Part shown: positions 1 through 64,000 of the stretch, in pieces
Numbering within the stretch: the first letter of the stretch is position 1
Layout: each line of letters opens with the position of its first letter
Assembly: GCA_027484575.1 (NCBI GenBank)
Contig: JAIXSQ010000015.1
Location: 124,001-188,000 of the forward strand
Source of the DNA: Comamonadaceae bacterium
GTDB taxonomy: Bacteria; Pseudomonadota; Gammaproteobacteria; Burkholderiales; Burkholderiaceae_C
Length of the DNA: 64,000 nucleotides
Reading direction: 5' to 3'
Translations under genes and position numbers: made by a program
Notes under the pieces: model-generated
Told to the model about the DNA's origin: nothing
Databases searched by the model: none
Seen by the model: only the letters and a program-made list of their open reading frames with translations

Positions 1-1174
1 GCGCGTTGAGCAGCAGGTTGTGCACGATCTGCTCCAGCGCCACCGGCTCGGCCTGCACCCGCACCGGCTGTGCGCCCTGCAGCCGCGGCACCACCTGCCG
101 GCGGGCGAACTCGGGCGCGAGCAGGTCGAAGGCATTGCGCACCGTGTCCTGCAGCAGCACCGCCTGGGCGGGCTGGGCGCCGGGCCGCTCGATGCTGCGG
201 CGCAGGCGCGCCACCACCTCGCTGGCGCGCCGGGCCTGCCCGGCCGCCTGCTCCATCGCGCCGCGCGCCGCGTCCAGCTCCGGCGGCTCGTCGGCCAGCA
301 GGCGGCGCGCCGCCTGGGTGCTGGCCAGCACGGCCGTCAGCGGCTGGTTCAGCTCGTGCGCCAGCCCCGCGGCCAGCTCGCCCAGCGTGTTCAGCCGCGC
401 CACCTGCCCCAGGCGTAGCAGTTCCTCGGCCCGGCGCCGCGCCGCGCGCTGGCGCTGCCAGGCGGCGCCGGCGGCAGCCAGCGCTCCCGCGGCGATGGCC
501 CACCCGCCCATGGCGGCCCAGGGCAGCTCGGCCCAGCGCAGGTCGCGCGCGAGCACCAGCGTGGCGGGCTGGCTGGCCGACGCCAGCGGCTTGCGCAGCT
601 GGTCGCGCCCCAGCAGCGACGGCGCCTCACGTCCCGGCTGCAGCACCAGCGGCGTGTCGCCCAGCAGCAGCGCCACCTGCGTGTCGCCGTCGCGCGGCAG
701 CGGCCATTCGGCCCAGGGCAGGGCGGCGCGCAGGTCCACCTGCAGCGCGAAGCTGGCGGGCTCGGCCGCCTGCAGCAGCCACAGGCGGCCGGCCTGCGCA
801 TCGGCCGACGCGGCTGCCGCCACGGCCACCGGCCGCTGCGCGCTGCGCGACTGCGCCTGGGCGCTGCGCCAGGCCGGCTCGGGCCAGTCGTCGCCGGGGC
901 CGAGCCGGCGCACGGCCAGGATCTGCGGGTACAGGGCGGTCAGGCGCTGCAGGCCGTCGGCGCCCGCGGCGGGCTGCAGCAGGGCCAGCGTGGCCAGCAC
1001 CGCGTCGTGCTGGGCCGCGCGCTGGCTGAGCAGGCGGTGGACGATGCGGCCCTGGTTGTCGAAGGCCTCGCGGTCGCGGGCCCGGTCCCAGGCGGCCAGG
1101 GCCAGCGCGCCGGCCGCCGCCGCCAGCAGCCAGGCGGCGACCCAGGGCCACGAGGACGACAGGCGGGGGCGCAT
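1..1174 (-). CDS. sensor histidine kinase, DctB-like (5' part; runs off the window)
   Basis: The minus strand is open from an ATG at 1174 to the window edge, about 391 codons. Seen: an N-terminal membrane segment (residues about 7-24), a periplasmic-type sensor region, a second hydrophobic stretch near residue 200, then an H-box (AHELNQPL) with the phosphoacceptor near His273 and an N-box (VHNLLLNA) at the very edge. An H-box followed by NQPLTA is typical of the DctB/FixL group of two-component kinases. The ATP-binding C-terminus and any response regulator lie outside. The ligand is unknown. It is divergent from the CDF exporter with 43 bases between the two starts. Confidence 0.85.
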   Translation of the reverse strand, partial: MRPRLSSSWPWVAAWLLAAAAGALALAAWDRARDREAFDNQGRIVHRLLSQRAAQHDAVLATLALLQPAAGADGLQRLTALYPQILAVRRLGPGDDWPEPAWRSAQAQSRSAQRPVAVAAAASADAQAGRLWLLQAAEPASFALQVDLRAALPWAEWPLPRDGDTQVALLLGDTPLVLQPGREAPSLLGRDQLRKPLASASQPATLVLARDLRWAELPWAAMGGWAIAAGALAAAGAAWQRQRAARRRAEELLRLGQVARLNTLGELAAGLAHELNQPLTAVLASTQAARRLLADEPPELDAARGAMEQAAGQARRASEVVARLRRSIERPGAQPAQAVLLQDTVRNAFDLLAPEFARRQVVPRLQGAQPVRVQAEPVALEQIVHNLLLNA

Positions 1175-1217
1175 CGCGGTCGATTCTGGCACGCGCCCCT
1201 GCCGTAGCATCGTCCCC
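1175..1217. promoter_or_regulatory. divergent promoter region, probably leaderless in both directions
   Basis: On the plus strand TAGCAT (1205-1210) lies 7 nt before the ATG at 1218. On the minus strand CAGAAT (complement of 1183-1188) lies 8 nt before the ATG at 1174. Neither start has a Shine-Dalgarno sequence. The geometry of a -10 hexamer followed directly by a start codon suggests leaderless mRNAs; this is inference. Confidence 0.45.
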
Positions 1218-2135
1218 ATGACCCTCGCGCAACGCGCCGCCCGCATCGTCCCCGCCACGTGGCTGCGCGTGTCCATCCTCGTGGCCCTGGCCACCATCGC
1301 GCTCAAGACCGCCGCCTGGTGGCTGACCGGCTCGGTGGGCCTGCTGTCCGACGCGATGGAGTCCGGCGTCAACCTCGCCAGCGCCGCCTTCGGCCTGGCG
1401 ATGGTGCGGCTGGCGGCGCTGCCGCCCGACCCCGAGCATCCCTACGGCCACCACAAGGCCGAGTACTTCGCCTCGGCCTTCGAGGGCCTGGCCATCGTGG
1501 CGGCCGCGCTGGCCATCGGCTGGGCCGCGGTCGACCGCATCCTGCACCCGCAGCCGATCGGGCAGGTGGGGGCCGGTCTGGCGCTGTCGGTGGTGGCCTC
1601 GGCGCTGAACGGCGCGCTGGCCTGGGCCATGCTGCACTCGGCGCGCGCGCACCGCTCGATGGCGCTGGAGGGCGATGCGCGCCACCTGCTGACCGACGTC
1701 TGGACCTCGGCCGGCGTGGTGCTGGGCATCGGCCTGGTCGCCGCCACCGGCTGGGGCTGGGTGGACCCGCTGGTCGCGCTGGGCGTGGCGGCCAACATCC
1801 TGCGCGAGGGATTCCAGCTCGCGCGCCGCTCGGCCAACGGCCTGATGGACAAGCGCGTCGACCGCGCGACGCTGGCCGCCATCGAGGAGGTGCTCGCGGG
1901 CTTCGCGCATCCCGCGATCCGCTTCGACCACGTGGTCACGCGCCGCTCGGGCACGCGGCGCTTCGTCGACCTGCACATGCACATGCCGGCCGACTGGACG
2001 CTGCGCCGGGCCGCCGCGCTGCGCATCTCGGTCGAGCAGGCGCTGATGGGCGCCGTGCCCGGCCTGCGCGCCACCATCCAGCTGCTGCCGCAGGACGTCG
2101 AGGCGCACGTCGACGACCCGAGGGACCCGCTGTGA
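1218..2135 (+). CDS. cation diffusion facilitator (CDF) family metal exporter
   Basis: 305 aa inner-membrane protein, the usual CDF length. CDF proteins exchange Zn2+, Co2+, Fe2+ or Mn2+ for protons. Seen: membrane segments from residue about 15, the CDF signature around [12 protein letters not shown] with its metal-site Asp, the [10 protein letters not shown] loop, a second HxxxD site in HLLTDVWTS, and a soluble C-terminal domain rich in His (LHMHMPADW). The ATG was chosen because the protein starts just before the first membrane segment; the frame stays open upstream but reads antisense to the kinase. The stop overlaps the dtd start, so the two are probably co-translated. Metal specificity cannot be read. 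Confidence 0.9.
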
Positions 2136-2578
2136 TCGGCCTGCTGCAGCGCGTGCGCGAGGCGCGCGTCGACGTGGACGGCCGCACCGTCGGCGCGATC
2201 GGTCCCGGCTTCCTGCTGCTGCTGTGCGCCGAGCGCGGCGACACCGACACGCAGGCGCAGCGCCTGCTGGCCAAGGTGCTCAAGCTGCGCGTGTTCGCCG
2301 ACGAGGCCGGCAAGATGAACCGCAGCCTGCAGGACACCGGCGGCGGCCTGCTGGTGGTCAGCCAGTTCACGCTGGCGGCCGACACCAGCAGCGGCAACCG
2401 TCCGGGCTTCTGCAACGCCGCCCCGCCCGAGGAGGGCCGGCGTCTCTACGATCACTTCGTCGCGCTGGCCCGTGCCGCCCACCCGCAGGTGGCCACCGGC
2501 GAGTTCGGGGCCGACATGCAGGTGCACCTGGTCAACGACGGGCCGGTGACCATCCCCCTGCGCATCCCGCCCGGCTGA
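2132..2578 (+). CDS. dtd: D-aminoacyl-tRNA deacylase
   Basis: 148 aa, full length for DTD, which hydrolyses D-aminoacyl-tRNAs (D-Tyr, also Gly-tRNA-Ala) in the cytoplasm. Family motifs are intact: SQFTLAAD, the GNRPGF segment and the C-terminal NDGPVT with the conserved Gly-Pro. The start is GTG, and its GTGA overlaps the stop of the CDF gene, so translation is coupled. Only 20 bases separate its stop from the convergent DUF4198 gene. Confidence 0.96.
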
Positions 2579-2598
2579 GGCCGGCGGACGCGACGGGC

Positions 2599-3291
2599 TC
2601 AGGGCGCCTCGAACACCAGGTTGGTGGCGATGGCCAGTGCGTCGTGGGTCGGGTCGCCAGCGATGCGCGTGCGGCGCTCGGCCCACACGACGTTGCGGCC
2701 CGCCTGCACGGGGAGGGTGGCCCGGCCGTCCGCGTCGGTGCGCGGCCCGGGCGCGTGTTCGCTGGCCGACACCTTCACGCCCGGCACCGGCTGCCCCGCC
2801 GCGAGCAGCTGGACCGTGATCGTGCCGCCGGCGCGCGGTGGCGCCGCGTCCTGCGGCACCACTTCGAGCTCCAGGCCGAGCGGCCGGGTGACCTGCGGGT
2901 CCCAGCGCACGACGTACTTGGCCGTCTTGCGCGCCCACACCGCCGAGACCGCGCCGGGCACCTCGTGCATCGGCCGAGGGACCGTGCCCTGCGCGGTGCG
3001 GCTGTAGAAGCCGTTGTCGAACGCCAGCGCGAGCAGGCGCGCGTCGGCGGGTGCCTGCACGCGCAGGTCGCCGGCACCGGCCTGCGGCGCCATGGGGGTG
3101 GGCTCGCCCCCGGGCCCGATCGCCCAGGCGCGGCGCAGCTTGGCGGGTGCATAGGCCAGCGGCTTGCCGTCGTCGGCAAAGCGCACGTGGTACCAGCCCG
3201 GCTGCGCGGGATCGGGCGCGAAGAACGCGTCGTGGGCACAGGCGGGGCCCAGCAGGGCCAGGCCGGACAGCAGGCAGGACAGGTGCTTCAT
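2599..3291 (-). CDS. DUF4198 periplasmic protein, downstream of a TonB receptor
   Basis: 230 aa with a signal peptide ending around ACA-HD; the mature protein starts His-Asp, the usual DUF4198 feature. The rest looks like an all-beta periplasmic domain. DUF4198 genes often accompany TonB receptors and nickel/cobalt permeases, so metal handling is plausible but unproven. I chose the ATG at 3291, with GGAG about 11 nt upstream. An ATG at 3303 would overlap the TonB-receptor stop (ATGA) and adds four residues. It is last in the minus-strand locus. A second DUF4198 protein is encoded at 8539-9351, with low similarity beyond the fold. Confidence 0.8.
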   Translation of the reverse strand: MKHLSCLLSGLALLGPACAHDAFFAPDPAQPGWYHVRFADDGKPLAYAPAKLRRAWAIGPGGEPTPMAPQAGAGDLRVQAPADARLLALAFDNGFYSRTAQGTVPRPMHEVPGAVSAVWARKTAKYVVRWDPQVTRPLGLELEVVPQDAAPPRAGGTITVQLLAAGQPVPGVKVSASEHAPGPRTDADGRATLPVQAGRNVVWAERRTRIAGDPTHDALAIATNLVFEAP

Positions 3292-3299
3292 GGAAGGGC

Positions 3300-5372
3300 T
3301 CATCTCCAGTCGATCTGCAGGCCCGCCGTCACCGCGCGGGGCGCACCGGGGGCGACCAGGCTCTGCCCGCCGATCTGGAAGGCGTTGGTCGCGTAGGTCC
3401 TGTCGGCGAGGTTGGCCACCGACAGCCGCGCGCGCACCGGCGTGCGGCTCCACTGCCCACGCCAGGTCAGTCCGGCGTCCACGGTGGTGTAGCCGGCCCA
3501 GGCCAGCAGGTTCAGCCCGGCGGCATCGTAGAAGTAGCGGCCGACCTGGTTGACGCCCAGCCAGGCGCCCAGCCCCTCGTCCTCGCCGTAGGCCAGGCGT
3601 GCCGAACTGGTCGTGCGCGGCACCCCGTTGACCTGCCGGCCGACCAGCCGCGGGTCGGGGTTGGCGCGGATCACGCCTTCGGCGCGGCCGTGGGCGACGG
3701 TGAGCGTCCAGGCCTGCCCCAGGGCCCACAGCACCTCCAGGTCCCAGCCGCGGCGCCGGGTCTCGCCCGCGTTGAAGAACTGGCCCGAGCCGGGCGGCAG
3801 CTCACGGATCTCGCCGGCGCTGTCCAGGCGCCAGACGGCCAGGTCCAGCTGCAGGTCGGCCGTGGCCTTCCACGCCGCACCCACCTCGTGCTGCACGAAG
3901 GTGGTCGGCGAGGTCGCATTGGTCGGCGCATACAGGCCGCGGACGTTGGCCAGCTGGAAGCCGGCGTTGCGGCTGGCGCGCAGGTCCAGCCCGGGCGCGA
4001 CGCGCGAGCGCACACCCAGCTTGGGGCTGACCTGGTGCGCGGCCTGCAGCGGCACGTCGCAGGGCGGGTCGGTCGGCCCCACGATCTCCGGGGCGCGGAC
4101 GCTGCAGCCGCCGCTGAAGCGGTCGGCCCGCAGCCCGATGCTGGGGCGCAGCCAGGGCGCGATGTCGGCTTCGGCCTGCGCATAGGCGCTGGCCGTGTCG
4201 AAGCGGTAGGCGCGGTCCTGCCGCGCGGTGGGCGGCAGCACGCGGGCGCGTTGCCCGGTGTTGTCCTGGTAGTCGTAGCGCGTGCTCTCGCGGGTGGTCT
4301 CCAGGCCCGCGACCCAGGCCAGCGGCGTGGCGCCCAGCCGGTGCTTGCCGTTGAGGCTCAGGCCCGCGCCCAGCACGCTGCGGTCGTAATCCTCCTCGCG
4401 CTGCCGCCAGGCGTCCGGCGCCACGGGGCGGGTGAACCAGCGGGTGTAGCCCTGCTGCGTGCCGTAGAGCGAGGCCAGCAGCGTGGTGCCCTCCGACAGG
4501 CGATGCGTCAGGTCGGCGCGCGCCGTGCGGAAGTCCTTGCGGCCGCCGTCGTCGCGCACGCGCGGGTCCTTGCCCTGCGGGTCGGTCGCGAACTGCGCCA
4601 GCGTGAGGTAGCCGGCCGAGTCCCAGCGGCCTGCATGCGCACGGGCCGAGAACGACAGGCTGCCCGCGCGCAGCGGGACGGTGTAGCGGCCGGCCAGCGT
4701 GGTGCGGTCGTAGCCCGATTGCGGCCGGGCCCCGCCGGTCGTGAACGCCTGCGCTGCCAGGTTCAGCTGGCCGCGCGGCATGGACCAGCCACCGGCCGCC
4801 TGGACGTCGGCAGTGCCGAAGCTGCCGACCGTCACGTCGGCCAGCTGCGCGTTGCCGCCGCCGCGGGTGCGCAGGAAGATCGTGCCGGCGCGGTTGTAGT
4901 TGCCCACCAGCACGCTGGCCGGACCCTTCACCACGTCCACCCGCTCGAGCTCCAGCGGGATCACCACGTTCAGGTCGGCGTAGCCGTCCGCGTGCGAGAT
5001 GGCCTCGTTCAGGACGATGCCGTCCAGCACCAGGCCCAGGTCGCCGCCGTGGCCGCCGGCGCCGAAGCCCCGCAGCGCGATCACGTCCACCACCCCGCCG
5101 AGGCCGTAGCCCATCACCCGCAGCCCCGGCACGCGGGCCAGCAGCTGCTGCGGCTGCGACACCGCCGCGTCGCGGATCTCGGCGGCCTCCAGGGTCGTGC
5201 GCGTGGCGGGCGTGCCCTGGCTGCCCGTGAGCGCCTCGCCGCGGATCACGACGGGCGCGAGCGCCGCGTCGGCCCTGGCCGCCGTGGCGGCGGCCAGCAG
5301 CGCAGCGCCCGCGCAGGCCAGCCGGATCGGGCGCAGGCGGGCCCGGCGGGTGAAGGGGCGCGGAGGCGGCAT
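3300..5372 (-). CDS. TonB-dependent outer-membrane receptor
   Basis: 690 aa, typical for the family. A signal peptide (about residues 1-33, Arg-rich then Ala/Leu) precedes a plug domain in which LARVPGLRVMGYG and RVDVVKGPASVLVGN are recognisable plug motifs. The rest is a predicted 22-strand barrel. Such receptors import metal chelates or other scarce ligands using the TonB-ExbBD energy system. The ATG at 5372 was chosen because it starts directly before the signal peptide. Neighbours (DUF4198, lipoprotein, DUF4331, HupE-like permease) suggest a metal ligand rather than a siderophore. The substrate is inferred from context only. Confidence 0.9.
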   Translation of the reverse strand: MPPPRPFTRRARLRPIRLACAGAALLAAATAARADAALAPVVIRGEALTGSQGTPATRTTLEAAEIRDAAVSQPQQLLARVPGLRVMGYGLGGVVDVIALRGFGAGGHGGDLGLVLDGIVLNEAISHADGYADLNVVIPLELERVDVVKGPASVLVGNYNRAGTIFLRTRGGGNAQLADVTVGSFGTADVQAAGGWSMPRGQLNLAAQAFTTGGARPQSGYDRTTLAGRYTVPLRAGSLSFSARAHAGRWDSAGYLTLAQFATDPQGKDPRVRDDGGRKDFRTARADLTHRLSEGTTLLASLYGTQQGYTRWFTRPVAPDAWRQREEDYDRSVLGAGLSLNGKHRLGATPLAWVAGLETTRESTRYDYQDNTGQRARVLPPTARQDRAYRFDTASAYAQAEADIAPWLRPSIGLRADRFSGGCSVRAPEIVGPTDPPCDVPLQAAHQVSPKLGVRSRVAPGLDLRASRNAGFQLANVRGLYAPTNATSPTTFVQHEVGAAWKATADLQLDLAVWRLDSAGEIRELPPGSGQFFNAGETRRRGWDLEVLWALGQAWTLTVAHGRAEGVIRANPDPRLVGRQVNGVPRTTSSARLAYGEDEGLGAWLGVNQVGRYFYDAAGLNLLAWAGYTTVDAGLTWRGQWSRTPVRARLSVANLADRTYATNAFQIGGQSLVAPGAPRAVTAGLQIDWR

Positions 5373-5399
5373 GGTGCGGTGGCAGCGGATGCCGAGTCT

Positions 5400-5425
5400 C
5401 ACCGCGCCACCGGCCCGTCGCGGTG
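5400..5425. terminator. hairpin between lipoprotein gene and TonB receptor gene
   Basis: CACCGCG (5400-5406) pairs perfectly with CGCGGTG (5419-5425) around a 12-nt loop in the 94-nt gap. No T-run follows, so it may attenuate or stabilise rather than terminate. Confidence 0.3.
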
Positions 5426-5466
5426 GCCCCTTCGGATGGCCGGCCTGCAGGGACCGGGCCGGTGCA

Positions 5467-5724
5467 TCAGATCGGCGCGGGTTCGCTGGTGTCGGCGGCC
5501 GGCGCCGCGGAGGCCGGCAGGGCCACCGGCTCCGCGGTGTCGCCATTGCTGGCGACCACCTGGCGCACGAAGGCCATGAAGGCGTCGACCGAGCCGAACG
5601 CCGCCGCCGCGGTGCCAGCGGCGCCGGTGTCGGCGGCCGAGCCGTCCCCGGAGGACGAGCCTCCGCCGCATGCCGCCACGGCCGCGCTGCACGCGACCGC
5701 CAGGACCAGGGTCTTGCCTCGCAT
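5467..5724 (-). CDS. small predicted lipoprotein, hypothetical
   Basis: 85 aa. A signal sequence ends in AVAAC-GGG, a plausible lipobox with Cys at about residue 19, followed by a Gly/Ser linker and a short helical domain (FGSVDAFMAFVRQVVAS). I do not recognise a named family. It starts 8 nt after the DUF4331 gene on the same strand and is probably co-transcribed with it; small lipoproteins of this type are often found beside DUF4331 genes. Function unknown. Confidence 0.7.
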   Translation of the reverse strand: MRGKTLVLAVACSAAVAACGGGSSSGDGSAADTGAAGTAAAAFGSVDAFMAFVRQVVASNGDTAEPVALPASAAPAADTSEPAPI

Positions 5725-5732
5725 GGCGGACC

Positions 5733-7241
5733 TCACCGGGTGCCCGCGGCAGGCGCGGGGTTGAGGTTGCCCGACAGGGGCGCGGTCAGGTACGGGAAGG
5801 CCGCGCCGTAGTCGGCCGCGGTCTTGCGCACGCCGTCGGTCAGGGGAGCCCCGCCCGCCGGTGCGTCGCCTGGCCGGCAGCCCACGCCCAGGGTGTCGCC
5901 CGGCCCGGTCAGCACGCACAGCGCGCCCATGGCCACCCGCAGCGACAGGTCGGTCACGTCGTCGGCCGGGCGGCGTCCGTTGGGAAAGCCCGCGTTGTCC
6001 CCGGCGGCCACGCCCAGCGGGTTCTGCGTCGCCGCAGGCGTGGGCGCGATCGAGGTGTTCAGCCGCAGCATCTCCGACGGCGTCGGGTTCACCGGCTGGT
6101 TCAGCCCCCGGATGCCGGTCAGGAACGCGGCCACCAGGTCGGTGCGCGGGAAGTTCGTCGGCGCGGGCGCGCTCGGGTACAGGGTCTGGATCAGCGCGGG
6201 CAGGGCAGGGTTGGTCACGTAGCCGGCGAAGGTGCCGTCGTTGCGCGGCCGCGATGCGTTGAAGCGGTCCTTGTCCTCCAGGCCGATCACGACCTCGTTG
6301 ACCAGCGGCATGCCCAGGCGCGAGACCTGGGTCCAGGCACCGCCGGAGCGGGTGGACTGGTTCAGCCCGGTGGCCGGCTCGCCGTTGAGCAGCCGGCCCT
6401 GGCGCATGCTGGCGGTCGTCCAGGCCCCGATCACCGGGTCGTTGCCGGTGCGCAGGCAGGCGATCGGCAGTTCCATGGCGATGGTGCTGACGTTCTTGCC
6501 TTCCAGGTCGTTGTTGTTGCCCCCGACCTCCGGGCCGAGCGGGTTGAGGTTGACCAGGTCGAAGATCTTGCCCACCGCGATGTAGAAGGGCTCCTTGCGC
6601 TGGCCGACGAACACCCGTGCCGGCGTCGCGCAGCCGGGCACGTTGACCGTGTAGACGTGCTGCGCCGCGTAGTCGGCGTAGCCGCCGGGGAAGCTCTTCT
6701 CGCCGATGTTGTCGACCGGCTTGTCGAAGCGCCCGGCCGTGCTGCCGCCGCCGGCGGCCGACACGCTGGCGCGGGTGCCGCTGCGGCGGTCGCCGCGCAC
6801 CAGGTCGATGCCGTAGGTCTCGCGCACGTTCAGCGTGGCCGGGTTCACGCCGGTGACCGGGCCCGAGTTGATCAGCGGGATGCGGGTCTGCTGCCCGCCC
6901 ACCGCCAGCGCGGTGTTCTTCGACTCGTTGCGGAACCGGAACTGGAAGGTCAGGTCCTCGCGCGCGTCGCCGTTGTTGTCGATGTGGATCTCGTACAGCG
7001 CGTCCTGGTCGAACATGTAGAAGTTCGGGCCGCCCTGCGGGTCCTGGAACGGGATGTAGTTGGCCAGGATGGTGACGAAATCCTGCCGGCCCGGCTCGTA
7101 GCTGCGGAACATGTACAGGTCGGTGGCGTCGACCTTGGGCATGTTCGTCAGGGCCGGCGATTCGCGGTGGCTCGACGCGAGCGCCGCCCCGGCCGCGACG
7201 GCGAGCAGCACCAGCGGGACCACGCGTTGTGCAGATGGCAT
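5733..7241 (-). CDS. DUF4331 domain protein, exported
   Basis: 502 aa. A signal peptide (residues 1 to about 22, ending ALA-SSHRESP) precedes a long DUF4331 domain. The SSHREAP-like start, DATDLYMFRSYEPG and the FQFRFRN region are diagnostic. It is probably periplasmic or cell-surface. Two Cys near the C-terminus (LCVL and VGCRPG) may form a disulfide. The ATG has a good ribosome site (AAGGAG, 7 nt upstream). The family has no firmly assigned biochemistry; its neighbours place it in an envelope/metal locus. Full length, no defects seen. Confidence 0.88.
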   Translation of the reverse strand: MPSAQRVVPLVLLAVAAGAALASSHRESPALTNMPKVDATDLYMFRSYEPGRQDFVTILANYIPFQDPQGGPNFYMFDQDALYEIHIDNNGDAREDLTFQFRFRNESKNTALAVGGQQTRIPLINSGPVTGVNPATLNVRETYGIDLVRGDRRSGTRASVSAAGGGSTAGRFDKPVDNIGEKSFPGGYADYAAQHVYTVNVPGCATPARVFVGQRKEPFYIAVGKIFDLVNLNPLGPEVGGNNNDLEGKNVSTIAMELPIACLRTGNDPVIGAWTTASMRQGRLLNGEPATGLNQSTRSGGAWTQVSRLGMPLVNEVVIGLEDKDRFNASRPRNDGTFAGYVTNPALPALIQTLYPSAPAPTNFPRTDLVAAFLTGIRGLNQPVNPTPSEMLRLNTSIAPTPAATQNPLGVAAGDNAGFPNGRRPADDVTDLSLRVAMGALCVLTGPGDTLGVGCRPGDAPAGGAPLTDGVRKTAADYGAAFPYLTAPLSGNLNPAPAAGTR

Positions 7242-7389
7242 GTGAACTCCTTGTGAACTGTCTCGCGCCAACGGCGGGAGTGCAGGCAGCGTCGGCCTGG
7301 CCCGGAGCGGGACCTGTAGGACATGACCGGTCCCGCACAGAGATGACGCCCGACAGCGACGTCCGTGGGAACTGCCCAGCCAGTGCGGC

Positions 7390-7908
7390 TCAGGCGCCGG
7401 GGCCGCGCCACCACAGGGCGAGCAGCAGCGCCCCCAGCGCGGCCAGCCACGCGCCGGCGACGCGCCGGGCCGTGCGCCCTGCCGGGCGCAGCGCGGGGGG
7501 CAGCCCGGGGCGGCCGTGCAGCAGCAGCCCCGTGGCCGCCAGCACCGCCAGCGCCAGCACGCTGCCCACCGCCTCGGCCGGCCACGAGGTCGGCAGCCCG
7601 GCTGCCCAGCCCGCTGCCACCCCGCAGGCCAGCCACGGCAGGGCCGCAGCGCGGATGCGCCGGGCCGAGGCGCCCAGGGCCGCGGCGCCGCCGCCCAGCA
7701 CCATGCAGGCGGCCGCGCAGGCCGTGGCCGCCGGCGTGTCCGGGAGCAGCCGGGCCAGGGCGGCGCCGGCCGCGAACAGCCCCGCGCCCAGGACGGCGTG
7801 GCGCCACGTGCCCGGCGACGTGGCCAGGCACGCCGCCGCCACCGCACCCAGCGCCGGCACGGCGCCGAGCGCGAACAGCGCGCCGTCGAGCAGCTGGGCG
7901 GTGGTCAT
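7390..7908 (-). CDS. hypothetical multi-pass membrane protein
   Basis: 172 aa, almost entirely hydrophobic with about six Ala/Leu/Gly-rich membrane segments, and no recognisable family motif. The ATG at 7908 (MTTAQLLD) was chosen because the preceding residues in frame are Arg/Cys/Pro-rich and antisense-like. It lies 28 nt downstream of the HupE-like gene on the same strand, so it is probably the third gene of that unit and may be an accessory to the permease. Function unknown. Confidence 0.6.
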   Translation of the reverse strand: MTTAQLLDGALFALGAVPALGAVAAACLATSPGTWRHAVLGAGLFAAGAALARLLPDTPAATACAAACMVLGGGAAALGASARRIRAAALPWLACGVAAGWAAGLPTSWPAEAVGSVLALAVLAATGLLLHGRPGLPPALRPAGRTARRVAGAWLAALGALLLALWWRGPGA

Positions 7909-7936
7909 CGCGCCCGCCGTGCGCGGCGGCGTCCGC

Positions 7937-8542
7937 TCATCCGGCCGACAGCCGCTGCAGCAGCAGTGCGGCCCCCACGGCGCCGATCGCCGCGCCCAGC
8001 GCGCGCAGCAGCCGCAGGCCGTGGGTCCGGTGGCGCAGCGCGCCGATGCCGATCCCCGCGCCGTGCAGCAGCCCGCTGGCCAGCACGAAGCCGGCGGCGT
8101 AGCTGGCCGGCGAGGCCGCACCCGGCAGCTCCGTGCCGTGCGCGTGGCCGTGCAGGAAGCCGAACAGGGCCACCGGCACCAGGGCCGCGGCCACCGGCGC
8201 GCGCCAGGCCGCCGCGATGGCGCCGCCCAGGGCCAGCACGGACAGCGCCACGCCGGCCTCGACCGCCGGCACCGCCACGCCCGCGAGCGCGGCCACCGCG
8301 CCGACCACCATCAGCAGCGGGAACAGCACGGGCAGCGACCACACCAGCGGCGGCCCGAGCAGGGCGCCCCACAGGCCGACCGCCACCATGGCCAGCAGGT
8401 GGTCGCCGCCGGTCAGGGGATGCAGGAAGCCCTGCACGAATCCGCCGGCGGCCGGCGCGCCGCTGTGCGCCTGCGCGAGCAGCGGCAGGCTGCCAGCCAG
8501 GGCCAGGCCGCCGTGCCGCACCAGGCGGGCTGCCACGCTCAT
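7937..8542 (-). CDS. HupE/UreJ family permease (predicted nickel/cobalt)
   Basis: 201 aa. A cleavable or first hydrophobic segment ends LLAQAHSG, followed by the two His-rich HupE/UreJ motifs: HPLTGGDH (residues about 41-48) and FGFLHGHAHGTE, then further membrane helices. Family members are secondary transporters for Ni2+ or Co2+, often serving hydrogenase, urease or cobalamin. No such enzyme is in this window. Its start overlaps the stop of the DUF4198 gene (ATGA), which shows tight coupling. Confidence 0.88.
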   Translation of the reverse strand: MSVAARLVRHGGLALAGSLPLLAQAHSGAPAAGGFVQGFLHPLTGGDHLLAMVAVGLWGALLGPPLVWSLPVLFPLLMVVGAVAALAGVAVPAVEAGVALSVLALGGAIAAAWRAPVAAALVPVALFGFLHGHAHGTELPGAASPASYAAGFVLASGLLHGAGIGIGALRHRTHGLRLLRALGAAIGAVGAALLLQRLSAG

Positions 8543-9351
8543 CGCGCCTGCACCGTCAGCGTGGCGAAACGCGTGTGCCAGACCCCATCGGCGCCGGGCA
8601 GGGCGAAGGCGGTGGCGCGCAGCAACCACTCGCCGGGCAGGGGCAGCGCCAGTTCGACGCGGCCCTGCGCATCGGTCTGCCGCCACACGCCCAGCGGGCT
8701 GCGGGCCGAGACGAACTCCACGGCGAGTGCGGGCACCGGCCGGCCGTCGGCCAGGGCCTGGAAGGTCGCCGGCGTGCGCGACTGCAGCGCTTGGCCGCCC
8801 ACCGGCAGCAGCTCGAGCGGTGCGCCCGCCGGCGCGCGCAGCCCTGCCAGGCCGCCGGGCACCGCCGCCGGGACGGCTTCGGCGCGCGCCGACTTGCGGT
8901 AGGCCTCGGTCCACGGCACGCCGGCCTGGCGTTGCCGCGCCCAGGCGGCCCGCACCTCGTCGGGCGCACGCACTTCGTGCAGGTAGGTCTCGACCTGGGC
9001 CGGCGTGAGCACGATGCGCGCGGGCTGCAACTCCAGCCAGCAGGCCGCGGCGCCGGCCGGGTCGATGCGCGCGCGCAGCTCCAGCACGCTGTCGCGGGCC
9101 GTGCGTGCGGTCAGGCCATGGCGGGTGCCCTGGGCGTCGGTGCAGCCGCTGCGGGCGATGCGCGCCAGCGGCACGCTGTCGTCGGCCAGGGGATAGCGGG
9201 CTCCCCCGGCCAGGTGCAGCACCAGCAGGTCGGCCCCGGGGGGCGCCGCGACCGGCCGCAGCCAGGTGTCGTGGGCCCGCGCCGCACCGCCGCCCAGCGC
9301 GATCGCGCAGGCGAGGGCGACGGCCCCGAGGGGCCCTGGCAGGGCGGGCAT
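8539..9351 (-). CDS. DUF4198 periplasmic protein, coupled to HupE-like permease
   Basis: 270 aa. A signal peptide ends ARA-HDTWLRP, so the mature protein starts His-Asp, as in most DUF4198 proteins. The stop overlaps the permease start by ATGA. An alternative ATG at 9369 adds six residues (MLPHPP); the 9351 start gives the cleaner signal peptide. DUF4198 proteins encoded next to HupE/UreJ permeases are thought to help periplasmic metal delivery. That role is inferred from association here. Confidence 0.8.
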   Translation of the reverse strand: MPALPGPLGAVALACAIALGGGAARAHDTWLRPVAAPPGADLLVLHLAGGARYPLADDSVPLARIARSGCTDAQGTRHGLTARTARDSVLELRARIDPAGAAACWLELQPARIVLTPAQVETYLHEVRAPDEVRAAWARQRQAGVPWTEAYRKSARAEAVPAAVPGGLAGLRAPAGAPLELLPVGGQALQSRTPATFQALADGRPVPALAVEFVSARSPLGVWRQTDAQGRVELALPLPGEWLLRATAFALPGADGVWHTRFATLTVQAR

Positions 9352-9459
9352 GGGCGGGTGCGGGAGCACGCGCCGATTGTGGTGGCCGCTGCGCGTGCGG
9401 ACCCCGGCCCGTCCGGGTCAGCCGCCAGGCCCGCAGCCGGCGCCGGGCGGGCGCAGCAT

Positions 9460-9480
9460 GCCCGAGCGTCGTTCTCGGGC
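9460..9480. promoter_or_regulatory. inverted repeat in the DUF4198 / mipA divergent region
   Basis: GCCCGAG (9460-9466) and CTCGGGC (9474-9480) form a perfect 7-bp stem with a 7-nt loop. Because it lies between two divergent promoters, an operator is as likely as an RNA hairpin. Confidence 0.35.
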
Positions 9481-9518
9481 ACCCGGGTCATGTGGCCCGC
9501 CGGTTGCGGGGGGCATGG

Positions 9519-9536
9519 GCGATCGCCGACGATCGC
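9519..9536. promoter_or_regulatory. second inverted repeat upstream of mipA-like gene
   Basis: GCGATCG and CGATCGC form a perfect 7-bp dyad separated by CCGA, 29 nt before the ATG at 9566. Possible operator or leader hairpin for the OmpV-like gene. Confidence 0.35.
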
Positions 9537-9565
9537 GGGGCCACGCACACCAGAAGAACACCACC

Positions 9566-10339
9566 ATGCACCACCGACGCGTTGCCGCGGCGCTCGCCGC
9601 GGCCTGCACCCTGCCCGCGGCCGCCAACGAACTGGGCACCTTCTACGAACTCGGCCCGCGGCCGCAGGCCAACCGCTATGCCGCCGGGCTGGCGGTGCTC
9701 AGCGTGCCGCGCTACGACGGCTCCGACCAGCGCCGCACGCTGGCCGTGCCGGCCCTGTCGGCCCAGCTGGCCAACGGCTTCTTCGCCGAGCCGGTCAACG
9801 GCATCGGCTTCAACGCCGGCACCGGCCGCAGCTTGCAATGGGGTGTGCGGGCCACGGTGGAGACCGGCCGCTCGGCCGACCTCGTGCCGGGGCTGGGCCG
9901 CATCGAGGCGCGCCTGAACCCCGGCCTGTTCGCCAACTGGCGCGTGGCCGAGCGGCTGGAGCTGCGCGGCGCCCTGCGCGCCGGCATGGCCGGCGGCGGC
10001 ACGGCGGTGCACCTGGGCGGCGCCTTCGACCTGTGGCGCGCCGGCGCCGCGGCGGTGGGCCTGAACCTGTCGGTGCGCTGGTCGGATGCCGACTACAACC
10101 AGGCCTACTACGGCCTCACGCCCGTGCAGGCGGCCGCGACCGGCTTGCGCGTGTACACGCCGGGGGCGGGCGTCAGTGCGGTGCAGGCGGGCATCTCCGG
10201 CCGCATGGAGCTGGCGCCGCGCTGGACCGGCTTCGGCGGCCTGGCCTGGCAGCGGCTGGCGGGCGACGCGGCCGACAGCCCGCTGGTGCGCGAGCGCACC
10301 TCGCCGCGGCTGGTGCTGGGCGCGGCCTACAGCTTCTGA
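9566..10339 (+). CDS. MipA/OmpV family outer-membrane protein
   Basis: 257 aa. A signal peptide (MHHRR then Ala/Leu, cleavage near AAA-NE) precedes alternating beta-barrel sequence typical of the MipA/OmpV family, ending in aromatic Phe (AAYSF) as outer-membrane barrels do. E. coli MipA scaffolds the MltA-PBP1B complex; OmpV relatives are often induced by osmotic or metal stress. It is divergent from the DUF4198-HupE unit and may share its control region. It converges on ybeY with 7 bases between. The precise role is unknown. Confidence 0.85.
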   Translation: MHHRRVAAALAAACTLPAAANELGTFYELGPRPQANRYAAGLAVLSVPRYDGSDQRRTLAVPALSAQLANGFFAEPVNGIGFNAGTGRSLQWGVRATVETGRSADLVPGLGRIEARLNPGLFANWRVAERLELRGALRAGMAGGGTAVHLGGAFDLWRAGAAAVGLNLSVRWSDADYNQAYYGLTPVQAAATGLRVYTPGAGVSAVQAGISGRMELAPRWTGFGGLAWQRLAGDAADSPLVRERTSPRLVLGAAYSF

Positions 10340-10346
10340 GGCCGGC

Positions 10347-10805
10347 TCAGTAGGGGCAGGGGTAGCCCAGGCTGCCCAGCAGCAGGATCTCCAGCGCCTC
10401 CATGGCGTCGGCGTCCTCGGGGCCGCTCTCGTGGTCCCAGCCCTGGGCATGCAGCGTGCCGTGCACCAGCAGGTGGGCGTAGTGCTGCTCGAGCGTCTTG
10501 CGCTGCGCGCGCGCCTCGCGGGCCACCACCGGCGCGCACAGCACCAGGTCGGCCGCCACCACCGGCTCGCGCGCGTAGTCGAAGGTCAGCACGTTGGTCG
10601 CGTAGTCCTTGCCGCGGTACTGCCGGTTCAGCGCGCGGCCCTCGGCCTCGCCGACGATGCGCACGGTCAGCTGGCCGGGGCGTGCCAGCGCGGCCTGCAC
10701 CCAGCGCCGCACGCGCTGCGTGCGCAGCAGCACGCGGTGGGCCGCATCGCGGCCGAAGTCGCCGAACTGCAGGTCCAGCTCCAGCGTGGGGACGGGCGCG
10801 CTCAT
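10347..10805 (-). CDS. ybeY: endoribonuclease YbeY
   Basis: 152 aa. YbeY is a zinc-dependent single-strand RNase needed for 16S rRNA 3' maturation and ribosome quality control. The metal motif [11 protein letters not shown] (His-x3-His-x5-His) is intact, as is the [14 protein letters not shown] segment. The start ATG overlaps the phoH stop (ATGA), the normal phoH-ybeY arrangement. The apolipoprotein modules that often follow (corC/lnt) are not here; the next gene is convergent. Confidence 0.97.
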
Positions 10806-11737
10806 TCCTTGCGCGCCGCGTCGTAGGCGTCGACGATGCGGGCCACCAGCGGGTGGCGCACCACGTCGGCGCTGGTGAAGCGGGTGTGGGCGATGCCCTT
10901 GACCCGCCGCAGCACGCGCTCGGCGTCGACCAGGCCCGACAGGTGGCCCTTGGGCAGGTCGATCTGGCTGACGTCGCCGGTCACCACGCACTTGCTGCCG
11001 AAGCCGATGCGGGTGAGGAACATCTTCATCTGCTCGGGCGTGGTGTTCTGCGCCTCGTCCAGGATCACGAAGGCGTTGTTCAGGGTGCGGCCGCGCATGA
11101 ACGCCAGCGGCGCGATCTCCAGCGCGTTGCGCTCGAAGGCCTTGGTCACGCGGTCGAAGCCCATCAGGTCGTACAGCGCGTCGTACAGCGGCCGCAGGTA
11201 GGGATCGACCTTCTGCGTCAGGTCGCCCGGCAGGAAGCCCAGCTTCTCGCCCGCCTCGACGGCGGGACGGGTCAGCACGATGCGCTGCACCGCGCTGCGC
11301 TCCAGCGCGTCGACCGCCATCGCCACCGCCAGGTAGGTCTTGCCGGTGCCGGCCGGCCCGATGCCGAAGGTGATGTCGTGGTTGGCGATGTTGTCCAGGT
11401 ACACCGACTGGGTGGGCGTGCGCGCCTTGAGGTCCGCGCGCCGGGTGGCCAGCACCAGGCCGCCGTCGCTGTCCTCGGCCAGCGCCGCGTCGCCGGCCAC
11501 CATCAGCTGCACCCGCTCGGTGGGGATCGGCCGCGCGGCCATCTCCCACAGGGCCTGCAGCACCGACATCGCGCGCTCGGCCTTGGCCTTGGGGCCCTCG
11601 ATGCGGAAGTGCTCCGCGCGGTGCCCGATCTTGACCTGCAGCCCGGTCTCGATGGTGCGCAGGTGGTCGTCGGTCGGGCCGCACAGGTGCGCCAGGCGGG
11701 TGTTGCTGTGCGGCTGGAAGGCGTGGCGAAGGATCAA
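10802..11737 (-). CDS. phoH: PhoH family ATPase
   Basis: About 311 aa. The PhoH/YbeZ P-loop ATPase partners with YbeY in RNA metabolism. Seen: Walker [12 protein letters not shown], Walker [16 protein letters not shown], and the [10 protein letters not shown] segment. The best family-like start is TTG at 11737 ([16 protein letters not shown]), because homologues begin with a similar phrase. The frame stays open further upstream but is antisense to ruvA. The gene is divergent from ruvA with 48 nt between starts. Start uncertain, function confident. Confidence 0.92.
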
Positions 11738-11740
11738 GCT

Positions 11741-11785
11741 GATAATCCGGGCGGACAGGAGGCGGGCGCATGCCCGGGACCCGGG
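11741..11785. promoter_or_regulatory. phoH / ruvA divergent control region
   Basis: GATAAT at 11741-11746 is a strong -10 candidate for ruvA. On the opposite strand the same AT-rich patch lies directly before the phoH TTG start. A CAGGAGG at 11755-11761 is too far from the ruvA ATG (11786) to be its ribosome site. Roles are inferred. Confidence 0.4.
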
Positions 11786-12364
11786 ATGATAGGCAGATTG
11801 ACAGGAACGCTGGCCGACAAGAACCCCCCGCAGGTGCTGGTGGACTGCCAGGGCGTGGGCTACGAGGTCGACGTGCCCATGAGCACCTTCTACAACCTGC
11901 CCGCCAGCGGCGAGAAGGTCAGCCTGCTGACCCACTTCGTGGTGCGCGAGGACGCGCAGGTGCTGTACGGCTTCGGCACGGCGCCCGAGCGCGACGCCTT
12001 CCGGCAGCTGATCCGGATCTCCGGCGTGGGCCCGCGCACGGCGCTGGCCGTGCTCAGCGGCATGAGCGTGGCCGACATCGCCGGCGCGGTCACCGCGCAG
12101 GACGCCTCGCGGCTGGTCAAGGTGCCCGGCATCGGCAAGAAGACGGCCGAGCGCCTGCTGCTGGAGCTCAAGGGCAAGATCGGCGCCGACCTCGGCCTGC
12201 CGTCCGGCGGCCCCTCCCTGGCGGACGGGCAGGCCGACATCCTGCAGGCGCTGGTGGCGCTGGGCTACAGCGACAAGGAGGCCCAGGCCTCGCTCAAGGC
12301 CCTGCCGGCCGGCGTCGGCGTGGCCGACGGCATCAAGGCGGCGCTCAAGGCGCTGGCCAGGTGA
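11786..12364 (+). CDS. ruvA: Holliday junction DNA helicase subunit RuvA
   Basis: 192 aa, normal length. RuvA binds four-way junctions and loads RuvB hexamers for branch migration. Seen: the N-terminal OB fold starting MIGRLTGTL, with the GVGYEVDVP strand; two helix-hairpin-helix motifs ([15 protein letters not shown] and [17 protein letters not shown]); and the C-terminal RuvB-binding domain ([12 protein letters not shown]). It is first in ruvA - small membrane protein - ruvB. No Shine-Dalgarno sequence close to the ATG. Confidence 0.98.
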
Positions 12365-12380
12365 ACGGGGACTGGCACGC

Positions 12381-12752
12381 ATGACCCACGCAGACCTGTT
12401 CGGCATCGCCTGCCTGCTGGCCCTGGCGCCGACCGCGCTGCTGGCCGCGGTGCGCTACAACCGCCGCGCCCGCGCGCCGCTGCAGCGCCAGGCCCGGGGG
12501 GTGGTCGAGGCCGCGTTCGGCCCGCGCCTGGCCCGCGGCCAGCGCCCGCCCACCGACGGCCGCTGGCACCGCCTGCTGCGCGAGGCGCACCGCACCGTGG
12601 GCGACCGGCTGCGGCCGGTGCTGCTGTCCGAGTACTGGCTGGCCGACGCCGAGGCGCGCCAGTGGCACTGCGCCGTGCAGTGCGACGGCCTGGCGCGGCC
12701 GCGGCTGCGCGTGGTGGCGCTGACGGCCACCCCCGAGGGACAGCGGGCCTGA
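12381..12752 (+). CDS. small membrane-anchored hypothetical protein between ruvA and ruvB
   Basis: 123 aa. One N-terminal membrane helix (residues about 6-24), then an Arg-rich cytoplasmic region, and a short C-terminal segment with two Cys (WHCAVQCDG). No named family recognised. It starts 16 nt after ruvA and ends 1 nt before the ruvB GTG, so it sits inside the ruv operon. Function unknown; a recombination role would be speculation. Confidence 0.7.
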
Positions 12753-12753
12753 C

Positions 12754-13818
12754 GTGACCATCCGCACCGACGACTTCGGGCTGCCGCCCGTCCCCGCCAG
12801 CCGCGTGGTGTCCGCCGCGCCGGCCTCGCCCAACGAGGAGGCGATCGAGCGCGCGCTGCGGCCCAAGCTGCTGCAGGAGTACGTGGGCCAGGCCCGCACG
12901 CGCGAGCAGCTGGAGATCTTCATCGGCGCCGCCCGGAAGCGCGGCGAGGCGCTCGACCACGTGCTGCTGTTCGGCCCGCCCGGGCTGGGCAAGACCACGC
13001 TGTCGCACATCGTCGCGCACGAGCTGGGCGTCAACCTGCGCCAGACCTCGGGCCCGGTGCTCGAGAAGCCCAAGGACCTGGCCGCGCTGCTGACCAACCT
13101 CGAGCGCAACGACGTGCTGTTCATCGACGAGATCCACCGGCTGTCGCCGGTCGTCGAGGAGATCCTGTACCCGGCGCTGGAGGACTACCAGATCGACATC
13201 ATGATCGGCGAGGGCCCGGCGGCCCGCTCGATCAAGCTGGACCTGCAGCCGTTCACGCTGGTGGGCGCCACCACCCGCGCCGGCATGCTGACCAACCCGC
13301 TGCGCGACCGCTTCGGCATCGTCGCGCGGCTGGAGTTCTACACGGCCGAGGAACTCACCCGCATCGTCACCCGCAGCGCCGCGCTGCTGGCGGCGCCGAT
13401 CGATGCCGAGGGCGCCGGCGAGATCGCGCGCCGCTCGCGCGGCACGCCCCGCATCGCCAACCGGCTGCTGCGCCGGGTGCGCGACTACGCCGACGTCAAG
13501 GGCGACGGCCGCATCACCGCCGACATCGCCGGCCGCGCGCTCGCCATGCTCGACGTCGACCCGCAGGGCTTCGACGTGATGGACCGCAAGCTGCTCGAGG
13601 CGGTGGTGCACCGCTTCGACGGCGGCCCGGTGGGGCTGGACAACATCGCCGCCTCGATCGGCGAGGAGCCGGGCACCATCGAGGACGTGATCGAGCCCTA
13701 CCTGATCCAGCAGGGCTACCTGCAGCGCACCCCGCGCGGCCGCGTGGCCACGGCGGCGGCGTACCGGCACCTGGGCGTCGTGCCGTCGCGCCCGGAAGGC
13801 AGCCTGTTCCAGGACTGA
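12754..13818 (+). CDS. ruvB: Holliday junction branch-migration ATPase RuvB
   Basis: 354 aa, usual length. AAA+ motor of the RuvABC resolvasome. Seen: Walker [14 protein letters not shown], Walker [12 protein letters not shown], sensor 1 VGATTRAG, the arginine-finger region LRDRFGI, and the C-terminal winged helix ([13 protein letters not shown]). The start is GTG (MTIRTDDF), 1 nt after the upstream stop, so it depends on translational coupling. Confidence 0.98.
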
Positions 13819-13820
13819 GC

Positions 13821-15137
13821 ATGCCCGCGCTGCCGCCCCTGCTCGCCAAGCTGCGCTGGTGGTGGTGGCTCGCAGGCGTGCTGCTGCTGGGGGCCGTGGC
13901 CGCGGGCCTGCTGGTGCGCGGCCGCGTGCCCACCGAGGCGGCCACCGCGGTGGCCGCGCCGCTGGTGCGCACGCTGCAGTTCTCGGCCCGGGTGGCCACG
14001 CTGTCGCGGGTCGAGGTGGGCCCCACCGTCACCGGCCGCGTCGCGCGGGTGCTGGTGCGCGAGGGCGAGCAGGTGCGCGCCGGCCAGCTGCTGGTGCAGC
14101 TGGAGGACGACGAGGCCCGGGCCGCGCTCGCGCAGGCCGTGGCCAGCGAGCGCCAGGCGCAGGCCCGGCTGGCGGGCCTGCGCAGCACCGTGCGCAGCAC
14201 CAGCGCGGCCCAGCTGGGCCAGGCCGAGGCCACGCTCGCCAACGCCCAGGCCGAGCTGCGCCGGGCCGAGCAGCTGGTGGCCCAGGGCTTCGTCAGCGCC
14301 TCGCGCGCCGACGACGCGCGCCGCGCCGTCGAGGTCGCGCGGGCCCAGCGCGACGCCGCCGCGGCGCAGTCGCAGGCGTCCAGCGAGCGCGGCGCCGACC
14401 TGCAGGCCCAGCAGGCCCAGATCGAGGCCACGCAGGCCGCCACCGAGGCGGCGCGGGTGCGGGTGGCGCAGGCGCGCATCGTCGCGCCGGCCGATGCCAA
14501 GGTGCTGGCGCGCAGCGTCGAGCCCGGCCAGATCGTGCAGCCCGGCAAGCCGCTGCTGGGGCTGGCCCTGGCCGGCCCCACGCAGGTGCTGGCGCTGGTG
14601 GACGAGCGCTTCCTGCAGCAGCTGCGCGTGGGCCAGGTGGCCGGCATCGTGGCCGACGCCTACCCGCAGCAGCGGCTGGCGGCACGCGTGCTCACGATCG
14701 CCCCCGAGGTCGACCCGGCCAAGGGCGCGGTCGAGGTGCGGCTGGCGCTGGCCGAGGCGCCGCCCGAGTTCCTGCGCGAGGACATGACGCTGTCGGTCGA
14801 GGTGGTCACCGGCGAGCGTGCGCGCGCGCTGGTGGTGCCGGCCAGCGCGGTGCGCCCGGTGGCGGGCGGCGCCGGCGAGCAGGTGCTGCTGGCCGCGCAG
14901 GGCCGGGCGGTGGCGCGGCCGGTGCGCACCGGCCTGCGCACGCTGGACGCGGTCGAGGTGCTCGACGGCCTGCGCGAGGGCGAGGCGGTGCTGCTGGCCC
15001 CCGGCCTGGCCGCCGGCGACCGGGTGCGGGTGCATGCGGTGCCCTGGGCGCCGGCGCGCAGCGGCAGCAGCGCGGCGGCCGCGGTGGGCCCCGGCGTCGA
15101 TCCGCTGCGCACCACCGGCGAGGCGTTGCGGCGGTGA
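13821..15137 (+). CDS. periplasmic adaptor (membrane fusion) subunit of an ABC exporter
   Basis: 438 aa. One N-terminal membrane anchor ([12 protein letters not shown], residues about 13-32), then HlyD/MacA-type beta-barrel and lipoyl segments ([22 protein letters not shown]), a long Ala/Gln-rich coiled coil (residues about 95-215), a second lipoyl half ([20 protein letters not shown]) and a membrane-proximal domain. It bridges the permease and an outer-membrane channel. The stop overlaps the permease GTG start. No TolC-like gene lies in the window. Substrate unknown. Confidence 0.92.
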
Positions 15138-16357
15138 AGGGGCTCGGCTTCGAGTGGCAGGTCGCGGTGCGGTTCCTGCGCGAGGGCCGCTTCCAGACCG
15201 TGCTGATCGTGGTGGGCGTCGCCGCCGGCGTGGCGGTCATCGCCTACGTCACGGCCCTCGTCAACGGCCTGCAGGGCAACACCCTGGCCAAGACCCTGGG
15301 CGCGCAGCCGCACGTGACCCTGCACGCGCCCGACGAGGCGGTGGCACCGGCGCTGGTGCTGCCGCCGGGCCGGCAGCCGCTGGTGGAGACGCAGCCGCGC
15401 GCGCAGCGCCTGCGCACCGTGGCCAACTGGCAGGCCGTGGTGCCGGTGCTCGAGGCCACGCCCAACGTCGCGGTGGTCTCGCCCATGGTGTCGGGCGCCG
15501 GCCTGGCGCTGCGCGGCGAGGCGGTGCAGGCGATCTCGCTGGCGGGCGTGGACCTGGACCGCTACGACCGGGTGGTGGGCCTGCGGTCCAAGGTGGTGGC
15601 CGGCACCGCGCGGCTGGACCCGGGCGAGGCCATCGTGGGCCTGGAGCTGGCGCGCGACCTCGGCCTGCGGCCGGGCGACAAGCTGGTGCTGCGCACCGGC
15701 ACCGTGGCCGACACGGTGCGCGTGACCGCGCTGGTGGACCTGGGCGTCAAGGAGCTGAACCGCCGCACGGTGCTGGTGCCGCTGCGCAGTGCGCAGAGCC
15801 TGCTGGCGCTGCCGGGTGGCGCCACCAGCCTGGACATCGCGCTGCACGACCCCTGGCCCGCGCAGCGACTGGCCGCGCAGCTGCGGGCGCAGCTGCCCTA
15901 CAAGGTCGAGAGCTGGCAGGAAAGCAATGCCCAGCTGGTGACGGCGCTGAACGCGCAGTCGGTTTCCACCGGCCTGATCCGGCTGGTGGTGGCCGTGGTG
16001 GTGGTGCTGGGCATCGCCAGCGTGCTGGTCGTGTCGGTCGTGCAGAAGCGGCGCGAGATCGGCATCCTGCGCGCGATGGGCGCCACCCGCGGCCAGGTGC
16101 TGCGGCTGTTCCTGCTGCAGGGCGCGCTGGTCGGCGCCGGCGGCTCGGTGCTGGGGCTGCTGCTGGCCAAGGCCATGATCGTGCTGTTCACCCAGTTCGT
16201 GCGCGGCAGCGACGGCCTGCCGCTGTTCGTCATCGGCCTGCCCTGGTCGGTGGCGGCGCAGGCGGCCGGCATCGCCATCGCCGGCGGCGTGCTCGCCGCG
16301 ATCGCGCCGGCGCGGCGGGCCGCGGCGCTCGACCCGGCGCAGGCGATCCGGCTGTGA
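15134..16357 (+). CDS. ABC exporter permease, MacB/FtsX-LolC type
   Basis: 407 aa. One N-terminal membrane helix (residues about 20-40), a large periplasmic MacB_PCD domain, and three C-terminal helices of the FtsX fold ([36 protein letters not shown] and the last near residue 375). The [12 protein letters not shown] motif is the classic coupling loop. The GTG start overlaps the adaptor stop (GTGA). With the adaptor and ATPase it forms a tripartite MacAB-like or lipoprotein-release-like exporter. Confidence 0.92.
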
Positions 16358-16359
16358 GC

Positions 16360-17082
<723 letters not shown>

Positions 17083-17094
17083 GGGCCGGTCCGG

Positions 17095-18282
17095 TCAGGT
17101 CAGCGCGCCGCGCGCATCCACGCGGAACACCCGCTCGACGGTGCCACGCAGCAGCCCGCCGCGCACGCCCACCAGCTGGTCGTGCAGGTTGACCGTCGGG
17201 TCGCAGTGGCCGGGCACCAGCCACAGCAGCCGGCCCAGCTCGGGCAGCCGCGCGCCGGGCGCGGCGCGCAGGATGCCGTGCTCGTCGCCGCCGTTGGCGT
17301 ACTCCAGCACGTGCTCGCCGTCGGGGGCGTGCACCAGCGGCAGGCCCGAGTCGATCGCATGGCTCTTGTGGCCGGCGTCGCACACGGCGTGCTGCGCGCA
17401 GGTGCTGACCACCTGCGTCTTGACGAACAGCGCATGCTCGAACGCCGGCTGCGCGGGGTCGCGCTCGTTGCGCGCGTAGTCGGCGTCCATGAACAGGAAC
17501 GAGCCGGCCTGCAGCTCACCCCAGATGCCGCTGGCCGCCTCGCACACCATGCTGCCGGTGCCCGCGCCGGTGACCAGCGGCACCGGCACGCCCTCGGCCT
17601 CGATCAGCCGGCAGGTCAGCAGCACCTGCTCGGACGACCGGGCGATCAGCGCGCGGCGCTCCGCCGGCGAACGCACGTGCTGCGCGCGCCCGTGGTAGGC
17701 CTGCAGGCCGGCGAAGCGCAGCGCCGGGTGGCGCCGGATCGCCAGCGCCAGCGTGGCCCCGGCCGGGCCGGGCGGCACGCCGCAGCGGCCCTGGCCCACG
17801 TCGATCTCGACGTACACGTCGATCACCGCCGGCGTGCGCGTGGCCAGGCGGGCCTCGTTCATCGCGGCGGCCAGGCGCTCGATGCCCTCCAGGCTGTCCA
17901 CCGCGATGCCCAGCCGGCCGCCGTCGGCGGCCAACCGGTGCGCCAGCCGTGCCACGCGCGCCAGCTTGTGCGGCGCGACCACCTCGTTGCTGATGTAGAC
18001 GTCGAGCACGCCGCCGGCGGCCATGGCCTCGGCCTCGGCCGTCTTCTGCACGCACACGCCCACCGCGCCGGAGCGCACCTGCAGCAGCGCGATCGCGGCG
18101 CTCTTATGCATCTTGGCGTGCGCGCGCCAGCGGATGCCGTGCTTGCGCGCGAACTCGGCCATGCGCTGCAGGTTGCGCTCCATCGCGTCGAGGTCGACCA
18201 CCAGCGCGGGCGTGTCGATGGCGGCCACGGGCTGGCCGACCAGGGGATGCGTCTCAGGCTGTGCGTTCGTCGGCGGGGGCAT
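17095..18282 (-). CDS. DSD1-family PLP-dependent enzyme (D-serine dehydratase / D-threonine aldolase-like)
   Basis: 395 aa. Alanine-racemase-like N-terminal barrel with the PLP lysine in HAKMHKS (Lys57 from the chosen start), and a C-terminal metal-binding domain with the His-Cys pair in VPGHCDPTVNLHD, as in Zn2+-dependent D-serine dehydratase and D-threonine aldolase. The substrate is probably a D-beta-hydroxy amino acid. The ATG at 18282 overlaps the 3' end of the histidine-phosphatase gene by 29 nt, so the two are an operon. A longer start at 18327 reads antisense-like. Confidence 0.88.
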   Translation of the reverse strand: MPPPTNAQPETHPLVGQPVAAIDTPALVVDLDAMERNLQRMAEFARKHGIRWRAHAKMHKSAAIALLQVRSGAVGVCVQKTAEAEAMAAGGVLDVYISNEVVAPHKLARVARLAHRLAADGGRLGIAVDSLEGIERLAAAMNEARLATRTPAVIDVYVEIDVGQGRCGVPPGPAGATLALAIRRHPALRFAGLQAYHGRAQHVRSPAERRALIARSSEQVLLTCRLIEAEGVPVPLVTGAGTGSMVCEAASGIWGELQAGSFLFMDADYARNERDPAQPAFEHALFVKTQVVSTCAQHAVCDAGHKSHAIDSGLPLVHAPDGEHVLEYANGGDEHGILRAAPGARLPELGRLLWLVPGHCDPTVNLHDQLVGVRGGLLRGTVERVFRVDARGALT

Positions 18283-18895
18283 GGTCCAGGTGATGCGTGT
18301 CGGACCAGCCGACGAGGGTGAAGCCATCGGGCGTGCGCAGCAGGCGGTTGATGGCGCCGTTGGGCAGCTCCCAGGTGCGCGGCGAGTTGACCGCCTGGCC
18401 GGTGGCCAGCCGGTACAGCGCGTCGAGCACGCCGCCGTGGGCCACCACCACGATCTGCTCGCCCGGATGCCCGGCGGCGATCTCGTGGAAGGTGCGCTGC
18501 ACGCGCTCGCGCAGCTGCAGCAGCGACTCGCCGCCCTCGGGCGGCACCCATTCGGGCACCCGCTTGCGCCAGTGCAGGGCGTGCTCGGGGAAGCTCGCGT
18601 GGATCTCGTCGAAGGTCATGCCCTCGAACATGCCGAAGCAGCGCTCGCGCAGGCCTTCGTGGGCCACCACCGGCATGCCCTTGGCATCGGCCACGGCCTG
18701 GGCCGTGGCATGCGCGCGCGACAGGTCGCTGGCGTAGATGGCGGCCACCGGTTCGTCGGCCAGCGCCAGCCCGACCTGGGCGGCCTGCCAGCGGCCGCGG
18801 TCGTTCAGCCCGATGTCGCGCTGGCCCTGGATGCGCGCGTCGGCATTCCAGGACGTCTCGCCGTGGCGGATGGCGACGATGCGGGTGGGATCCAT
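18254..18895 (-). CDS. histidine phosphatase family protein (phosphoglycerate-mutase-like)
   Basis: 213 aa. The catalytic RHGE motif (IVAIRHGETSWN, His at about residue 10) and the second His region (VVVAHGGVLDAL) are intact, with LNDRGRWQAAQ typical of the broad-specificity phosphatase/GpmB branch. Substrate unknown; cofactor-dependent mutase activity is less likely at this length. It probably lies first in a two-gene operon with the PLP enzyme. Confidence 0.92.
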   Translation of the reverse strand: MDPTRIVAIRHGETSWNADARIQGQRDIGLNDRGRWQAAQVGLALADEPVAAIYASDLSRAHATAQAVADAKGMPVVAHEGLRERCFGMFEGMTFDEIHASFPEHALHWRKRVPEWVPPEGGESLLQLRERVQRTFHEIAAGHPGEQIVVVAHGGVLDALYRLATGQAVNSPRTWELPNGAINRLLRTPDGFTLVGWSDTHHLDHAPADERTA

Positions 18896-18908
18896 CGCGG
18901 CGATTCTA
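18896..18908 (-). promoter_or_regulatory. -10 element, probable leaderless start
   Basis: TAGAAT (complement of 18903-18908) ends 7 nt before the ATG at 18895, with no Shine-Dalgarno sequence between. Confidence 0.45.
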
Positions 18909-18988
18909 GGGACAGCCCCGCGGGCCGCCCTGTCGCCCACGGTGGCCAGTTGTGACCGTGTCGCACGGGCGCGGCGGTCAGCAGGACG

Positions 18989-19669
18989 TCAGCGCGGCGG
19001 TGCTGCGGGCGCGGTGGGCGTGGCGGCGGCGGGCTGGGGTGCGGCCGCGGGCGCGGACGCACCGGGGCGCGGCGGCGGCACCACCTCGACGTTGACGCGG
19101 CGCGGACCGGCGGGCGGGTTGGGGAAGCCCGCGAGCGCGGCGTCGAACATCGCCGTGAGCACCTCGTCGTTGTTCAGGTAGTAGGTCTCGCTGAAGGCGC
19201 GGCTCTCGAACACCACCTTCTGGTCGGGCAGCTGGCGCACGATGACCTGCACCTCGCGCTGCCACCAGGTGGTGGCGCTGGGCGGCAGGGGCGGGCCCCA
19301 GCCCCAGCCCGGGCGGGGGCCGTACCAGCCGCCGCCCCAGCCCCAGCCGCCCCAGGGGTCGGCGGCCCAGCCCGAGACCGCGCGCGAGACGCGGGCCGAC
19401 ACCTGCACCGAGTAGCGCGGGCTGGCGTCGTCGCGCCGCAGGCCGGCCTTGAACAGGGCCGGGTCGGCCAGCGCCTCGATGCGGGCCTGGTCGGGGGCCG
19501 ACTGCTGCGAGGGCAGGCGCTCGAAGCGGTAGGTGGGCGCGGCCGGCAGGGCCGGCAGGCCCGAGTAGCTCTGCACCGTGCTGTCGACACGGTAGGTGGT
19601 GGCACAGCCGGCGAGCAGGGCGGTGGCCAGGACGACGGGGACGAGCGCGGTCAGGCGCGTGCTGCGCAT
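18989..19669 (-). CDS. DUF4136 lipoprotein
   Basis: 226 aa. Type II signal with lipobox LLAGC (Cys near residue 22), then a DUF4136 domain (TYRFERLPSQQS and the ETYYLNNDEV region). A Trp/Gly/Pro-rich insert of about 30 residues sits mid-domain (DPWGGWGWGGGWYG) and an Ala/Pro-rich tail ends the protein. Probably anchored in the outer membrane, facing the periplasm. Function of the family is unknown. A related lipoprotein lies on the other side of ttcA (20683-21258), sharing the TYR(F/Y)ERLPSQ phrase. Confidence 0.85.
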   Translation of the reverse strand: MRSTRLTALVPVVLATALLAGCATTYRVDSTVQSYSGLPALPAAPTYRFERLPSQQSAPDQARIEALADPALFKAGLRRDDASPRYSVQVSARVSRAVSGWAADPWGGWGWGGGWYGPRPGWGWGPPLPPSATTWWQREVQVIVRQLPDQKVVFESRAFSETYYLNNDEVLTAMFDAALAGFPNPPAGPRRVNVEVVPPPRPGASAPAAAPQPAAATPTAPAAPPR

Positions 19670-19694
19670 GGCAATCCTTCCGCAAGGCGGGTGG

Positions 19695-20615
19695 TTACAG
19701 CGGGACGACCGACAGGCCCGGCAGCGACGGCGGGGTGGCGAAGTCGTCGGCATCGAAGGCCTTGTCGCCGTCGGCGTCGGGCACGCCGGTGGCCGTCAGA
19801 GTGCGGAAGTCGAACAATGTTCCGTCGGCCAGGTGCGAGGGCACCACGTGCTGCAGCGCGTTGGCCATGTTGTCGAGCCGGCCCGGGTGCTTCTTCTCCC
19901 ACTCGCGCAGCATCGCGCCCACCTGCTTGCGCTGCAGGTTCTCCTGGCTGCCGCACAGGGTGCACGGGATGATGGGGAACTGCCGGTGCTCGGCCCAGCG
20001 CACCAGGTCGCGCTCGGCCACGAAGGCCAGCGGCCGGATCACGACATGCCGGCCGTCGTCGCTGACCAGCTTGGGCGGCATGCCCTTGAGCTTGCCGCCG
20101 AAGAACATGTTCAGGAAGAAGGTCTGCAGCATGTCGTCGCGGTGGTGGCCCAGCGCGATCTTGGTGCAGCCCAGTTCGTCGGCCACGCGGTACAGGATGC
20201 CCCGGCGCAGCCGCGAGCACAGGCTGCACATCGTCTTGCCCTCGGGGATCTTGTCCTTGACGATCGCGTAGGTGTCCTGCTCCTCGATGTGGAACGGGAT
20301 GCCCAGGTCCTTCAGGTACGCCGGCAGCACCTCTGCCGGGAAGCCCGGCTGCTTCTGGTCGAGGTTGACCGCCACCAGCTCGAAGTCCACCGGCGCGCGG
20401 GCGCGCAGCTTCATCAGGATGTCGAGCAGCCCGTAGCTGTCCTTGCCACCCGACAGGCAGACCATCACGCGGTCGCCCGCCTCGATCATGTTGTAGGTGG
20501 CGATGGCCTGGCCCACGAGCCGGCACAGCCGCTTCTCGAGCTTGTGCGTCTCGCGCTCGATCTTGCCGGGTCGCGCCAGCGGGGTGGGTTCGGAGTCGGT
20601 CCAGACGGCTGCCAT
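19695..20615 (-). CDS. ttcA: tRNA 2-thiocytidine(32) synthetase TtcA
   Basis: 306 aa, usual length. It thiolates C32 of some tRNAs using ATP and a [4Fe-4S] cluster. Seen: PP-loop [10 protein letters not shown]; the two CxxC pairs, [10 protein letters not shown] and [12 protein letters not shown], which bind the cluster; and [14 protein letters not shown]. The ATG has no clear ribosome site; GACAAT (complement of 20626-20631) lies 10 nt upstream, suggesting a very short leader. It is flanked by two DUF4136 lipoprotein genes on the same strand. Confidence 0.97.
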
Positions 20616-20682
20616 GAGGGGGCGGATTGTCTCAGATGGCCCCGCACCGGCCCGCCGCAGGGCCGGGCGCCGCGCGGCGGCC

Positions 20683-21258
20683 TCAGCGCGCCGGCTGGGC
20701 CAGTGGCACGTCGCGGGTGCCGGCGCCACCCACCGGGAAGTCGCGCAGCGCGGCGTCGACCAGGGCCGCGGGCGCGGCATCGCCACTGGCCTGGGCCTGC
20801 CACACCACCCGGCCGCCCTGCAGCTCGCGCAGCTGCACGTCCACCCGCTGGCGCGCGGCGCGCAGGCCGCCCCCACCGATCGGGATGCCCACGCCCACGC
20901 CCACCCCGCTGCCCCAACCGCCGCTGCCGATGCCGATGCCCACCGACGGGCCGCCCCAGCCGTAGCCGGCCGCCGGCGCCGCGTCCTGGGTGGCCGTCAG
21001 CTGCACCGCCAGCCGGCCCGCCGCATCGTCGCGCCGCAGGCCGGCGCGCGCCAGGGCCGCATCGGCCGCCGCCTCGAGCGCCGCCTGGGCCGGCTGGCCG
21101 GCCTGCGAGGGCAGGCGCTCGTAGCGGTAGGTCGTGCCCGCGGCCAGCTGCGGTGCCGGCGTGTAGACCTGCACGGTGGCACTGGGCGGCGTGCTCGCGC
21201 AGCCAGCCAGCAGGCCGGCGGCGGCAAGGACGAGGAGGGTGCGGCGGGTGGCGGGCAT
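20683..21258 (-). CDS. DUF4136-like lipoprotein (paralogue of 18989-19669)
   Basis: 191 aa. Lipobox LLAGC (Cys near residue 20), then [10 protein letters not shown] as in its paralogue, and a Gly/Val/Ile-rich mid-domain insert ([17 protein letters not shown]) in place of the Trp-rich one. The fold is otherwise DUF4136-like. Probably outer-membrane anchored. Function unknown. Upstream, GCCGACAG (21322-21315) and CCTACA (21297-21292) are 17 nt apart on the minus strand and could be a promoter. Confidence 0.8.
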
Positions 21259-21291
21259 GGCGTGATGATCCTCGGGGGCTGCCGGCGCGGC

Positions 21292-21322
21292 TGTAGGCGA
21301 TCCCGCCTGCAGCGCTGTCGGC
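21292..21322 (-). promoter_or_regulatory. candidate promoter of DUF4136-like gene
   Basis: On the minus strand GCCGACAG is followed after 17 nt by CCTACA, 33 nt before the ATG at 21258. The spacing fits -35/-10 boxes, but neither box matches the housekeeping consensus; an alternative sigma factor is possible. Confidence 0.3.
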
Positions 21323-21340
21323 GCCCGCAGTGTCGCTGGC

Positions 21341-22258
21341 TCAGCGGGTGGCGAGCAGGCAGCGCGCCGCCGCGAGGTCCCAGCCGGCCCAGCCGCAGCT
21401 CTTGAACAGCACCGGCCCGGTGCCGGCGCGCGCCGCGTCCGCCCGCACCACGTCGACGAGGGCGGGGCAGGCGGGCACGTCCAGCCCCGCCTGCAGCAGG
21501 TCGCCGGCCTCGTGGTCGGCATCGCGGGTGTCGACCACCACGCGCCCGCGCGCGGCCAGGTCCTGCACGGCGGCGGGGGCCCACTCGACCATGCGGGGCG
21601 TGAACGCACCCACGGCCGCCACGAAGGCGTCGTCGCGCGGGCGGCCGTGCAGCACCACGCCCTGCGCCGGCGTGCAGCTGGCCACGAGCGGGCAGTCGGC
21701 CAAGGCCGCGTCGGCGTCGGCGACCACCCGGGCCCGGGCGCCCAGGGCCCGCGCGTGGTCCGCGAGGGCCTGCGCGCTGGCCGGCGTGCGCGAGGCGACC
21801 TGCACCTCGCGCACGCCCAGCCCCTGCACGAAGGCCTCGACATGCGCGCGGCCCTGCACGCCGGCACCCACCACCAGCAGCGGGCCGTCGGTGCGGGGCG
21901 CCAGCCGGCGCGCGGCCAGCAGCGACACGGCCGCGGTGCGCCGCGCGGTGACGGTCGGGCCGTCGAGCATGGCCAGCCGCCGGCCGTCGCGCGCATCGAA
22001 CACCACGATGTCGCCCTGGATCGCCGGCAGGCCACGCGCGCCGTTGCCCGCCACGAAGGTGATCAGCTTGGTGATCGCCACCTCGCCGTCGGCCGCGGGC
22101 ATCACGAACAGGCTGCCGCCGCCGGCCAGCGGCTGCACCAGGCGCGCCGGCACCGTCACCAGGGGGTCGCGCAGCAGGGCCTCGATGGCGTCCGCCAGCG
22201 GCCCATAGGGCAGGGCGGCGGCGGTGGCGGCGGGGTCGAGCAGGGCGGGAGCGGGCAT
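21341..22258 (-). CDS. ornithine cyclodeaminase / mu-crystallin family protein (possible pyrroline-2-carboxylate reductase)
   Basis: 305 aa. A Rossmann nucleotide site (LLVVGAGVQGRAHVEAF) and the family core FVMPAADGEVAITKLITF are present. Members include ornithine cyclodeaminase, alanine dehydrogenase and delta1-pyrroline-2-carboxylate reductase. Sequence alone does not separate these, but small 305-residue members in this order often act as ketimine reductases. It stands alone on the minus strand between a lipoprotein gene and a small hypothetical gene. Confidence 0.85.
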   Translation of the reverse strand: MPAPALLDPAATAAALPYGPLADAIEALLRDPLVTVPARLVQPLAGGGSLFVMPAADGEVAITKLITFVAGNGARGLPAIQGDIVVFDARDGRRLAMLDGPTVTARRTAAVSLLAARRLAPRTDGPLLVVGAGVQGRAHVEAFVQGLGVREVQVASRTPASAQALADHARALGARARVVADADAALADCPLVASCTPAQGVVLHGRPRDDAFVAAVGAFTPRMVEWAPAAVQDLAARGRVVVDTRDADHEAGDLLQAGLDVPACPALVDVVRADAARAGTGPVLFKSCGWAGWDLAAARCLLATR

Positions 22259-22301
22259 GCGGCGCGGCGGTGGGGGTGGCCGCGCATTCTTGCAGGCCGG
22301 G

Positions 22302-22538
22302 TCAGGGCTCCGCCGAGGACGGTGGCTCCTCGGTCGGCACGGCGCGGCAGGCGGCGGCGAACAGGCGGTCCGCCGTCTCCCGCAGCCGGGCCGCCTCCAG
22401 CGCCAGGGTGCGCCAGGCCGGATCGGCGGCCGCCTGGCCGGCCCGCGCCAGCGCCGACTCCGCCTCGCGCGCCGCCGACTCCGCCTGGCGCCAGGCGTCC
22501 AGGCGCTCCTGCAGGCTGACCACCATGTGCTGCTTCAC
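22302..22538 (-). CDS. small helical hypothetical protein
   Basis: 78 aa, predicted as a coiled coil with long Ala/Glu/Arg helices (residues about 5-65), one Cys near the end of the helix, and an acidic Pro/Ser tail. No family recognised. No signal peptide. Good open frame with the expected third-position GC bias, but a chance ORF cannot be excluded at this length. Confidence 0.5.
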   Translation of the reverse strand: MKQHMVVSLQERLDAWRQAESAAREAESALARAGQAAADPAWRTLALEAARLRETADRLFAAACRAVPTEEPPSSAEP

Positions 22539-22715
22539 GGGCCGGCAGCTTGGCTGGGCCGCGCGGCGGCCGTCGTAGGTCCGTGCCGCGACTTCTCCTT
22601 CCCCGGACCCGTCGCGTCACAGCGGACTGCCGACAGTGCGGTGCGCAGGTCCTGCCCCGGCGTGTGCCCCGCGTCCTACACGGACGGCGCACGGGAATTT
22701 CGACCATGCGGAGCC

Positions 22716-23990
22716 ATGCACAGCCGTCCACCCGACGCGGATCCCTGTGGCCATGCGGCGGCGGGCCTCGTCGACGCACCGGGCGAGGGCGCGATCCCGC
22801 TGGCCGAGGCGCTCGCCCGATCCGGCCGGCTGCCGGTGCTCCATGGCCTGGCCCTGGCGGTGCGCCTGCTCGCGACGCTGGAACACCTGCATGCCACGGG
22901 CGCCGTGCATGGCGCGATCTCGTCCGCCACCGTCCACGTCACGCCTGCCGGCCGCATCGAGTTGCCCTGGCCGGTCGGCGCGCGTGCTGGCTGGCCCTGG
23001 GACGCGCCCGAACGGCTCGCCGGCGAGGTGCCGGGGCCCGGGGCCGACCTGTACGCTGCCGCGCTCGTCGCCTACGAACTGCTCACGGGCACGCTGCCGT
23101 TCGCGGCGCCCGGCGCCGCCGCGGCGTGGCCGGCCCGCGTGGCCCGGCCGGCCTTGCCCGTGGCCGTCGAGGCCGTGTTCCTGCAGGCGCTGGCGGCCGA
23201 TCCGGCGCACCGGCACGCCAGTGCGGGCGCGCTCTCGGCCGCCTTGCAGCGGGCGGTCGGCCTGCCGGCTTGGGAGCGCCGCGCACCGGTGCCCCGCCGG
23301 CCCGTCGCGCCGCGGCCCGCCGCCGCGCCCGCCACGGCCGCTGCGGCCGCTCGCGCGGCGCGGGGACCTGCCGGGCGGCTGCGGCGCCGCCTGGCGCTGG
23401 CCGGCATCGCCGCGGCTGCCGTGGCGGTGCTGGCCCTGGGCAGCGTCGCGTGGCGCCCGACCGGGCAGGCGGACCTGCTGGCCAGCGCGCAGCAGCCACC
23501 GCTGCCAGCTGGACCGGCAGCCCTCGTGCTCATGGAGGCCGCACCCACCCCCACGCCGCTGCCCAAGGCCGGGGCTGCAGCACCGGTCGCAGCGCGGCCG
23601 GAGATGCCGGCGCTGCCGCCTGCGCCCCCGGTCGCGCCAGCCCCTGCCGTGCAAGCACGCGCCGCGCCCACGCCGGGCAAGACGACGGTCGTAGTGCGTG
23701 ACCAAGGGGCGCCTCGGCGCTCACCCGTCCCCGCGCCCACCCCCGTGCCAACCGTGCCAACCGTGCGGAGTGGCCCGCCGGCCGTCGCCGCGACCCGGCC
23801 CCTGCCGGCGCGGGTCGCGGTGGCACCGCAGTGCGGCCAGCCCAGCGCCGTGGCGCGCGACGTCTGCCTGGCCTTCAAGTGCCTGCAGGCGGAATTCGAG
23901 CGGCACCCGGTCTGCCAGCGCTTCCAGGCGCAAGCGGAAGCGCGGGCGCGGCAGGACGGCCTGCGCCAGGCGCAGTGGTCCGGGCAGTGA
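22716..23990 (+). CDS. membrane-anchored truncated Ser/Thr pseudokinase
   Basis: 424 aa from the ATG at 22716. Residues about 25-180 resemble only the C-lobe of a Hanks-type kinase: LEHLHATGAVHG corresponds to the helix before the catalytic loop, WDAPERLAGE to the APE motif, and DLYAAALVAYELLTGTLPF to helix F. The catalytic HRDxxxxN is replaced by HGAISSAT and no DFG is seen. The glycine loop and Lys-bearing N-lobe are absent. A membrane helix (about 228-246), a Pro/Ala-rich stretch and a C-terminal four-Cys segment (Cys373, 384, 389, 400) follow. Probably catalytically dead; may act as a scaffold. Partners unknown. Confidence 0.7.
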   Translation: MHSRPPDADPCGHAAAGLVDAPGEGAIPLAEALARSGRLPVLHGLALAVRLLATLEHLHATGAVHGAISSATVHVTPAGRIELPWPVGARAGWPWDAPERLAGEVPGPGADLYAAALVAYELLTGTLPFAAPGAAAAWPARVARPALPVAVEAVFLQALAADPAHRHASAGALSAALQRAVGLPAWERRAPVPRRPVAPRPAAAPATAAAAARAARGPAGRLRRRLALAGIAAAAVAVLALGSVAWRPTGQADLLASAQQPPLPAGPAALVLMEAAPTPTPLPKAGAAAPVAARPEMPALPPAPPVAPAPAVQARAAPTPGKTTVVVRDQGAPRRSPVPAPTPVPTVPTVRSGPPAVAATRPLPARVAVAPQCGQPSAVARDVCLAFKCLQAEFERHPVCQRFQAQAEARARQDGLRQAQWSGQ

Positions 23991-24009
23991 GGCGGGGGCG
24001 CCGCGCGGG

Positions 24010-24360
24010 TCAGGGCGCGAGGAAGCGTCCAGCGGAGCTGCCGCGCCGCACCGGGCTTTCCCACAAGGGGTCGCGCTGGTCGAAACCGGCGGCCTGCAGC
24101 ATGGCCTCCAGGCGCTTGCACAGCTGCGCGACGTGCCCGCTGCAGATCTTCTGCGTGGGCCCCGGCTTGGCGGCGAGGGTGGTCATGCGCGCCAGCAGTC
24201 CCGCGCACTCGGCGATGTCGTCGAGCCCGGCGGCAGCCGCCGCGAGCGGCGCAGTGGCGGGGGCGGCCTGCGGCTGCGGCGCGGGTGCGACCGGACGGGT
24301 GTTGGCCTGCGCCAGTTGCAGCAGGCCGTCGGAAAAGCCGGTGGAAGTCGAGCCGGACAT
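24010..24360 (-). CDS. hypothetical protein
   Basis: 116 aa. Ala/Pro-rich N-terminal half, then a helical segment with two Cys (ECAGLLARM and KICSGHVAQLCKRLEAML, three Cys in all). No signal peptide or membrane segment. Not recognised. It is divergent from the DsrE-like gene (154 nt between starts) and convergent with the pseudokinase gene (19 nt between stops). Confidence 0.6.
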   Translation of the reverse strand: MSGSTSTGFSDGLLQLAQANTRPVAPAPQPQAAPATAPLAAAAAGLDDIAECAGLLARMTTLAAKPGPTQKICSGHVAQLCKRLEAMLQAAGFDQRDPLWESPVRRGSSAGRFLAP

Positions 24361-24513
24361 GGGCGCTCCAGGGGTGGTCCCCAGGGTTTCGACCCGCGGC
24401 GGGGCGCCTTGAGGCCGCACGCGGGCGGGGCGATGGACGGCGTTGCAGGCCGCCCCGCCGGGCGCAAGCATGCGGTGGCTGCCGTCCGGGCAGTGCCTGT
24501 CCAGGAGACAACG

Positions 24514-24882
24514 ATGAGCCAGGATTCCCGTGAACTCGTGGTGCTGATGACCCGCGGCGCCGACCATGAACTGTCGTCCGTGGGCTTCACCATCGCCTGC
24601 GGTGGCCTCACCTCGGGCCTGCAGGTGACCGCCTTCCTGACCAGCTCGGCGGTCGACCTGGTGCGCCGGCGCGCCGTCGACACGACGCACGTCGCGCCAC
24701 TGGATCCCCTGAAGGCGCTGATCGCCGACTTCATGGCGCGCGGTGGCGCGGTGGTGGCCTGCCCGCCGTGCGTCAAGGCCCGGGGCTACACCCAGGAGGA
24801 CTTCATCGACGGGGTCACGATCGCCGGCGCGAGCGTCGTGCACGAGAAGCTCAAGGCAGGGGCGGCGAGCCTGTCGTTCTGA
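24514..24882 (+). CDS. DsrE-like (DsrE/DsrF superfamily) small protein
   Basis: 122 aa. DsrE fold with GFTIACGGLTSGLQVTAFL and a CPPCVKARGY motif, whose Cys pair lies where peroxiredoxin-like DsrE proteins carry functional thiols. Superfamily members relay sulfane sulfur or act in sulfide stress; no dsr or tus gene lies nearby, so the role is open. Good ribosome site (CCAGGAG, 7 nt upstream of ATG). Confidence 0.8.
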   Translation: MSQDSRELVVLMTRGADHELSSVGFTIACGGLTSGLQVTAFLTSSAVDLVRRRAVDTTHVAPLDPLKALIADFMARGGAVVACPPCVKARGYTQEDFIDGVTIAGASVVHEKLKAGAASLSF

Positions 24883-24906
24883 ACGCGGGCGCCGGCGAGG
24901 CCGCGC

Positions 24907-25956
24907 TCAGCCCGAGGCCGTCACGCGCGGCCCTGGCACCAGCCCGGCCACCAGGCGGTCGCTCACCCGCAGCACGAGGGCGCCCAGGACGATCGACGCG
25001 GCGACCACGGCCGCGCACGCCAGCAGCGCCGCGGGCAGGCCGGCGAGGTCGAGGCGGTGCCACAGGCCACTGGCCAGCAGGATGACCGGGTAGTGGCTGA
25101 CGAACACGCCGTACGACCAGTCGCTCAGGCGCCGGATGGCCCGGCCCGCGAGGCCCGGGCGCGCGGGCCAGACCCGGTGCGCGCATGCCTGCAGCGCGAG
25201 CGCCGTGGCCAGCGCCACCAGCGGGCGCACGCGCGGATCGACCAGCCAGTCGGCCAGCAGCAGGGCCACCACGGCCAGCCACCAGCGCCGGGCCGGCCGC
25301 GACCAGGCCGACCAGGCCGCCAGCGCACCCAGGCCGTAGGCGGGCAGGAAGTAGAGCGCCCAGGCGTCCAGGTCCGGGTCGCGGCCGAACACGAGAATGC
25401 CGGCCGCGGTGGCCAGGGCCAGCACCGCCGGGACCACCGCATCGCGCACCGGGCGGGGCCAGCGGCCCGCCGCGGCCACCAGCAGCACGAACAGCGCGAA
25501 CAGCTGCAGGTCGACCGCCACGTACCAGGCGCCGGCCAGGATCGAGGGGATGCCCAGGATGTCCTGCAGCAACAGCAGGTGGGCCAGCAGGCCCGACAGG
25601 CCGGGCAGGGGCGAGACCCAGGGCGCATGCGCCAGGTCGCGGCCCACCAGCACGGTGGCCGCCAGCACCAGCAGCAGCGCGCAGGCCAGCGGCACCGCCA
25701 GCCGCACGTAGCGCTGCCACACCAGCGCGTGCACCGGATGCCGGCTGCGCCGGTGCAGGGCCTGTGCCGCCAGGAAGCCGCCCATCACCAGGAAGGACTG
25801 CACCGCCAGCCGCCCGTGCTGCGCGATGGCCTCGACCAGCGCCGGCCAGGCCTGCGCGATCCGGTCGGCCATGGGGGCGTAGATGGCCAGGTGGTGCAGC
25901 ACGATCAGCAGCGAGGCCGCCGCCTTGAGCAGGTCGACCAGGGCCGAGCGGCTCAT
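24907..25956 (-). CDS. acyltransferase 3 family membrane protein
   Basis: 349 aa, about ten membrane helices. The N-terminal signature LVDLLKAAASLLIVLHHLAIY with the conserved His pair, and RLAVQSFLVMGGFL, identify the OafA/Acyltransferase_3 family, which O-acetylates or succinylates polysaccharides, lipids or antibiotics at the cytoplasmic membrane. No polysaccharide cluster lies next to it, so the acceptor is unknown. It begins 31 nt downstream of the last pterin gene and could be read through from it. Confidence 0.9.
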   Translation of the reverse strand: MSRSALVDLLKAAASLLIVLHHLAIYAPMADRIAQAWPALVEAIAQHGRLAVQSFLVMGGFLAAQALHRRSRHPVHALVWQRYVRLAVPLACALLLVLAATVLVGRDLAHAPWVSPLPGLSGLLAHLLLLQDILGIPSILAGAWYVAVDLQLFALFVLLVAAAGRWPRPVRDAVVPAVLALATAAGILVFGRDPDLDAWALYFLPAYGLGALAAWSAWSRPARRWWLAVVALLLADWLVDPRVRPLVALATALALQACAHRVWPARPGLAGRAIRRLSDWSYGVFVSHYPVILLASGLWHRLDLAGLPAALLACAAVVAASIVLGALVLRVSDRLVAGLVPGPRVTASG

Positions 25957-25987
25957 GCGCCGGCCCCGGCGGTGGCGGCCCGCGGCG

Positions 25988-26356
25988 TCACCACTGGCCC
26001 GTCTCCACGCGGATCGCCACCTCGCAGTCGTCGAAGATCTCCAGCTTGGCGATCCGCACGCGCACGCCCAGCACGCCGGGCAGCTCCATCAGGCGCAGCG
26101 CGAGCTTGCCGATCAGGCTCTCGAGCAGGTTGACGTGCTCGGCCGTGCACTCGTCGATGATGATCCGGCGCACCTTCCGGTAGTCGAGCACGTGGCGGAT
26201 GTCGTCGTCGTGCGGCTGCAGCGGCTGGGTGCCCAGGTTCAGCTCGGCGTCGACCTGGATCGGCTGCGGCGCGGACTTCTCGTGCTCGAGGATGCCCAGG
26301 TTGGCGTCGAAGCGCAGCCCGGTCAGGGTCAGGGTCTGGGTGCCGGCCTTGGCCAT
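25988..26356 (-). CDS. folB: dihydroneopterin aldolase family protein (second FolB paralogue)
   Basis: 122 aa, normal for FolB (7,8-dihydroneopterin to 6-hydroxymethyl-dihydropterin, folate pathway) or its relative FolX (epimerase). The expected active-site residues seem present: Glu in LEHEKSAPQP, Tyr in VLDYRKVRR, Lys in IAKLEIFDD. It starts 3 nt after the preceding paralogue. Which of the two is the true aldolase cannot be decided by eye; this one is closer to the compact FolB length. Confidence 0.8.
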   Translation of the reverse strand: MAKAGTQTLTLTGLRFDANLGILEHEKSAPQPIQVDAELNLGTQPLQPHDDDIRHVLDYRKVRRIIIDECTAEHVNLLESLIGKLALRLMELPGVLGVRVRIAKLEIFDDCEVAIRVETGQW

Positions 26357-26359
26357 CGC

Positions 26360-26755
26360 TCAGCGCTCCGGGGCCCAGCGGAACACCTCGACGCCCACCG
26401 CCTCGCAGTCGGGGTAGACGTCGGGCTTGCGGGTGCTCACGCGCACCGCGGCCACGCCGGGGTTGGCCAGCAGGGCGCCGACGATGTCGTCGCACAGCGT
26501 CTCCTGCAGCCCGATGGGGCCTGCGCCGATGCGGCGCAGCACCACCTGGCGCACGAAGTCGTAGTCCACCACCTCCTCGATCGTGTCGCGCGAGGGCGTG
26601 GTGGCGGCCAGCGGCACGTAGAGGTCGACGTCGATCAGCAGCCTCTGCGTGCGGCCCTTTTCGAAGTCGTGGATGCCGATCTCGGCCTGCACCTCGAAGC
26701 CGCGCAGGAAGAGGCGGCGGCACTGCAGCTGGAGGAAGTCGAAGGTGCGGGTCAT
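26360..26755 (-). CDS. dihydroneopterin aldolase family protein (first FolB paralogue)
   Basis: 131 aa. FolB/FolX fold: LFLRGFEVQAEIGIHDFEKG with the Glu, VVDYDFVRQVV with the Tyr, and STRKPDVYPDCEAVGVE with the Lys. It diverges from the next gene but keeps the three residues. The start overlaps the SDR stop (ATGA). Together with a FolM-like reductase this suggests tetrahydromonapterin or folate supply; one copy could be the FolX epimerase. Confidence 0.8.
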   Translation of the reverse strand: MTRTFDFLQLQCRRLFLRGFEVQAEIGIHDFEKGRTQRLLIDVDLYVPLAATTPSRDTIEEVVDYDFVRQVVLRRIGAGPIGLQETLCDDIVGALLANPGVAAVRVSTRKPDVYPDCEAVGVEVFRWAPER

Positions 26756-27549
26756 GGGGTCCTGCCTGCGAGGAGTTCGTCGACGACGAACATGATGTCG
26801 CGCGGCGACGGCACCAGGTGCTGGCCGTTGTCCACGCCGAGGTTGGTGCCGGTGATGCACGGATTGGTGGCCAGGAACAGCGCGGCCTGCGCGACCTGCG
26901 CCGGGTCGATCGGCTCGCGCAGCAGGTTGGCCCGCGCCGCCGCATCGAAGTTGTCCTGGGTCTGGGGGCCGCTGAGGTACAGCAGCCCCGGCGCGACGCC
27001 GTTGACCCGCACCCAGGGCGCGAGCGCCTGCGCCTGCTGCAGCACGGCGCGTTCCAGCGCCAGCTTGGACACGGTGTACGAGGCGTAGTCGGGGTTGAGG
27101 TTCCAGACCTTCTGGTCCAGCACGTGGACCACCGACGGGCGCAGCGCCGGCGCGGCGGCGGGCGCCTGGCGCGCCGCCAGCGCGAGCTGGCGCGCCAGCT
27201 CCAGCGGCACCACCAGGTTGGTGGCCAGCTGCGCGAGCAGCTGCTCGGGCGGGTAGTCCAGGCCGGTGTCGGGCAGGAAGGCGGACGCGTTGTTCACCAC
27301 GCAGCGCAAGCCGCCGCTGGCCGCCTGCGCCTGCGCGAACACCTCGCGCGCCTCGGCGGCGCCGGCCAGCGCGCCGCGCACCAGGTGGCAGCGCCGGCCC
27401 AGCGCGGCCACCTCGTCGGCGAGGGCGCGCGCCTCGTCGTGCGAGGCGTGGTAGTGGCAGGCCACGTCCCAGCCCGCCCGCGCGAACGCGAGCGCGACCT
27501 CGCGCCCGAGCCGCTTCGCCCCGCCGGTGACCAACACGCAGCCCGTCAT
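26752..27549 (-). CDS. SDR oxidoreductase, FolM / pteridine-reductase-like
   Basis: 265 aa. NAD(P) motif VLVTGGAKRLGREV carries the TGxxxRxG form typical of pteridine reductases (PTR1, FolM); NNASAF and the catalytic YTVSK (YxxxK) follow, and the C-terminus has GTNLGVDNGQHL. It is first of a three-gene operon with two FolB-type genes, so a dihydropterin/dihydromonapterin substrate is likely. AAAGGA lies 6 nt before the ATG, and TACACT (complement of 27573-27578) is a -10 candidate. Confidence 0.85.
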   Translation of the reverse strand: MTGCVLVTGGAKRLGREVALAFARAGWDVACHYHASHDEARALADEVAALGRRCHLVRGALAGAAEAREVFAQAQAASGGLRCVVNNASAFLPDTGLDYPPEQLLAQLATNLVVPLELARQLALAARQAPAAAPALRPSVVHVLDQKVWNLNPDYASYTVSKLALERAVLQQAQALAPWVRVNGVAPGLLYLSGPQTQDNFDAAARANLLREPIDPAQVAQAALFLATNPCITGTNLGVDNGQHLVPSPRDIMFVVDELLAGRTP

Positions 27550-27572
27550 GGTGTCCTTTCGAGAAGCCGCGC

Positions 27573-27639
27573 AGTGTACTGAGCCGTGGCGCCGGCCACC
27601 GGCGCCGGGGCATCGCCGCGGGCAGCGGACAATCCGCCG
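27573..27639. promoter_or_regulatory. divergent region between pterin operon and MidA-like gene
   Basis: Minus strand: TACACT (27578-27573), with the ATG at 27549. Plus strand: GACAAT (27628-27633) ends 6 nt before the GTG at 27640, again a leaderless-type spacing. Confidence 0.4.
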
Positions 27640-28740
27640 GTGAGCCCACCTTCCGCACCCCCGGCCCCCGACCCCCTGCAGGCGCTGCTGCAGCAGGCCA
27701 TCGCCCGCGACGGCGGCTGGCTGCCCTTCGACCGCTACATGGCGCTGGCGCTGTACGCACCCGGCCTGGGCTACTACGCGCACGGCTCGCGCAAGTTCGG
27801 CACGCTGCCCTCGTCGGGCAGCGACTTCGTCACCGCCCCGGAGATGACGCCGCTGTTCGGCCGCGCGCTGGCCCGCCAGGTGGCGCAGGCGCTGGAGCAC
27901 TCGGGCACCGACGAGGTGTGGGAGTTCGGCGCCGGCTCGGGCGCGCTCGCCGCGCAGCTGCTGGACGCCCTGGGCGAGCGCGTGCGGCGCTACGTCATCG
28001 TCGACCTGTCGGGCGCGCTGCGGGCGCGCCAGCAGGAGCGGCTGGCGGCCTGGGGCGACCGCGTGCACTGGGTCGACCGGCTGCCCGAGGCCCTGCGCGG
28101 CGTGGTGGTGGGCAACGAGGTGCTGGACGCGATGCCGGTCAAGCTGCTGCACCGGGTGGGCGGCCAGTGGCACGAGCGCGGCGTGGTGGCCGGCGACGGC
28201 GGCGCGCTGGCCTGGGCCGACCGGCCCACCGGGCTGCGCCCGCCCGTCGAGGTGGCGGGCGACCACGACTTCCTGACCGAGATCCATCCGCAGGCCACCG
28301 CCTTCGTGCGCACGCTGGCCGACCGGCTCACCGCGGGCGCCGCCTTCTTCCTGGACTACGGCTTCCCCGAGGCGGAGTACTGGCATCCGCAGCGCCACAT
28401 GGGCACGCTGATGTGCCACGAGGCGCACCGGGCCGACCCAGACCCGCTGCAGCGGCCGGGTCGAAAGGACATCACGGCCCACGTCGACTTCACCGGCATC
28501 GCCGTCGCGGCGCAGGAATCGGGGCTGGCGGTGCTGGGCTACACCTCGCAGGCGCGCTTCCTGTTCAACTGCGGCGTGCTCGCGCTCGCCCAGGGCGCCA
28601 GCGTGCAGGACACGGCCGCGCTGCAGAAGCTCGTGGGCGAGCACGAGATGGGCGAGCTGTTCAAGGTGATCGGCCTGGCCGCGGGCGGCTGGTGGGACGC
28701 GCTGGGCTTCGCCGAGGGCGACCGCACCGACCGGCTCTGA
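27640..28740 (+). CDS. SAM-dependent methyltransferase, MidA/NDUFAF7 family
   Basis: 366 aa. The class I SAM site VWEFGAGSGALAAQLL, the family GVVVGNEVLDAMPVKLL, and FFLDYGFPEAEYWHPQR all match the MidA/DUF185 family. The eukaryotic member methylates an arginine of a complex I subunit; the bacterial role is less clear. The GTG at 27640 (MSPPSAPP) was preferred to a GTG at 27586, because a -10-like GACAAT precedes it directly. Confidence 0.9.
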   Translation: MSPPSAPPAPDPLQALLQQAIARDGGWLPFDRYMALALYAPGLGYYAHGSRKFGTLPSSGSDFVTAPEMTPLFGRALARQVAQALEHSGTDEVWEFGAGSGALAAQLLDALGERVRRYVIVDLSGALRARQQERLAAWGDRVHWVDRLPEALRGVVVGNEVLDAMPVKLLHRVGGQWHERGVVAGDGGALAWADRPTGLRPPVEVAGDHDFLTEIHPQATAFVRTLADRLTAGAAFFLDYGFPEAEYWHPQRHMGTLMCHEAHRADPDPLQRPGRKDITAHVDFTGIAVAAQESGLAVLGYTSQARFLFNCGVLALAQGASVQDTAALQKLVGEHEMGELFKVIGLAAGGWWDALGFAEGDRTDRL

Positions 28741-28777
28741 GGCCGCGCCCGCGCGAGCCCGGCGGCGGGGCGCCCAC

Positions 28778-28789
28778 TACACTGCCCCG
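28778..28789 (+). promoter_or_regulatory. -10 element, probable leaderless start of DUF2905 gene
   Basis: TACACT (28778-28783) ends 6 nt before the ATG at 28790; no Shine-Dalgarno sequence. Confidence 0.45.
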
Positions 28790-28984
28790 ATGATCCGCTG
28801 GTTCATCGCCATCTTCCTGGCGCTCATCCTCATCAGCTGGCTCACGCCGCTGCTGCAGAAGCTGGGCGTGGGCCGCCTGCCGGGCGACCTGCGCTTCAAG
28901 CTGTTCGGGCGCGAATGGTTCGTCCCCCTGACCAGCACCATCCTGCTGAGCATGCTGGCCAGCGGCATCTCGATGCTGCTGTGA
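28790..28984 (+). CDS. DUF2905 family small membrane protein
   Basis: 64 aa, the full family length. Two membrane helices (residues about 3-20 and 46-63) flank the conserved GRLPGDLRFKLFGREWFVPLTS-type loop. The family is widespread and of unknown function. The stop overlaps a GTG that could start the ROK kinase gene (GTGA). Confidence 0.93.
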   Translation: MIRWFIAIFLALILISWLTPLLQKLGVGRLPGDLRFKLFGREWFVPLTSTILLSMLASGISMLL

Positions 28985-28995
28985 GCACGGCTGCC

Positions 28996-29922
28996 ATGCG
29001 GGCCTGCATCGACATCGGCGGCACCAAGGTCGCCGCTAGCCTGGCCACCGGCCGCGGGCATGAACTCGTGGCCCGCCAGGCCGAGCCCACCGCGAAGGAG
29101 GGCGACCCCGGCGCGCTCGCCCGGCAGGTCGTGCGCCTGGTCGACGCGGCCTGTGCCGCCGCCGGCGTGGACCCGGCCTCGGTGCGCGAGGCGGCCGTGG
29201 CCTCGTGCGGCCCGTTCGTGCGCATCGCGGGCCGGCTCGCGCTGGCCGCCCCCAACATCTGCGGCGGCATCGCCGGCCCGGCCCGCGGCCTGCCCAACGA
29301 CTGGACCCATGCGCCGCTGCAGGCGCCGCTGGCGGCGCGCTTTCCGGCCGGCCTGCACATCGCCAACGACTGCGTCGCGGCGCTGCAGGCCGAGCGCCGC
29401 TGGGGCGCGCTGCAGGGGCTGGACCACTGCGCGTACGTGACCTGGAGCACCGGCATCGGCACCGGCCTGTGCGTGGACGGCCGGCCGCTGCTGGGCAAGC
29501 ACGGCAACGCGGGCCATGCCGGCCACATGTTCGTCAGCGACGACACCGACGGCCTGTGCGGCTGCGGCAACGTGGGCGACGTCGAGGCCCTGGTGGCCGG
29601 CAACGCGCTGGCCCGCCGGCACGGCCGCGACGCCGCCGCGCTGCTGGCGGCCGCGCAGGCCGGCGAGCCGCAGGCGCTCGCCGCGGTCGACGCCGCCTGC
29701 CGCATCCTGGGCCGCATGCTGTACGGGCTGGTGGTCACGCTGGACCTGCAGCGCATCGCCCTGGGCGGCAGCGTGTTCCTGCACCACCAGGCGTTGCTGC
29801 TGCCGCGGCTGCAGGCCCAGGTGCGGGGCCACTGCGCCGCGCTCACCGACGGCTGCGACCTGGTGCCCGCCGGCCTGGGTGCGCAGGTCGGCGACTACGC
29901 CGCGCTCGCGCTGTTCGACTGA
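28996..29922 (+). CDS. ROK family sugar kinase (fructokinase-like)
   Basis: 308 aa from the [14 protein letters not shown] phosphate-binding motif, the sugar-binding IANDCVAAL (usually END), and [12 protein letters not shown]. The ROK zinc motif is incomplete: [12 protein letters not shown] has Asp where the third Cys normally sits. A GTG at 28981, overlapping the DUF2905 stop, would add five residues. Phosphorylation of fructose or a related hexose is likely. Its 3' end overlaps the convergent CCA gene by 28 nt. Confidence 0.85.
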
Positions 29923-31139
29923 AGCCAGGCCTCGACCGCCTGCACGCGGGCGGCATGGATGGCCTCGCCCACCTGCGCGCCGCTGGCGCCGCGCTCCTGG
30001 GCCGCGGCCGCCACGGGCGCCGTGGCCACCGACAGTGCCGCCTGCAGCGCGCCGGCCAGCCGCGCGCGCTGCGGATAGGGCCGTTCCTCGAACCCCGTGC
30101 GGCCGCGCGCATCGCATTCGCAGGCCAGCAGCACCTGGTCGAAGCGGTCGGGCTTGCGCACGGCGTCGCAGCGCTCGAGCAGCCGCACGATGGCGGGGGC
30201 GCCGAACTCCGCGCTGCGGTGGATGTTGCCGTGCTCGCGCGCGACCACCTCGGCCAGCGCATGGCAGTCCGCCGGCACGCGCAGCCGCTGCGACAGCGTG
30301 CGCAGCAGCTGGACGCTGCGCTGCTCGTGGCCGATGTGCCGCGGCAGCACGTCGGCGGGCGTGGTGCCCTTGCCCAGGTCGTGGCCCAGGCAGGCGTAGC
30401 GCACCGGCAGCGGCGCCTGCAGGCGCGCGGCCATGTCCAGCACCAGGCCCAGGTGCACGCCGGTGTCCACCTCGGGGTGGTGTTCGGCCCGCTGCGGCAC
30501 GCCCCACAGCCGGTCGACCTCGGGCAGCAGCCGCGCCAGCGCGCCGCAGGCCCGCAGCACGTCCAGCATGCGCGACGGCTGCGCCTCCATCAGGCCGCGG
30601 GCCAGTTCCTGCCACACGCGCTCGGCCACCAGGTGGTCGGCCTCGCCGGCCGCCACCATCTCCCGCATCAGGGCCATGGTCTCGGGCGCGATGGCGAAGT
30701 CGTGGAAGCGCGCGGCGAAGCGGGCCAGCCGCAGGATGCGCACCGGGTCCTCGCGGAAGGCACCGGTCACGTGGCGCAGCACGCGGGCCTGCAGGTCGCG
30801 CTGTCCGCCGTAGGGGTCGACCAGCGTGCCGTCGCCGGCCTGCGCGATCGCGTTGACCGTCAGGTCGCGCCGGGCCAGGTCCTGCTCGAGCGTGACGTCC
30901 GGGTCGGCCTGGAAGGCGAAGCCGTGGTAGCCGCGGCCGGTCTTGCGCTCGGTGCGCGCCAGCGCGTACTCCTCGCGCGTGTCGGGGTGCAGGAACACGG
31001 GGAAGTCGCGCCCCACCGGCAGGTAGCCGGCGCCGGCCATGGCCTCGGGCGTGGCGCCCACCACCACCCAGTCGCGGTCCTGCACCGCCCGCCCCAGCAG
31101 GGCATCGCGCACCGCGCCACCGACCATGTAGACCCGCAT
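29895..31139 (-). CDS. cca: multifunctional CCA protein (tRNA nucleotidyltransferase with HD domain)
   Basis: 414 aa. It adds and repairs the CCA end of tRNAs. [10 protein letters not shown] and the catalytic carboxylates in [10 protein letters not shown], then [10 protein letters not shown] and the [12 protein letters not shown] region, identify a class II enzyme. The HD domain ([12 protein letters not shown]) carries the 2',3'-cyclic phosphodiesterase/phosphatase activity known from E. coli Cca. GATACT (complement of 31148-31153) ends 8 nt before the ATG with no ribosome site. Confidence 0.96.
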
Positions 31140-31176
31140 GGGCGGCAAGTATCGGCGATGGGGCCGGAGCCCCGCG

Positions 31177-31863
31177 TCAGCGCGCGGCGCGGTACGGCTC
31201 GTCGAAGTCGACGAAGGTCCGCTCGGCCAGCGCACCCGCGATCCAGGCCGCCACGCCGGGCAGGGCGGTGACGCGCTCGACGTAGGCCTGCACCGCCGCC
31301 GGCACCGGCAGCCCGTAGGTGCGCAGCCGCATGCACACCGGCGCGAAGTAGGCATCGGCGATCGTGAAGCCGCCGAACAGCAGCGGGCCGCCGTGCGCCT
31401 GCAGCAGGTCGGTCCACATGGCCACGATGCGCGCCACGTCGGCGCGCACCTCGGCCTGGTCGCGCCAGACGATGCGGCCGACCTCCGGCAGGGACGCCTC
31501 GATGTTCATCGGGCAGTGGCTGCGCAGGGCGCGGAAGCCCGCATGCATCTCGGCGCAGACGCTGCGCGCGCGGGCCCGCGCCTTCGCATCGGCCGGCCAC
31601 AGGCCGTGCTGCGCGAAGGTCTCGGCGACGTACTCGGCGATGGCCAGCGTGTCCCAGACCGCCAGGCCGTCGTGCACCAGCACCGGCACTTGGCCGACCG
31701 GCGTGACGGGCGCCAGCGCCCGGCGGAACGGCGAGCCCTCGGCGGTGGACTGGCCGAAGGGGACCAGCACCTCCTCGAAGGGGATGCCGGCCTGGCGCAG
31801 CAGCACCCAGGGCCGCATGGACCAGGACGAGTAGTTCTTGTTGCCGATGTACAGCTGCAGCAT
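31177..31863 (-). CDS. glutathione S-transferase family protein
   Basis: 228 aa. Thioredoxin-fold N-terminus ([16 protein letters not shown], with the Ser-Ser-Trp-Ser element common in bacterial beta/zeta-like GSTs), [13 protein letters not shown] cis-Pro region, then the helical C-domain. Substrate unknown. Monocistronic appearance: 37 nt to the CCA start and 92 nt to the MgtC stop. Confidence 0.9.
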
Positions 31864-31955
31864 GGCGCGGGTCCCTCCGGTGGTTGGCGTCGGGCGCCGA
31901 TGCTAGCGGCGGCCCGCGCGGCGATCGATGCGCGTTGTGCCGCCGATTGATGCGT

Positions 31956-32483
31956 TCAGCGCGGCGGCAGCGTGGTCTCGGTCACCACCTGGCGGTGCCG
32001 GCGGCCGATCCAGCGCTGCAGCGGGCCTTCCAGGCGCAGGATGGCCAGCGTGAGCAGGGTGACCAGCACGGCGGTCGATTCGCGGCCCAGGCTGGCCGAC
32101 AGGCCGATGGACGCGGCCATCCACAGGCTGGCGGCGGTGGTCAGGCCCTGGACCGTGTCGTCGCGCGTGCCCTTGAGGATGGCGCCGGCGCACAGGAAGC
32201 CGATGCCCGACAGCAGGCCCTGGATCACCCGGCTGGTGTCCTCCAGTTCCATGCCGGCCTGCAGCGGCACCAGCACGAACAGGGCCGAGCCCAGCGCCAC
32301 CAGCATGTGCGTGCGCAGCCCGGCGGGCTTGCCCGCGAACTCGCGCTCCAGGCCCAGCAGGCCCCCCAGCAGCGCGGCCACGAGCAGCCGCACCAGCACG
32401 CGCGTGAGTTCCTCGGCGTCGGCGATGTCGGAGAACTCGGCCGCGACCGTGGCGGCGACGCGGTCCCAGGTGCTGTCGCCCAT
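31956..32483 (-). CDS. MgtC/SapB family membrane protein
   Basis: 175 aa. Five predicted membrane helices with the family motif LGGLLGLEREFAGKPAGLRTHMLV and GIGFLCAGAILKG. MgtC proteins affect Mg2+ homeostasis and F-ATPase in Salmonella; this short form lacks the C-terminal ACT-like domain of MgtC and is nearer SapB/YhiD. The start lies 11 nt downstream of the transglycosylase stop, so co-transcription is likely. Confidence 0.92.
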   Translation of the reverse strand: MGDSTWDRVAATVAAEFSDIADAEELTRVLVRLLVAALLGGLLGLEREFAGKPAGLRTHMLVALGSALFVLVPLQAGMELEDTSRVIQGLLSGIGFLCAGAILKGTRDDTVQGLTTAASLWMAASIGLSASLGRESTAVLVTLLTLAILRLEGPLQRWIGRRHRQVVTETTLPPR

Positions 32484-32494
32484 CGCGGCGTCCC

Positions 32495-34501
32495 TCAGGG
32501 CAGGTCGCGGTTGGTTTCGGGCTGCGTGGCCTCGCGCGGGCCCACCGTGCCCAGGCGGGCCTTGAGCGACTGCGGCTGGCCGCTCAGGATGGCGGCGTAG
32601 ACCGTGGCGTTGGACAGCACCTTCTTGACGTAGTCGCGGGTCTCGGCGAACGGCACGTTCTCGGCCCAGGCGGCGGCGTCGAGCACCGGGCCGTTGCGCC
32701 AGGCGCGCGGCCGGCCCGGCCCGGCGTTGTAGGCGGCGGCGGCCAGGGGCATGGAGCCGCCGAAGTCGTCGAGCACCAGCTTGAGGTAACCGGTGCCGAT
32801 GGCGATGTTGGTGTCGCGGTCGGTGATCTGCTCGGGGCTGAAGCCGTTCATGCCCAGCTTGCGCGCGGTCCAGCGCGCGGTGGCCGGCATCACCTGCATC
32901 AGGCCGCTGGCGCCCACGTGCGAGCGCGCGTCCATGATGAAGCGGCTCTCCTGCCGGATCAGGCCGTAGACGTAGGCGGGGTCGAGGTTGATCTCGCGCG
33001 CGCGCCGCACCACCGCGTCGCGGAACGGCATCGGGAAGCGCTGCTCGGCGTCGAAGGCCTCGCGCGTGCGTTCGCTGGTGTTGATGCAGCGGTCCCAGAC
33101 CTCGCGCTCGCAGGCCAGCTGGGCCGCCGCCAGCAGCTCGCGCTCGGGCAGGCCGCCCGGGCGGGCGAGGTTGGTGCCCCAGTTCCATTCGCGCACGCCG
33201 TCGGGCCGCAGGCCGATGGCGATGGCGTACAGCGCCCGCTGCAGCGTGGGGTTGGTGCGGGCGGCCTCGCGCTCCTCGGGCGTGGGCGGGGCCGGGCGCG
33301 CCGGCACGGCCACCAGCCGGCCCAGGTCCTCGGCGGCCAGCTGCTCGTAGAACCCGCGCACCGAGGCGATGGATTCCAGCAGGCGCGTGCCCTCGGCCTG
33401 CTGGGCCTCAATGCGGCTGGCGCGCAGCGCGCGCGCCTTCCAGTAGGTCCAGGCGGTGTCGCGGGCGCGGAACTCGTCGCTCATCGCGTCGATGGCGGCG
33501 GCCACCTTCGCCCAGTCGGGCGTGCGGCCGGCGCGCAGGGCGGCGCGGGCCTTCCAGGCCAGCATGTCGTCGCTCAGGTCCGACAGCCGGCTCACCCGGC
33601 CGTACAACTCCAGGGACTTGTCGTCCAGCTTCTGGGCGGCCTGCTTGCCCAATTGGCCCCAGAGCCAGTCGCGCTCCTCGCGCGGCAGCTGGGCCGACCA
33701 CTTGGCATCCAGCAGCTGGGCCGTGGTGTCGGCGTCGTTGGCCGCCATCTTGATCAGCGCCAGCCCGAGCAGCTCGCGCCGCGCCTTGGAGCCGGCGGTG
33801 GCCTTGGAGGCCAGGAACTTCGCCGGGCTGGCCTGCACCTCGGCCAGCGCCGGCAGGGCCTGCGGCGAGGCCAGCTCGACGGCCGCCGCCACCGCGCGCG
33901 GCTGGTTGGCCTCCATCGCCAGCCGGGCCTTGCGCCAGGCATCGGCGGCGGTCAGCCGGTGCGGGCCGGCCGACTCGGCCATCAGCCGGCTGGCGGCCAG
34001 CACGCAGGCGTCGTCGTTGCCGCGGGCGGCGAACCACTGGCGGCGCACCTCGTCGGCCAGCGCCGGCGTGGCCACGGGGCCTTCGCGCAGGAACTGCACC
34101 ATGAGCGCGTAGCAGCGCACCTGCGGGTCGTCGCGCATGCGGAACTTGGCGTGCTCGTCGGCGAAGGTGGTCCAGTCGCGGCGCTGGCCCAGCACCAGCA
34201 GCCAGTCGTTGCGCAGCCGGTCCTCCTGGTAGGTGCCCGGGTAGCGGGCGAAGAACTCCTGCACCTCCTGCGGCGTGGCCGTGTCCAGCCGGGCCCGCAG
34301 TTCCCAGTACGCGGCCCAGGGTTCGAGCACGTGGCCGCGGGCCTGCGGCAGCAGCTGGGCCAGCCGTGCCTTGTTGCCGGTGCGGAACGCCTGGGCCATC
34401 TCGAGCAGCACGTCGTCGGCGCGGCCGGCGGGGGCGGTCTGGGCCTGCGCCAGCGCAGCGGCCAGTGCGAGCACACCTGTCAGAATGGTCCGGAACTTCA
34501 T
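32495..34501 (-). CDS. slt: soluble lytic murein transglycosylase
   Basis: 668 aa. Signal peptide (MKFRTILTGVLALAAALAQA), a long superhelical U-domain, then the SLT catalytic domain with the catalytic Glu518 in LIRQESRF, GLMQVMPATA, and AAYNAGPGRPRAW. It cleaves the MurNAc-GlcNAc bond of peptidoglycan to 1,6-anhydromuropeptides in the periplasm. Its ATG is only 9 nt from the divergent 5-FCL ATG, so the promoters must lie inside one another's coding sequence. Confidence 0.96.
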   Translation of the reverse strand: MKFRTILTGVLALAAALAQAQTAPAGRADDVLLEMAQAFRTGNKARLAQLLPQARGHVLEPWAAYWELRARLDTATPQEVQEFFARYPGTYQEDRLRNDWLLVLGQRRDWTTFADEHAKFRMRDDPQVRCYALMVQFLREGPVATPALADEVRRQWFAARGNDDACVLAASRLMAESAGPHRLTAADAWRKARLAMEANQPRAVAAAVELASPQALPALAEVQASPAKFLASKATAGSKARRELLGLALIKMAANDADTTAQLLDAKWSAQLPREERDWLWGQLGKQAAQKLDDKSLELYGRVSRLSDLSDDMLAWKARAALRAGRTPDWAKVAAAIDAMSDEFRARDTAWTYWKARALRASRIEAQQAEGTRLLESIASVRGFYEQLAAEDLGRLVAVPARPAPPTPEEREAARTNPTLQRALYAIAIGLRPDGVREWNWGTNLARPGGLPERELLAAAQLACEREVWDRCINTSERTREAFDAEQRFPMPFRDAVVRRAREINLDPAYVYGLIRQESRFIMDARSHVGASGLMQVMPATARWTARKLGMNGFSPEQITDRDTNIAIGTGYLKLVLDDFGGSMPLAAAAYNAGPGRPRAWRNGPVLDAAAWAENVPFAETRDYVKKVLSNATVYAAILSGQPQSLKARLGTVGPREATQPETNRDLP

Positions 34502-34510
34502 CGGAGGATT
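34502..34510. promoter_or_regulatory. 9-nt divergent intergenic holding a ribosome site
   Basis: CGGAGGATT serves as the ribosome site (GGAGG, 5 nt spacing) for the plus-strand ATG at 34511. The minus-strand start at 34501 has none here. CAGAAT at 34481-34486, inside the transglycosylase gene, is a -10 candidate for the plus-strand gene. Confidence 0.5.
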
Positions 34511-35098
34511 ATGAGCACGCCCGAGCACAAGGCTGCCCTGCGCAAGCGCCTGATCGCCGAACGCCTGGCCCTGCCCGACCGGCTGGAGCGCATCGACGCG
34601 CTGCAACGGGTGATGCGCATCTGGCTGGTGGGGCGGCCCGACACCGTGATCGGCGCCTATTGGCCCATCAAGGGCGAGTTCGACCCCCTGCCGGCGCTGC
34701 ACCGCTGGAAGGAGGACGGCGAGCTGATCGAGCAGCCGCAGCGTCGCCGCATCGGGCTGCCGGTGGTCGACAAGCAGCACGGCACCCTGCGCTTCCACGC
34801 CTGGTACCCGGGCTGCCCGATGGAGGAGGATGCCTACGGCATCCCCAAGCCCAAGGACACCGAGGTGATCGTGCCCACGCTGCTGTTCGTGCCCTGCGTC
34901 GGGTACGGGCCGGGCGGCTACCGGCTGGGCTACGGCGGCGGCTTCTACGACCGCACCCTGGCCAGGCTGGAGCCGCGGCCGCACACGGTCGGGCTGGGCT
35001 ACACCTGTGGGTTCGTCGACGACTTCGAACCCGAGCCGCACGACGTGCCGCTGGACGCGATCCTCAACGACAACGGGGTGGTCTGGCCGGTGGGGTGA
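34511..35098 (+). CDS. 5-formyltetrahydrofolate cyclo-ligase
   Basis: 195 aa, normal length. It converts 5-formyl-THF to 5,10-methenyl-THF with ATP (the YgfA/MTHFS reaction). Seen: Arg/Lys-rich N-terminus (KAALRKRLIAERLA), AYWPIKGEFDP, FVPCVGYGPGGYRLGYGGGF and the signature YDRTLARL. Good ribosome site GGAGG. A hairpin-forming repeat pair follows the stop. Confidence 0.95.
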   Translation: MSTPEHKAALRKRLIAERLALPDRLERIDALQRVMRIWLVGRPDTVIGAYWPIKGEFDPLPALHRWKEDGELIEQPQRRRIGLPVVDKQHGTLRFHAWYPGCPMEEDAYGIPKPKDTEVIVPTLLFVPCVGYGPGGYRLGYGGGFYDRTLARLEPRPHTVGLGYTCGFVDDFEPEPHDVPLDAILNDNGVVWPVG

Positions 35099-35113
35099 GC
35101 CGCCCCGCGCACC

Positions 35114-35190
35114 GTCATCCCCGCGCAGGCGGGGGATCCATGATCGACCGCCCTGCCTGACCGTGGGTCCCCGCCTGCGCGGGGACGACG
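35114..35190. repeat. inverted pair of Burkholderiales-type palindromic repeats
   Basis: The left unit (35114-35140: GTCATCCCCGCGCAGGCGGG...) and the right unit (35164-35190: TGGGTCCCCGCCTGCGCGGG...) are inverted copies, each itself a palindrome around CCCCGC-CTG/CAG-GCGGGG. They could fold as one long hairpin between two convergent genes and act as a bidirectional terminator. The same unit recurs at 41181-41267. Confidence 0.8.
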
Positions 35191-35200
35191 GCTCCGGGAG

Positions 35201-36184
35201 TCAATCCATCTGGTCGACCGTGTCCGGGTCCGGCACCTCGCCGATGCTGCGCCGCGTGGCGGCGGCCTGGCCCAGCAGCCACTCCCTGAACCCCACGATC
35301 TCGGGCCGCTGCTCGGCGCGCGGCGACAGGATCAGCCAGTAGGCCATCGGCGAGTCCATGCGCACGCCCGGCAGCGGCTCGACCAGGTCGCCGTTGGCCA
35401 GCGACTCGGCCACCAGCGGCAGCCGGGCCAGCACCACGCCCTGGCCGGCCAGCGCGGCCTGCACCATCTGGTAGGCGTAGTTGAAGTACAGCCAGCGCTT
35501 GGGCTGCAGGCGCGACTGGCCGTGGGCATCGAACCAGCGCCGCCAGGTCAGCCATTCCAGGTGGGTGCGGTGGGCGTCGCCGGCCTCCACCAGCGCGTGC
35601 TGCGCGAAGTCCGCCGGCGACTTGATGCGCGTGCCGCTCTTGAGCAGCCAGGGGCTGGCCACGGGCGTGAGCTGCTCGCCGAACAGGCGGATCGCGCGGG
35701 GCGGCATGTGGGCCGCCGGCCCGTAGCGCAGCGCCAGGTCGACGTCGGCCACGTCCAGGTCCACGCTGTGGTCGCTGGCGTCGATGCGGATGTCGATCTC
35801 GGGCTGCTCGCGCTGGAAATGCTCCAGCCGCGGGATCAGCCACATCGAGGCGAAGGAGGCGAAGGTGGTGAGCGACACGCTCTTGCGGCCGGCGCTGTGG
35901 CGGATCTGGCGCACCGCGGCGTCGATGCGCGGCAGCGAGGCGTTGACGGCCTGCAGCAGCTGCGCGCCGGCGCTGGTGAGCTCCACCGCGCGGGTGTGGC
36001 GCAGGAACAGCGGCACGCCCACCTCGTCCTCGAGCGACTGGATCTGGCGGCTGACGGCCGATTGCGTGAGCGCCATCTCCTCGGAGGCGGCGCGGAAGTT
36101 CAGGTGGCGGGCCACCGCCTCGAAGGCCCGCAGGTAGCCGGCCGAGACCGGGCGCGTGCGCAGGTGGGTCTGGGAGTGCAGCAT
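35201..36184 (-). CDS. LysR-family regulator (GcvA-like)
   Basis: 327 aa. Winged HTH at residues about 17-76 (NFRAASEEMALTQSAVSRQIQSLE is split here by helix 3: LTQSAVSRQI), then a periplasmic-binding-type effector domain. The VDLALRYGPA and FNYAYQMVQAALAGQG phrases resemble the GcvA group. It is divergent from the DUF2917 gene, its probable target, with a 104-nt intergenic region. Confidence 0.92.
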   Translation of the reverse strand: MLHSQTHLRTRPVSAGYLRAFEAVARHLNFRAASEEMALTQSAVSRQIQSLEDEVGVPLFLRHTRAVELTSAGAQLLQAVNASLPRIDAAVRQIRHSAGRKSVSLTTFASFASMWLIPRLEHFQREQPEIDIRIDASDHSVDLDVADVDLALRYGPAAHMPPRAIRLFGEQLTPVASPWLLKSGTRIKSPADFAQHALVEAGDAHRTHLEWLTWRRWFDAHGQSRLQPKRWLYFNYAYQMVQAALAGQGVVLARLPLVAESLANGDLVEPLPGVRMDSPMAYWLILSPRAEQRPEIVGFREWLLGQAAATRRSIGEVPDPDTVDQMD

Positions 36185-36288
36185 GGCGATTGATGCGGAA
36201 ACGGAATCGAAAGCCTAGCCGAGAATCATTGGACCGCCAACGTCCTGCCTTGGATCATTCGGCTCCGATGCCACGCAAGGAGCCACCC
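36185..36288. promoter_or_regulatory. LysR / DUF2917 divergent control region
   Basis: AT-richer than the surroundings (36186-36232), as expected for promoters and LysR sites. AAGGAG at 36278-36283 is the ribosome site of the ATG at 36289. No operator could be assigned with certainty. Confidence 0.5.
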
Positions 36289-36747
36289 ATGGATGCCCCA
36301 TCCAGACCCGATCCGCATCAATCGCCAGGCCGCGCGGCCGGCTGCTGGACGCTGGCCGCCCGCCGCGCCCTGAGCCTGCGCCCGCGCGAGCGCGGCGTGC
36401 TGCGCATCGAGGGCGGCCTGGCCTGGGTCACGCTCGACGGCCCGCATGCCGGGCCGCCCGGCGACCAGGGCGACCTGTGGCTGGGCCCGGGCGACACGCT
36501 GGTGGTCGCGGCCGGGCGGCGGGTGGTGCTGGAGAGCCGCGACGAGCGGCCCGTCACGTTCCAGTGGGACTTCGCGCCGCAGCCCCAGGCCGTGCCGCTG
36601 GGCGCCGGGCTGGCGCAGGACTGGTGCGAACTGCGGCAGGGCCTGGGCCTGGCGCTGGGTGCCGGTGGCCGGCTGGCCACGGGCCTCGCGCGGATCGGCT
36701 GGCGCGCGCTGCGCCCGCGCGTGCCGGGCGTGCGGCCCGCGACCTGA
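36289..36747 (+). CDS. DUF2917 domain protein
   Basis: 152 aa. DUF2917 core: LRIEGGLAWVTLDGP, LWLGPGDTLVVAAGRRVVLE, a small cupin-like beta domain, followed by a 60-residue C-terminal extension rich in Gly/Arg. Start set by AAGGAG at 6 nt. The family is common in Burkholderiales next to LysR genes. Function unknown. Confidence 0.85.
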   Translation: MDAPSRPDPHQSPGRAAGCWTLAARRALSLRPRERGVLRIEGGLAWVTLDGPHAGPPGDQGDLWLGPGDTLVVAAGRRVVLESRDERPVTFQWDFAPQPQAVPLGAGLAQDWCELRQGLGLALGAGGRLATGLARIGWRALRPRVPGVRPAT

Positions 36748-36765
36748 GGCCCGGGCGGCGGTCCG

Positions 36766-36778
36766 TATGATCGCCGCG
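36766..36778 (+). promoter_or_regulatory. -10 element, probable leaderless start of gluconokinase
   Basis: TATGAT (36766-36771) ends 7 nt before the ATG at 36779; no Shine-Dalgarno sequence. An ATG inside this element (36767) is in frame, but is better read as part of the -10. Confidence 0.5.
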
Positions 36779-37294
36779 ATGTCGTCGTCCTCCGCTCCCG
36801 TCCTCGCGCTGCATGTGGTGGTGATGGGCGTCGCGGGCTGCGGCAAGTCGGCCGTGGGCGAGCGGCTCGCGGCCACGCTGGGCCTGCCGCTGGTCGAGGG
36901 CGACGCGTTCCACCCGCCGGCCAACATCGCCAAGATGCGCGCCGGCCAGCCGCTGGACGACGCCGACCGCACCGGCTGGCTCGACGCGCTCGCGGCCGAG
37001 TTGCAGGGGCGGCCCGCCGGCGCGGTGCTCACCTGTTCGGCGCTCAAGCGCACGTACCGCGACCGCCTGCGCGCGGCGGCGCCCGCGCTGCGTTTCGTGC
37101 ACCTGGCGCTCACGCCCGCCCAGGCGCATGCCCGGGTGGCGACACGGCCCGGGCACTTCTACCCCCCGACGCTGGTGGCCAGCCAGTTCGCGGCGCTCGA
37201 GGACCCGGCGGGCGAGCCGGGCGTGGTCGCGCTCGACGCCACCCAGCCCCTGCCCCAGGTGGTGGCGCGCGCGGCCGAGGCGCTGGGCGGCTGA
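36779..37294 (+). CDS. gluconokinase (GntK type)
   Basis: 171 aa, the short thermoresistant GntK form. P-loop GVAGCGKSAVG, VEGDAFHPPANIAKMRAG (gluconate binding), and CSALKRTYRDRLR. It phosphorylates D-gluconate to 6-phosphogluconate, feeding the pentose-phosphate or Entner-Doudoroff route. No gluconate permease or edd/eda gene is near, so it stands alone. Confidence 0.95.
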   Translation: MSSSSAPVLALHVVVMGVAGCGKSAVGERLAATLGLPLVEGDAFHPPANIAKMRAGQPLDDADRTGWLDALAAELQGRPAGAVLTCSALKRTYRDRLRAAAPALRFVHLALTPAQAHARVATRPGHFYPPTLVASQFAALEDPAGEPGVVALDATQPLPQVVARAAEALGG

Positions 37295-37380
37295 GCAGCG
37301 CTGCCGCCGATCCCATCGGCCGTGCACACGCGCGTGTCGGTCCTGTCCCACGGACGGGCCGGGCCGGCGACGACAGCCGT

Positions 37381-37395
37381 GCACCGCAGCGGTGC
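37381..37395. promoter_or_regulatory. 15-nt near-perfect palindrome
   Basis: GCACCGC-A-GCGGTGC lies 33 nt before the ATG of the small gene at 37428. Too tight for an RNA loop without opening two base pairs, so a protein operator is possible. Confidence 0.3.
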
Positions 37396-37427
37396 GCACA
37401 CTGCCGTGTTCGCCGCAGGACCCACCG

Positions 37428-37667
37428 ATGACCCCGACCCGAGCCCCGCTGCAGCAGCAGCGCCCCACCGACCGCATCGCCCGGCTGCAACAGCAGCAGT
37501 CGGGCTCCAACGAGTTCCGGGGGCCGCCGCAAGGCTTCGGTGGCGCGGGCACGCCGCAGATGGGGGCGGGCGATGCCGCGGCCGACAGGCCGCCACGCGA
37601 CCGCAGCGCGCGTGACCTGCCACAGGCAGAGCGGGAGGCCCGTTGGCCCACCAACGACGAGCGTTGA
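37428..37667 (+). CDS. small disordered hypothetical protein
   Basis: 79 aa, hydrophilic and low in structure: Gln-rich N-terminus (LQQQRPTDRIARLQQQQ), Gly/Pro-rich centre, Arg/Asp/Glu-rich end. No signal or membrane segment. GCAGGA at 8 nt upstream is a possible ribosome site. Not recognised; a real gene is likely but not certain. Confidence 0.45.
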   Translation: MTPTRAPLQQQRPTDRIARLQQQQSGSNEFRGPPQGFGGAGTPQMGAGDAAADRPPRDRSARDLPQAEREARWPTNDER

Positions 37668-37708
37668 GGCCGAGCGCCGGCTGAACCGTCCGCGCCGCGG
37701 CGCGCGGC

Positions 37709-38824
37709 TCAGTCCGGCACGCTGCGCGCGCCGGCCAGCGTGCCCAGCGCCAGGGCGCCCAGCAGCACGGCCAGGCCCGGCGCACCGGCCCACTGCAACG
37801 CCGCCCCGGCGGCCACCGGCCCGACCACGCCGCCGACGGTGTAGCCGCTGATCATCGCGGCCGCCCCGCCTGCGGTGGCGCGTCCCTCGAAGCGGTGCGC
37901 CACCTCGACCATCGTCAGCGTGTACAGCGCACCGCCGACGCCGCCCCACACCACCCCGCAGGCCCACAGCAGGGCTGGCACGCGCCCGGCGAACGCGAAG
38001 GCCGCGCTGGCCGCCAGCAGCAGCAGCGCCGCGGCGCTGAACACCGTGCGCATGCGCCAGCGGTCCGCGGCCATGCCGGCCGGCAGCTGGCACAGGAAGC
38101 TGCCGACCCCGATCGCGCCGGCCACGCTGGCGGCGGCCCGCAGGTCCAGCCCCAGCCCGGCGGCATTGGCCGCGCTGACCGAGCCCAGGCCCGCCTCGAA
38201 CACGCCGCCCGCGAAGGCGATCAGCCCCAGCAGCGGCACCTGCCGCAGCGCGGCCCAGGTGCCGGCTTGCCCGGGCGGCGGCTCGGCCGTGCTGCGGCTG
38301 GGAATCGCCACCGCGACGGCGCAGCAGCCGGCCACCAGCACCGCGGCGAGCCACAGCACCGGCCGCACGCCCACGCCCAGCAGCGCCGGCACGAAGGGCC
38401 CGAGCGCGAGCGCGGCGCCCAGCGCCGTCTGGTACAGGCCCATGACCCGGCCCCGTTGGGTGGGCGGGGCCTCGCGGGCGAGCAGCGCCTCGGTCGCGTT
38501 CCACAGCGCCGCGGCGCCCAGCCCCGCGATGGCCGAGCCCAGGCTCCAGGCCAGCCAGTGGTCGGTGAGCGCATAGGTGGCCATGCCGGCCAGCTCGAGC
38601 GCGCAGCCAGCGCGGTAGGTGCGCACCACGCCCCAGCGGCCGAGCACCCGCGGCATCACCGGGATCAGCAGGCCGACCATCAGGAACGGCAGCATCGCAA
38701 AGGCGCCGACGGCCGCCGTGCTGGCACCTGCGGCCTGCAGCGCGACGGCCAGCACCGGGCCGGTCATGGAGAAGGCCAGCACGATGCCGGTGGTGGCCAA
38801 CGCGAAGCGCCAGACCACGTGCAT
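37709..38824 (-). CDS. MFS permease
   Basis: 371 aa, about 12 membrane helices. The helix 2-3 loop (RVLGRWGVVRTYRAG) and the middle loop (REAPPTQRGRVMGLYQ) fit the major facilitator superfamily; the MFS_1-like fold suggests a drug or metabolite exporter. A GTG at 38851, overlapping the upstream stop (GTGA), would add nine residues and is a real alternative. Substrate unknown. Confidence 0.85.
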   Translation of the reverse strand: MHVVWRFALATTGIVLAFSMTGPVLAVALQAAGASTAAVGAFAMLPFLMVGLLIPVMPRVLGRWGVVRTYRAGCALELAGMATYALTDHWLAWSLGSAIAGLGAAALWNATEALLAREAPPTQRGRVMGLYQTALGAALALGPFVPALLGVGVRPVLWLAAVLVAGCCAVAVAIPSRSTAEPPPGQAGTWAALRQVPLLGLIAFAGGVFEAGLGSVSAANAAGLGLDLRAAASVAGAIGVGSFLCQLPAGMAADRWRMRTVFSAAALLLLAASAAFAFAGRVPALLWACGVVWGGVGGALYTLTMVEVAHRFEGRATAGGAAAMISGYTVGGVVGPVAAGAALQWAGAPGLAVLLGALALGTLAGARSVPD

Positions 38825-38847
38825 CGCCCCGCCGGGCAGGACCGCGC

Positions 38848-39735
38848 TCACGAAGCGCCCGCCAGCTCCGACAGGTCGCGCTGCCAGGCCCGCAGCCGGC
38901 GCACGGCGCGGTCGCGCTGCTCGGGCGTGGCCAGCGCGTGCAGTTGCGCCGCCAGCCGGCAGCCGTCCTGCCGCATGCCGTCGAGCATGGTGCGGAAGCC
39001 CGCATCGGGCGAGGTCGCGACGCGGTCGAGCAGCGCGCTGATCTGCGGCCGGGCCTGCTCGGGCGTGCTGCCCGCCACGCGCCGCAGCGTGGCCTGCAGG
39101 TCCTGCTGGCGCCGCCGCCGCTCGGCCAGCGCGGTGGGCGCGTCGTAGCTGCCGCGGGCCAGCTCCTGGCGCAGCAGCGTGCGCTGGCGCTCGTCGAGGC
39201 TGCCGTACAGCATCTCGGCGCGGTTCACCGCCTGCTTGGTGCGCTTGTCCAGCAGCTCGGCCGGCGATGGCTGCACCCATTCGGCGGCCCAGTCGCGTGT
39301 CTTGCGGTCCAGCTTGCGGGCCAGGTGCTCGAGTTGGGCGGGCGTGAGCGTCACGGCGTGCACCGCCAGGGCCGGCTCGAGCCGCTCGCGCAGGGCCTGC
39401 AGCCGCTCGCGCACCGCGGGCTCGAAGGCGCAGGCCTGCGCCGGCGTGAACTCGCCGGCCGCCAGCCGCTCGGCCCGCTGCATCAGCTGCACGATGCGCG
39501 GCAGCTCGTTGGCGCGGTGCCAGGCCTGCAGCCGCGCGAGGTCCTCGCGCACACGCGGATCCTGGGCATCGTCGAAGTCCACGTAGCCGTCGAGCCACCA
39601 GTACGCCAGCTCTGGTGCGTTCGAGTAGCCCAGCTTGATCGCGCTGCAGCCGGTCAGGGCCAGCGCCAGGCTGAGCAGGCCGATAATCCGCGCGATCCGG
39701 GAGGCTGCGGGCCCCAGCGACGAAGGAAGGAACAT
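38848..39735 (-). CDS. DUF6279-type lipoprotein
   Basis: 295 aa. Type II signal ending [30 protein letters not shown] (the last phrase split here only for description: [15 protein letters not shown] is diagnostic of this family), then an all-helical domain rich in Arg/Leu/Ala. Lipid-anchored in the envelope. Function unknown. Its ATG shares two bases with the divergent glmU ATG (CATG, 39733-39736). No other in-frame ATG/GTG/TTG exists before the lipobox. Confidence 0.85.
39682..39731 (+). promoter_or_regulatory. glmU promoter and ribosome site inside the lipoprotein gene
   Basis: GATAAT (39682-39687) is a -10 candidate, and AAGGAAGG (39724-39731) a strong ribosome site 2-9 nt before the ATG at 39734. 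Both lie within the antisense lipoprotein coding region. Confidence 0.45.
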
Positions 39736-41137
39736 GGAAGCAGTGGATGTGGTCGTCATGGCCGCCGGCAAGGGCACGCGGATGAAGAGCAACCGCCCCA
39801 AAGTGTTGCACCGATTGGCCGGCCGTGCGCTGGTCGACCATGTGACCGACAGCGCGCAGGTCCTGGGCGCGCGCCGCATCGTGCTGGTGACCGGCCATGG
39901 CGCGCAGCAGGTCGAGGATGCCGTGGCGCAGCGCGCCCGCGCGCTGGGGCACGCGGCACCGGTGTTCGTGCGGCAGGAGCCGCAGCTGGGCACCGGCCAT
40001 GCGGTCCAGCAGGCCGTGCCGCAGCTGCCCGACGACGGCATCGCGCTCATCCTCAATGGCGACGTGCCGCTGATCGCGCCGGCCACGCTGCAGGCGCTGG
40101 TGCAGGCCTGCGGCGGCGTGCGGCTGGCCCTGCTGTCGGTGCGCATGCCCGACCCCACCGGCTACGGCCGCATCGTGCGCGACGGCGGGCGCGTGGTGGC
40201 CATCGTCGAGCACAAGGACGCCAGCGACGCCCAGCGCCGCATCGACGAGGTCTACACCGGCTTCATGGCCGTGCCCAATGCGCTGCTCAAGCGCTGGCTG
40301 GCGCGGCTGGACAACCGCAATGCCCAGGGCGAGTACTACCTGACCGACGTGGTCGGGCACGCGGTGGCCGATGGCGCCGAGGTGGTGGCGGTCGACTGCC
40401 CCGACCGCGTGCAGGTCGACGGCGTCAACAGCCCGCTGCAGCTGGCCGAGCTCGAGCGCGCCTTCCAGCGCCGCAACGCCCGCGCGCTGCTCGAGGCCGG
40501 CGTGCGGCTGGCCGACCCCGAGCGGCTGGACGTGCGCGGCGCGCTGCGGTGCGGGCAGGACGTCGAGATCGACGTGGGCTGCGTGTTCGAAGGCGAGGTG
40601 GTGCTGGGCGACGGGGTGCGCGTGGGCCCGTACTGCGTGGTGCGCAATGCCCGCATCGCCGCCGGTGCGGTGCTGCATGCGTACACCGTCATCGAGGGCG
40701 ATGCGGCCGGCGTCGAGGTGGGCGAGGGCGCGCTGGTCGGGCCGTTCGCGCGCCTGCGGCCCGGCGCGAAGCTGGGCGCCGAGGTGCACATCGGCAACTT
40801 CGTCGAGGTGAAGAACTCGACCCTGGCGCGCGGCGCCAAGGCCAACCACCTGGCCTACCTGGGCGACGCCGAGGTGGGCGAGCGCGTCAACTACGGCGCC
40901 GGCTCCATCACCGCCAACTACGACGGGGCCAACAAGCACCGCACCGTGATCGAGGCCGACGTGCACGTGGGCAGCAACTGCGTGCTGGTTGCGCCGGTGC
41001 GCATCGGCGCGGGCGGCACCGTGGGCGGCGGCTCCACCATCACCAAGGACACCGCGCCGGGCGCGCTGTCGGTGGCGCGGGGCAAGCAGGTGAGCATCGC
41101 GGGCTGGACGCGGCCGCGGAAGGCGGGCAAGGGCTGA
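39734..41137 (+). CDS. glmU: bifunctional GlcNAc-1-P uridyltransferase / GlcN-1-P acetyltransferase
   Basis: 467 aa, full length. It makes UDP-GlcNAc for peptidoglycan and LPS. N-terminal pyrophosphorylase: [21 protein letters not shown] and LNGDVPLI. C-terminal left-handed beta helix: hexapeptide repeats, [20 protein letters not shown], and [13 protein letters not shown] with the acetyltransferase His. It lies near glmS, so the first and last amino-sugar steps are clustered, separated by an Lrp-type regulator. Confidence 0.98.
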
Positions 41138-41143
41138 GGGCTG

Positions 41144-41156
41144 CGGCCTTCGGCCG
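41144..41156 (+). terminator. short hairpin after glmU
   Basis: CGGCC-TTC-GGCCG follows the glmU stop by 6 nt. No T-run; the repeat pair downstream could add to termination. Confidence 0.35.
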
Positions 41157-41180
41157 TGGCTTGCAGCCGTGGCCGGATCG

Positions 41181-41267
41181 TGGATGCCCGCCTGCGCGGG
41201 CATGACGGGACAGGGCGGGACAGGACGGGACAGGGCGCGTCGTCCCCGCGCAGGCGGGGACCCATGG
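41181..41267. repeat. second inverted pair of palindromic repeats
   Basis: Left unit 41181-41205 (TGGATGCCCGCCTGCGCGGG...), right unit 41239-41267 (GTCGTCCCCGCGCAGGCGGG...), the same family as at 35114-35190. Between them lies a short direct repeat, about 10-nt units of GGGACAGGGC (41207-41237). Again between two convergent genes. Confidence 0.8.
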
Positions 41268-41289
41268 TCGCGCAGGGAACCCGCCTGCC

Positions 41290-41772
41290 TCAGCGCACCC
41301 CGATCCGCGTCTCGAATTTCGCCCGCTTGACTGCGAAATAGGCCTTCACGTTGCGCACGTTCGCGTCGCCGGTGAACAGGCGCTGCGCGAGCGCCAGGTA
41401 GCCGGGCATGTCGTGCGCGCGCACGACCAGCACGAAGTCGGGGCCCGGCGACACCCGCCAGCACTGCTGCACCGCGTCGTCCTGCAGCACGCGCGCCTCG
41501 AAGGCATCGAGCGCCTCGGCGCCCTGGCGGTCCAGCGTCACCTCGACGATCGCGTCCAGCCCGTGCCCCAGCAGGGGCCCCAGCCGGTCGCGGCTGAGGA
41601 TGGCCACCTCGCGCTCGATCAGCCCGGCCTGCCGCAGCCGCTGCACCCGGCGCAGGCAGGTGGGCGGCGAGACGTGCACCAGCTGGGCCAGGGCCTGGTT
41701 GGTCAGCGAGGCATCCCGCTGGAGCTGGTCCAGGAGGGCCAGATCGACGCTGTCGAGGGTGATTTCTTCCAT
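41290..41772 (-). CDS. Lrp/AsnC family regulator
   Basis: 160 aa. N-terminal HTH ([17 protein letters not shown], then [22 protein letters not shown] split at the turn) and a C-terminal RAM ligand domain ([20 protein letters not shown]). It probably controls amino-acid metabolism or transport. It is divergent from glmS (138 nt), and since that region is AT-rich it may regulate itself and possibly glmS. Confidence 0.95.
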
Positions 41773-41910
41773 AAGAACAACGATTATGAAAGGTTAATCA
41801 AACAATCACCGCGCATGGAAGAATCGTTCAGAACGGTGTCGGAGTTGATCGCCTATTCCGCGCCACGGCTTCTACAGTCGCGGCTTCCTTCGCATCACAG
41901 GAGTCCAGCC
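41773..41910. promoter_or_regulatory. lrp / glmS divergent control region
   Basis: AT-rich at 41773-41812 (AACAACGATTATGAAAGG...), as Lrp sites often are. For glmS, TTGATC (41845-41850) is a -35 candidate, and ACAGGAG (41897-41903) is the ribosome site of the ATG at 41911. No glmS ribozyme core was recognised. Confidence 0.45.
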
Positions 41911-43758
<1,848 letters not shown>

Positions 43759-43764
43759 CCGCCG

Positions 43765-43783
43765 CGCCGGCCCTGCGCCGGCG
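43765..43783. terminator. hairpin between glmS and the convergent kinase gene
   Basis: CGCCGG-CCCTGCG-CCGGCG, perfect 6-bp stem with a 7-nt loop, between two convergent stops. No T-run. Confidence 0.4.
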
Positions 43784-43797
43784 TGCGCGGTGCCGGC

Positions 43798-45243
43798 TCA
43801 GGGCGGCGCGGCGAGCGCCGCCGCTTGGGGCACCGGCCCGCGCGACGCCGCCTGGCCCGGCAGCACCACCCCCGGCAGCACCACGCTGAACGTGCTGCCC
43901 TGCTGCGGGCCGTCGCTGTGGACGCTGATGCGGCCCCCGTGCAGTTCCACCAGCCCCCGCGTGAGGGCCAGCCCGATCCCCAGGCCGCCCTGGGAGCGGT
44001 CCGAGGTCGGCGCGACCTGCTCGAAGGGCTCGAAGATGCGGCGCTGTGCCTCGGGGGTCAGCCCGATGCCGCTGTCGCACACGCGGATGTGCAGGTCACC
44101 GCCGTCCAGGCTGGCGTGCAGCGCCACCTCGCCGCAGGGGTCGGTGTAGCGGGCCGCGTTGTTCAGCAGGTTGGTCACCGCCTGCGTGATCCGCACCAGG
44201 TCCACGTCGACCTGCACGCCGGCCGGCGGGCGCGTCACCGTCAGGCGGTGCTGCCGCGGCTCGAGCGCGATCCGGCTGACCTCCAGCGCGGTGTCCAGCA
44301 CCTCGTCGAGGGCGACGGGCCGGCGGTCGAGCCGCAGCTTGCCTTGGGTGATGCGCGCCACGTCCAGCAGGTCGTCCAGCAGCACCCGCATGTGGCCCAC
44401 CTGGCGGCGCACCAGGTCGGCGGCCCAGCGCACCTTGGCCGGGTCGCCGGCCTGGCGCGAGAGGATCTCCGAGGCGTTGCCGATCGGCGCCAGCGGGTTG
44501 CGCAGCTCGTGCGCGAGCGTGGCGATGAACGCGTCCTTCTTGCGGTCCGCGTCCTGCAGCGCTTCGCTCAGTTGCGCCAGCCGTTCCGCGGCCTCGGTCC
44601 TGGAGCGTGCGTGCTGGCGCAGCGCGACGAAGTACAGGCCCACGAACAGGATGGACAGCAGGCCCGAGCCGATGCCGGTCCACAGCGAGACCTGGTAGGC
44701 CCGCTCCGAGCTGCGGCGCCGCTGCGCCAGCAGGCCGCGCTCGTGCTCGGCCAGCGCGTTGACCCGGTCGTCCAGCCGCTCCAGCAGCGCGGGACCGCCG
44801 GCCACCAGGAACAGCTGCACGCTGCGCTCCAGGCCCCCGGCACGCAGGGCGTCGATGGAGGCCTCGCGCAAGCGCGCGACCTCCGCCAGGTCGGCACGCA
44901 ACGTGGGCAGGGCGGCCTGGTGGCGCGGGTTGTCCCCGGTCAGTGCCGCGAACCTGTCCAGTTGCGCCCGCGACCGGTCCGCGCGCAACCGGTAGGCCGC
45001 CAGGTCCTCGCCCCGGCCGGACAGCACGTGGCCGCGCAGGGCGGCTCCGCTGGCCGCCAGCTCGCTCCTGAAGGCCTCCAGCGTGGTCAGCACCTCCTGG
45101 GTGTGCGAGACCCACTCCGCATCGTCGTGCTGCTGCTCGGTGGTCACGAAATTGAGCACCGACGCCAGCAGCAGCAGGGCCAGCAACGCCGTGCCGGCGA
45201 GCAGCCAACGGTCGGGCTTCAGGGGCGAGCGGCGCAAGCGCAT
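43798..45243 (-). CDS. membrane sensor histidine kinase with CHASE3-like domain
   Basis: 481 aa. Membrane helix 1 (residues about 13-33), a helical extracytoplasmic CHASE3-like domain (to about 185), helix 2 (about 187-207), a coiled linker, HisKA with the phosphoacceptor His245 (TLAHELRNPLAPIG), N-box LLNNAARY, and G-boxes VCDSGIG and GGLGIGLALT. No receiver domain. Last gene of the KaiC-like operon, 52 nt after the preceding stop. Ligand and response regulator are unknown; no receiver gene is in the operon. Confidence 0.92.
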   Translation of the reverse strand: MRLRRSPLKPDRWLLAGTALLALLLLASVLNFVTTEQQHDDAEWVSHTQEVLTTLEAFRSELAASGAALRGHVLSGRGEDLAAYRLRADRSRAQLDRFAALTGDNPRHQAALPTLRADLAEVARLREASIDALRAGGLERSVQLFLVAGGPALLERLDDRVNALAEHERGLLAQRRRSSERAYQVSLWTGIGSGLLSILFVGLYFVALRQHARSRTEAAERLAQLSEALQDADRKKDAFIATLAHELRNPLAPIGNASEILSRQAGDPAKVRWAADLVRRQVGHMRVLLDDLLDVARITQGKLRLDRRPVALDEVLDTALEVSRIALEPRQHRLTVTRPPAGVQVDVDLVRITQAVTNLLNNAARYTDPCGEVALHASLDGGDLHIRVCDSGIGLTPEAQRRIFEPFEQVAPTSDRSQGGLGIGLALTRGLVELHGGRISVHSDGPQQGSTFSVVLPGVVLPGQAASRGPVPQAAALAAPP

Positions 45244-45295
45244 GGCGGCGGGCAGTGTAGCCAGCGCGCCCGGCGGGCAGGAAGGTGGCCGGCCG

Positions 45296-46777
45296 TCAAT
45301 GGCGGGTGATGCGCAGCGGCAGGGTGACGCTGAAGCAGCTGCCGCGGCCCGGCCCGGCGCTGCTGGCGACGACCCGGCCGTCGTGCGCGGCGACCAGGTC
45401 GTGCACCAGCGCCAGCCCGATGCCCAGGCCGGACGGATCGAAGCTGGTGGCGCGCCGCTCCTGCACGTAGCGGACGAACACGTGCGGCAGGGCCTCCGGC
45501 GCGATGCCGATGCCATCGTCGGAGACCGACACCGCCACCTCGTCGGCGGACAGCTGGACGGCCAGCGCCACGTGGCCGCCCGGCTGCGTGTACTTGGCCG
45601 CGTTGTCCAGCAGGTTGCCGAACACCTGGGTCAGCCGCACGCGGTCCCCGTGCACCGGGATCTCCCCCTCGGGCAGCGACACCGACAGGTGCTGCGCGCG
45701 GGCTGCCATGGCCGGCGCGGCCGCCTCGCAGCAGTCGGCCAGCACCTCCCGCAGGTCCAGCCTCTGCACGTCCAGCCGCAGCTTGCCGGTGTGGAAGCGG
45801 GTCACGTCCAGCAGGTCCGACACCAGCCGTCCCAGGTGGGCGACCTGCCGGTCGATGATGCGCTGGACCATGCGCATCACCAGCCCGCTGGCCTTGGCGC
45901 GGCCCAGCAGCGCCGCCGCATTGCTCAGCGGCCCCAGGGGCCCGCGCAGCTCGTGCGCGACCACGCCCATGAACGCCGACTGCTCGCGCTGCACCAGCTG
46001 GGCGGCCGCCAGCAGCTCCTGGGCCCGCAGGGCCGCCAGCACCAGCTGCTGGTTGACCTCCACCTTCACGTCGGGCGAGACCGCGGCCACGTCGTCGGCG
46101 CGGCTGCCGCCTTGCTGCTGGGCCTCGTGCTGGCGCAGCTCCAGGCTGCGGGCATTGGTGCCCGCCTCGCCCTGGAACACGTAGCTGCCCAGGCCCTCGC
46201 GCCGCGCGTGGTACATGGCGGCGGTGGCGCGGTCCACCAGGGCGTCGGCATCGTCCCCGTCATCGGGATAGACGCTGGCGCCGATGGTCACCTTCAGGCG
46301 GATCTCGCGACCGTCGAGATGCAGCGGCAGCGCCATCGCAGCGAGCACGGAATCGGCCACGGCCATCGCATCGGCGGGCTGCGACAGCGCGGTCAGCTGC
46401 ACCAGGAATTCGTGGTCGCCCAGGCGGCTGACCAGGTCCGAATCGCGCACGGCCACCGCCAGCCGCCGGGCCGCCAGCCCGAGCACCTGCTCGCCGAAGG
46501 CATGGCCCATCGCGTCGTTGAGCTCCTCGATGCTGCCCAGGCTGACCACCAGCAGCCCCAGGCGGGAGCCGCTGCGCCGAGCGACCGCCAGGCCGTGCGC
46601 CAGCCGGTGGAAGGGCAGGCCCGCGTCGTCGGGCGCGGCGGCCGCCTCGACCCGCAGCATGCGGTGCAGGTCGCGTAGCGCGGCCGCGGCCTGCGCCGCT
46701 TCTTCCTGCGCGCGGAGGACCGCCAGCACCAGATGCTCGTTGGCTTCCAGCAGGTCCGCCGTGCGCGCGGGGTTCAT
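45296..46777 (-). CDS. soluble histidine kinase with degenerate GGDEF domain
   Basis: 493 aa, no membrane segment. Residues about 50-205 are a GGDEF-like domain whose signature reads RLGDHEFLV (118-126; GDHEF instead of GGDEF), so diguanylate cyclase activity is unlikely. HisKA follows with His275 (VVAHELRGPLGPLS), N-box NLLDNAAKY (388-396) and G-box SDDGIGIAP (419-427). The phrase N-x-LVLA-x-LRAQE occurs twice, before the GGDEF (from Asn13) and before HisKA (from Asn242). Start overlaps the KaiC-like stop (ATGA). Confidence 0.9.
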   Translation of the reverse strand: MNPARTADLLEANEHLVLAVLRAQEEAAQAAAALRDLHRMLRVEAAAAPDDAGLPFHRLAHGLAVARRSGSRLGLLVVSLGSIEELNDAMGHAFGEQVLGLAARRLAVAVRDSDLVSRLGDHEFLVQLTALSQPADAMAVADSVLAAMALPLHLDGREIRLKVTIGASVYPDDGDDADALVDRATAAMYHARREGLGSYVFQGEAGTNARSLELRQHEAQQQGGSRADDVAAVSPDVKVEVNQQLVLAALRAQELLAAAQLVQREQSAFMGVVAHELRGPLGPLSNAAALLGRAKASGLVMRMVQRIIDRQVAHLGRLVSDLLDVTRFHTGKLRLDVQRLDLREVLADCCEAAAPAMAARAQHLSVSLPEGEIPVHGDRVRLTQVFGNLLDNAAKYTQPGGHVALAVQLSADEVAVSVSDDGIGIAPEALPHVFVRYVQERRATSFDPSGLGIGLALVHDLVAAHDGRVVASSAGPGRGSCFSVTLPLRITRH

Positions 46778-48225
46778 GGACCGTCCCTGCCCGTGATGCG
46801 GTGGGTGGGGCGCCCGCCCAGCAGGCCTTCGCGGTCCTGCAGGGTCGGTCCGACCTGGATGCCGTCGGCGTCGATGGTGTACAGGCGCAGGGCGTCCGAG
46901 TGGGCGCTGTCGCGCACCTTGACCACGGCCATCACGCGCTGCAGGCGGCTGTCCACCTCGATGTAGCGCTGCACGATGATCGCGTCGGTCAGGAACGCCG
47001 TGCCGTAGGGACTGAAGCGCAGGTCGGTGTAGCGGTCCTCCAGCTCCGAGGTCATCAGCGTGCTGACGCCCTCGTGGCCCAGCGCGCTGACCAGCCGCAG
47101 CATGGACTCGCGGAAGTCCTGCCGGAAGGTGGGCGTCAGCGAGAGCTCGAAGGCCGACAGCGAGTCGATCACCACGCGGGTCGCGCCCAGCCGCCGGATC
47201 TCGCCGAGCAGCAGCAGCACGATCTCGTCGATGGACAGGTCGACGGCCCGGCTGTCCACCAGGGCCACGTCGCCGGAGGCGATCAGCTGCGACAGCACGA
47301 CCTGGGCCGAGCGGTTGGCCCGCTGCTCGAACAGGGCGATCACGCCCTTCTCGCCCTGCCGCGCGCCCTCGGCCAGGAACGAGGCCGCCAGCACGCTCTT
47401 GCCCGACCCGGACGGCCCCGCCACCAGCAGCGAGTAGCCGCGCGGCAGGCCGCCGCCCAGCATCGCGTCGAGCGCCGGGTTGCCGACGCTGGCCCGCCCA
47501 GGCGGCAGCGCGGGCCCATTGCGATGCGGCAGCGCCGCGCTGGCAGGGGGGAAGACCGTGACGCCCGACGGGGAGATGCGGTAGGTGTGCCGGCCCGCCA
47601 GGCTCGCGCGCCCGCGCATCTTGGTGACCTCCAGCTTGCGCACCATGGTGTTGCGCTCGACGGACTGGTCCAGCCGGATGATGCCGTCGCACACCGTGAA
47701 CACCGGGTTCGCCTCGGTGTCGGCGGCGTACTCGCCGATCAGGAAGGTCGTGGCCTGCCAGCTGGTCATCAGCGAGCCGAGCTGCTGCATGAACATCTGC
47801 AGGTCGCTGGTGTCGGCACGGCTGGCGACCACCGAGCGGAAGGAATCCACGAAGACGAAGGCCGGCTGGTGCACCTGCACCTCGGCGACGATGCGCTCGA
47901 GCACCTTGCCCAGGTCGCCGGCCAGCGCGTCGTCGCCCAGGTTGACGTAGCGCACGCAGCGCTCGAGGCGGTCGAAGTCGAAGAAGGCGAACTGCTGCTG
48001 GTAGCGCAGCATCTTCAGCGGCGGCTCGCCCAGCACGGTGAGGTACAGCGCCGGCCGCTCGGGCGTGGCCATGGCGAACATCATCTGGTGCGCCAGCGTG
48101 GTCTTGCCGCAGCCGGGCAGCCCGGCGATCAGGTTGAACGAGAACTCGGGCAGGCCGCCGCCCAGGATGGTGTCCAGGCCGGGGATGCCCGTCGGCAGGC
48201 AGTGGATGGTGACCTTGTCAGTCAT
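46774..48225 (-). CDS. double-domain KaiC-like ATPase
   Basis: 483 aa, two RecA-like KaiC domains. Domain 1: Walker A GLPGCGKTT (35-43), Walker B FVFVDS (123-128). Domain 2: Walker A GPSGSGKS (270-277), Walker B VVIDS (351-355). The paired Glu of KaiC read GE (66-67) and EQ (300-301). Aligning the TDAII phrase (413-417) with cyanobacterial KaiC puts Ala410-Phe411 at the phosphorylated Ser431-Thr432, so the classic phosphocycle is probably absent. It starts 8 nt inside the preceding gene. No kaiA or kaiB nearby. Confidence 0.92.
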   Translation of the reverse strand: MTDKVTIHCLPTGIPGLDTILGGGLPEFSFNLIAGLPGCGKTTLAHQMMFAMATPERPALYLTVLGEPPLKMLRYQQQFAFFDFDRLERCVRYVNLGDDALAGDLGKVLERIVAEVQVHQPAFVFVDSFRSVVASRADTSDLQMFMQQLGSLMTSWQATTFLIGEYAADTEANPVFTVCDGIIRLDQSVERNTMVRKLEVTKMRGRASLAGRHTYRISPSGVTVFPPASAALPHRNGPALPPGRASVGNPALDAMLGGGLPRGYSLLVAGPSGSGKSVLAASFLAEGARQGEKGVIALFEQRANRSAQVVLSQLIASGDVALVDSRAVDLSIDEIVLLLLGEIRRLGATRVVIDSLSAFELSLTPTFRQDFRESMLRLVSALGHEGVSTLMTSELEDRYTDLRFSPYGTAFLTDAIIVQRYIEVDSRLQRVMAVVKVRDSAHSDALRLYTIDADGIQVGPTLQDREGLLGGRPTHRITGRDGP

Positions 48226-48619
48226 GGCTGGGATCCTGGGCGTCGGCGCCGGAAGGGGGAGGCGTGGAGCCGGGGGGCAGCAGGCGTTCGACCAGCGAGA
48301 TGCCGATCAGGCTGGCCAGCAGGTCGCGGAACAGGAGGAAGGCGTGGGCGCTGGCCGCCTCGGCCTCGTCCGGCGAACGCCGGGCCAGCTGGTTGCGCAG
48401 GTGGTCCAGGTCCATGCCGTCGGCCTCGGGCGGCACCTCCAGCCATGCATGCGCGCCGCGGGCCTGGAACAGGGTGCGCCGGTACAGCGCCGCCACGCCG
48501 TGGACGCCGACGATGGGCGACAGCGCCGCCAGGATGGCGCGCCACCGCACCACGGCGTGGTTCGCGATGCGCAGGGAATCGTCGTCGCCGGGGGCGCGGA
48601 TTCCGATCGGGACAGCCAT
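48218..48619 (-). CDS. small helical protein, first gene of the KaiC-like operon
   Basis: 133 aa, mostly alpha-helical, with a Pro/Ser-rich tail, no signal peptide or membrane helix. Phrases such as HAVVRWRAILAALSPIVGVHGVAAL do not match a family I can name (this one is split after ALSPI when read as helices). It overlaps the KaiC-like gene by 8 nt, so its product is made in step with it and could be an adaptor or partner. Its ATG overlaps the TGA of a 7-codon ORF (48641-48618). Confidence 0.7.
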   Translation of the reverse strand: MAVPIGIRAPGDDDSLRIANHAVVRWRAILAALSPIVGVHGVAALYRRTLFQARGAHAWLEVPPEADGMDLDHLRNQLARRSPDEAEAASAHAFLLFRDLLASLIGISLVERLLPPGSTPPPSGADAQDPSHD

Positions 48620-48964
48620 CAGCCGCCGCCTGTCGTGTTCATGGTCCCACCGAAGTTCAGTTGACCGATGCTACTCCCTCGCGCCCGGACGGGTCCGCGG
48701 CCCGCTGCCGCGGCAGCCCGGCGCGGCTGGCGCTGCGGCAGGCCGATGCGCCCTGCGCGCACGTCCGCACCCCGCTGCGCCGGCCCGCGTGCTACCATGC
48801 CCCGCGCTGGACGTTCAACAGACCGTCGTCTCCCAGGTCTCTCTTCTCCTTCCGCCGGCTGAGCAAGCCGGCGCGTCGTTGTCGAAATCCCTCCCTCGAT
48901 GATCTCTGGCCGTTGTGCACCGCACGGCATGTCGCCGCGCGGCCAATTCCCACCTGGAGACATC
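48620..48964. promoter_or_regulatory. 345-nt divergent region: KaiC-like operon promoter and long RRM-gene leader
   Basis: No gene seen. Minus strand: TAGCAT (complement of 48668-48673) is a -10 candidate, followed by a 7-codon ORF (ATG AAC ACG ACA GGC GGC GGC TGA) coupled to the 133-aa gene by TGATG. Plus strand: TACCAT (48793-48798) is a -10 candidate, giving a leader of about 160 nt with a pyrimidine-rich tract (48829-48852), a hairpin, and a ribosome site (CTGGAG, 48953-48958). Confidence 0.5.
48854..48872 (+). promoter_or_regulatory. leader hairpin of the RRM gene
   Basis: GCCGGCT (48854-48860) and AGCCGGC (48866-48872) form a perfect 7-bp stem with loop GAGCA, after a pyrimidine-rich tract. 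It may affect translation or mRNA stability. Confidence 0.4.
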
Positions 48965-49285
48965 ATGGGAACCAAACTTTACGTGGGCAACCTGCCCTAT
49001 TCCTACAGCGACAGCGACATGGAGCGCTCGTTCAGCGCCTACGGCGCGGTCAACAGCGCCAAGATCATCATGGACCGTGACAGCGGCCGCTCGAAGGGCT
49101 TCGGCTTCGTCGAGATGTCGTCGCAGGCCGAGGCCACCGCGGCCATCGCCGGCCTGCACGGCCAGGACCTGGGCGGCCGCGACATGGTCGTCAACGAAGC
49201 CAAGCCGATGGAGTCGCGTCCCCCGCGCTCCGGCGGCGGTGGTGGCTACGGTGGCGGCGGCTACGGCGGCGGCAACCGCTACTGA
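48965..49285 (+). CDS. RRM-type RNA-binding protein with Gly-rich tail
   Basis: 106 aa. One RNA-recognition motif: RNP2 LYVGNLPY at the N-terminus and RNP1 KGFGFVEM near residue 45, then a Gly/Tyr-rich tail (GGGGGYGGGGYGGGNRY). Such small RRM proteins in Burkholderiales and cyanobacteria are often cold-induced. Start set by CTGGAG 6 nt upstream; an upstream in-frame ATG (48899) lacks a site. Preceded by a long structured leader and followed by a strong terminator. Confidence 0.95.
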   Translation: MGTKLYVGNLPYSYSDSDMERSFSAYGAVNSAKIIMDRDSGRSKGFGFVEMSSQAEATAAIAGLHGQDLGGRDMVVNEAKPMESRPPRSGGGGGYGGGGYGGGNRY

Positions 49286-49337
49286 TCGCACCGGGTCGAC
49301 TGCGCGTGCCCGGCACGCGCGGTCCTTCCCCCTCCAC

Positions 49338-49374
49338 ACGCCCCGTCGGCCCCTGGCCGCGGGGCGTTGTCGTT
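49338..49374 (+). terminator. rho-independent terminator after the RRM gene
   Basis: ACGCCCC (49338-49344) pairs with GGGGCGT (49361-49367), with a nested CGGCC/GGCCG stem, followed by the T-rich TTGTCGTT. Confidence 0.75.
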
Positions 49375-49448
49375 GGTGGCCCGTGCCTTGCTTCGATGCG
49401 GCAGGTGCGCGACAGTCGGTCGCGACCATCCCCCAGGAGCCCGTGCCC

Positions 49449-50429
49449 ATGCCCACCCGCCGCACCGTCCTCGCCCTGCCCGCCGCAGGCCTCGCCGCCT
49501 GGGCCGCACTGCCCGCCGCGTGGGCCCAGGCCGCCTATCCCGACCGACCGGTCAAGGTCATCGTCGCCCTGCCGGCCGGCGGCAGCGCGGACATGATCGC
49601 GCGCACCGTGGCGCAGAAGCTCGCGGCGTCGCTGGGCCAGCCCTTCGTGGTCGACAACCGCGCCGGCGCCTCGGGCCAGATCGGCATGCCGGCCGTGGCC
49701 CGCGCGCCGGCCGACGGCTACACGCTGACCGTGTCGCCGGCCTCGTTCCTCACGACCAACAAGAGCATCTTCAAGACGCTGCCCTACGACCCCGAGGCCG
49801 ACTTCGTGCCGGTGTCGCGGCTGGTGAACCAGCCCATGGTGCTGGTGGTGCGGGACAAGGCCAAGTACCCCACGCTGGCCGCCCTGCTCGCGGCGGCGCG
49901 CGCCGCGCCGGGGCGGCTGACCTACGCCTCCTCGGGCGACGGCAGCCCGCAGCACCTGGCGGCGCTGATGTTCGAGACTCGCACCAAGGCCAGCCTGCTG
50001 CACGTGCCCTACAAGGGTGGCGCCCCGGCCATCAACGATACCCTGGCCGGCAGCGTCGACGCGATGTTCGCGGTGCTGCCCGAGGCGCTGCCCCACCTGC
50101 AGGCCGGCAAGCTGCATGCGCTGGGGCTGATGGCGCCGCAGCGCGCGGCCATGCTGCCCAACGTGCCCACCATGGCCGAAGGCGGCGTGGCCGACCTGAC
50201 CCTGTCGGCCTGGGTCGCGCTGCTCGCGCCCGCGAAGACGCCGCGGCCCATCGTCGAGCAGCTCAACCGCGCGGTGCGCGCCGCGCTCGATGCCGAGACC
50301 CGTGCCAGGCTGGCCGAGAGCGGCATGGAGGTGGCCCCGAGCACGCCCGAGGAACTGCAGCAGCTGATCGCGCGCGACCTGAAGCTGCACGCGGAGCTGG
50401 TGAAGGCGGCGGGGCTGGTGCCGCAGTGA
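49449..50429 (+). CDS. Bug-family (TctC) periplasmic solute receptor
   Basis: 326 aa. Signal peptide (MPTRRTVLALPAAG..., cleavage near AWA-QA), then the family start YPDRPVKVIVALPAGGSADM with the diphosphoserine-type carboxylate loop, and HVPYKGGAPAINDTLAG (binding-site loop). Bug proteins bind dicarboxylates, nicotinate, aromatic acids and similar for tripartite tricarboxylate transporters; no TctA/TctB membrane gene is in the window. Ribosome site CAGGAG 8 nt upstream. Convergent with the catabolic operon. Ligand unknown. Confidence 0.93.
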   Translation: MPTRRTVLALPAAGLAAWAALPAAWAQAAYPDRPVKVIVALPAGGSADMIARTVAQKLAASLGQPFVVDNRAGASGQIGMPAVARAPADGYTLTVSPASFLTTNKSIFKTLPYDPEADFVPVSRLVNQPMVLVVRDKAKYPTLAALLAAARAAPGRLTYASSGDGSPQHLAALMFETRTKASLLHVPYKGGAPAINDTLAGSVDAMFAVLPEALPHLQAGKLHALGLMAPQRAAMLPNVPTMAEGGVADLTLSAWVALLAPAKTPRPIVEQLNRAVRAALDAETRARLAESGMEVAPSTPEELQQLIARDLKLHAELVKAAGLVPQ

Positions 50430-50456
50430 GCGGCCGCAGACCCGCGCCGCGCCCGC

Positions 50457-51425
50457 TCAGCCCAGCGACTTGAGACCCGCCGCGAACAGCGCCTGCTGCT
50501 CGCGCAGGTAGGCGCCGTACTCCGCCGGCCCGAGCAGGCGGGTCTCGGCGCCCAGGGTGGCCAGGGTCGCGCCGATGGCCTCGCCGTGCCTGTCCACCGT
50601 CTTGCGGATCGCGCCCCACAGCGTGTCGACCACCTCGCGCGGCGTGCCCTTGGGCGCGCACAGCCCGTACAGCGTGGGGCTGCCCAGGTTGTAGCCCAGC
50701 TCGCGCAGCGTGGGCACCTCGGGGAAGGCCTTGAGCCGGCTGCTGCCGAAGACGGCGAGCGCGCGCAGCGTGCCCGATTTCAGGTGTGACTGCGCCGGGG
50801 CGATGGCGGTGGCCGACATGGCCACGTGCCCGCCCAGCAGCGCGGTGAGCGCCGGGCCGCTGCCCTGGAAGGGGATGTGCGACAGCTTGGCGCCGGCCTC
50901 GCGGGCGAAGATCTCGGTCAGCAGGTGGGTGATGCCCATGGGCCCCGAGGTCGAGAAGGTCACCTCGCCGGGCGCCTTCCTGGCCGCATCGACCAGCTCG
51001 CGCAGGGACTTGAACGGCGCCGCGGCCTGCGCCACCAGCATCAGTCCGCCCTCGGAGATCGAGGCCACGGGCACGAACGAGTCGGTGGCGTACTTCACGT
51101 CCTTGTTCGCCAGCGGCACCACCACCAGCGAACCCGGCGAGCTGCCCACCAGGGTGTAGCCGTCGGCCGGGGCGGCCGCGGTGAATCCGGCGCCCACCGC
51201 ACCGCCCGCACCGGCGCGGTAGTTCAGCACCACGGGCTGGCCCAGCACCTCGATCAGCTTCTCGCTGACCGGCCGCAGCATCGCGTCGGTGTCGCCCGGG
51301 GCGAAGGGGATCACCAGCTGGATCGGCCTGGACGGATAGGCCTGCTGCGCCAACGCCTCGCGGGCGAAGCCGCCCGCGGCCAGCGCACCGGCGGCCATGG
51401 ACGACAGGAAGGTTCTCTTGTGCAT
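50457..51425 (-). CDS. Bug-family (TctC) periplasmic solute receptor, last gene of the catabolic operon
   Basis: 322 aa. Signal peptide ends REALA-QQAYPSRP, then IQLVIPFAPGDTDAMLRP (the usual GGxxD is GDTDA here) and HIPFQGSGPALTALLGG. Probably the uptake receptor for the substrate of the operon, or one of two alternative ligands together with the receptor at 55510-56478. No transporter membrane subunits nearby. 31 nt after the preceding SDR stop. Confidence 0.93.
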   Translation of the reverse strand: MHKRTFLSSMAAGALAAGGFAREALAQQAYPSRPIQLVIPFAPGDTDAMLRPVSEKLIEVLGQPVVLNYRAGAGGAVGAGFTAAAPADGYTLVGSSPGSLVVVPLANKDVKYATDSFVPVASISEGGLMLVAQAAAPFKSLRELVDAARKAPGEVTFSTSGPMGITHLLTEIFAREAGAKLSHIPFQGSGPALTALLGGHVAMSATAIAPAQSHLKSGTLRALAVFGSSRLKAFPEVPTLRELGYNLGSPTLYGLCAPKGTPREVVDTLWGAIRKTVDRHGEAIGATLATLGAETRLLGPAEYGAYLREQQALFAAGLKSLG

Positions 51426-51456
51426 CGCGCGTGTCTCCTTCGGTGGATGGTGGGGA

Positions 51457-52254
51457 TCAGTCGCACTTGGCGGTCATGCCGCCGTCGACCACGAGCTGCG
51501 CACCGGTGACGAAGCGGGCCTCGTCCGATGCCAGGTACAGGGCCGCGTTGGCCGTGTCGCGCCCGTCGCCCATGAAGGGCAGCGGGATGCGCTGCTGGCG
51601 CTTGCGCAGCAGCGTGTCGATGTCGCCGCGCGACTGCTGGCCGGCCAGCACCGCGTCCACCAGCGGCGTGTGCAGTTGGCCCGGCAGCACCGCGTTGACG
51701 CGGATGCTGTGGGGTGCGTACTCGACCGCCACGACGCGCGTGAGCTGGATCACGCCGGCCTTGGCCGCCGCGTAGCCCACCTGCGCCGCGCCGGTGAAGC
51801 TGATGCCCGAGGTCGAGGCGATGTTGACGATGCTGCCCCCGCCCTGCGCCTGCATCACCGGGATCACGTGCTTGCACAGCAGGAACACCGACGACAGGTT
51901 CAGGTCCAGCTGGCGCTGCCAGTCGGCCTCGCTCAGGGCCACCGGCCCGCCGGGTACGGGCCCGCCCACGTTGTTGACCAGCACGTCGACGCGGCCGTAG
52001 GCGGCCACGCAGGCCTGCACCAGCGCCTGCACCGCGTCGCCGTCGGTCACGTCGCAGACATGCGCCGTGATGTCGCCACCCACCTCGCGCACTAGCGCCA
52101 GCGTCTCGTCCATCGAGCCCAGGTCGCGGTCCACCGCGAACACCCGTGCGCCCTCCTGTGCGAAGCGCCAACAGGTGGCGCGCCCGTTGCCCCAGCCCGG
52201 GCCGACGCAGCCGGCCCCCGTGACGATCGCGACCTTGCCTTGCAGCCGTCCCAT
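51457..52254 (-). CDS. SDR oxidoreductase
   Basis: 265 aa. Classical short-chain dehydrogenase: cofactor loop VTGAGCVGPGWGNG (unusually extended Gly motif), NNVGGPVPGG, catalytic Ser in NIASTSG and YAAAK (YxxxK). Very similar in layout to the next upstream SDR, including the insertion in the Gly motif. ATG at 52254 with AAAGGA at 6 nt; a TTG at 52269 is the less likely start. Substrate unknown, probably a hydroxy-acid or its CoA ester. Confidence 0.9.
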   Translation of the reverse strand: MGRLQGKVAIVTGAGCVGPGWGNGRATCWRFAQEGARVFAVDRDLGSMDETLALVREVGGDITAHVCDVTDGDAVQALVQACVAAYGRVDVLVNNVGGPVPGGPVALSEADWQRQLDLNLSSVFLLCKHVIPVMQAQGGGSIVNIASTSGISFTGAAQVGYAAAKAGVIQLTRVVAVEYAPHSIRVNAVLPGQLHTPLVDAVLAGQQSRGDIDTLLRKRQQRIPLPFMGDGRDTANAALYLASDEARFVTGAQLVVDGGMTAKCD

Positions 52255-52265
52255 GGCCTGTCCTT

Positions 52266-53060
52266 TCAACGGGTGGCGAGCGTGATGCCGCCGTCGACCA
52301 CCAGCTCCTGGCCGGTGATGTACTTGCTCTCGTCAGCGGCCAGGAACAGCACGGCATGCGCCACGTCCCAGGCGTCGCCCATGTGGCCCATCGGCACCTG
52401 CCGGTGGCGGTGCGCGACGAAGCCCTCGTAGTCGCCCTGGGCGTACTTGTCGGCCAGCCGCTTGACCAGCGGCGTGAACACCAGCCCCGGCACCACCGTG
52501 TTCAGGCGGATGCCCTTGTCCGCGTACAGCACCGCGGTCGTGCGCGTCATCTGCTCCAGTGCCGCCTTGGCGGCCGCATAGCCCACCTGCGGCTTGCCGA
52601 CGTAGCGCATGCCGGCGATCGACGAGATGTTGACCACCGCGCCGCCGCCCTGGCGCTGCATCACCGGCATCGCGTGCTTGCACATCAGAAACGCCGACTT
52701 GAGGTTGACCTCGATCTGCTCGTCCCAGGTCTCCTCGGACATGGTCACCGGGTCGCCGGGCTCGGAGCGGCCCACGTTGTTGACCAGGATGTCCAGGCGC
52801 CCGTAGCGCTCCAGGCAGGCCTGCACCAGCGCGGCGCAGTCGGCCGATCGCGTCACGTCGGCGGTGACCACGTGGGCCGTGCCGCCCTCGGCCTCGATGA
52901 TGCGGCGGGTGGCCTGCGCCGCCTCCAGGTCCAGGTCGCAGCCCATCACCTGCGCGCCCTGGCGCGCCAGCAGCGTGGCGATCGCCTTGCCGTTGCCCCA
53001 GCCCTCGCCCCGGGTGCCGCAACCGGTCACCAGGGCCACCTTGCCATCCAGTCGGAACAT
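52266..53060 (-). CDS. SDR oxidoreductase, paralogue of the next gene
   Basis: 264 aa. VTGCGTRGEGWGNGKA (same extended Gly motif as its neighbour), NNVGRSEPG, catalytic Ser in NISSIAG, and YAAAK. The pair probably arose by tandem duplication and may act on different stereoisomers or consecutive intermediates. It is 48 nt after the racemase-like gene stop. Confidence 0.9.
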   Translation of the reverse strand: MFRLDGKVALVTGCGTRGEGWGNGKAIATLLARQGAQVMGCDLDLEAAQATRRIIEAEGGTAHVVTADVTRSADCAALVQACLERYGRLDILVNNVGRSEPGDPVTMSEETWDEQIEVNLKSAFLMCKHAMPVMQRQGGGAVVNISSIAGMRYVGKPQVGYAAAKAALEQMTRTTAVLYADKGIRLNTVVPGLVFTPLVKRLADKYAQGDYEGFVAHRHRQVPMGHMGDAWDVAHAVLFLAADESKYITGQELVVDGGITLATR

Positions 53061-53108
53061 CTGCCTCGTCTCCTCGTCGTTGTCGTCCTGCCGGGGCGGG
53101 CGGCGGCC

Positions 53109-53795
53109 TCAGCCCGCCCGCGCCTGGACCAGCCGGCGCATCTTGCGCACCGCGCTCAGCGGGGTGGTCACCACTGTGCGGCCGCGCACGGCGGGGATCG
53201 CATGCCGGGCCCGGGCCAGCGAGAACTGGCACAGCACCAGCGCGTCCAGCGGCGGCAGGGCCTGCGCCGCCTGCGCCACCAGCGCATCGTGGCGGGCGCC
53301 GTCGCCGGCCTGCAGCGCGGCCAGCGCGCCGTCGGCCACCATCGTGTGCAGTTCGATCGCCTGGCCGCGCGCAGCGGCCATGGTGCGCAGCTCGTCCACC
53401 AGCGGCGGCAGCGCGCCCGGGAAGCTCACCACCAGCCCGATGCGCGGCCCGCAGGCCAGCGCGTCCTCGAAGCCGGCCTCGTTGGGCCGCAGCACGGGGA
53501 TGGCCAGTTCACCGGCCACGCGCGCGATGGCCGGCCCGAAGGCCGAGCAGGTGTACAGGATGCCGGCGGTGGGCCGCTGTGCGCCGCCGGCGCTCGCCAC
53601 GTAGCGGGCCAGCAGGCTGAAGCGGTCGAGCATCGCCGGGGTCAGCCCCCGGTCGGCGGCCAGGTCGGCCGACAGCGAGTCGTCCAGCAGGTTGTAGGTC
53701 TCGGCCTCGGGCCAGGCCTCGGCGAAGGCCTCCCAGGCCGGCACCTGCGAATCGCGCAGCGCGTGGAACAGGACGATGCGGGGGCCGGTGTCCAT
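53109..53795 (-). CDS. Asp/Glu/hydantoin racemase-superfamily protein
   Basis: 228 aa. The two catalytic-type Cys are in ILYTCSAFGP (Cys83) and LVLCQFSLARA (Cys189), placed as in Asp/Glu and maleate isomerase/arylmalonate decarboxylase relatives. It probably acts on a small dicarboxylate or amino acid by two-base proton transfer. It starts 2 nt after the BKACE gene, so co-translation is likely. Confidence 0.85.
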   Translation of the reverse strand: MDTGPRIVLFHALRDSQVPAWEAFAEAWPEAETYNLLDDSLSADLAADRGLTPAMLDRFSLLARYVASAGGAQRPTAGILYTCSAFGPAIARVAGELAIPVLRPNEAGFEDALACGPRIGLVVSFPGALPPLVDELRTMAAARGQAIELHTMVADGALAALQAGDGARHDALVAQAAQALPPLDALVLCQFSLARARHAIPAVRGRTVVTTPLSAVRKMRRLVQARAG

Positions 53796-53797
53796 GC

Positions 53798-54730
53798 TCA
53801 GAAGCCCACGTTGGCGCGGCCCTTGAGCTGCAGCATGGCCCGCGCCTCGTCCGGCGTCGCGACGGCCAGGCCCAACCCCTCCAGGATGCCGCGCACGCGA
53901 TGCACCTGGTCGGCATTGCTGCGCGCCAGTTGCCCGGGACCGTCCCAGAGCGAGTCCTCCAGCCCCACGCGCACGTTGCCACCCTGGGCGGCCGAGGTGG
54001 CGGCGATGGGCATCTGGGAGCGGCCGGCGCCCAGCACCGACCACACGTAGTCCTTGCCGAACAGACGGTCGGCGGTGCGCTTCATGTGCGCCACGTCGTC
54101 AGCATGCGTGCCGATGCCGCCCAGGATGCCGAACACCGTCTGCACGAACAGCGGCGGCGTGGCCAGCTTGCGGTCCAGGAAGTGCGCCAGGTTGTACAGG
54201 TGCGCGGTGTCGTAGCACTCGAACTCGAAGCGCGTGCCGTTGGCGGTGCCCGCGCGCAGCACGAACTCGATGTCGGCGAAGGTGTTCTTGAACACCGTGT
54301 CGCGCGTGCTCGCCAGGAACTCGGGCTCCCAGGCATGGCGGAACTCGCGGTAGCGATCGAGCATCGGGTACAGGCCGAAGTTCATCGAGCCCATGTTCAG
54401 CGAGGCGACCTCGGGCTGCAGCTGCAGCGCCGGCTGCATGCGCTCCTGCACCGTCATCGTGGGCGCCCCGCCGGTGGTCAGGTTCACCACGGCGTCGCTG
54501 CGGCGCTTGATCTCGCCGACGAACTCGCGGAACGCCGCCGGCGACTGCGTGGGCTTGCCGTCGCGCGGCTCGCGGGCATGCAGGTGCACGATGGCCGCGC
54601 CGGCCTCGGCTGCGCCCACGGCGGCATCGGCGATCTCCTGCGCGGTCACCGGCAGGTGCGGCGACATCGAGGGCGTGTGGATGGAACCGGTCACGGCGCA
54701 CGTGACGATGACCTTGCGGGGAGGGGACAT
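53798..54730 (-). CDS. BKACE / DUF849 beta-keto acid cleavage enzyme
   Basis: 310 aa. It cleaves a beta-keto acid with acetyl-CoA to acetoacetate and a new CoA ester (type reaction: 3-keto-5-aminohexanoate). Metal His pair in AAIVHLHAR (the Zn site), LTTGGAPTMT, and the LGAGRSQMP and VGLEDSLWDG active-site phrases are present. The substrate group cannot be predicted by eye. Its presence implies that the pathway of this operon makes a beta-keto acid. Confidence 0.93.
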   Translation of the reverse strand: MSPPRKVIVTCAVTGSIHTPSMSPHLPVTAQEIADAAVGAAEAGAAIVHLHAREPRDGKPTQSPAAFREFVGEIKRRSDAVVNLTTGGAPTMTVQERMQPALQLQPEVASLNMGSMNFGLYPMLDRYREFRHAWEPEFLASTRDTVFKNTFADIEFVLRAGTANGTRFEFECYDTAHLYNLAHFLDRKLATPPLFVQTVFGILGGIGTHADDVAHMKRTADRLFGKDYVWSVLGAGRSQMPIAATSAAQGGNVRVGLEDSLWDGPGQLARSNADQVHRVRGILEGLGLAVATPDEARAMLQLKGRANVGF

Positions 54731-54754
54731 GGGTGGGTCAGGGCAAATGGGGGG

Positions 54755-55513
54755 TCAGCGGCCACCGGCGACGTCGAGCACGGCGCCGTGGACGTACGAG
54801 GCGGCATCGCCGGCCAGCCAGAGCGCGGTCTGCGCGACCTCGCGGGCGGTGCCGGCGCGCCCCAGGGGCACGGCGGTGCGCGCCAGCTGCTCCATCTGGC
54901 CGATGCCGCCGTGGACCTCGTGGATCTCGGTGGCGATCAGGCCGGGGCGCAGCGCGTTGACGCGGATGCCCTCGGGGCCCAGTTCCTTGGCCAGCGCCAG
55001 GTTGAAGGCGTCGATCGCGCCCTTTGTGCCGGCATAGGCCGTGCCGCCGGCCAGCCCGCCCAGGCGCGAGGCGACCGAGGACATGTTGACGATCGCGCCG
55101 CCGCGGCCGCCGTGCGAGCGGGCCATGCGCCGGGCCGCCTCGCTGGCGCAGTAGTAGCTGCCGAACACGTTGGCCGCGTAGATGCCGGCCACGTTGGCGG
55201 CATCGACCTCGGTGATCCTGAAGTTGGCCAGCATGCCGGCGTTGTTCACCAGCGCGTCCAGCCGGCCGAAGGCGGCGTCCAGCGCGCCGAACATCCGCCG
55301 CACGGCCTGCAGGTCGGCCACGTCGGCCTGCAGGGCCACGGCCTCGCCGCCGCCGGCGCGGATGCGCGCGACCACGGCCTGCGCCGCGGCCTCGCTGCGG
55401 TGGTAGTTGACGCCCACGCGCCAGCCCTGTTCGGCGGCCAGCAGCGCGATCTCGGCGCCGATGCCCCGGCTGGCGCCGGTCACCAGCATCACGGGTCGGT
55501 CGGTGGTGCTCAT
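54755..55513 (-). CDS. SDR oxidoreductase
   Basis: 252 aa. VTGASRGIGAEIALLAA, NNAGMLANF, catalytic Ser in NMSSVAS and YAGTK (YxxxK). It lacks the extended Gly motif of the two SDRs downstream, so it is of a different subgroup (FabG-like). Start ATG overlaps the Bug-receptor stop (ATGA). Probably oxidises the hydroxy-acid that becomes the BKACE substrate; this is inference. Confidence 0.9.
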   Translation of the reverse strand: MSTTDRPVMLVTGASRGIGAEIALLAAEQGWRVGVNYHRSEAAAQAVVARIRAGGGEAVALQADVADLQAVRRMFGALDAAFGRLDALVNNAGMLANFRITEVDAANVAGIYAANVFGSYYCASEAARRMARSHGGRGGAIVNMSSVASRLGGLAGGTAYAGTKGAIDAFNLALAKELGPEGIRVNALRPGLIATEIHEVHGGIGQMEQLARTAVPLGRAGTAREVAQTALWLAGDAASYVHGAVLDVAGGR

Positions 55514-56478
55514 TCGGCCTGCACCTCCGCGTCGCGGGCCAGGCGCACCCACTTGGCGACCTCGCGCTCGACAAAGCCCTTGAGCTCCGGCGCGGTCATC
55601 ACCAGCGGCTGGATGCCGATGCCGGCCAGCTTGTCCCGGACCTCGGGCGTGCGCAGCGCCTGCGCCACGGCCGTGTTCAGGCGGTCGGCGATCTCGCGCG
55701 GCAGCGCGGCCGGGCCGGCGATGGCGAACCAGGCCGTCACGTCGAAGCCGGGTGCCAGCTCGGCCAGCGCGGGCCAGTCGGGCGTGAGCGCCGAGCGCTT
55801 CGGGGCGGTGGTGCCCAGGGCGCGCAGCCGGCCGCCCTTGGCCTGCGCCATCGCGTTGCCCAGGTCCGCGAAGGTGGCATCGACCGTGCCGGCCAGCACG
55901 TCGTTGACGGCCAGCGGGATGCCCTTGTACGGCACCGGCTGCAGGTCCAGCCGCGCCAGCTTGTTCAGCACCGCGATGCAGATCTGCGAGCTCGACGAGC
56001 CGTAGCCGGCCGTCACCTTGCCGGGCCGCTGGCGGGCCTGCTCGACGAACTCCTGCAGGCTGCGCGCCGGATGCTCGCTGCGCACCATCAGCACCAGCAT
56101 GTTCTCGCCCACCGCGGCGACGGGCGCCAGGTCCTTGCGCGGGTCGTAGGGCATGGACTTGAGCAGGGCCACGTTGGACGCCATCGCCGAGTTCGACGAG
56201 AACAGCAGCGTGTGGCCGTCGGCGGCGGCGCGCACCACCTCCATCGCCGCGATCGAGCCGCCCGCCCCGGGCTTGTTGTCGACCACCACGGGCTGGCCCA
56301 GCGCGCCGGTGAGCGCGTTGGCCATCAGCCGCGCCGCCAGGTCGGTGGCGCTGCCGGCGGGGAAGGGGACGACGAACTTCACCGGCCGGGCCGGCCAGGT
56401 CTGGGCCAGCGCGGGGCGGCCGGCGAGCGCGAGCGCGGCGCCCGCCGCGAGCGCCTGCAGGAAGGTGCGGGTCTTCAA
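55510..56478 (-). CDS. Bug-family (TctC) periplasmic solute receptor, TTG start
   Basis: 322 aa. Signal peptide (MKTRTFLQALAAGAALALA, cleavage near PALA-QT), family start TWPARPVKFVVPFPAGSATDLAAR and the binding loop PVPYKGIPLAVNDVLAG (both shown in part). The start is TTG: it overlaps the stop of the AtuA-C gene (TTGA) and no ATG or GTG exists before the signal peptide. Unlike the second receptor it has SATD in the carboxylate loop. Confidence 0.9.
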   Translation of the reverse strand: MKTRTFLQALAAGAALALAGRPALAQTWPARPVKFVVPFPAGSATDLAARLMANALTGALGQPVVVDNKPGAGGSIAAMEVVRAAADGHTLLFSSNSAMASNVALLKSMPYDPRKDLAPVAAVGENMLVLMVRSEHPARSLQEFVEQARQRPGKVTAGYGSSSSQICIAVLNKLARLDLQPVPYKGIPLAVNDVLAGTVDATFADLGNAMAQAKGGRLRALGTTAPKRSALTPDWPALAELAPGFDVTAWFAIAGPAALPREIADRLNTAVAQALRTPEVRDKLAGIGIQPLVMTAPELKGFVEREVAKWVRLARDAEVQAE

Positions 56479-56840
56479 GTTGTCTCCTCGGAAGGCGGCC
56501 TCGCCGGGGCCGCGGTCCTCTGCGGGGACACGTCGACCTCCAGGGCGAGCAGGTGGAAGGACAGCGACTTGCCGTGCATGTCCAGGTTGAGCGAGTCGTT
56601 CACGCCGCCATCGAGCACGTCGTCGAGCACGAAGTTGATGGCGCCCAGCGTGGGCAGCAGGTACCGGTGCACGGCGGTCGGGCGGCGGGCGGCGAAATGC
56701 GCGGCCACGCGCTCGCAGGTGACCTGCGCGACGAGCAGCGCGTAGTCCTCGGGCCGGTCGGCGATCAGCGCGATGTTGGCGCGGTTGCCCTTGTCGCCGG
56801 TGCGCGCGTGGGCGATGTCGTACAGGGGGATGCGGGGCAT
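56475..56840 (-). CDS. AtuA-like ferredoxin-fold (C-terminal domain) protein
   Basis: 121 aa. The phrase IAHARTGDKGNRANIALIA is characteristic of the domain that in acyclic terpene utilisation protein AtuA follows the DUF1446 domain. Here it is a separate gene, 7 nt after the DUF1446 gene, so the two probably form one enzyme. Such split AtuA pairs are common in Burkholderiales catabolic operons. Reaction unknown. Confidence 0.85.
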   Translation of the reverse strand: MPRIPLYDIAHARTGDKGNRANIALIADRPEDYALLVAQVTCERVAAHFAARRPTAVHRYLLPTLGAINFVLDDVLDGGVNDSLNLDMHGKSLSFHLLALEVDVSPQRTAAPARPPSEETT

Positions 56841-56847
56841 GGCGGGC

Positions 56848-58209
56848 TCAGGCGAAATGGAAGGACGCGGGGGCCTGCGCGCGCGGCACCAGCACGGCGC
56901 GGCTGGACAGCCGCTGGCGGCGGGCGGTGCGCACGCCGCCACCGCCGGCCGGCCCGCCGGTCCACAGGCAGGTGACCTCGCGCAGCAGCCGCTCGATCAC
57001 GGGCAGGCTCTCGTGGCGGCCGGCCACGCGCAGGCGCACGTCGCGCGCGTCGCCGCGCGGCGCGCCGCCCAGCAGGGTGTTGCGGTCGTCGCCCAGGATG
57101 CTGAGCACGCCGATCAGGTCGAAGCGCAGCGCCAGCTGCGCGCCCATGCGGCGGGCGACGATCTCCTGCGCCAGCCGCGCCCGCGCCTCGGCGTTCGGGC
57201 CGGCGTACGAGATCTCGGCCTCGCCCAGCCAGCCCCCGTCGAAGTAGGCCAGCGCCTTGAGCGTGTCGGTGCGCGGGTGGCCGCGCACGCCGGCCAGCCG
57301 CACCCGGTCGGGACCGACCTGGGTGACGGTAGCCCGGGTGATGTCGGCCACCACGTCGGGCGTGATGTAGGCCGCGGGGTCGTGCACCTCGTAGAGCAGC
57401 TGCTCCTTGACCGTGCGGCAGTCGACCATGCCGCCGGTGCCCTCGGCCTTGGAGACGATGCAGCTGCCGTCGGCCGCGATCTCGGCGATGGGGAAGCCCA
57501 CGTCCTCCAGCCCGGGCACGTCCTTGCGGCCCGGGTCGGCGAAGTAGCCGCCGGTGACCTGCGCGCCGCATTCCAGCAGATGGCCGGCCATGGTGGCGCC
57601 CGCCAGCCGGTCCCAGTCGTCCGCAGCCCAGCCGTAGTGGGCGATGGCCGGGCCGAGCACCAGCGAGGGATCGGCCACGCGGCCGGTCACCACCACCTGG
57701 GCGCCGGCGCGGATGGCCCCGGCGATCTCGAACGCGCCCTGGTAGGCGTTGGCGCAGACGAAGCGCCGGGCGTCGAAGGCATCGCCCAGCTGCGCGCTGA
57801 CGATGCCGCGGCCGCGTTCGTCGGACAGGTCGTCGCCGGTCACCACCGCCACCCGCAGCGCCGGCAGGCCCAGCTCCGCCGCCAGCCGATGCACCGCGGC
57901 CGCGGCGCCCGCCGGGTTGGCGGCGCCGAAGTTGCCCACGATGGGGATGCCGTGAGCCACGCAGTCGGCCAGCACGGGGCGCAGCTCCTCCTCCAGCAGC
58001 GGCTCGTAGCCCAGCTCGGGCCGGCTGCGCCGCGTGAGCTGCTGGAACGCGAGCGTGCGCTCGGCGAGGTTCTCGAACACGAGGGCGGCCGGCCCGCCAC
58101 GCGCCACCAGGGTGCGCACCACGGGTGCCGCCGCATCGGTGCGGTCGCCGGAAAAGCCGGCACCGCAGCCGACGGCCAATGTCTGCAGACGCAGGTCCTT
58201 CGATTGCAT
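56848..58209 (-). CDS. AtuA-like / DUF1446 family protein
   Basis: 453 aa. DUF1446 features: GCGAGFSGDRTDAA near the start, GNFGAANPAGAA, VVTGDDL, and VVTGRVADPSLVLGPAI. The family includes AtuA of acyclic-terpene (citronellol/geranyl) degradation, but many homologues sit in unrelated acid-catabolism operons, as here. First gene of the operon, divergent from a LysR regulator, 69 nt apart. Confidence 0.88.
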   Translation of the reverse strand: MQSKDLRLQTLAVGCGAGFSGDRTDAAAPVVRTLVARGGPAALVFENLAERTLAFQQLTRRSRPELGYEPLLEEELRPVLADCVAHGIPIVGNFGAANPAGAAAAVHRLAAELGLPALRVAVVTGDDLSDERGRGIVSAQLGDAFDARRFVCANAYQGAFEIAGAIRAGAQVVVTGRVADPSLVLGPAIAHYGWAADDWDRLAGATMAGHLLECGAQVTGGYFADPGRKDVPGLEDVGFPIAEIAADGSCIVSKAEGTGGMVDCRTVKEQLLYEVHDPAAYITPDVVADITRATVTQVGPDRVRLAGVRGHPRTDTLKALAYFDGGWLGEAEISYAGPNAEARARLAQEIVARRMGAQLALRFDLIGVLSILGDDRNTLLGGAPRGDARDVRLRVAGRHESLPVIERLLREVTCLWTGGPAGGGGVRTARRQRLSSRAVLVPRAQAPASFHFA

Positions 58210-58278
58210 GCGGCCAATGTGCCGCCGCGACCCCTGCAAGTAAACTGGAATGATTGGAACGACTGTGTGGATTTCTGA
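58210..58278. promoter_or_regulatory. AtuA-operon / LysR divergent control region
   Basis: The only AT-rich patch of this area (58238-58275). GGAATGATTGGAA (58248-58259) has the AAT-G-ATT dyad, and a T-N11-A pattern can be drawn around it, as expected for LysR-type operators. Assignment tentative. Confidence 0.45.
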
Positions 58279-59196
58279 ATGAATCTGTCTGGCCGCCTCG
58301 TCGATGCCTTCCTCGCGCTGCACGAGACCCGCCGTTTCGCGGTGGCGGCCGAGCGCTGCCACATGTCGCCCTCGGCCTTCAGCCAGCTGATCGGGCGGCT
58401 CGAGCAGCAGGTGGGCGCGCGGCTGTTCGACCGCACCACGCGCAGCGTCTCGCTCACGCCCGAGGGCGAGGTGTTCGCCGAGGGCGCGCAGCGCATCGCC
58501 GCCGAGATGCGCGCCACGGTGCACGAGTTGCGCGACCGCGCGCAGCGCCGCAGCGGCCGGGTGGTGGTGGCGGCGCCGCCCTCGCTGGCGGCCGACTGGC
58601 TGCCGCGCCAGATGGCGGAGTTCCGTGGCCGCCATCCGGGCATCGACCTGCGGGTGGCCGACGTGGTGGCCGACCGCTGCCTGGAGCTGGTGCGCCGCGG
58701 GGACGTCGACTTCGGCCTGAACGCCCTGCGCGGCGAGGAGAGCGAGTTCGAGGCCCGCCTGCTGCGCGACGAACCCTTCTATGTGGTGTGCCGCGCCGGC
58801 GACCCGCTGGCCGCCCGCCGGCGGGTGCGGCTGCAGGACCTCAAGGGCCTGCCCTGCATCCAGACCACCCGTGCCGGCAGCGTGTGGCAGCAGACCCAGC
58901 AGCTGCTGCAGCAGGCCGGCATGCGCGACACCGGGCTGGAGGTGAACCAGCTGGGTACCCTGGGCGGGCTGGTGGCGCACGGCTTCGGCGTGGGGCTGGT
59001 GCCGGGCTCCGCGCTGCAGCTGTGCCAGCGCGAGGGCGTGGCCGCGGTGCCGGTGGCCGACCCCGGCGTGGCGCGGCCGATCTACCTGGTCAAGCGCCGC
59101 GATCGCAGCCTGTCGGTGGCCGCGCAGGCCATGTGGGACCAGCTGCTGGCCGATGCAGGCCGGCCGCGCAAGGGGCGGGCCGCTGCGGCGCGCTGA
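58279..59196 (+). CDS. LysR-family regulator of the catabolic operon
   Basis: 305 aa. HTH (RRFAVAAERCHMSPSAFSQLI) and LFDRTTRSVSLTPEG, then the effector domain (VDFGLNALRGEESEF). Divergent from the nine-gene AtuA/BKACE operon, hence its probable regulator, with an intermediate as inducer. The stop lies 15 nt before the convergent hydratase gene. Confidence 0.92.
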   Translation: MNLSGRLVDAFLALHETRRFAVAAERCHMSPSAFSQLIGRLEQQVGARLFDRTTRSVSLTPEGEVFAEGAQRIAAEMRATVHELRDRAQRRSGRVVVAAPPSLAADWLPRQMAEFRGRHPGIDLRVADVVADRCLELVRRGDVDFGLNALRGEESEFEARLLRDEPFYVVCRAGDPLAARRRVRLQDLKGLPCIQTTRAGSVWQQTQQLLQQAGMRDTGLEVNQLGTLGGLVAHGFGVGLVPGSALQLCQREGVAAVPVADPGVARPIYLVKRRDRSLSVAAQAMWDQLLADAGRPRKGRAAAAR

Positions 59197-59211
59197 ACGC
59201 CTGCGGGCGGC

Positions 59212-60000
59212 TCAGGCGAAGCTGGCCGAGATCCGCCCGATCCAGCCGAAATCGGCCTCGACGCGCTGGCCCGGCACGACCGGGATCGGCGGCACGCAGG
59301 CGCCGGTGGTGACGAACTGGCCGGCCTCGACCGCCTGGCCCGCGGCGCCGAGCTCGTGCACCAGCCACACGAGCGCCTCGACCGGGTCGCCGAGCACGTT
59401 GCGGCCCACGCCTTGCGGCCGGCGGCCGTCGCTCACCGTGGCCTGCACCACCAGCGCGGGCAGGTCCTGCACGCGGGCATCGGGCGGCACCGGCGCGCCC
59501 AGCACCATCTGGTCGGTGCAGGCGCCGTCGGCGATCAGCTGCGCCTCGCCGGCGCGCTCGAACTGCAGGAAGCGCGAGTCCGGCACCTCGATGCCGGGAT
59601 GCAGCGAGGCGACGGCGGCCAGCACCTCCTGGCGCGTGTAGCCGCCGGCGCGCGGCGCCAGCGTGCGGCCCAGGCGGAACACGATCTCGCACTCGGCCAC
59701 CCGCATGCGGTTGGTGGCCAGCGAGACCTGCGCGCCGTCGGCATGCACGCGGTGCGCGAACACCGGCCCGGCCAGCGGGCCGGTGACGGCGATGTGCTGC
59801 TGGCCCGCGGTGCTGGTGGCGGCGATCTTCCAGCCGGCCACCGGCTGGCCCACCACGGCGGGCCACTGCGCCCGCACGGCATGGCCGTCGGCGCGGGTGG
59901 CGGGGCGGCAGCCGGCGGGCAGTTCGGCCAGGTGCCGGCCGGCGGCCCAGTGGCCCGCCAGCAGGCGGGCGGCGGCGAGGGCGGGGGTGGGGTCGTGCAT
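59212..60000 (-). CDS. 2-keto-4-pentenoate hydratase / fumarylacetoacetase-superfamily enzyme
   Basis: 262 aa. The MhpD/4-oxalocrotonate-decarboxylase fold: GWKIAATS, the metal-binding RVAECEIVFRLG (Glu-x-Glu), IEVPDSRF, and GRNVLGDPVEALVWL. It hydrates or decarboxylates 2-hydroxy-2,4-dienoates in aromatic meta-cleavage and related routes. It follows its LysR gene by 25 nt on the same strand, so the two are probably co-transcribed. Confidence 0.9.
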   Translation of the reverse strand: MHDPTPALAAARLLAGHWAAGRHLAELPAGCRPATRADGHAVRAQWPAVVGQPVAGWKIAATSTAGQQHIAVTGPLAGPVFAHRVHADGAQVSLATNRMRVAECEIVFRLGRTLAPRAGGYTRQEVLAAVASLHPGIEVPDSRFLQFERAGEAQLIADGACTDQMVLGAPVPPDARVQDLPALVVQATVSDGRRPQGVGRNVLGDPVEALVWLVHELGAAGQAVEAGQFVTTGACVPPIPVVPGQRVEADFGWIGRISASFA

Positions 60001-60025
60001 GGCGGGATGCTAGCGGGACGGTGGG

Positions 60026-60910
60026 TCAGGCCGCCGGCGCCAGGCGATCGCACAGGGCAACGAAGCGCGCCGCCGCCGGCGAGGGCGCATGGCCGCGCAG
60101 CGACAGGATGGCGATGGTGCGGCGCATCGCGGGCCGCACGATGCGCAGCCGGTGCAGCGTGGGCCGCTCGGGCACCGCCAGCCCGGGCAGGATGCCGACG
60201 CCCAGCCCGGCCTCGATCATCGCGACCACGGTGGCCACGTGCGTGAACTCGTAGCCCATGTCGGGGGCCAGGCCCTCGCGGTCCAGCGCGTCCTGCAGGT
60301 CGCGCCGGAACTGCGAGGTGCCCAGCGCCAGCAGCCGCATGCGGGCCAGCTCGCGCAGCGTGATGCTGGCCTTGCCGGCGGCCGGGTGCCCGGCCGGCAC
60401 CACGGCCACGTAGGGATCGTCGAACAGCGCGCGGGCGTCGAGCTCGCCCGGCCGCTCGGGCGCCAGGCCGATGCCGAAGTCCACCTCGCGCCGGCGCACC
60501 GACTGCAGCAGCTCGGGCTGGGCCAGCTCCCGCACCCGCACCGTCACGCCCGGGTACAGCTGCGCGAACGCGACCAGCAGCGGCGGCAGGGTGGTGCCCG
60601 CCACGGTGGGCACGCAGGCGAACGACAGGTGGCCGTGCTGGGCCTGTGCCACCTGTTCGAGCCGGGCGAGCGCGGCATCCAGCTCGGCCATCGCCTTGCG
60701 GGTGCTCACCAGCAGGTGCTCGCCCTCGGCGGTGAGCGCGACCTTGCGGGTGGTGCGGTGGAAGAGCGCGACGCCTAGCCGCTGCTCCATCTGCTTGATC
60801 TGCATGCTGACCGCCGGCAGCGATAGGTGCAGCTGCTCGGCCGCCTTGCCGAAGCTGGCGTTCTCGGCGACGGCCAGGAAGGTGGACAGGGTCTTGGGGT
60901 TGACCTTCAT
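60026..60910 (-). CDS. LysR-family regulator
   Basis: 294 aa. HTH (ASFGKAAEQLHLSLPAVSMQI) and LFHRTTRKVALTAEG, then an effector domain (FACVPTVAGTTLPPLL). Divergent from the TauD/TfdA dioxygenase gene, which is its most likely target besides the hydratase gene downstream. The start follows the AT-rich dyad at 60922-60947. Confidence 0.93.
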   Translation of the reverse strand: MKVNPKTLSTFLAVAENASFGKAAEQLHLSLPAVSMQIKQMEQRLGVALFHRTTRKVALTAEGEHLLVSTRKAMAELDAALARLEQVAQAQHGHLSFACVPTVAGTTLPPLLVAFAQLYPGVTVRVRELAQPELLQSVRRREVDFGIGLAPERPGELDARALFDDPYVAVVPAGHPAAGKASITLRELARMRLLALGTSQFRRDLQDALDREGLAPDMGYEFTHVATVVAMIEAGLGVGILPGLAVPERPTLHRLRIVRPAMRRTIAILSLRGHAPSPAAARFVALCDRLAPAA

Positions 60911-61029
60911 CGGCGCGCTGAACAATCGCTCAGATTCTTTGAGTTGTGCCCGGGGGCGGCGGATCCTAGCATCGGGGCATCCCTCGAACCCCGTGCCGCC
61001 GCCGCGCGCGCGGCACCACACCGACCACC
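60911..61029. promoter_or_regulatory. LysR / TauD divergent control region
   Basis: ACAATCGCTCA...TTGAGTTGT (60922-60947) is an interrupted dyad (ACAA/TTGT and CTCA/TGAG) within the only AT-rich stretch, a plausible LysR operator. CCTAGCATCG (60965-60974) is a possible -10 region for the dioxygenase. Confidence 0.45.
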
Positions 61030-61854
61030 ATGCACATCCAGCGTATCGCCGGCGCCCTGGGCGCCGAACTCACCGGCGTCGACCTGCGCCAGCCGCTCAC
61101 CGAGACCCGCGCCGCCGAGATCCGGCAGGCGTTCCTGCAGCACAAGGTGGTGTTCCTCACCGGCCAGCCGCTGTCGCCGGCGCAGTTCATGGACTTCGCG
61201 CGCGCCCTGGGCCGGCCGGTCGAGTACCCGTTCGTCAAGGGCATCGCGGGCTTTCCCGAGATCATCGAGGTCAAGAAGCTCGAGCACGAGACGGTCAACT
61301 TCGGCGGCGTGTGGCACTCGGACACGACCTACCTCGAGGAGCCCCCGATGGGCACGATGCTGCTGTCCAAGGAACTGCCGCCCTTCGGCGGCGACACGCT
61401 GTTCGCCAACCAGGTCGCCGCCTACGAGGCGCTGTCGGACACCATGAAGCGGATGCTCGAGGGCCTGGTGGGCATCTCCAGCTCGGCCAAGGCCGACGTG
61501 TCCAAGACCCGCGAGGACCGGCTGCGCAGCGACGGCAACGAGACCGCCAAGCGCGAGTACGTCGCCCACCACCCGGTGGTGCGCACGCATCCCGAGACCG
61601 GCGAGAAGGCGCTGTACGTCAACGTCGCCCACACAGTGGGGATCGTCGGCCTGACGGAGGCCGAGAGCGCGCCGCTGCTGCAGTTCCTGTTCGCGCACCA
61701 GGTCAAGCCCGAGTTCACCTGCCGCTGGCGCTGGCAGCCCGACTGCATCGCGTTCTGGGACAACCGGGCCGTGCAGCACAACCCGGTCAACGACTACCAC
61801 GGCCACCGCCGCATCCTGCAGCGCATCACCCTGGCCGGCACGCGGCCGGTCTGA
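61030..61854 (+). CDS. TauD/TfdA family 2-oxoglutarate-dependent dioxygenase
   Basis: 274 aa. Iron ligands His96-x-Asp98 (VWHSDTT) and His250 (VQHNPVNDY), with the 2-oxoglutarate Arg265 (RILQR), are all present and spaced as in TauD. It hydroxylates an alpha carbon, releasing sulfite, or a phenol from ether herbicides, or oxidises a related acid. No sulfonate transporter is near, so a carboxylic or aryloxy acid is as likely as taurine. Confidence 0.94.
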   Translation: MHIQRIAGALGAELTGVDLRQPLTETRAAEIRQAFLQHKVVFLTGQPLSPAQFMDFARALGRPVEYPFVKGIAGFPEIIEVKKLEHETVNFGGVWHSDTTYLEEPPMGTMLLSKELPPFGGDTLFANQVAAYEALSDTMKRMLEGLVGISSSAKADVSKTREDRLRSDGNETAKREYVAHHPVVRTHPETGEKALYVNVAHTVGIVGLTEAESAPLLQFLFAHQVKPEFTCRWRWQPDCIAFWDNRAVQHNPVNDYHGHRRILQRITLAGTRPV

Positions 61855-61860
61855 GCCGGC

Positions 61861-63069
61861 TCAGACCGGCTGGCCGGCCGGGCGCCCGCCGCGCACCAGC
61901 CGCCAGGCGCACACCGCCGCCGGCAGCGCCAGCGCCAGGTAGCCGGCGCGGTAGCTGCCCAGCGCGCCCGACAGGGCGCCGAACAGCACGGGCCCCAGCA
62001 CCACGCCGAAGAAGGTCACCGACAGCGCGCCGCCGGTGGCCGCGCTGGCCTGCCCGGGCGGCGCCAGGCGGCTGACCTCGGCCAGGTAGACGCCGTTCCA
62101 GCCGGTGCCGCAGGCACCGAAGGCGGTCATCAGCACCAGCACGGCGGCCACCGCCGCGCCCGCCGGCAGGGCCGCGGTGGCGGCGCTGCACACGGCCATC
62201 AGCGCCGCCAGCGTGGCCAGCATCTGGCGCGGCGTGAGCCAGCGGTCGGCCACCCAGCCCCAGGCCACGCGGCCGACCACGCCGCCCACCTGCGCGGCCG
62301 ACAGCACGGCGCCGGCCGCCACCAGGCCATAGCCCAGCGTGTCGTGCAGGTAGGTCACCAGGTAGGTCGCCAGGCACAGCTGCACCATCGCGAACGCGAA
62401 CGACATCGCCGCCAGGCCGCGCAGGCCGCGGTCGCCCACCACCAGCCGGATCGGCCGCAGCAGGCTGGCCGGCGACAGGGGCGCGGCCGGCTGCCGGTCG
62501 GCGTCCAGCGGTCCGCGCAGCGGCTGCGACAGCACGGCGCACAGCAGGTTGGCCGCGGCCACCGCCAGCAGCGCCGCCTGCACGCCGCCGGCCAGCAGCA
62601 GCGCCGGCACCAGCGCGCCGGCCAGCACCCCGCCCAGCGGCACGCCGGTCTGCTTGACCGAGAACACCAGCGAGATGCGGTGGGGCGGCGTGGTGCGCGC
62701 CAGCAGGTGCGAGCTGGCCGGCGTGATCGGGCCGTAGCCCAGGCCCACCAGCAGCGCGCCGGCGGCGGTGGTGGCCAGGCCGGGCGCGACCGCCAGCAGC
62801 GCCAGCCCGGCCGCGCACAGCAGCAGGCCGGCCTGGCTGACGCGGATCGCGCCATAGCGCACCACCAGCGGCCCCGACAGCAGGCTGGCCGCCATCGCGC
62901 CCAGGTAGACCACCGCGACGAAGGTGCCCACCAGGGTGGGGGAGACGCCCAGCGCCTCGGCCATCGCCGGCCCCATGGCCGGCACGGTGAGCACGGCCAT
63001 CGCGACCAGGGCCTGGATGGCCAGCGTGAGCGCGAGCGCGACCCACGCGCCGGGTGGTCGGTGGGGCAT
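61861..63069 (-). CDS. MFS permease, catabolic operon
   Basis: 402 aa, 12 membrane helices. Inter-helix loops carry the MFS A-motif-like LSGPLVVRYGAIRVSQAG, and the sixth-seventh loop RPIRLVVGDRGLRG. Probably an organic-acid importer, given that it lies in one unit with an RraA-like aldolase and a Bug receptor. Its ATG directly abuts the RraA stop with no gap. Stop 6 nt from the convergent dioxygenase gene. Confidence 0.9.
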   Translation of the reverse strand: MPHRPPGAWVALALTLAIQALVAMAVLTVPAMGPAMAEALGVSPTLVGTFVAVVYLGAMAASLLSGPLVVRYGAIRVSQAGLLLCAAGLALLAVAPGLATTAAGALLVGLGYGPITPASSHLLARTTPPHRISLVFSVKQTGVPLGGVLAGALVPALLLAGGVQAALLAVAAANLLCAVLSQPLRGPLDADRQPAAPLSPASLLRPIRLVVGDRGLRGLAAMSFAFAMVQLCLATYLVTYLHDTLGYGLVAAGAVLSAAQVGGVVGRVAWGWVADRWLTPRQMLATLAALMAVCSAATAALPAGAAVAAVLVLMTAFGACGTGWNGVYLAEVSRLAPPGQASAATGGALSVTFFGVVLGPVLFGALSGALGSYRAGYLALALPAAVCAWRLVRGGRPAGQPV

Positions 63070-63774
63070 TCAGTCGTCGTGCGCGCCGTCGACCTCGTCG
63101 ACGGCCAGGCCGGCGTAGATCGCGGCGGCGCCGTGCGCCTCGAAGAAGCTCTGGCCGGCGCGCATGCGCTCGGCGATCACGTCCTCGCGCCCCATCTTGG
63201 CCTGCGCGGCCGCGACCACCGCGGCGGCCTGCGCGCGCGGCACCACGATCACGCCGTCGCCATCGGCGACGACCAGGTCGCCCGGCCGCACCGGCGCGCC
63301 CTCGCAGACCACCGGCGCGTTGACGGTGCCGCGGCCCGACTTGTCGGGGTGGATCGGCCAGATGTGCGTCGCCCAGACCGGGAAGCCCATGGCCCGCACC
63401 TGGTCGACGTCGCGCACGCAGCCCTGCACCACCACGCCGGCCAGCCCGTGCTGCAGCGCGTAGCGCGTGGCCAGGTCACCCCATTGCGCGCCCGACAGCT
63501 CGGCCTGGCAGACCACGACGAGCACGTCGCCCGGCTGCGCCAGCGACAGCGCGCGGTGCATCATCAGGTTGTCGCCCGGCCAGCAGAACGCCGTGACCGC
63601 GGGCCCGGCGATGCGCTGGCCCTCGCGCAGCGGCCGCATGCGCGGCCCCATCAGCGCCGCGCGGCCGGCGAGGCCCATGGCCTCGTGCACGTCGGCGACA
63701 GTGAGTTCGCGCGCCTGCGCGATGACGTCGGGCGCGGTGCGGTTGACCCGCAGGTAGACCTTGGCTGCTTCCAC
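63070..63774 (-). CDS. RraA-family protein (4-hydroxy-4-methyl-2-oxoglutarate / CHA aldolase-like)
   Basis: 234 aa. RraA fold: GPAVTAFCWPGDNLMMHRAL, VVQGCVRDVDQVRAMGFPVWA (the GCxRD motif; Arg and Asp of the aldolase site), and VADGDGVIVVPR. Members are either RNase E inhibitors or class II pyruvate aldolases of the protocatechuate/gallate route; the context of permease and receptor favours an aldolase. Start ATG at 63774, 9 nt after the Bug stop. Confidence 0.88.
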   Translation of the reverse strand: MEAAKVYLRVNRTAPDVIAQARELTVADVHEAMGLAGRAALMGPRMRPLREGQRIAGPAVTAFCWPGDNLMMHRALSLAQPGDVLVVVCQAELSGAQWGDLATRYALQHGLAGVVVQGCVRDVDQVRAMGFPVWATHIWPIHPDKSGRGTVNAPVVCEGAPVRPGDLVVADGDGVIVVPRAQAAAVVAAAQAKMGREDVIAERMRAGQSFFEAHGAAAIYAGLAVDEVDGAHDD

Positions 63775-63783
63775 GTGCCGCCT

Positions 63784-64000
63784 TCAGTCGATGCTGGCGC
63801 CCGAGGCGCGCACCACCTGGCCCCACTTGGCGATGTCCGCCCTGAGCACGGCGGCGAACTGCGCCGGGTCGGTCAGGTAGGGCTCGGCGCCCTGGGCGGC
63901 GAACTTCTCGGCCACGTCGCGGGACCTGAGCACCTCGTTGACGTCGGCGTTGAGCTTGCGCACCACCTGCGCCGGCACCTTGGCCGGGGCGAACAGGCCG
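63784..64000 (-). CDS. Bug-family (TctC) solute receptor (C-terminal end only)
   Basis: The last about 72 residues are in the window: the frame is open to the edge, with the Bug C-terminal pattern PAQVVRKLNADVNEVLRS and EPYLTDPAQFAAVLRADIAKW. It is the first gene seen of the Bug - RraA - MFS operon. Start and signal peptide lie outside. Confidence 0.85.
   Translation of the reverse strand, partial: GLFAPAKVPAQVVRKLNADVNEVLRSRDVAEKFAAQGAEPYLTDPAQFAAVLRADIAKWGQVVRASGASID

Follow-up and report, generated by a model that had tools for sequence, protein, structure and literature searches.

Comparison with Described KaiC Systems

Operons that join a KaiC to a kinase have already been published, and the closest descriptions come from the R. 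tataouinensis genome, where the text distinguishes a third group of KaiC contexts (the "black group", which includes Rta_35460), whose members mostly lack both phosphosites and lie near kinase, GGDEF/EAL, or receiver genes (PMC3164672). The locus described here lies in a 64,000-nucleotide stretch of DNA, called the window below. Its features are as follows.

48218..48619, minus strand: P0001, small all-helical protein of 133 aa (ORF; AF2 model), proposed adaptor
46774..48225, minus strand: P0002, double-domain KaiC-like ATPase without clock phosphosites, 483 aa (two PF06745 domains)
45296..46777, minus strand: P0003, soluble output protein of 493 aa, with a tag helix, a degenerate GGDEF domain, a second tag helix, and HisKA-HATPase (Pfam)
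46706..46744, minus strand: tag copy 1, ANEHLVLAVLRAQ, in P0003, aa 12-24
46019..46057, minus strand: tag copy 2, VNQQLVLAALRAQ, P0003 aa 241-253, at the start of the helix into HisKA
43798..45243, minus strand: P0004, CHASE3 membrane histidine kinase of 481 aa (Pfam: CHASE3, HisKA, HATPase_c), judged to lie outside the module

The P0002 module is like the black group in phosphosite loss and in its signaling-gene neighbors: as in the third group as that text describes it, P0002 has fewer than two phosphosites and adjoins a signaling gene. Rta_35460 is probably the counterpart of P0002, given its lineage and phosphosite loss. The black group arrangement is called less conserved (PMC3164672), unlike the order of small gene, ATPase gene, and output gene seen here. 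The text of that paper on KaiC groups, as distinct from the figures and supplements in which hypothetical proteins are listed, mentions neither the small gene nor the tag, and neither was met in the published KaiC-kinase operon descriptions that we examined.

Pairs of KaiC and Nt_HK (Rta_04330/Rta_04340 type) share with this locus the order of a double KaiC and then a histidine kinase, as well as the lack of a KaiB, but their kinase couples via an N-terminal domain, RtaNt, rather than via the tag. The genome that carries P0002 has a second double KaiC with an adjacent kinase (L087), which is just 30% identical to P0002; no tag was found in this pair, and our guess is that it is of the Nt_HK type.

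The KaiC-like ATPase

P0002 matches PF06745 with 222.8 bits (Pfam cut-off 26.6) in two stretches, consistent with two RecA-like ATPase domains, and the Walker A lysines and Walker B aspartates (K41, D127, K276, and D354) are present in P0002 and in all 80 relatives. It shares these domains, the Walker motifs, and about 470 aligned residues with the KaiC of the S. elongatus clock, but differs from it in lacking the phosphosites, in the residues at the CI E77 and CII E319 positions, which are changed, in the lack of a KaiB match, and in bit scores far below the circ_KaiC cut-off. The NCBIfam equivalog scores are 125.4 bits for TIGR02655 (cut-off 546.25) and 220.7 bits for NF006799 (cut-off 408). 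When P0002 was aligned to solved KaiC chains, positions S431/T432, which we take to be the numbering of the clock KaiC phosphosites, fell on A410/F411, and Ala and Phe occupy these positions in 80 of 80 relatives. The initial annotation of this DNA allowed for a timing module; a timing role through phosphorylation is not supported, because neither position can be phosphorylated. Where clock KaiCs have a conserved C-terminal tail that binds KaiA, the P0002 family extends 0-26 residues past the last conserved stretch, apart from one read-through of 243. The genome that carries P0002 has no match to PF07689 (KaiB) at E ≤ 0.001. Judged by its residues and scores, P0002 is not a clock KaiC.

Gene Layout and Conservation of the Three-Gene Unit

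The initial annotation described a four-gene minus-strand operon with coupled junctions. Four genes are present and two junctions do overlap (P0001/P0002 by 8 nt and P0002/P0003 by 4 nt), but P0003 and P0004 are separated by a 52-nt gap and P0004 is a local neighbor. Conservation as a unit is seen for the first three genes, which encode the small protein, the KaiC-like ATPase, and the GGDEF-histidine kinase. A promoter scan found no sigma-70-like site (0.2 expected), and the two terminator-like sites (0.6 expected) both lie within coding sequence. Searching a defence library returned only partial matches of ATPase or kinase type, the best being mad8 (1.6e-11, to the ATPase).

In 77 of the 80 relatives' loci, the gene immediately upstream of that for the ATPase encodes a homologue of the small protein, and most commonly (49/77) the stop of this gene and the start of the ATPase match share 4 nt. 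The three loci without a small gene have no adjacent tagged gene either, and their genomes contain no small gene. A second search, which is not independent of the first, placed the small gene beside the ATPase gene at 46 of 46 loci. The fixed order with frequent overlaps extends through beta- and gammaproteobacteria to two Desulfo- MAGs. Both the order and the conservation of the 133-aa protein, which had been proposed as checks, bear out the view of an incompletely described signaling module in which a small partner is tied to the ATPase gene. The divergence of the three proteins is matched across 45 loci (r 0.66-0.73 versus a permutation maximum of 0.20), which is shared descent and not binding. 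The distribution is patchy: this ATPase occurs in 25 of 250 genomes of the family and in 19 of 59 at the genus level, and plasmid copies of the module exist. We note that the carriers are soil and water bacteria.

P0004 is a CHASE3-type kinase, as had been proposed from the sequence. However, the CHASE3 kinase was rejected as a module member: no P0004 homologue was found at E ≤ 1e-90 in any of 58 other genomes of the same genus (23-27 candidates scored per genome), and when the 80 loci, some of which are short, were queried with the CHASE3 region, nothing close to the ATPase gene matched. With whole P0004 as the query, the matches listed cover the kinase half, and one of them (L074, 31%) extends back to residue 121. 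A single four-gene system with two kinases, for which the shared strand and the short gap would speak, is in light of these searches scarcely credible. The related claim of a set without KaiB and with two kinases holds for KaiB, for which no PF07689 match was found, but not for the kinases, since the CHASE3 kinase is local and the two do not form one set.

The Small Helical Protein

The P0001 family has no match in Pfam or NCBIfam. The AF2 model (pLDDT 82.9) contains five helices and is all-helical, in line with the small helical protein first proposed, and this prediction departs from the thioredoxin-like domain of the KaiB type. Among 75 members of the small-protein family, neither KaiB nor KaiA was matched (Pfam, E ≤ 0.1), and a PDB sequence-profile search returned nothing under E 1.1. 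An assignment to KaiA, KaiB, or an RsbU-like protein by fold was dropped, the best Foldseek E being 1.2. VIA-align gave a best Z of 6.3 (spidroin domain) and a next of 6.0 (Salmonella Sen1395), which is the range that helical bundles reach through their common arrangement, and no relative found by fold was informative; the absence of KaiA and RsbU chains among the best 50 matches each from Foldseek and VIA-align carries no weight either way. Taken together, these results suggest that P0001 belongs to a previously undescribed helical family.

The Output Protein and Its Helical Tag

P0003 fuses a degenerate GGDEF domain to a soluble histidine kinase, as initially annotated; HisKA-HATPase was found, and H275, the phosphoacceptor, is present together with the N, G1, and G2 boxes. 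The GGDEF signature reads LGDHEF in place of xGGDEF, so that P0003 lacks the signature of an active diguanylate cyclase, and P0003 has Ser at the position that the first Asp of LDLD occupies in most relatives. Because the signature is degenerate, P0003 probably delivers its output in this genome by histidine phosphorylation. A GGDEF or SGDEF signature is retained in 39 of 45 aligned GGDEF-kinases; the His is absent in eight, an intact signature in six, and both in none. The idea that a dead kinase and a dead cyclase strictly exclude each other was dropped, as this pattern has a chance p of 0.29 (n = 45) and is no proof of it. The third gene encodes a kinase and/or GGDEF in 71 of 80 loci; contig ends cut four of the other nine, and two loci (L024 and L034) have the small and ATPase genes with no adjacent third gene.

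Of the 74 third genes that could be tested (ORF of at least 139 aa), 68 carry a helical tag, approximately LxEANExLVLAALxAQ, whatever the output domain; it is kept across GGDEF-HK, HK, HK-REC, GGDEF, and GGDEF-EAL outputs. Both P0003 copies fall within AF2 helices (3-47 and 235-293). The six tagless third genes comprise three without kinase or GGDEF (L065, L070, and L079), one that is cut (L069), and two GGDEF-kinases (L027 and L055). Elsewhere, the tag was found in five ORFs among 1,545,539 six-frame residues; four of these ORFs match the kinase core as well and are about 5 kb or less from the ATPase gene. In the genome of P0003, 74 places match this protein, and the tag profile matches only its two copies.

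When the 250 family genomes were compared at E ≤ 1e-3, the tag was present in 24 of the 25 with this ATPase and in 5 of the 225 others (Fisher p about 2e-27, uncorrected for kinship). The profile had been derived from third genes of the module, a number of which came from the very genomes later searched. At a looser E ≤ 0.05, the counts are 24 of 25 and 19 of 225. One genome (G207) has the small and ATPase genes and no tag match, and two (G491 and G579) are tag-bearing with no small gene found. A Paracoccus version (L228) contains genes for the small protein, the ATPase, an HWE kinase, and a receiver, but its kinase gives no match to the tag profile (0.4 bits). G435 and G629 are without this ATPase, their double KaiCs being just 25-27% identical to P0002, and in both a small gene directly precedes a tagged gene for GGDEF or GGDEF-EAL; G581 is a weak case of the same pairing. 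Such pairs suggest that the small protein may also, or mainly, engage the output protein.

Proposed Mechanism and Alternatives

We propose a three-part, phosphorylation-independent switch of the KaiC type in which the small protein would act as an adaptor that joins tagged outputs to the ATPase ring, a reading to which we give an even chance. It builds on the observed gene order, conservation, phosphosite loss, tag, and co-occurrence, and on the small-tag pairs seen in the absence of this ATPase. By analogy with its family, the KaiC-like protein would form an ATP-binding ring, and the variable would be the nucleotide state of that ring. The small protein would bind the tag helices of the output and couple them to the ring, whose state would then alter the coiled coil beside HisKA and/or GGDEF and so set kinase or cyclase output. 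The direction of control, the input, and the target of the switch are likewise what we infer. The small protein may plausibly form a complex with the ATPase, as first suggested from the coupled genes.

The small protein might instead regulate the ATPase only, as a stand-in for KaiA or KaiB, with the ATPase itself docking the output at the tag. The nearly constant adjacency and overlap of the two genes and the lack of a KaiB match in this genome would fit such a role, but G435 and G629 pair small genes with tagged outputs without this ATPase, and we consider it rather unlikely. Less likely still is that these are co-transferred signaling genes without a common mechanism and that the tag is a generic signaling helix; the tag may also be an ordinary coiled-coil linker. 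Co-transfer would fit the patchy distribution and the plasmid copies, as well as the fact that the glmS, RRM, and lrp proteins of the window are unmatched in the 80 loci and five extra stretches. However, the order is constant and often overlapping as far as the two Desulfo- MAGs, and the tag goes with the module, while the other P0003-like genes in that genome lack it.

A reduced timer or hourglass that runs on KaiC autophosphorylation with a kinase as output was proposed in 2011 for Rta_04330, the other KaiC of Ramlibacter tataouinensis (PMC3164672), and here too a KaiC-like ATPase adjoins a histidine kinase. We regard this reading as very improbable for P0002: in all 80 relatives the two phosphosite positions are taken by Ala and Phe, which speaks against a phosphorylation timer, and KaiB is unmatched in this genome, although a timer might be run by the ATPase rate alone. 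The adaptor-based switch proposed above is what we retain, and the data suggest an ATP-driven signaling switch and not a timer. More tentatively, and at somewhat less than even chances, the module may represent a plug-in family in which a dedicated helical adaptor recruits any tagged output (HK, diguanylate cyclase, GGDEF-EAL, or hybrid kinase) to an ATP-driven KaiC-like ring, and in which the adaptor-tag half also exists without the ring.

Outside the cyanobacteria, few KaiC proteins have, to our knowledge, been given a partner or a role. Here, the fixed small partner and the recognizable tag point to definite partner candidates for a KaiC lineage unable to run a phosphorylation clock, and they make testable the idea that KaiC rings may act as ATP-reading switches for two-component and c-di-GMP signaling.

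Gene Order and the Small Protein Family

The ATPase gene lies in a run of four genes on the minus strand, with a further small gene divergent from it.

48619-43798, minus strand: four genes, encoding a small, predicted all-helical protein (P0001, 133 aa), a double-domain KaiC-like ATPase (P0002, 483 aa), a GGDEF-histidine kinase (P0003, 493 aa) and a CHASE3 membrane kinase (P0004, 481 aa)
48965-49285, plus strand: divergent small glycine-rich protein upstream of the small gene, putatively RRM-type RNA-binding by eye

Adjacent genes overlap by 8 nt at the small-ATPase junction and by 4 nt at the junction of ATPase and GGDEF-kinase, and a 52-nt gap separates the GGDEF-kinase gene from the downstream CHASE3 kinase gene. 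Pfam assigns two PF06745 domains to P0002, GGDEF, HisKA and HATPase_c to P0003, and CHASE3, HisKA and HATPase_c to P0004. P0001 itself gives nothing above threshold in Pfam (best sub-threshold match E 0.36) and no match in NCBIfam, and scanning the 75 aligned members one by one (of 79 sequences, P0001 and its 78 homologues, all but L015, L025, L067 and L075) yielded no consistent family in either collection. The AF2 model of P0001 is of good confidence and has five helices (pLDDT 82.9, pTM 0.71); neither model nor sequence found a convincing match among solved structures.

Across 84,980 species genomes scanned with the ATPase, 95 relatives were confirmed. The best 80 of these 95 come mostly from beta- and gammaproteobacteria, along with two MAGs labelled Desulfo- and two labelled Gemmatimonad. 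In 77 of the 80 loci, the gene immediately upstream of the ATPase encodes a small-protein homologue; the genomes of the other three (L065, L070, L079), searched whole, hold no small gene anywhere else. Of the 77 adjacent pairs, 49 have a 4-nt overlap between the small-gene stop and the start of the ATPase match, and the spacing of the rest varies between an overlap of 17 nt and a gap of 68 nt. Separate whole-genome searches found the small gene at 46/46 ATPase loci, a set that takes in the window's own locus and overlaps the 80 loci (G488 = L007, G668 = L008/L009, G588 = L019) and hence is not independent. The ATPase is patchy, occurring in 25/250 family genomes (E ≤ 1e-120) and 19/59 genus genomes, and a small-gene search of 398 phylum genomes gave four matches, all four beside this ATPase; since most of these searches scored only some of the first-look candidates in each genome, further matches may have been missed. 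Among the three module proteins, the ATPase evolves most slowly: across 45 loci its mean pairwise identity is 73%, whereas the third protein averages 46% and the small protein 40%. In Rhodanobacter sp. A1T4 (L064, 10320-10754), a second small gene follows the third gene and is itself followed by opposite-strand genes.

ATPase Residues and Published KaiC Groups

The roles and numbering of E77, E78, E318, E319, S431 and T432 follow the KaiC literature. In the alignment of P0002 to solved KaiC chains, the S431/T432 positions are A410/F411 in 80/80 relatives, and phosphorylation at both clock sites is, on this alignment, impossible. K41, D127, K276, D354, E67 (the E78 position) and E300 (the E318 position) are invariant among the 80. 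Gly occupies the E77 position in all of them, and Gln the E319 position in 73. These residues predict that ATP binding is kept in this family and that hydrolysis probably is as well.

In one study, KaiC genes were sorted by gene context, with a third group in which phosphosites are mostly absent and signalling genes lie nearby, and timing was judged unlikely for its Rta_35460-like members (PMC3164672). Another reports proteobacterial KaiC homologues and describes the function and interactions of Kai proteins outside cyanobacteria as mainly unclear (PMC5520375). Openly available titles and abstract openings on KaiC with GGDEF/diguanylate cyclase, a small protein and operon, Pseudomonas or Burkholderia, among the KaiC papers listed since 2016, and for the tag sequence gave no account of the small family or of the helical tag considered below.

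A Helical Tag Shared by Varied Outputs

The gene after the ATPase encodes a GGDEF-histidine kinase in 48 of the 80 loci, a histidine kinase in 16, a GGDEF protein in 5 and a GGDEF-EAL protein in 2 (the EAL call for L083 is by Pfam). Nine loci have no such gene, of which four end at a contig end (L013, L016, L059, L084) and five have room for one (L024, L034, L065, L070, L079). Among 45 aligned GGDEF-kinases (the window's and 44 of the 48; L018, L052, L055 and L078 were excluded), the GGDEF signature is intact in 39 and degenerate in P0003, in its closest relatives L007-L009, and in L066 and L081. The phosphoacceptor His is missing in eight (L022, L038, L042, L043, L051, L056, L060, L063), all with an intact GGDEF signature and seven with intact ATP-binding boxes; L022 stops before the boxes. 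No protein of the 45 lacks both His and signature, which is not significant (p 0.29).

A motif, approximately LxEANExLVLAALxAQ, recurs among the third-gene products in one or two copies each. A regular expression for it matches 68 of the 74 third-gene ORFs that reach 139 aa (six of the 80 loci were dropped for shorter ORFs) and not those of L027 and L055 (GGDEF-kinases), L069 (cut at a contig end), L065, L070 or L079. Elsewhere it occurs in five ORFs in 1,545,539 six-frame residues. Four of them match the kinase core as well, namely two upstream kinases (L040, L075), a downstream ORF (L038) and, in L049, the latter half of a third gene that is split; the fifth (L072) overlaps an ORF that matches the kinase core. 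In the window's own genome, 74 places match P0003, and the tag profile picks only P0003's two tags. Both lie in long helices of its AF2 model (mean pLDDT 80.2), the second running on into the HisKA helix; around this second tag the 10-residue mean pLDDT is 57-69. The constancy of the tag across differing output domains suggests that the outputs share an element for docking or signal passing.

In Aquabacterium (L040, L072, L075), the module is flanked upstream by a receiver gene and a tag-bearing ORF (a PAS-HisKA kinase in L040), and downstream by homologues of a stressosome-like RsbR-, RsbS- and RsbT/SpoIIE-like set. Plasmids carry further copies. A diverged module between IS elements on Paracoccus liaowanqingii plasmid NZ_CP040765.1 (L228) comprises a small homologue (31.6 bits), an ATPase (47% identical), an HWE kinase and a receiver; the kinase's N-terminal helix is tag-like by eye, unsupported by the tag profile. 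Caballeronia plasmids pSBC2-6 (L227) and pSBC2-3 (L229) both have small and ATPase genes, followed in pSBC2-6 by a gene annotated as diguanylate cyclase with two tags; the pSBC2-3 ATPase region is a two-piece match without a listed gene. The window's own genome also holds a second double KaiC (L087, contig C17, 6235-7725), 30% identical to P0002, with an adjoining histidine kinase and no tag.

Small Gene and Tag Without This ATPase

ATPase, tag and small gene were each searched for in a set of 250 family genomes, the handles matching between sets wherever listed. The tag profile, built from 76 tag regions of which some come from the searched genomes, matches 29 genomes at E ≤ 1e-3 and 43 at E ≤ 0.05, and the small gene is found in 27 at E ≤ 1e-5 and 30 at E ≤ 0.01. 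The tag (E ≤ 1e-3) is present in 24 of the 25 ATPase genomes, the exception being G207; Fisher p values for co-occurrence are 1e-27 to 1e-32, their strength overstated as kinship is ignored. Five genomes have the tag at this threshold without this ATPase (G435, G629, G581, G491, G579). A strong small homologue (E ~1e-35) directly precedes a tagged GGDEF gene in G435 and a tagged GGDEF-EAL gene in G629; G581 has a like pair in which the small homologue scores weakly (E 3.6e-5 in one search, 0.006 in another). Other double KaiCs, 25-31% identical to P0002, occur in G435, G629 and G579, that of G435 ~15 kb from the pair on the same contig. In G581 the PF06745 matches are all partial (45 bits at best), and the 14 kb surrounding its pair contain no P0002 relative. 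The reading frame of the G491 tagged kinase appears broken.

Because the small gene is found with the tag also where this ATPase is absent, and because the adjacent tagged gene is missing in all three ATPase loci without a small gene, we favor, as an inference from gene content, a mechanism in which the small protein would bind the tag of the output protein and the ATPase ring would act as an ATP-dependent controller.
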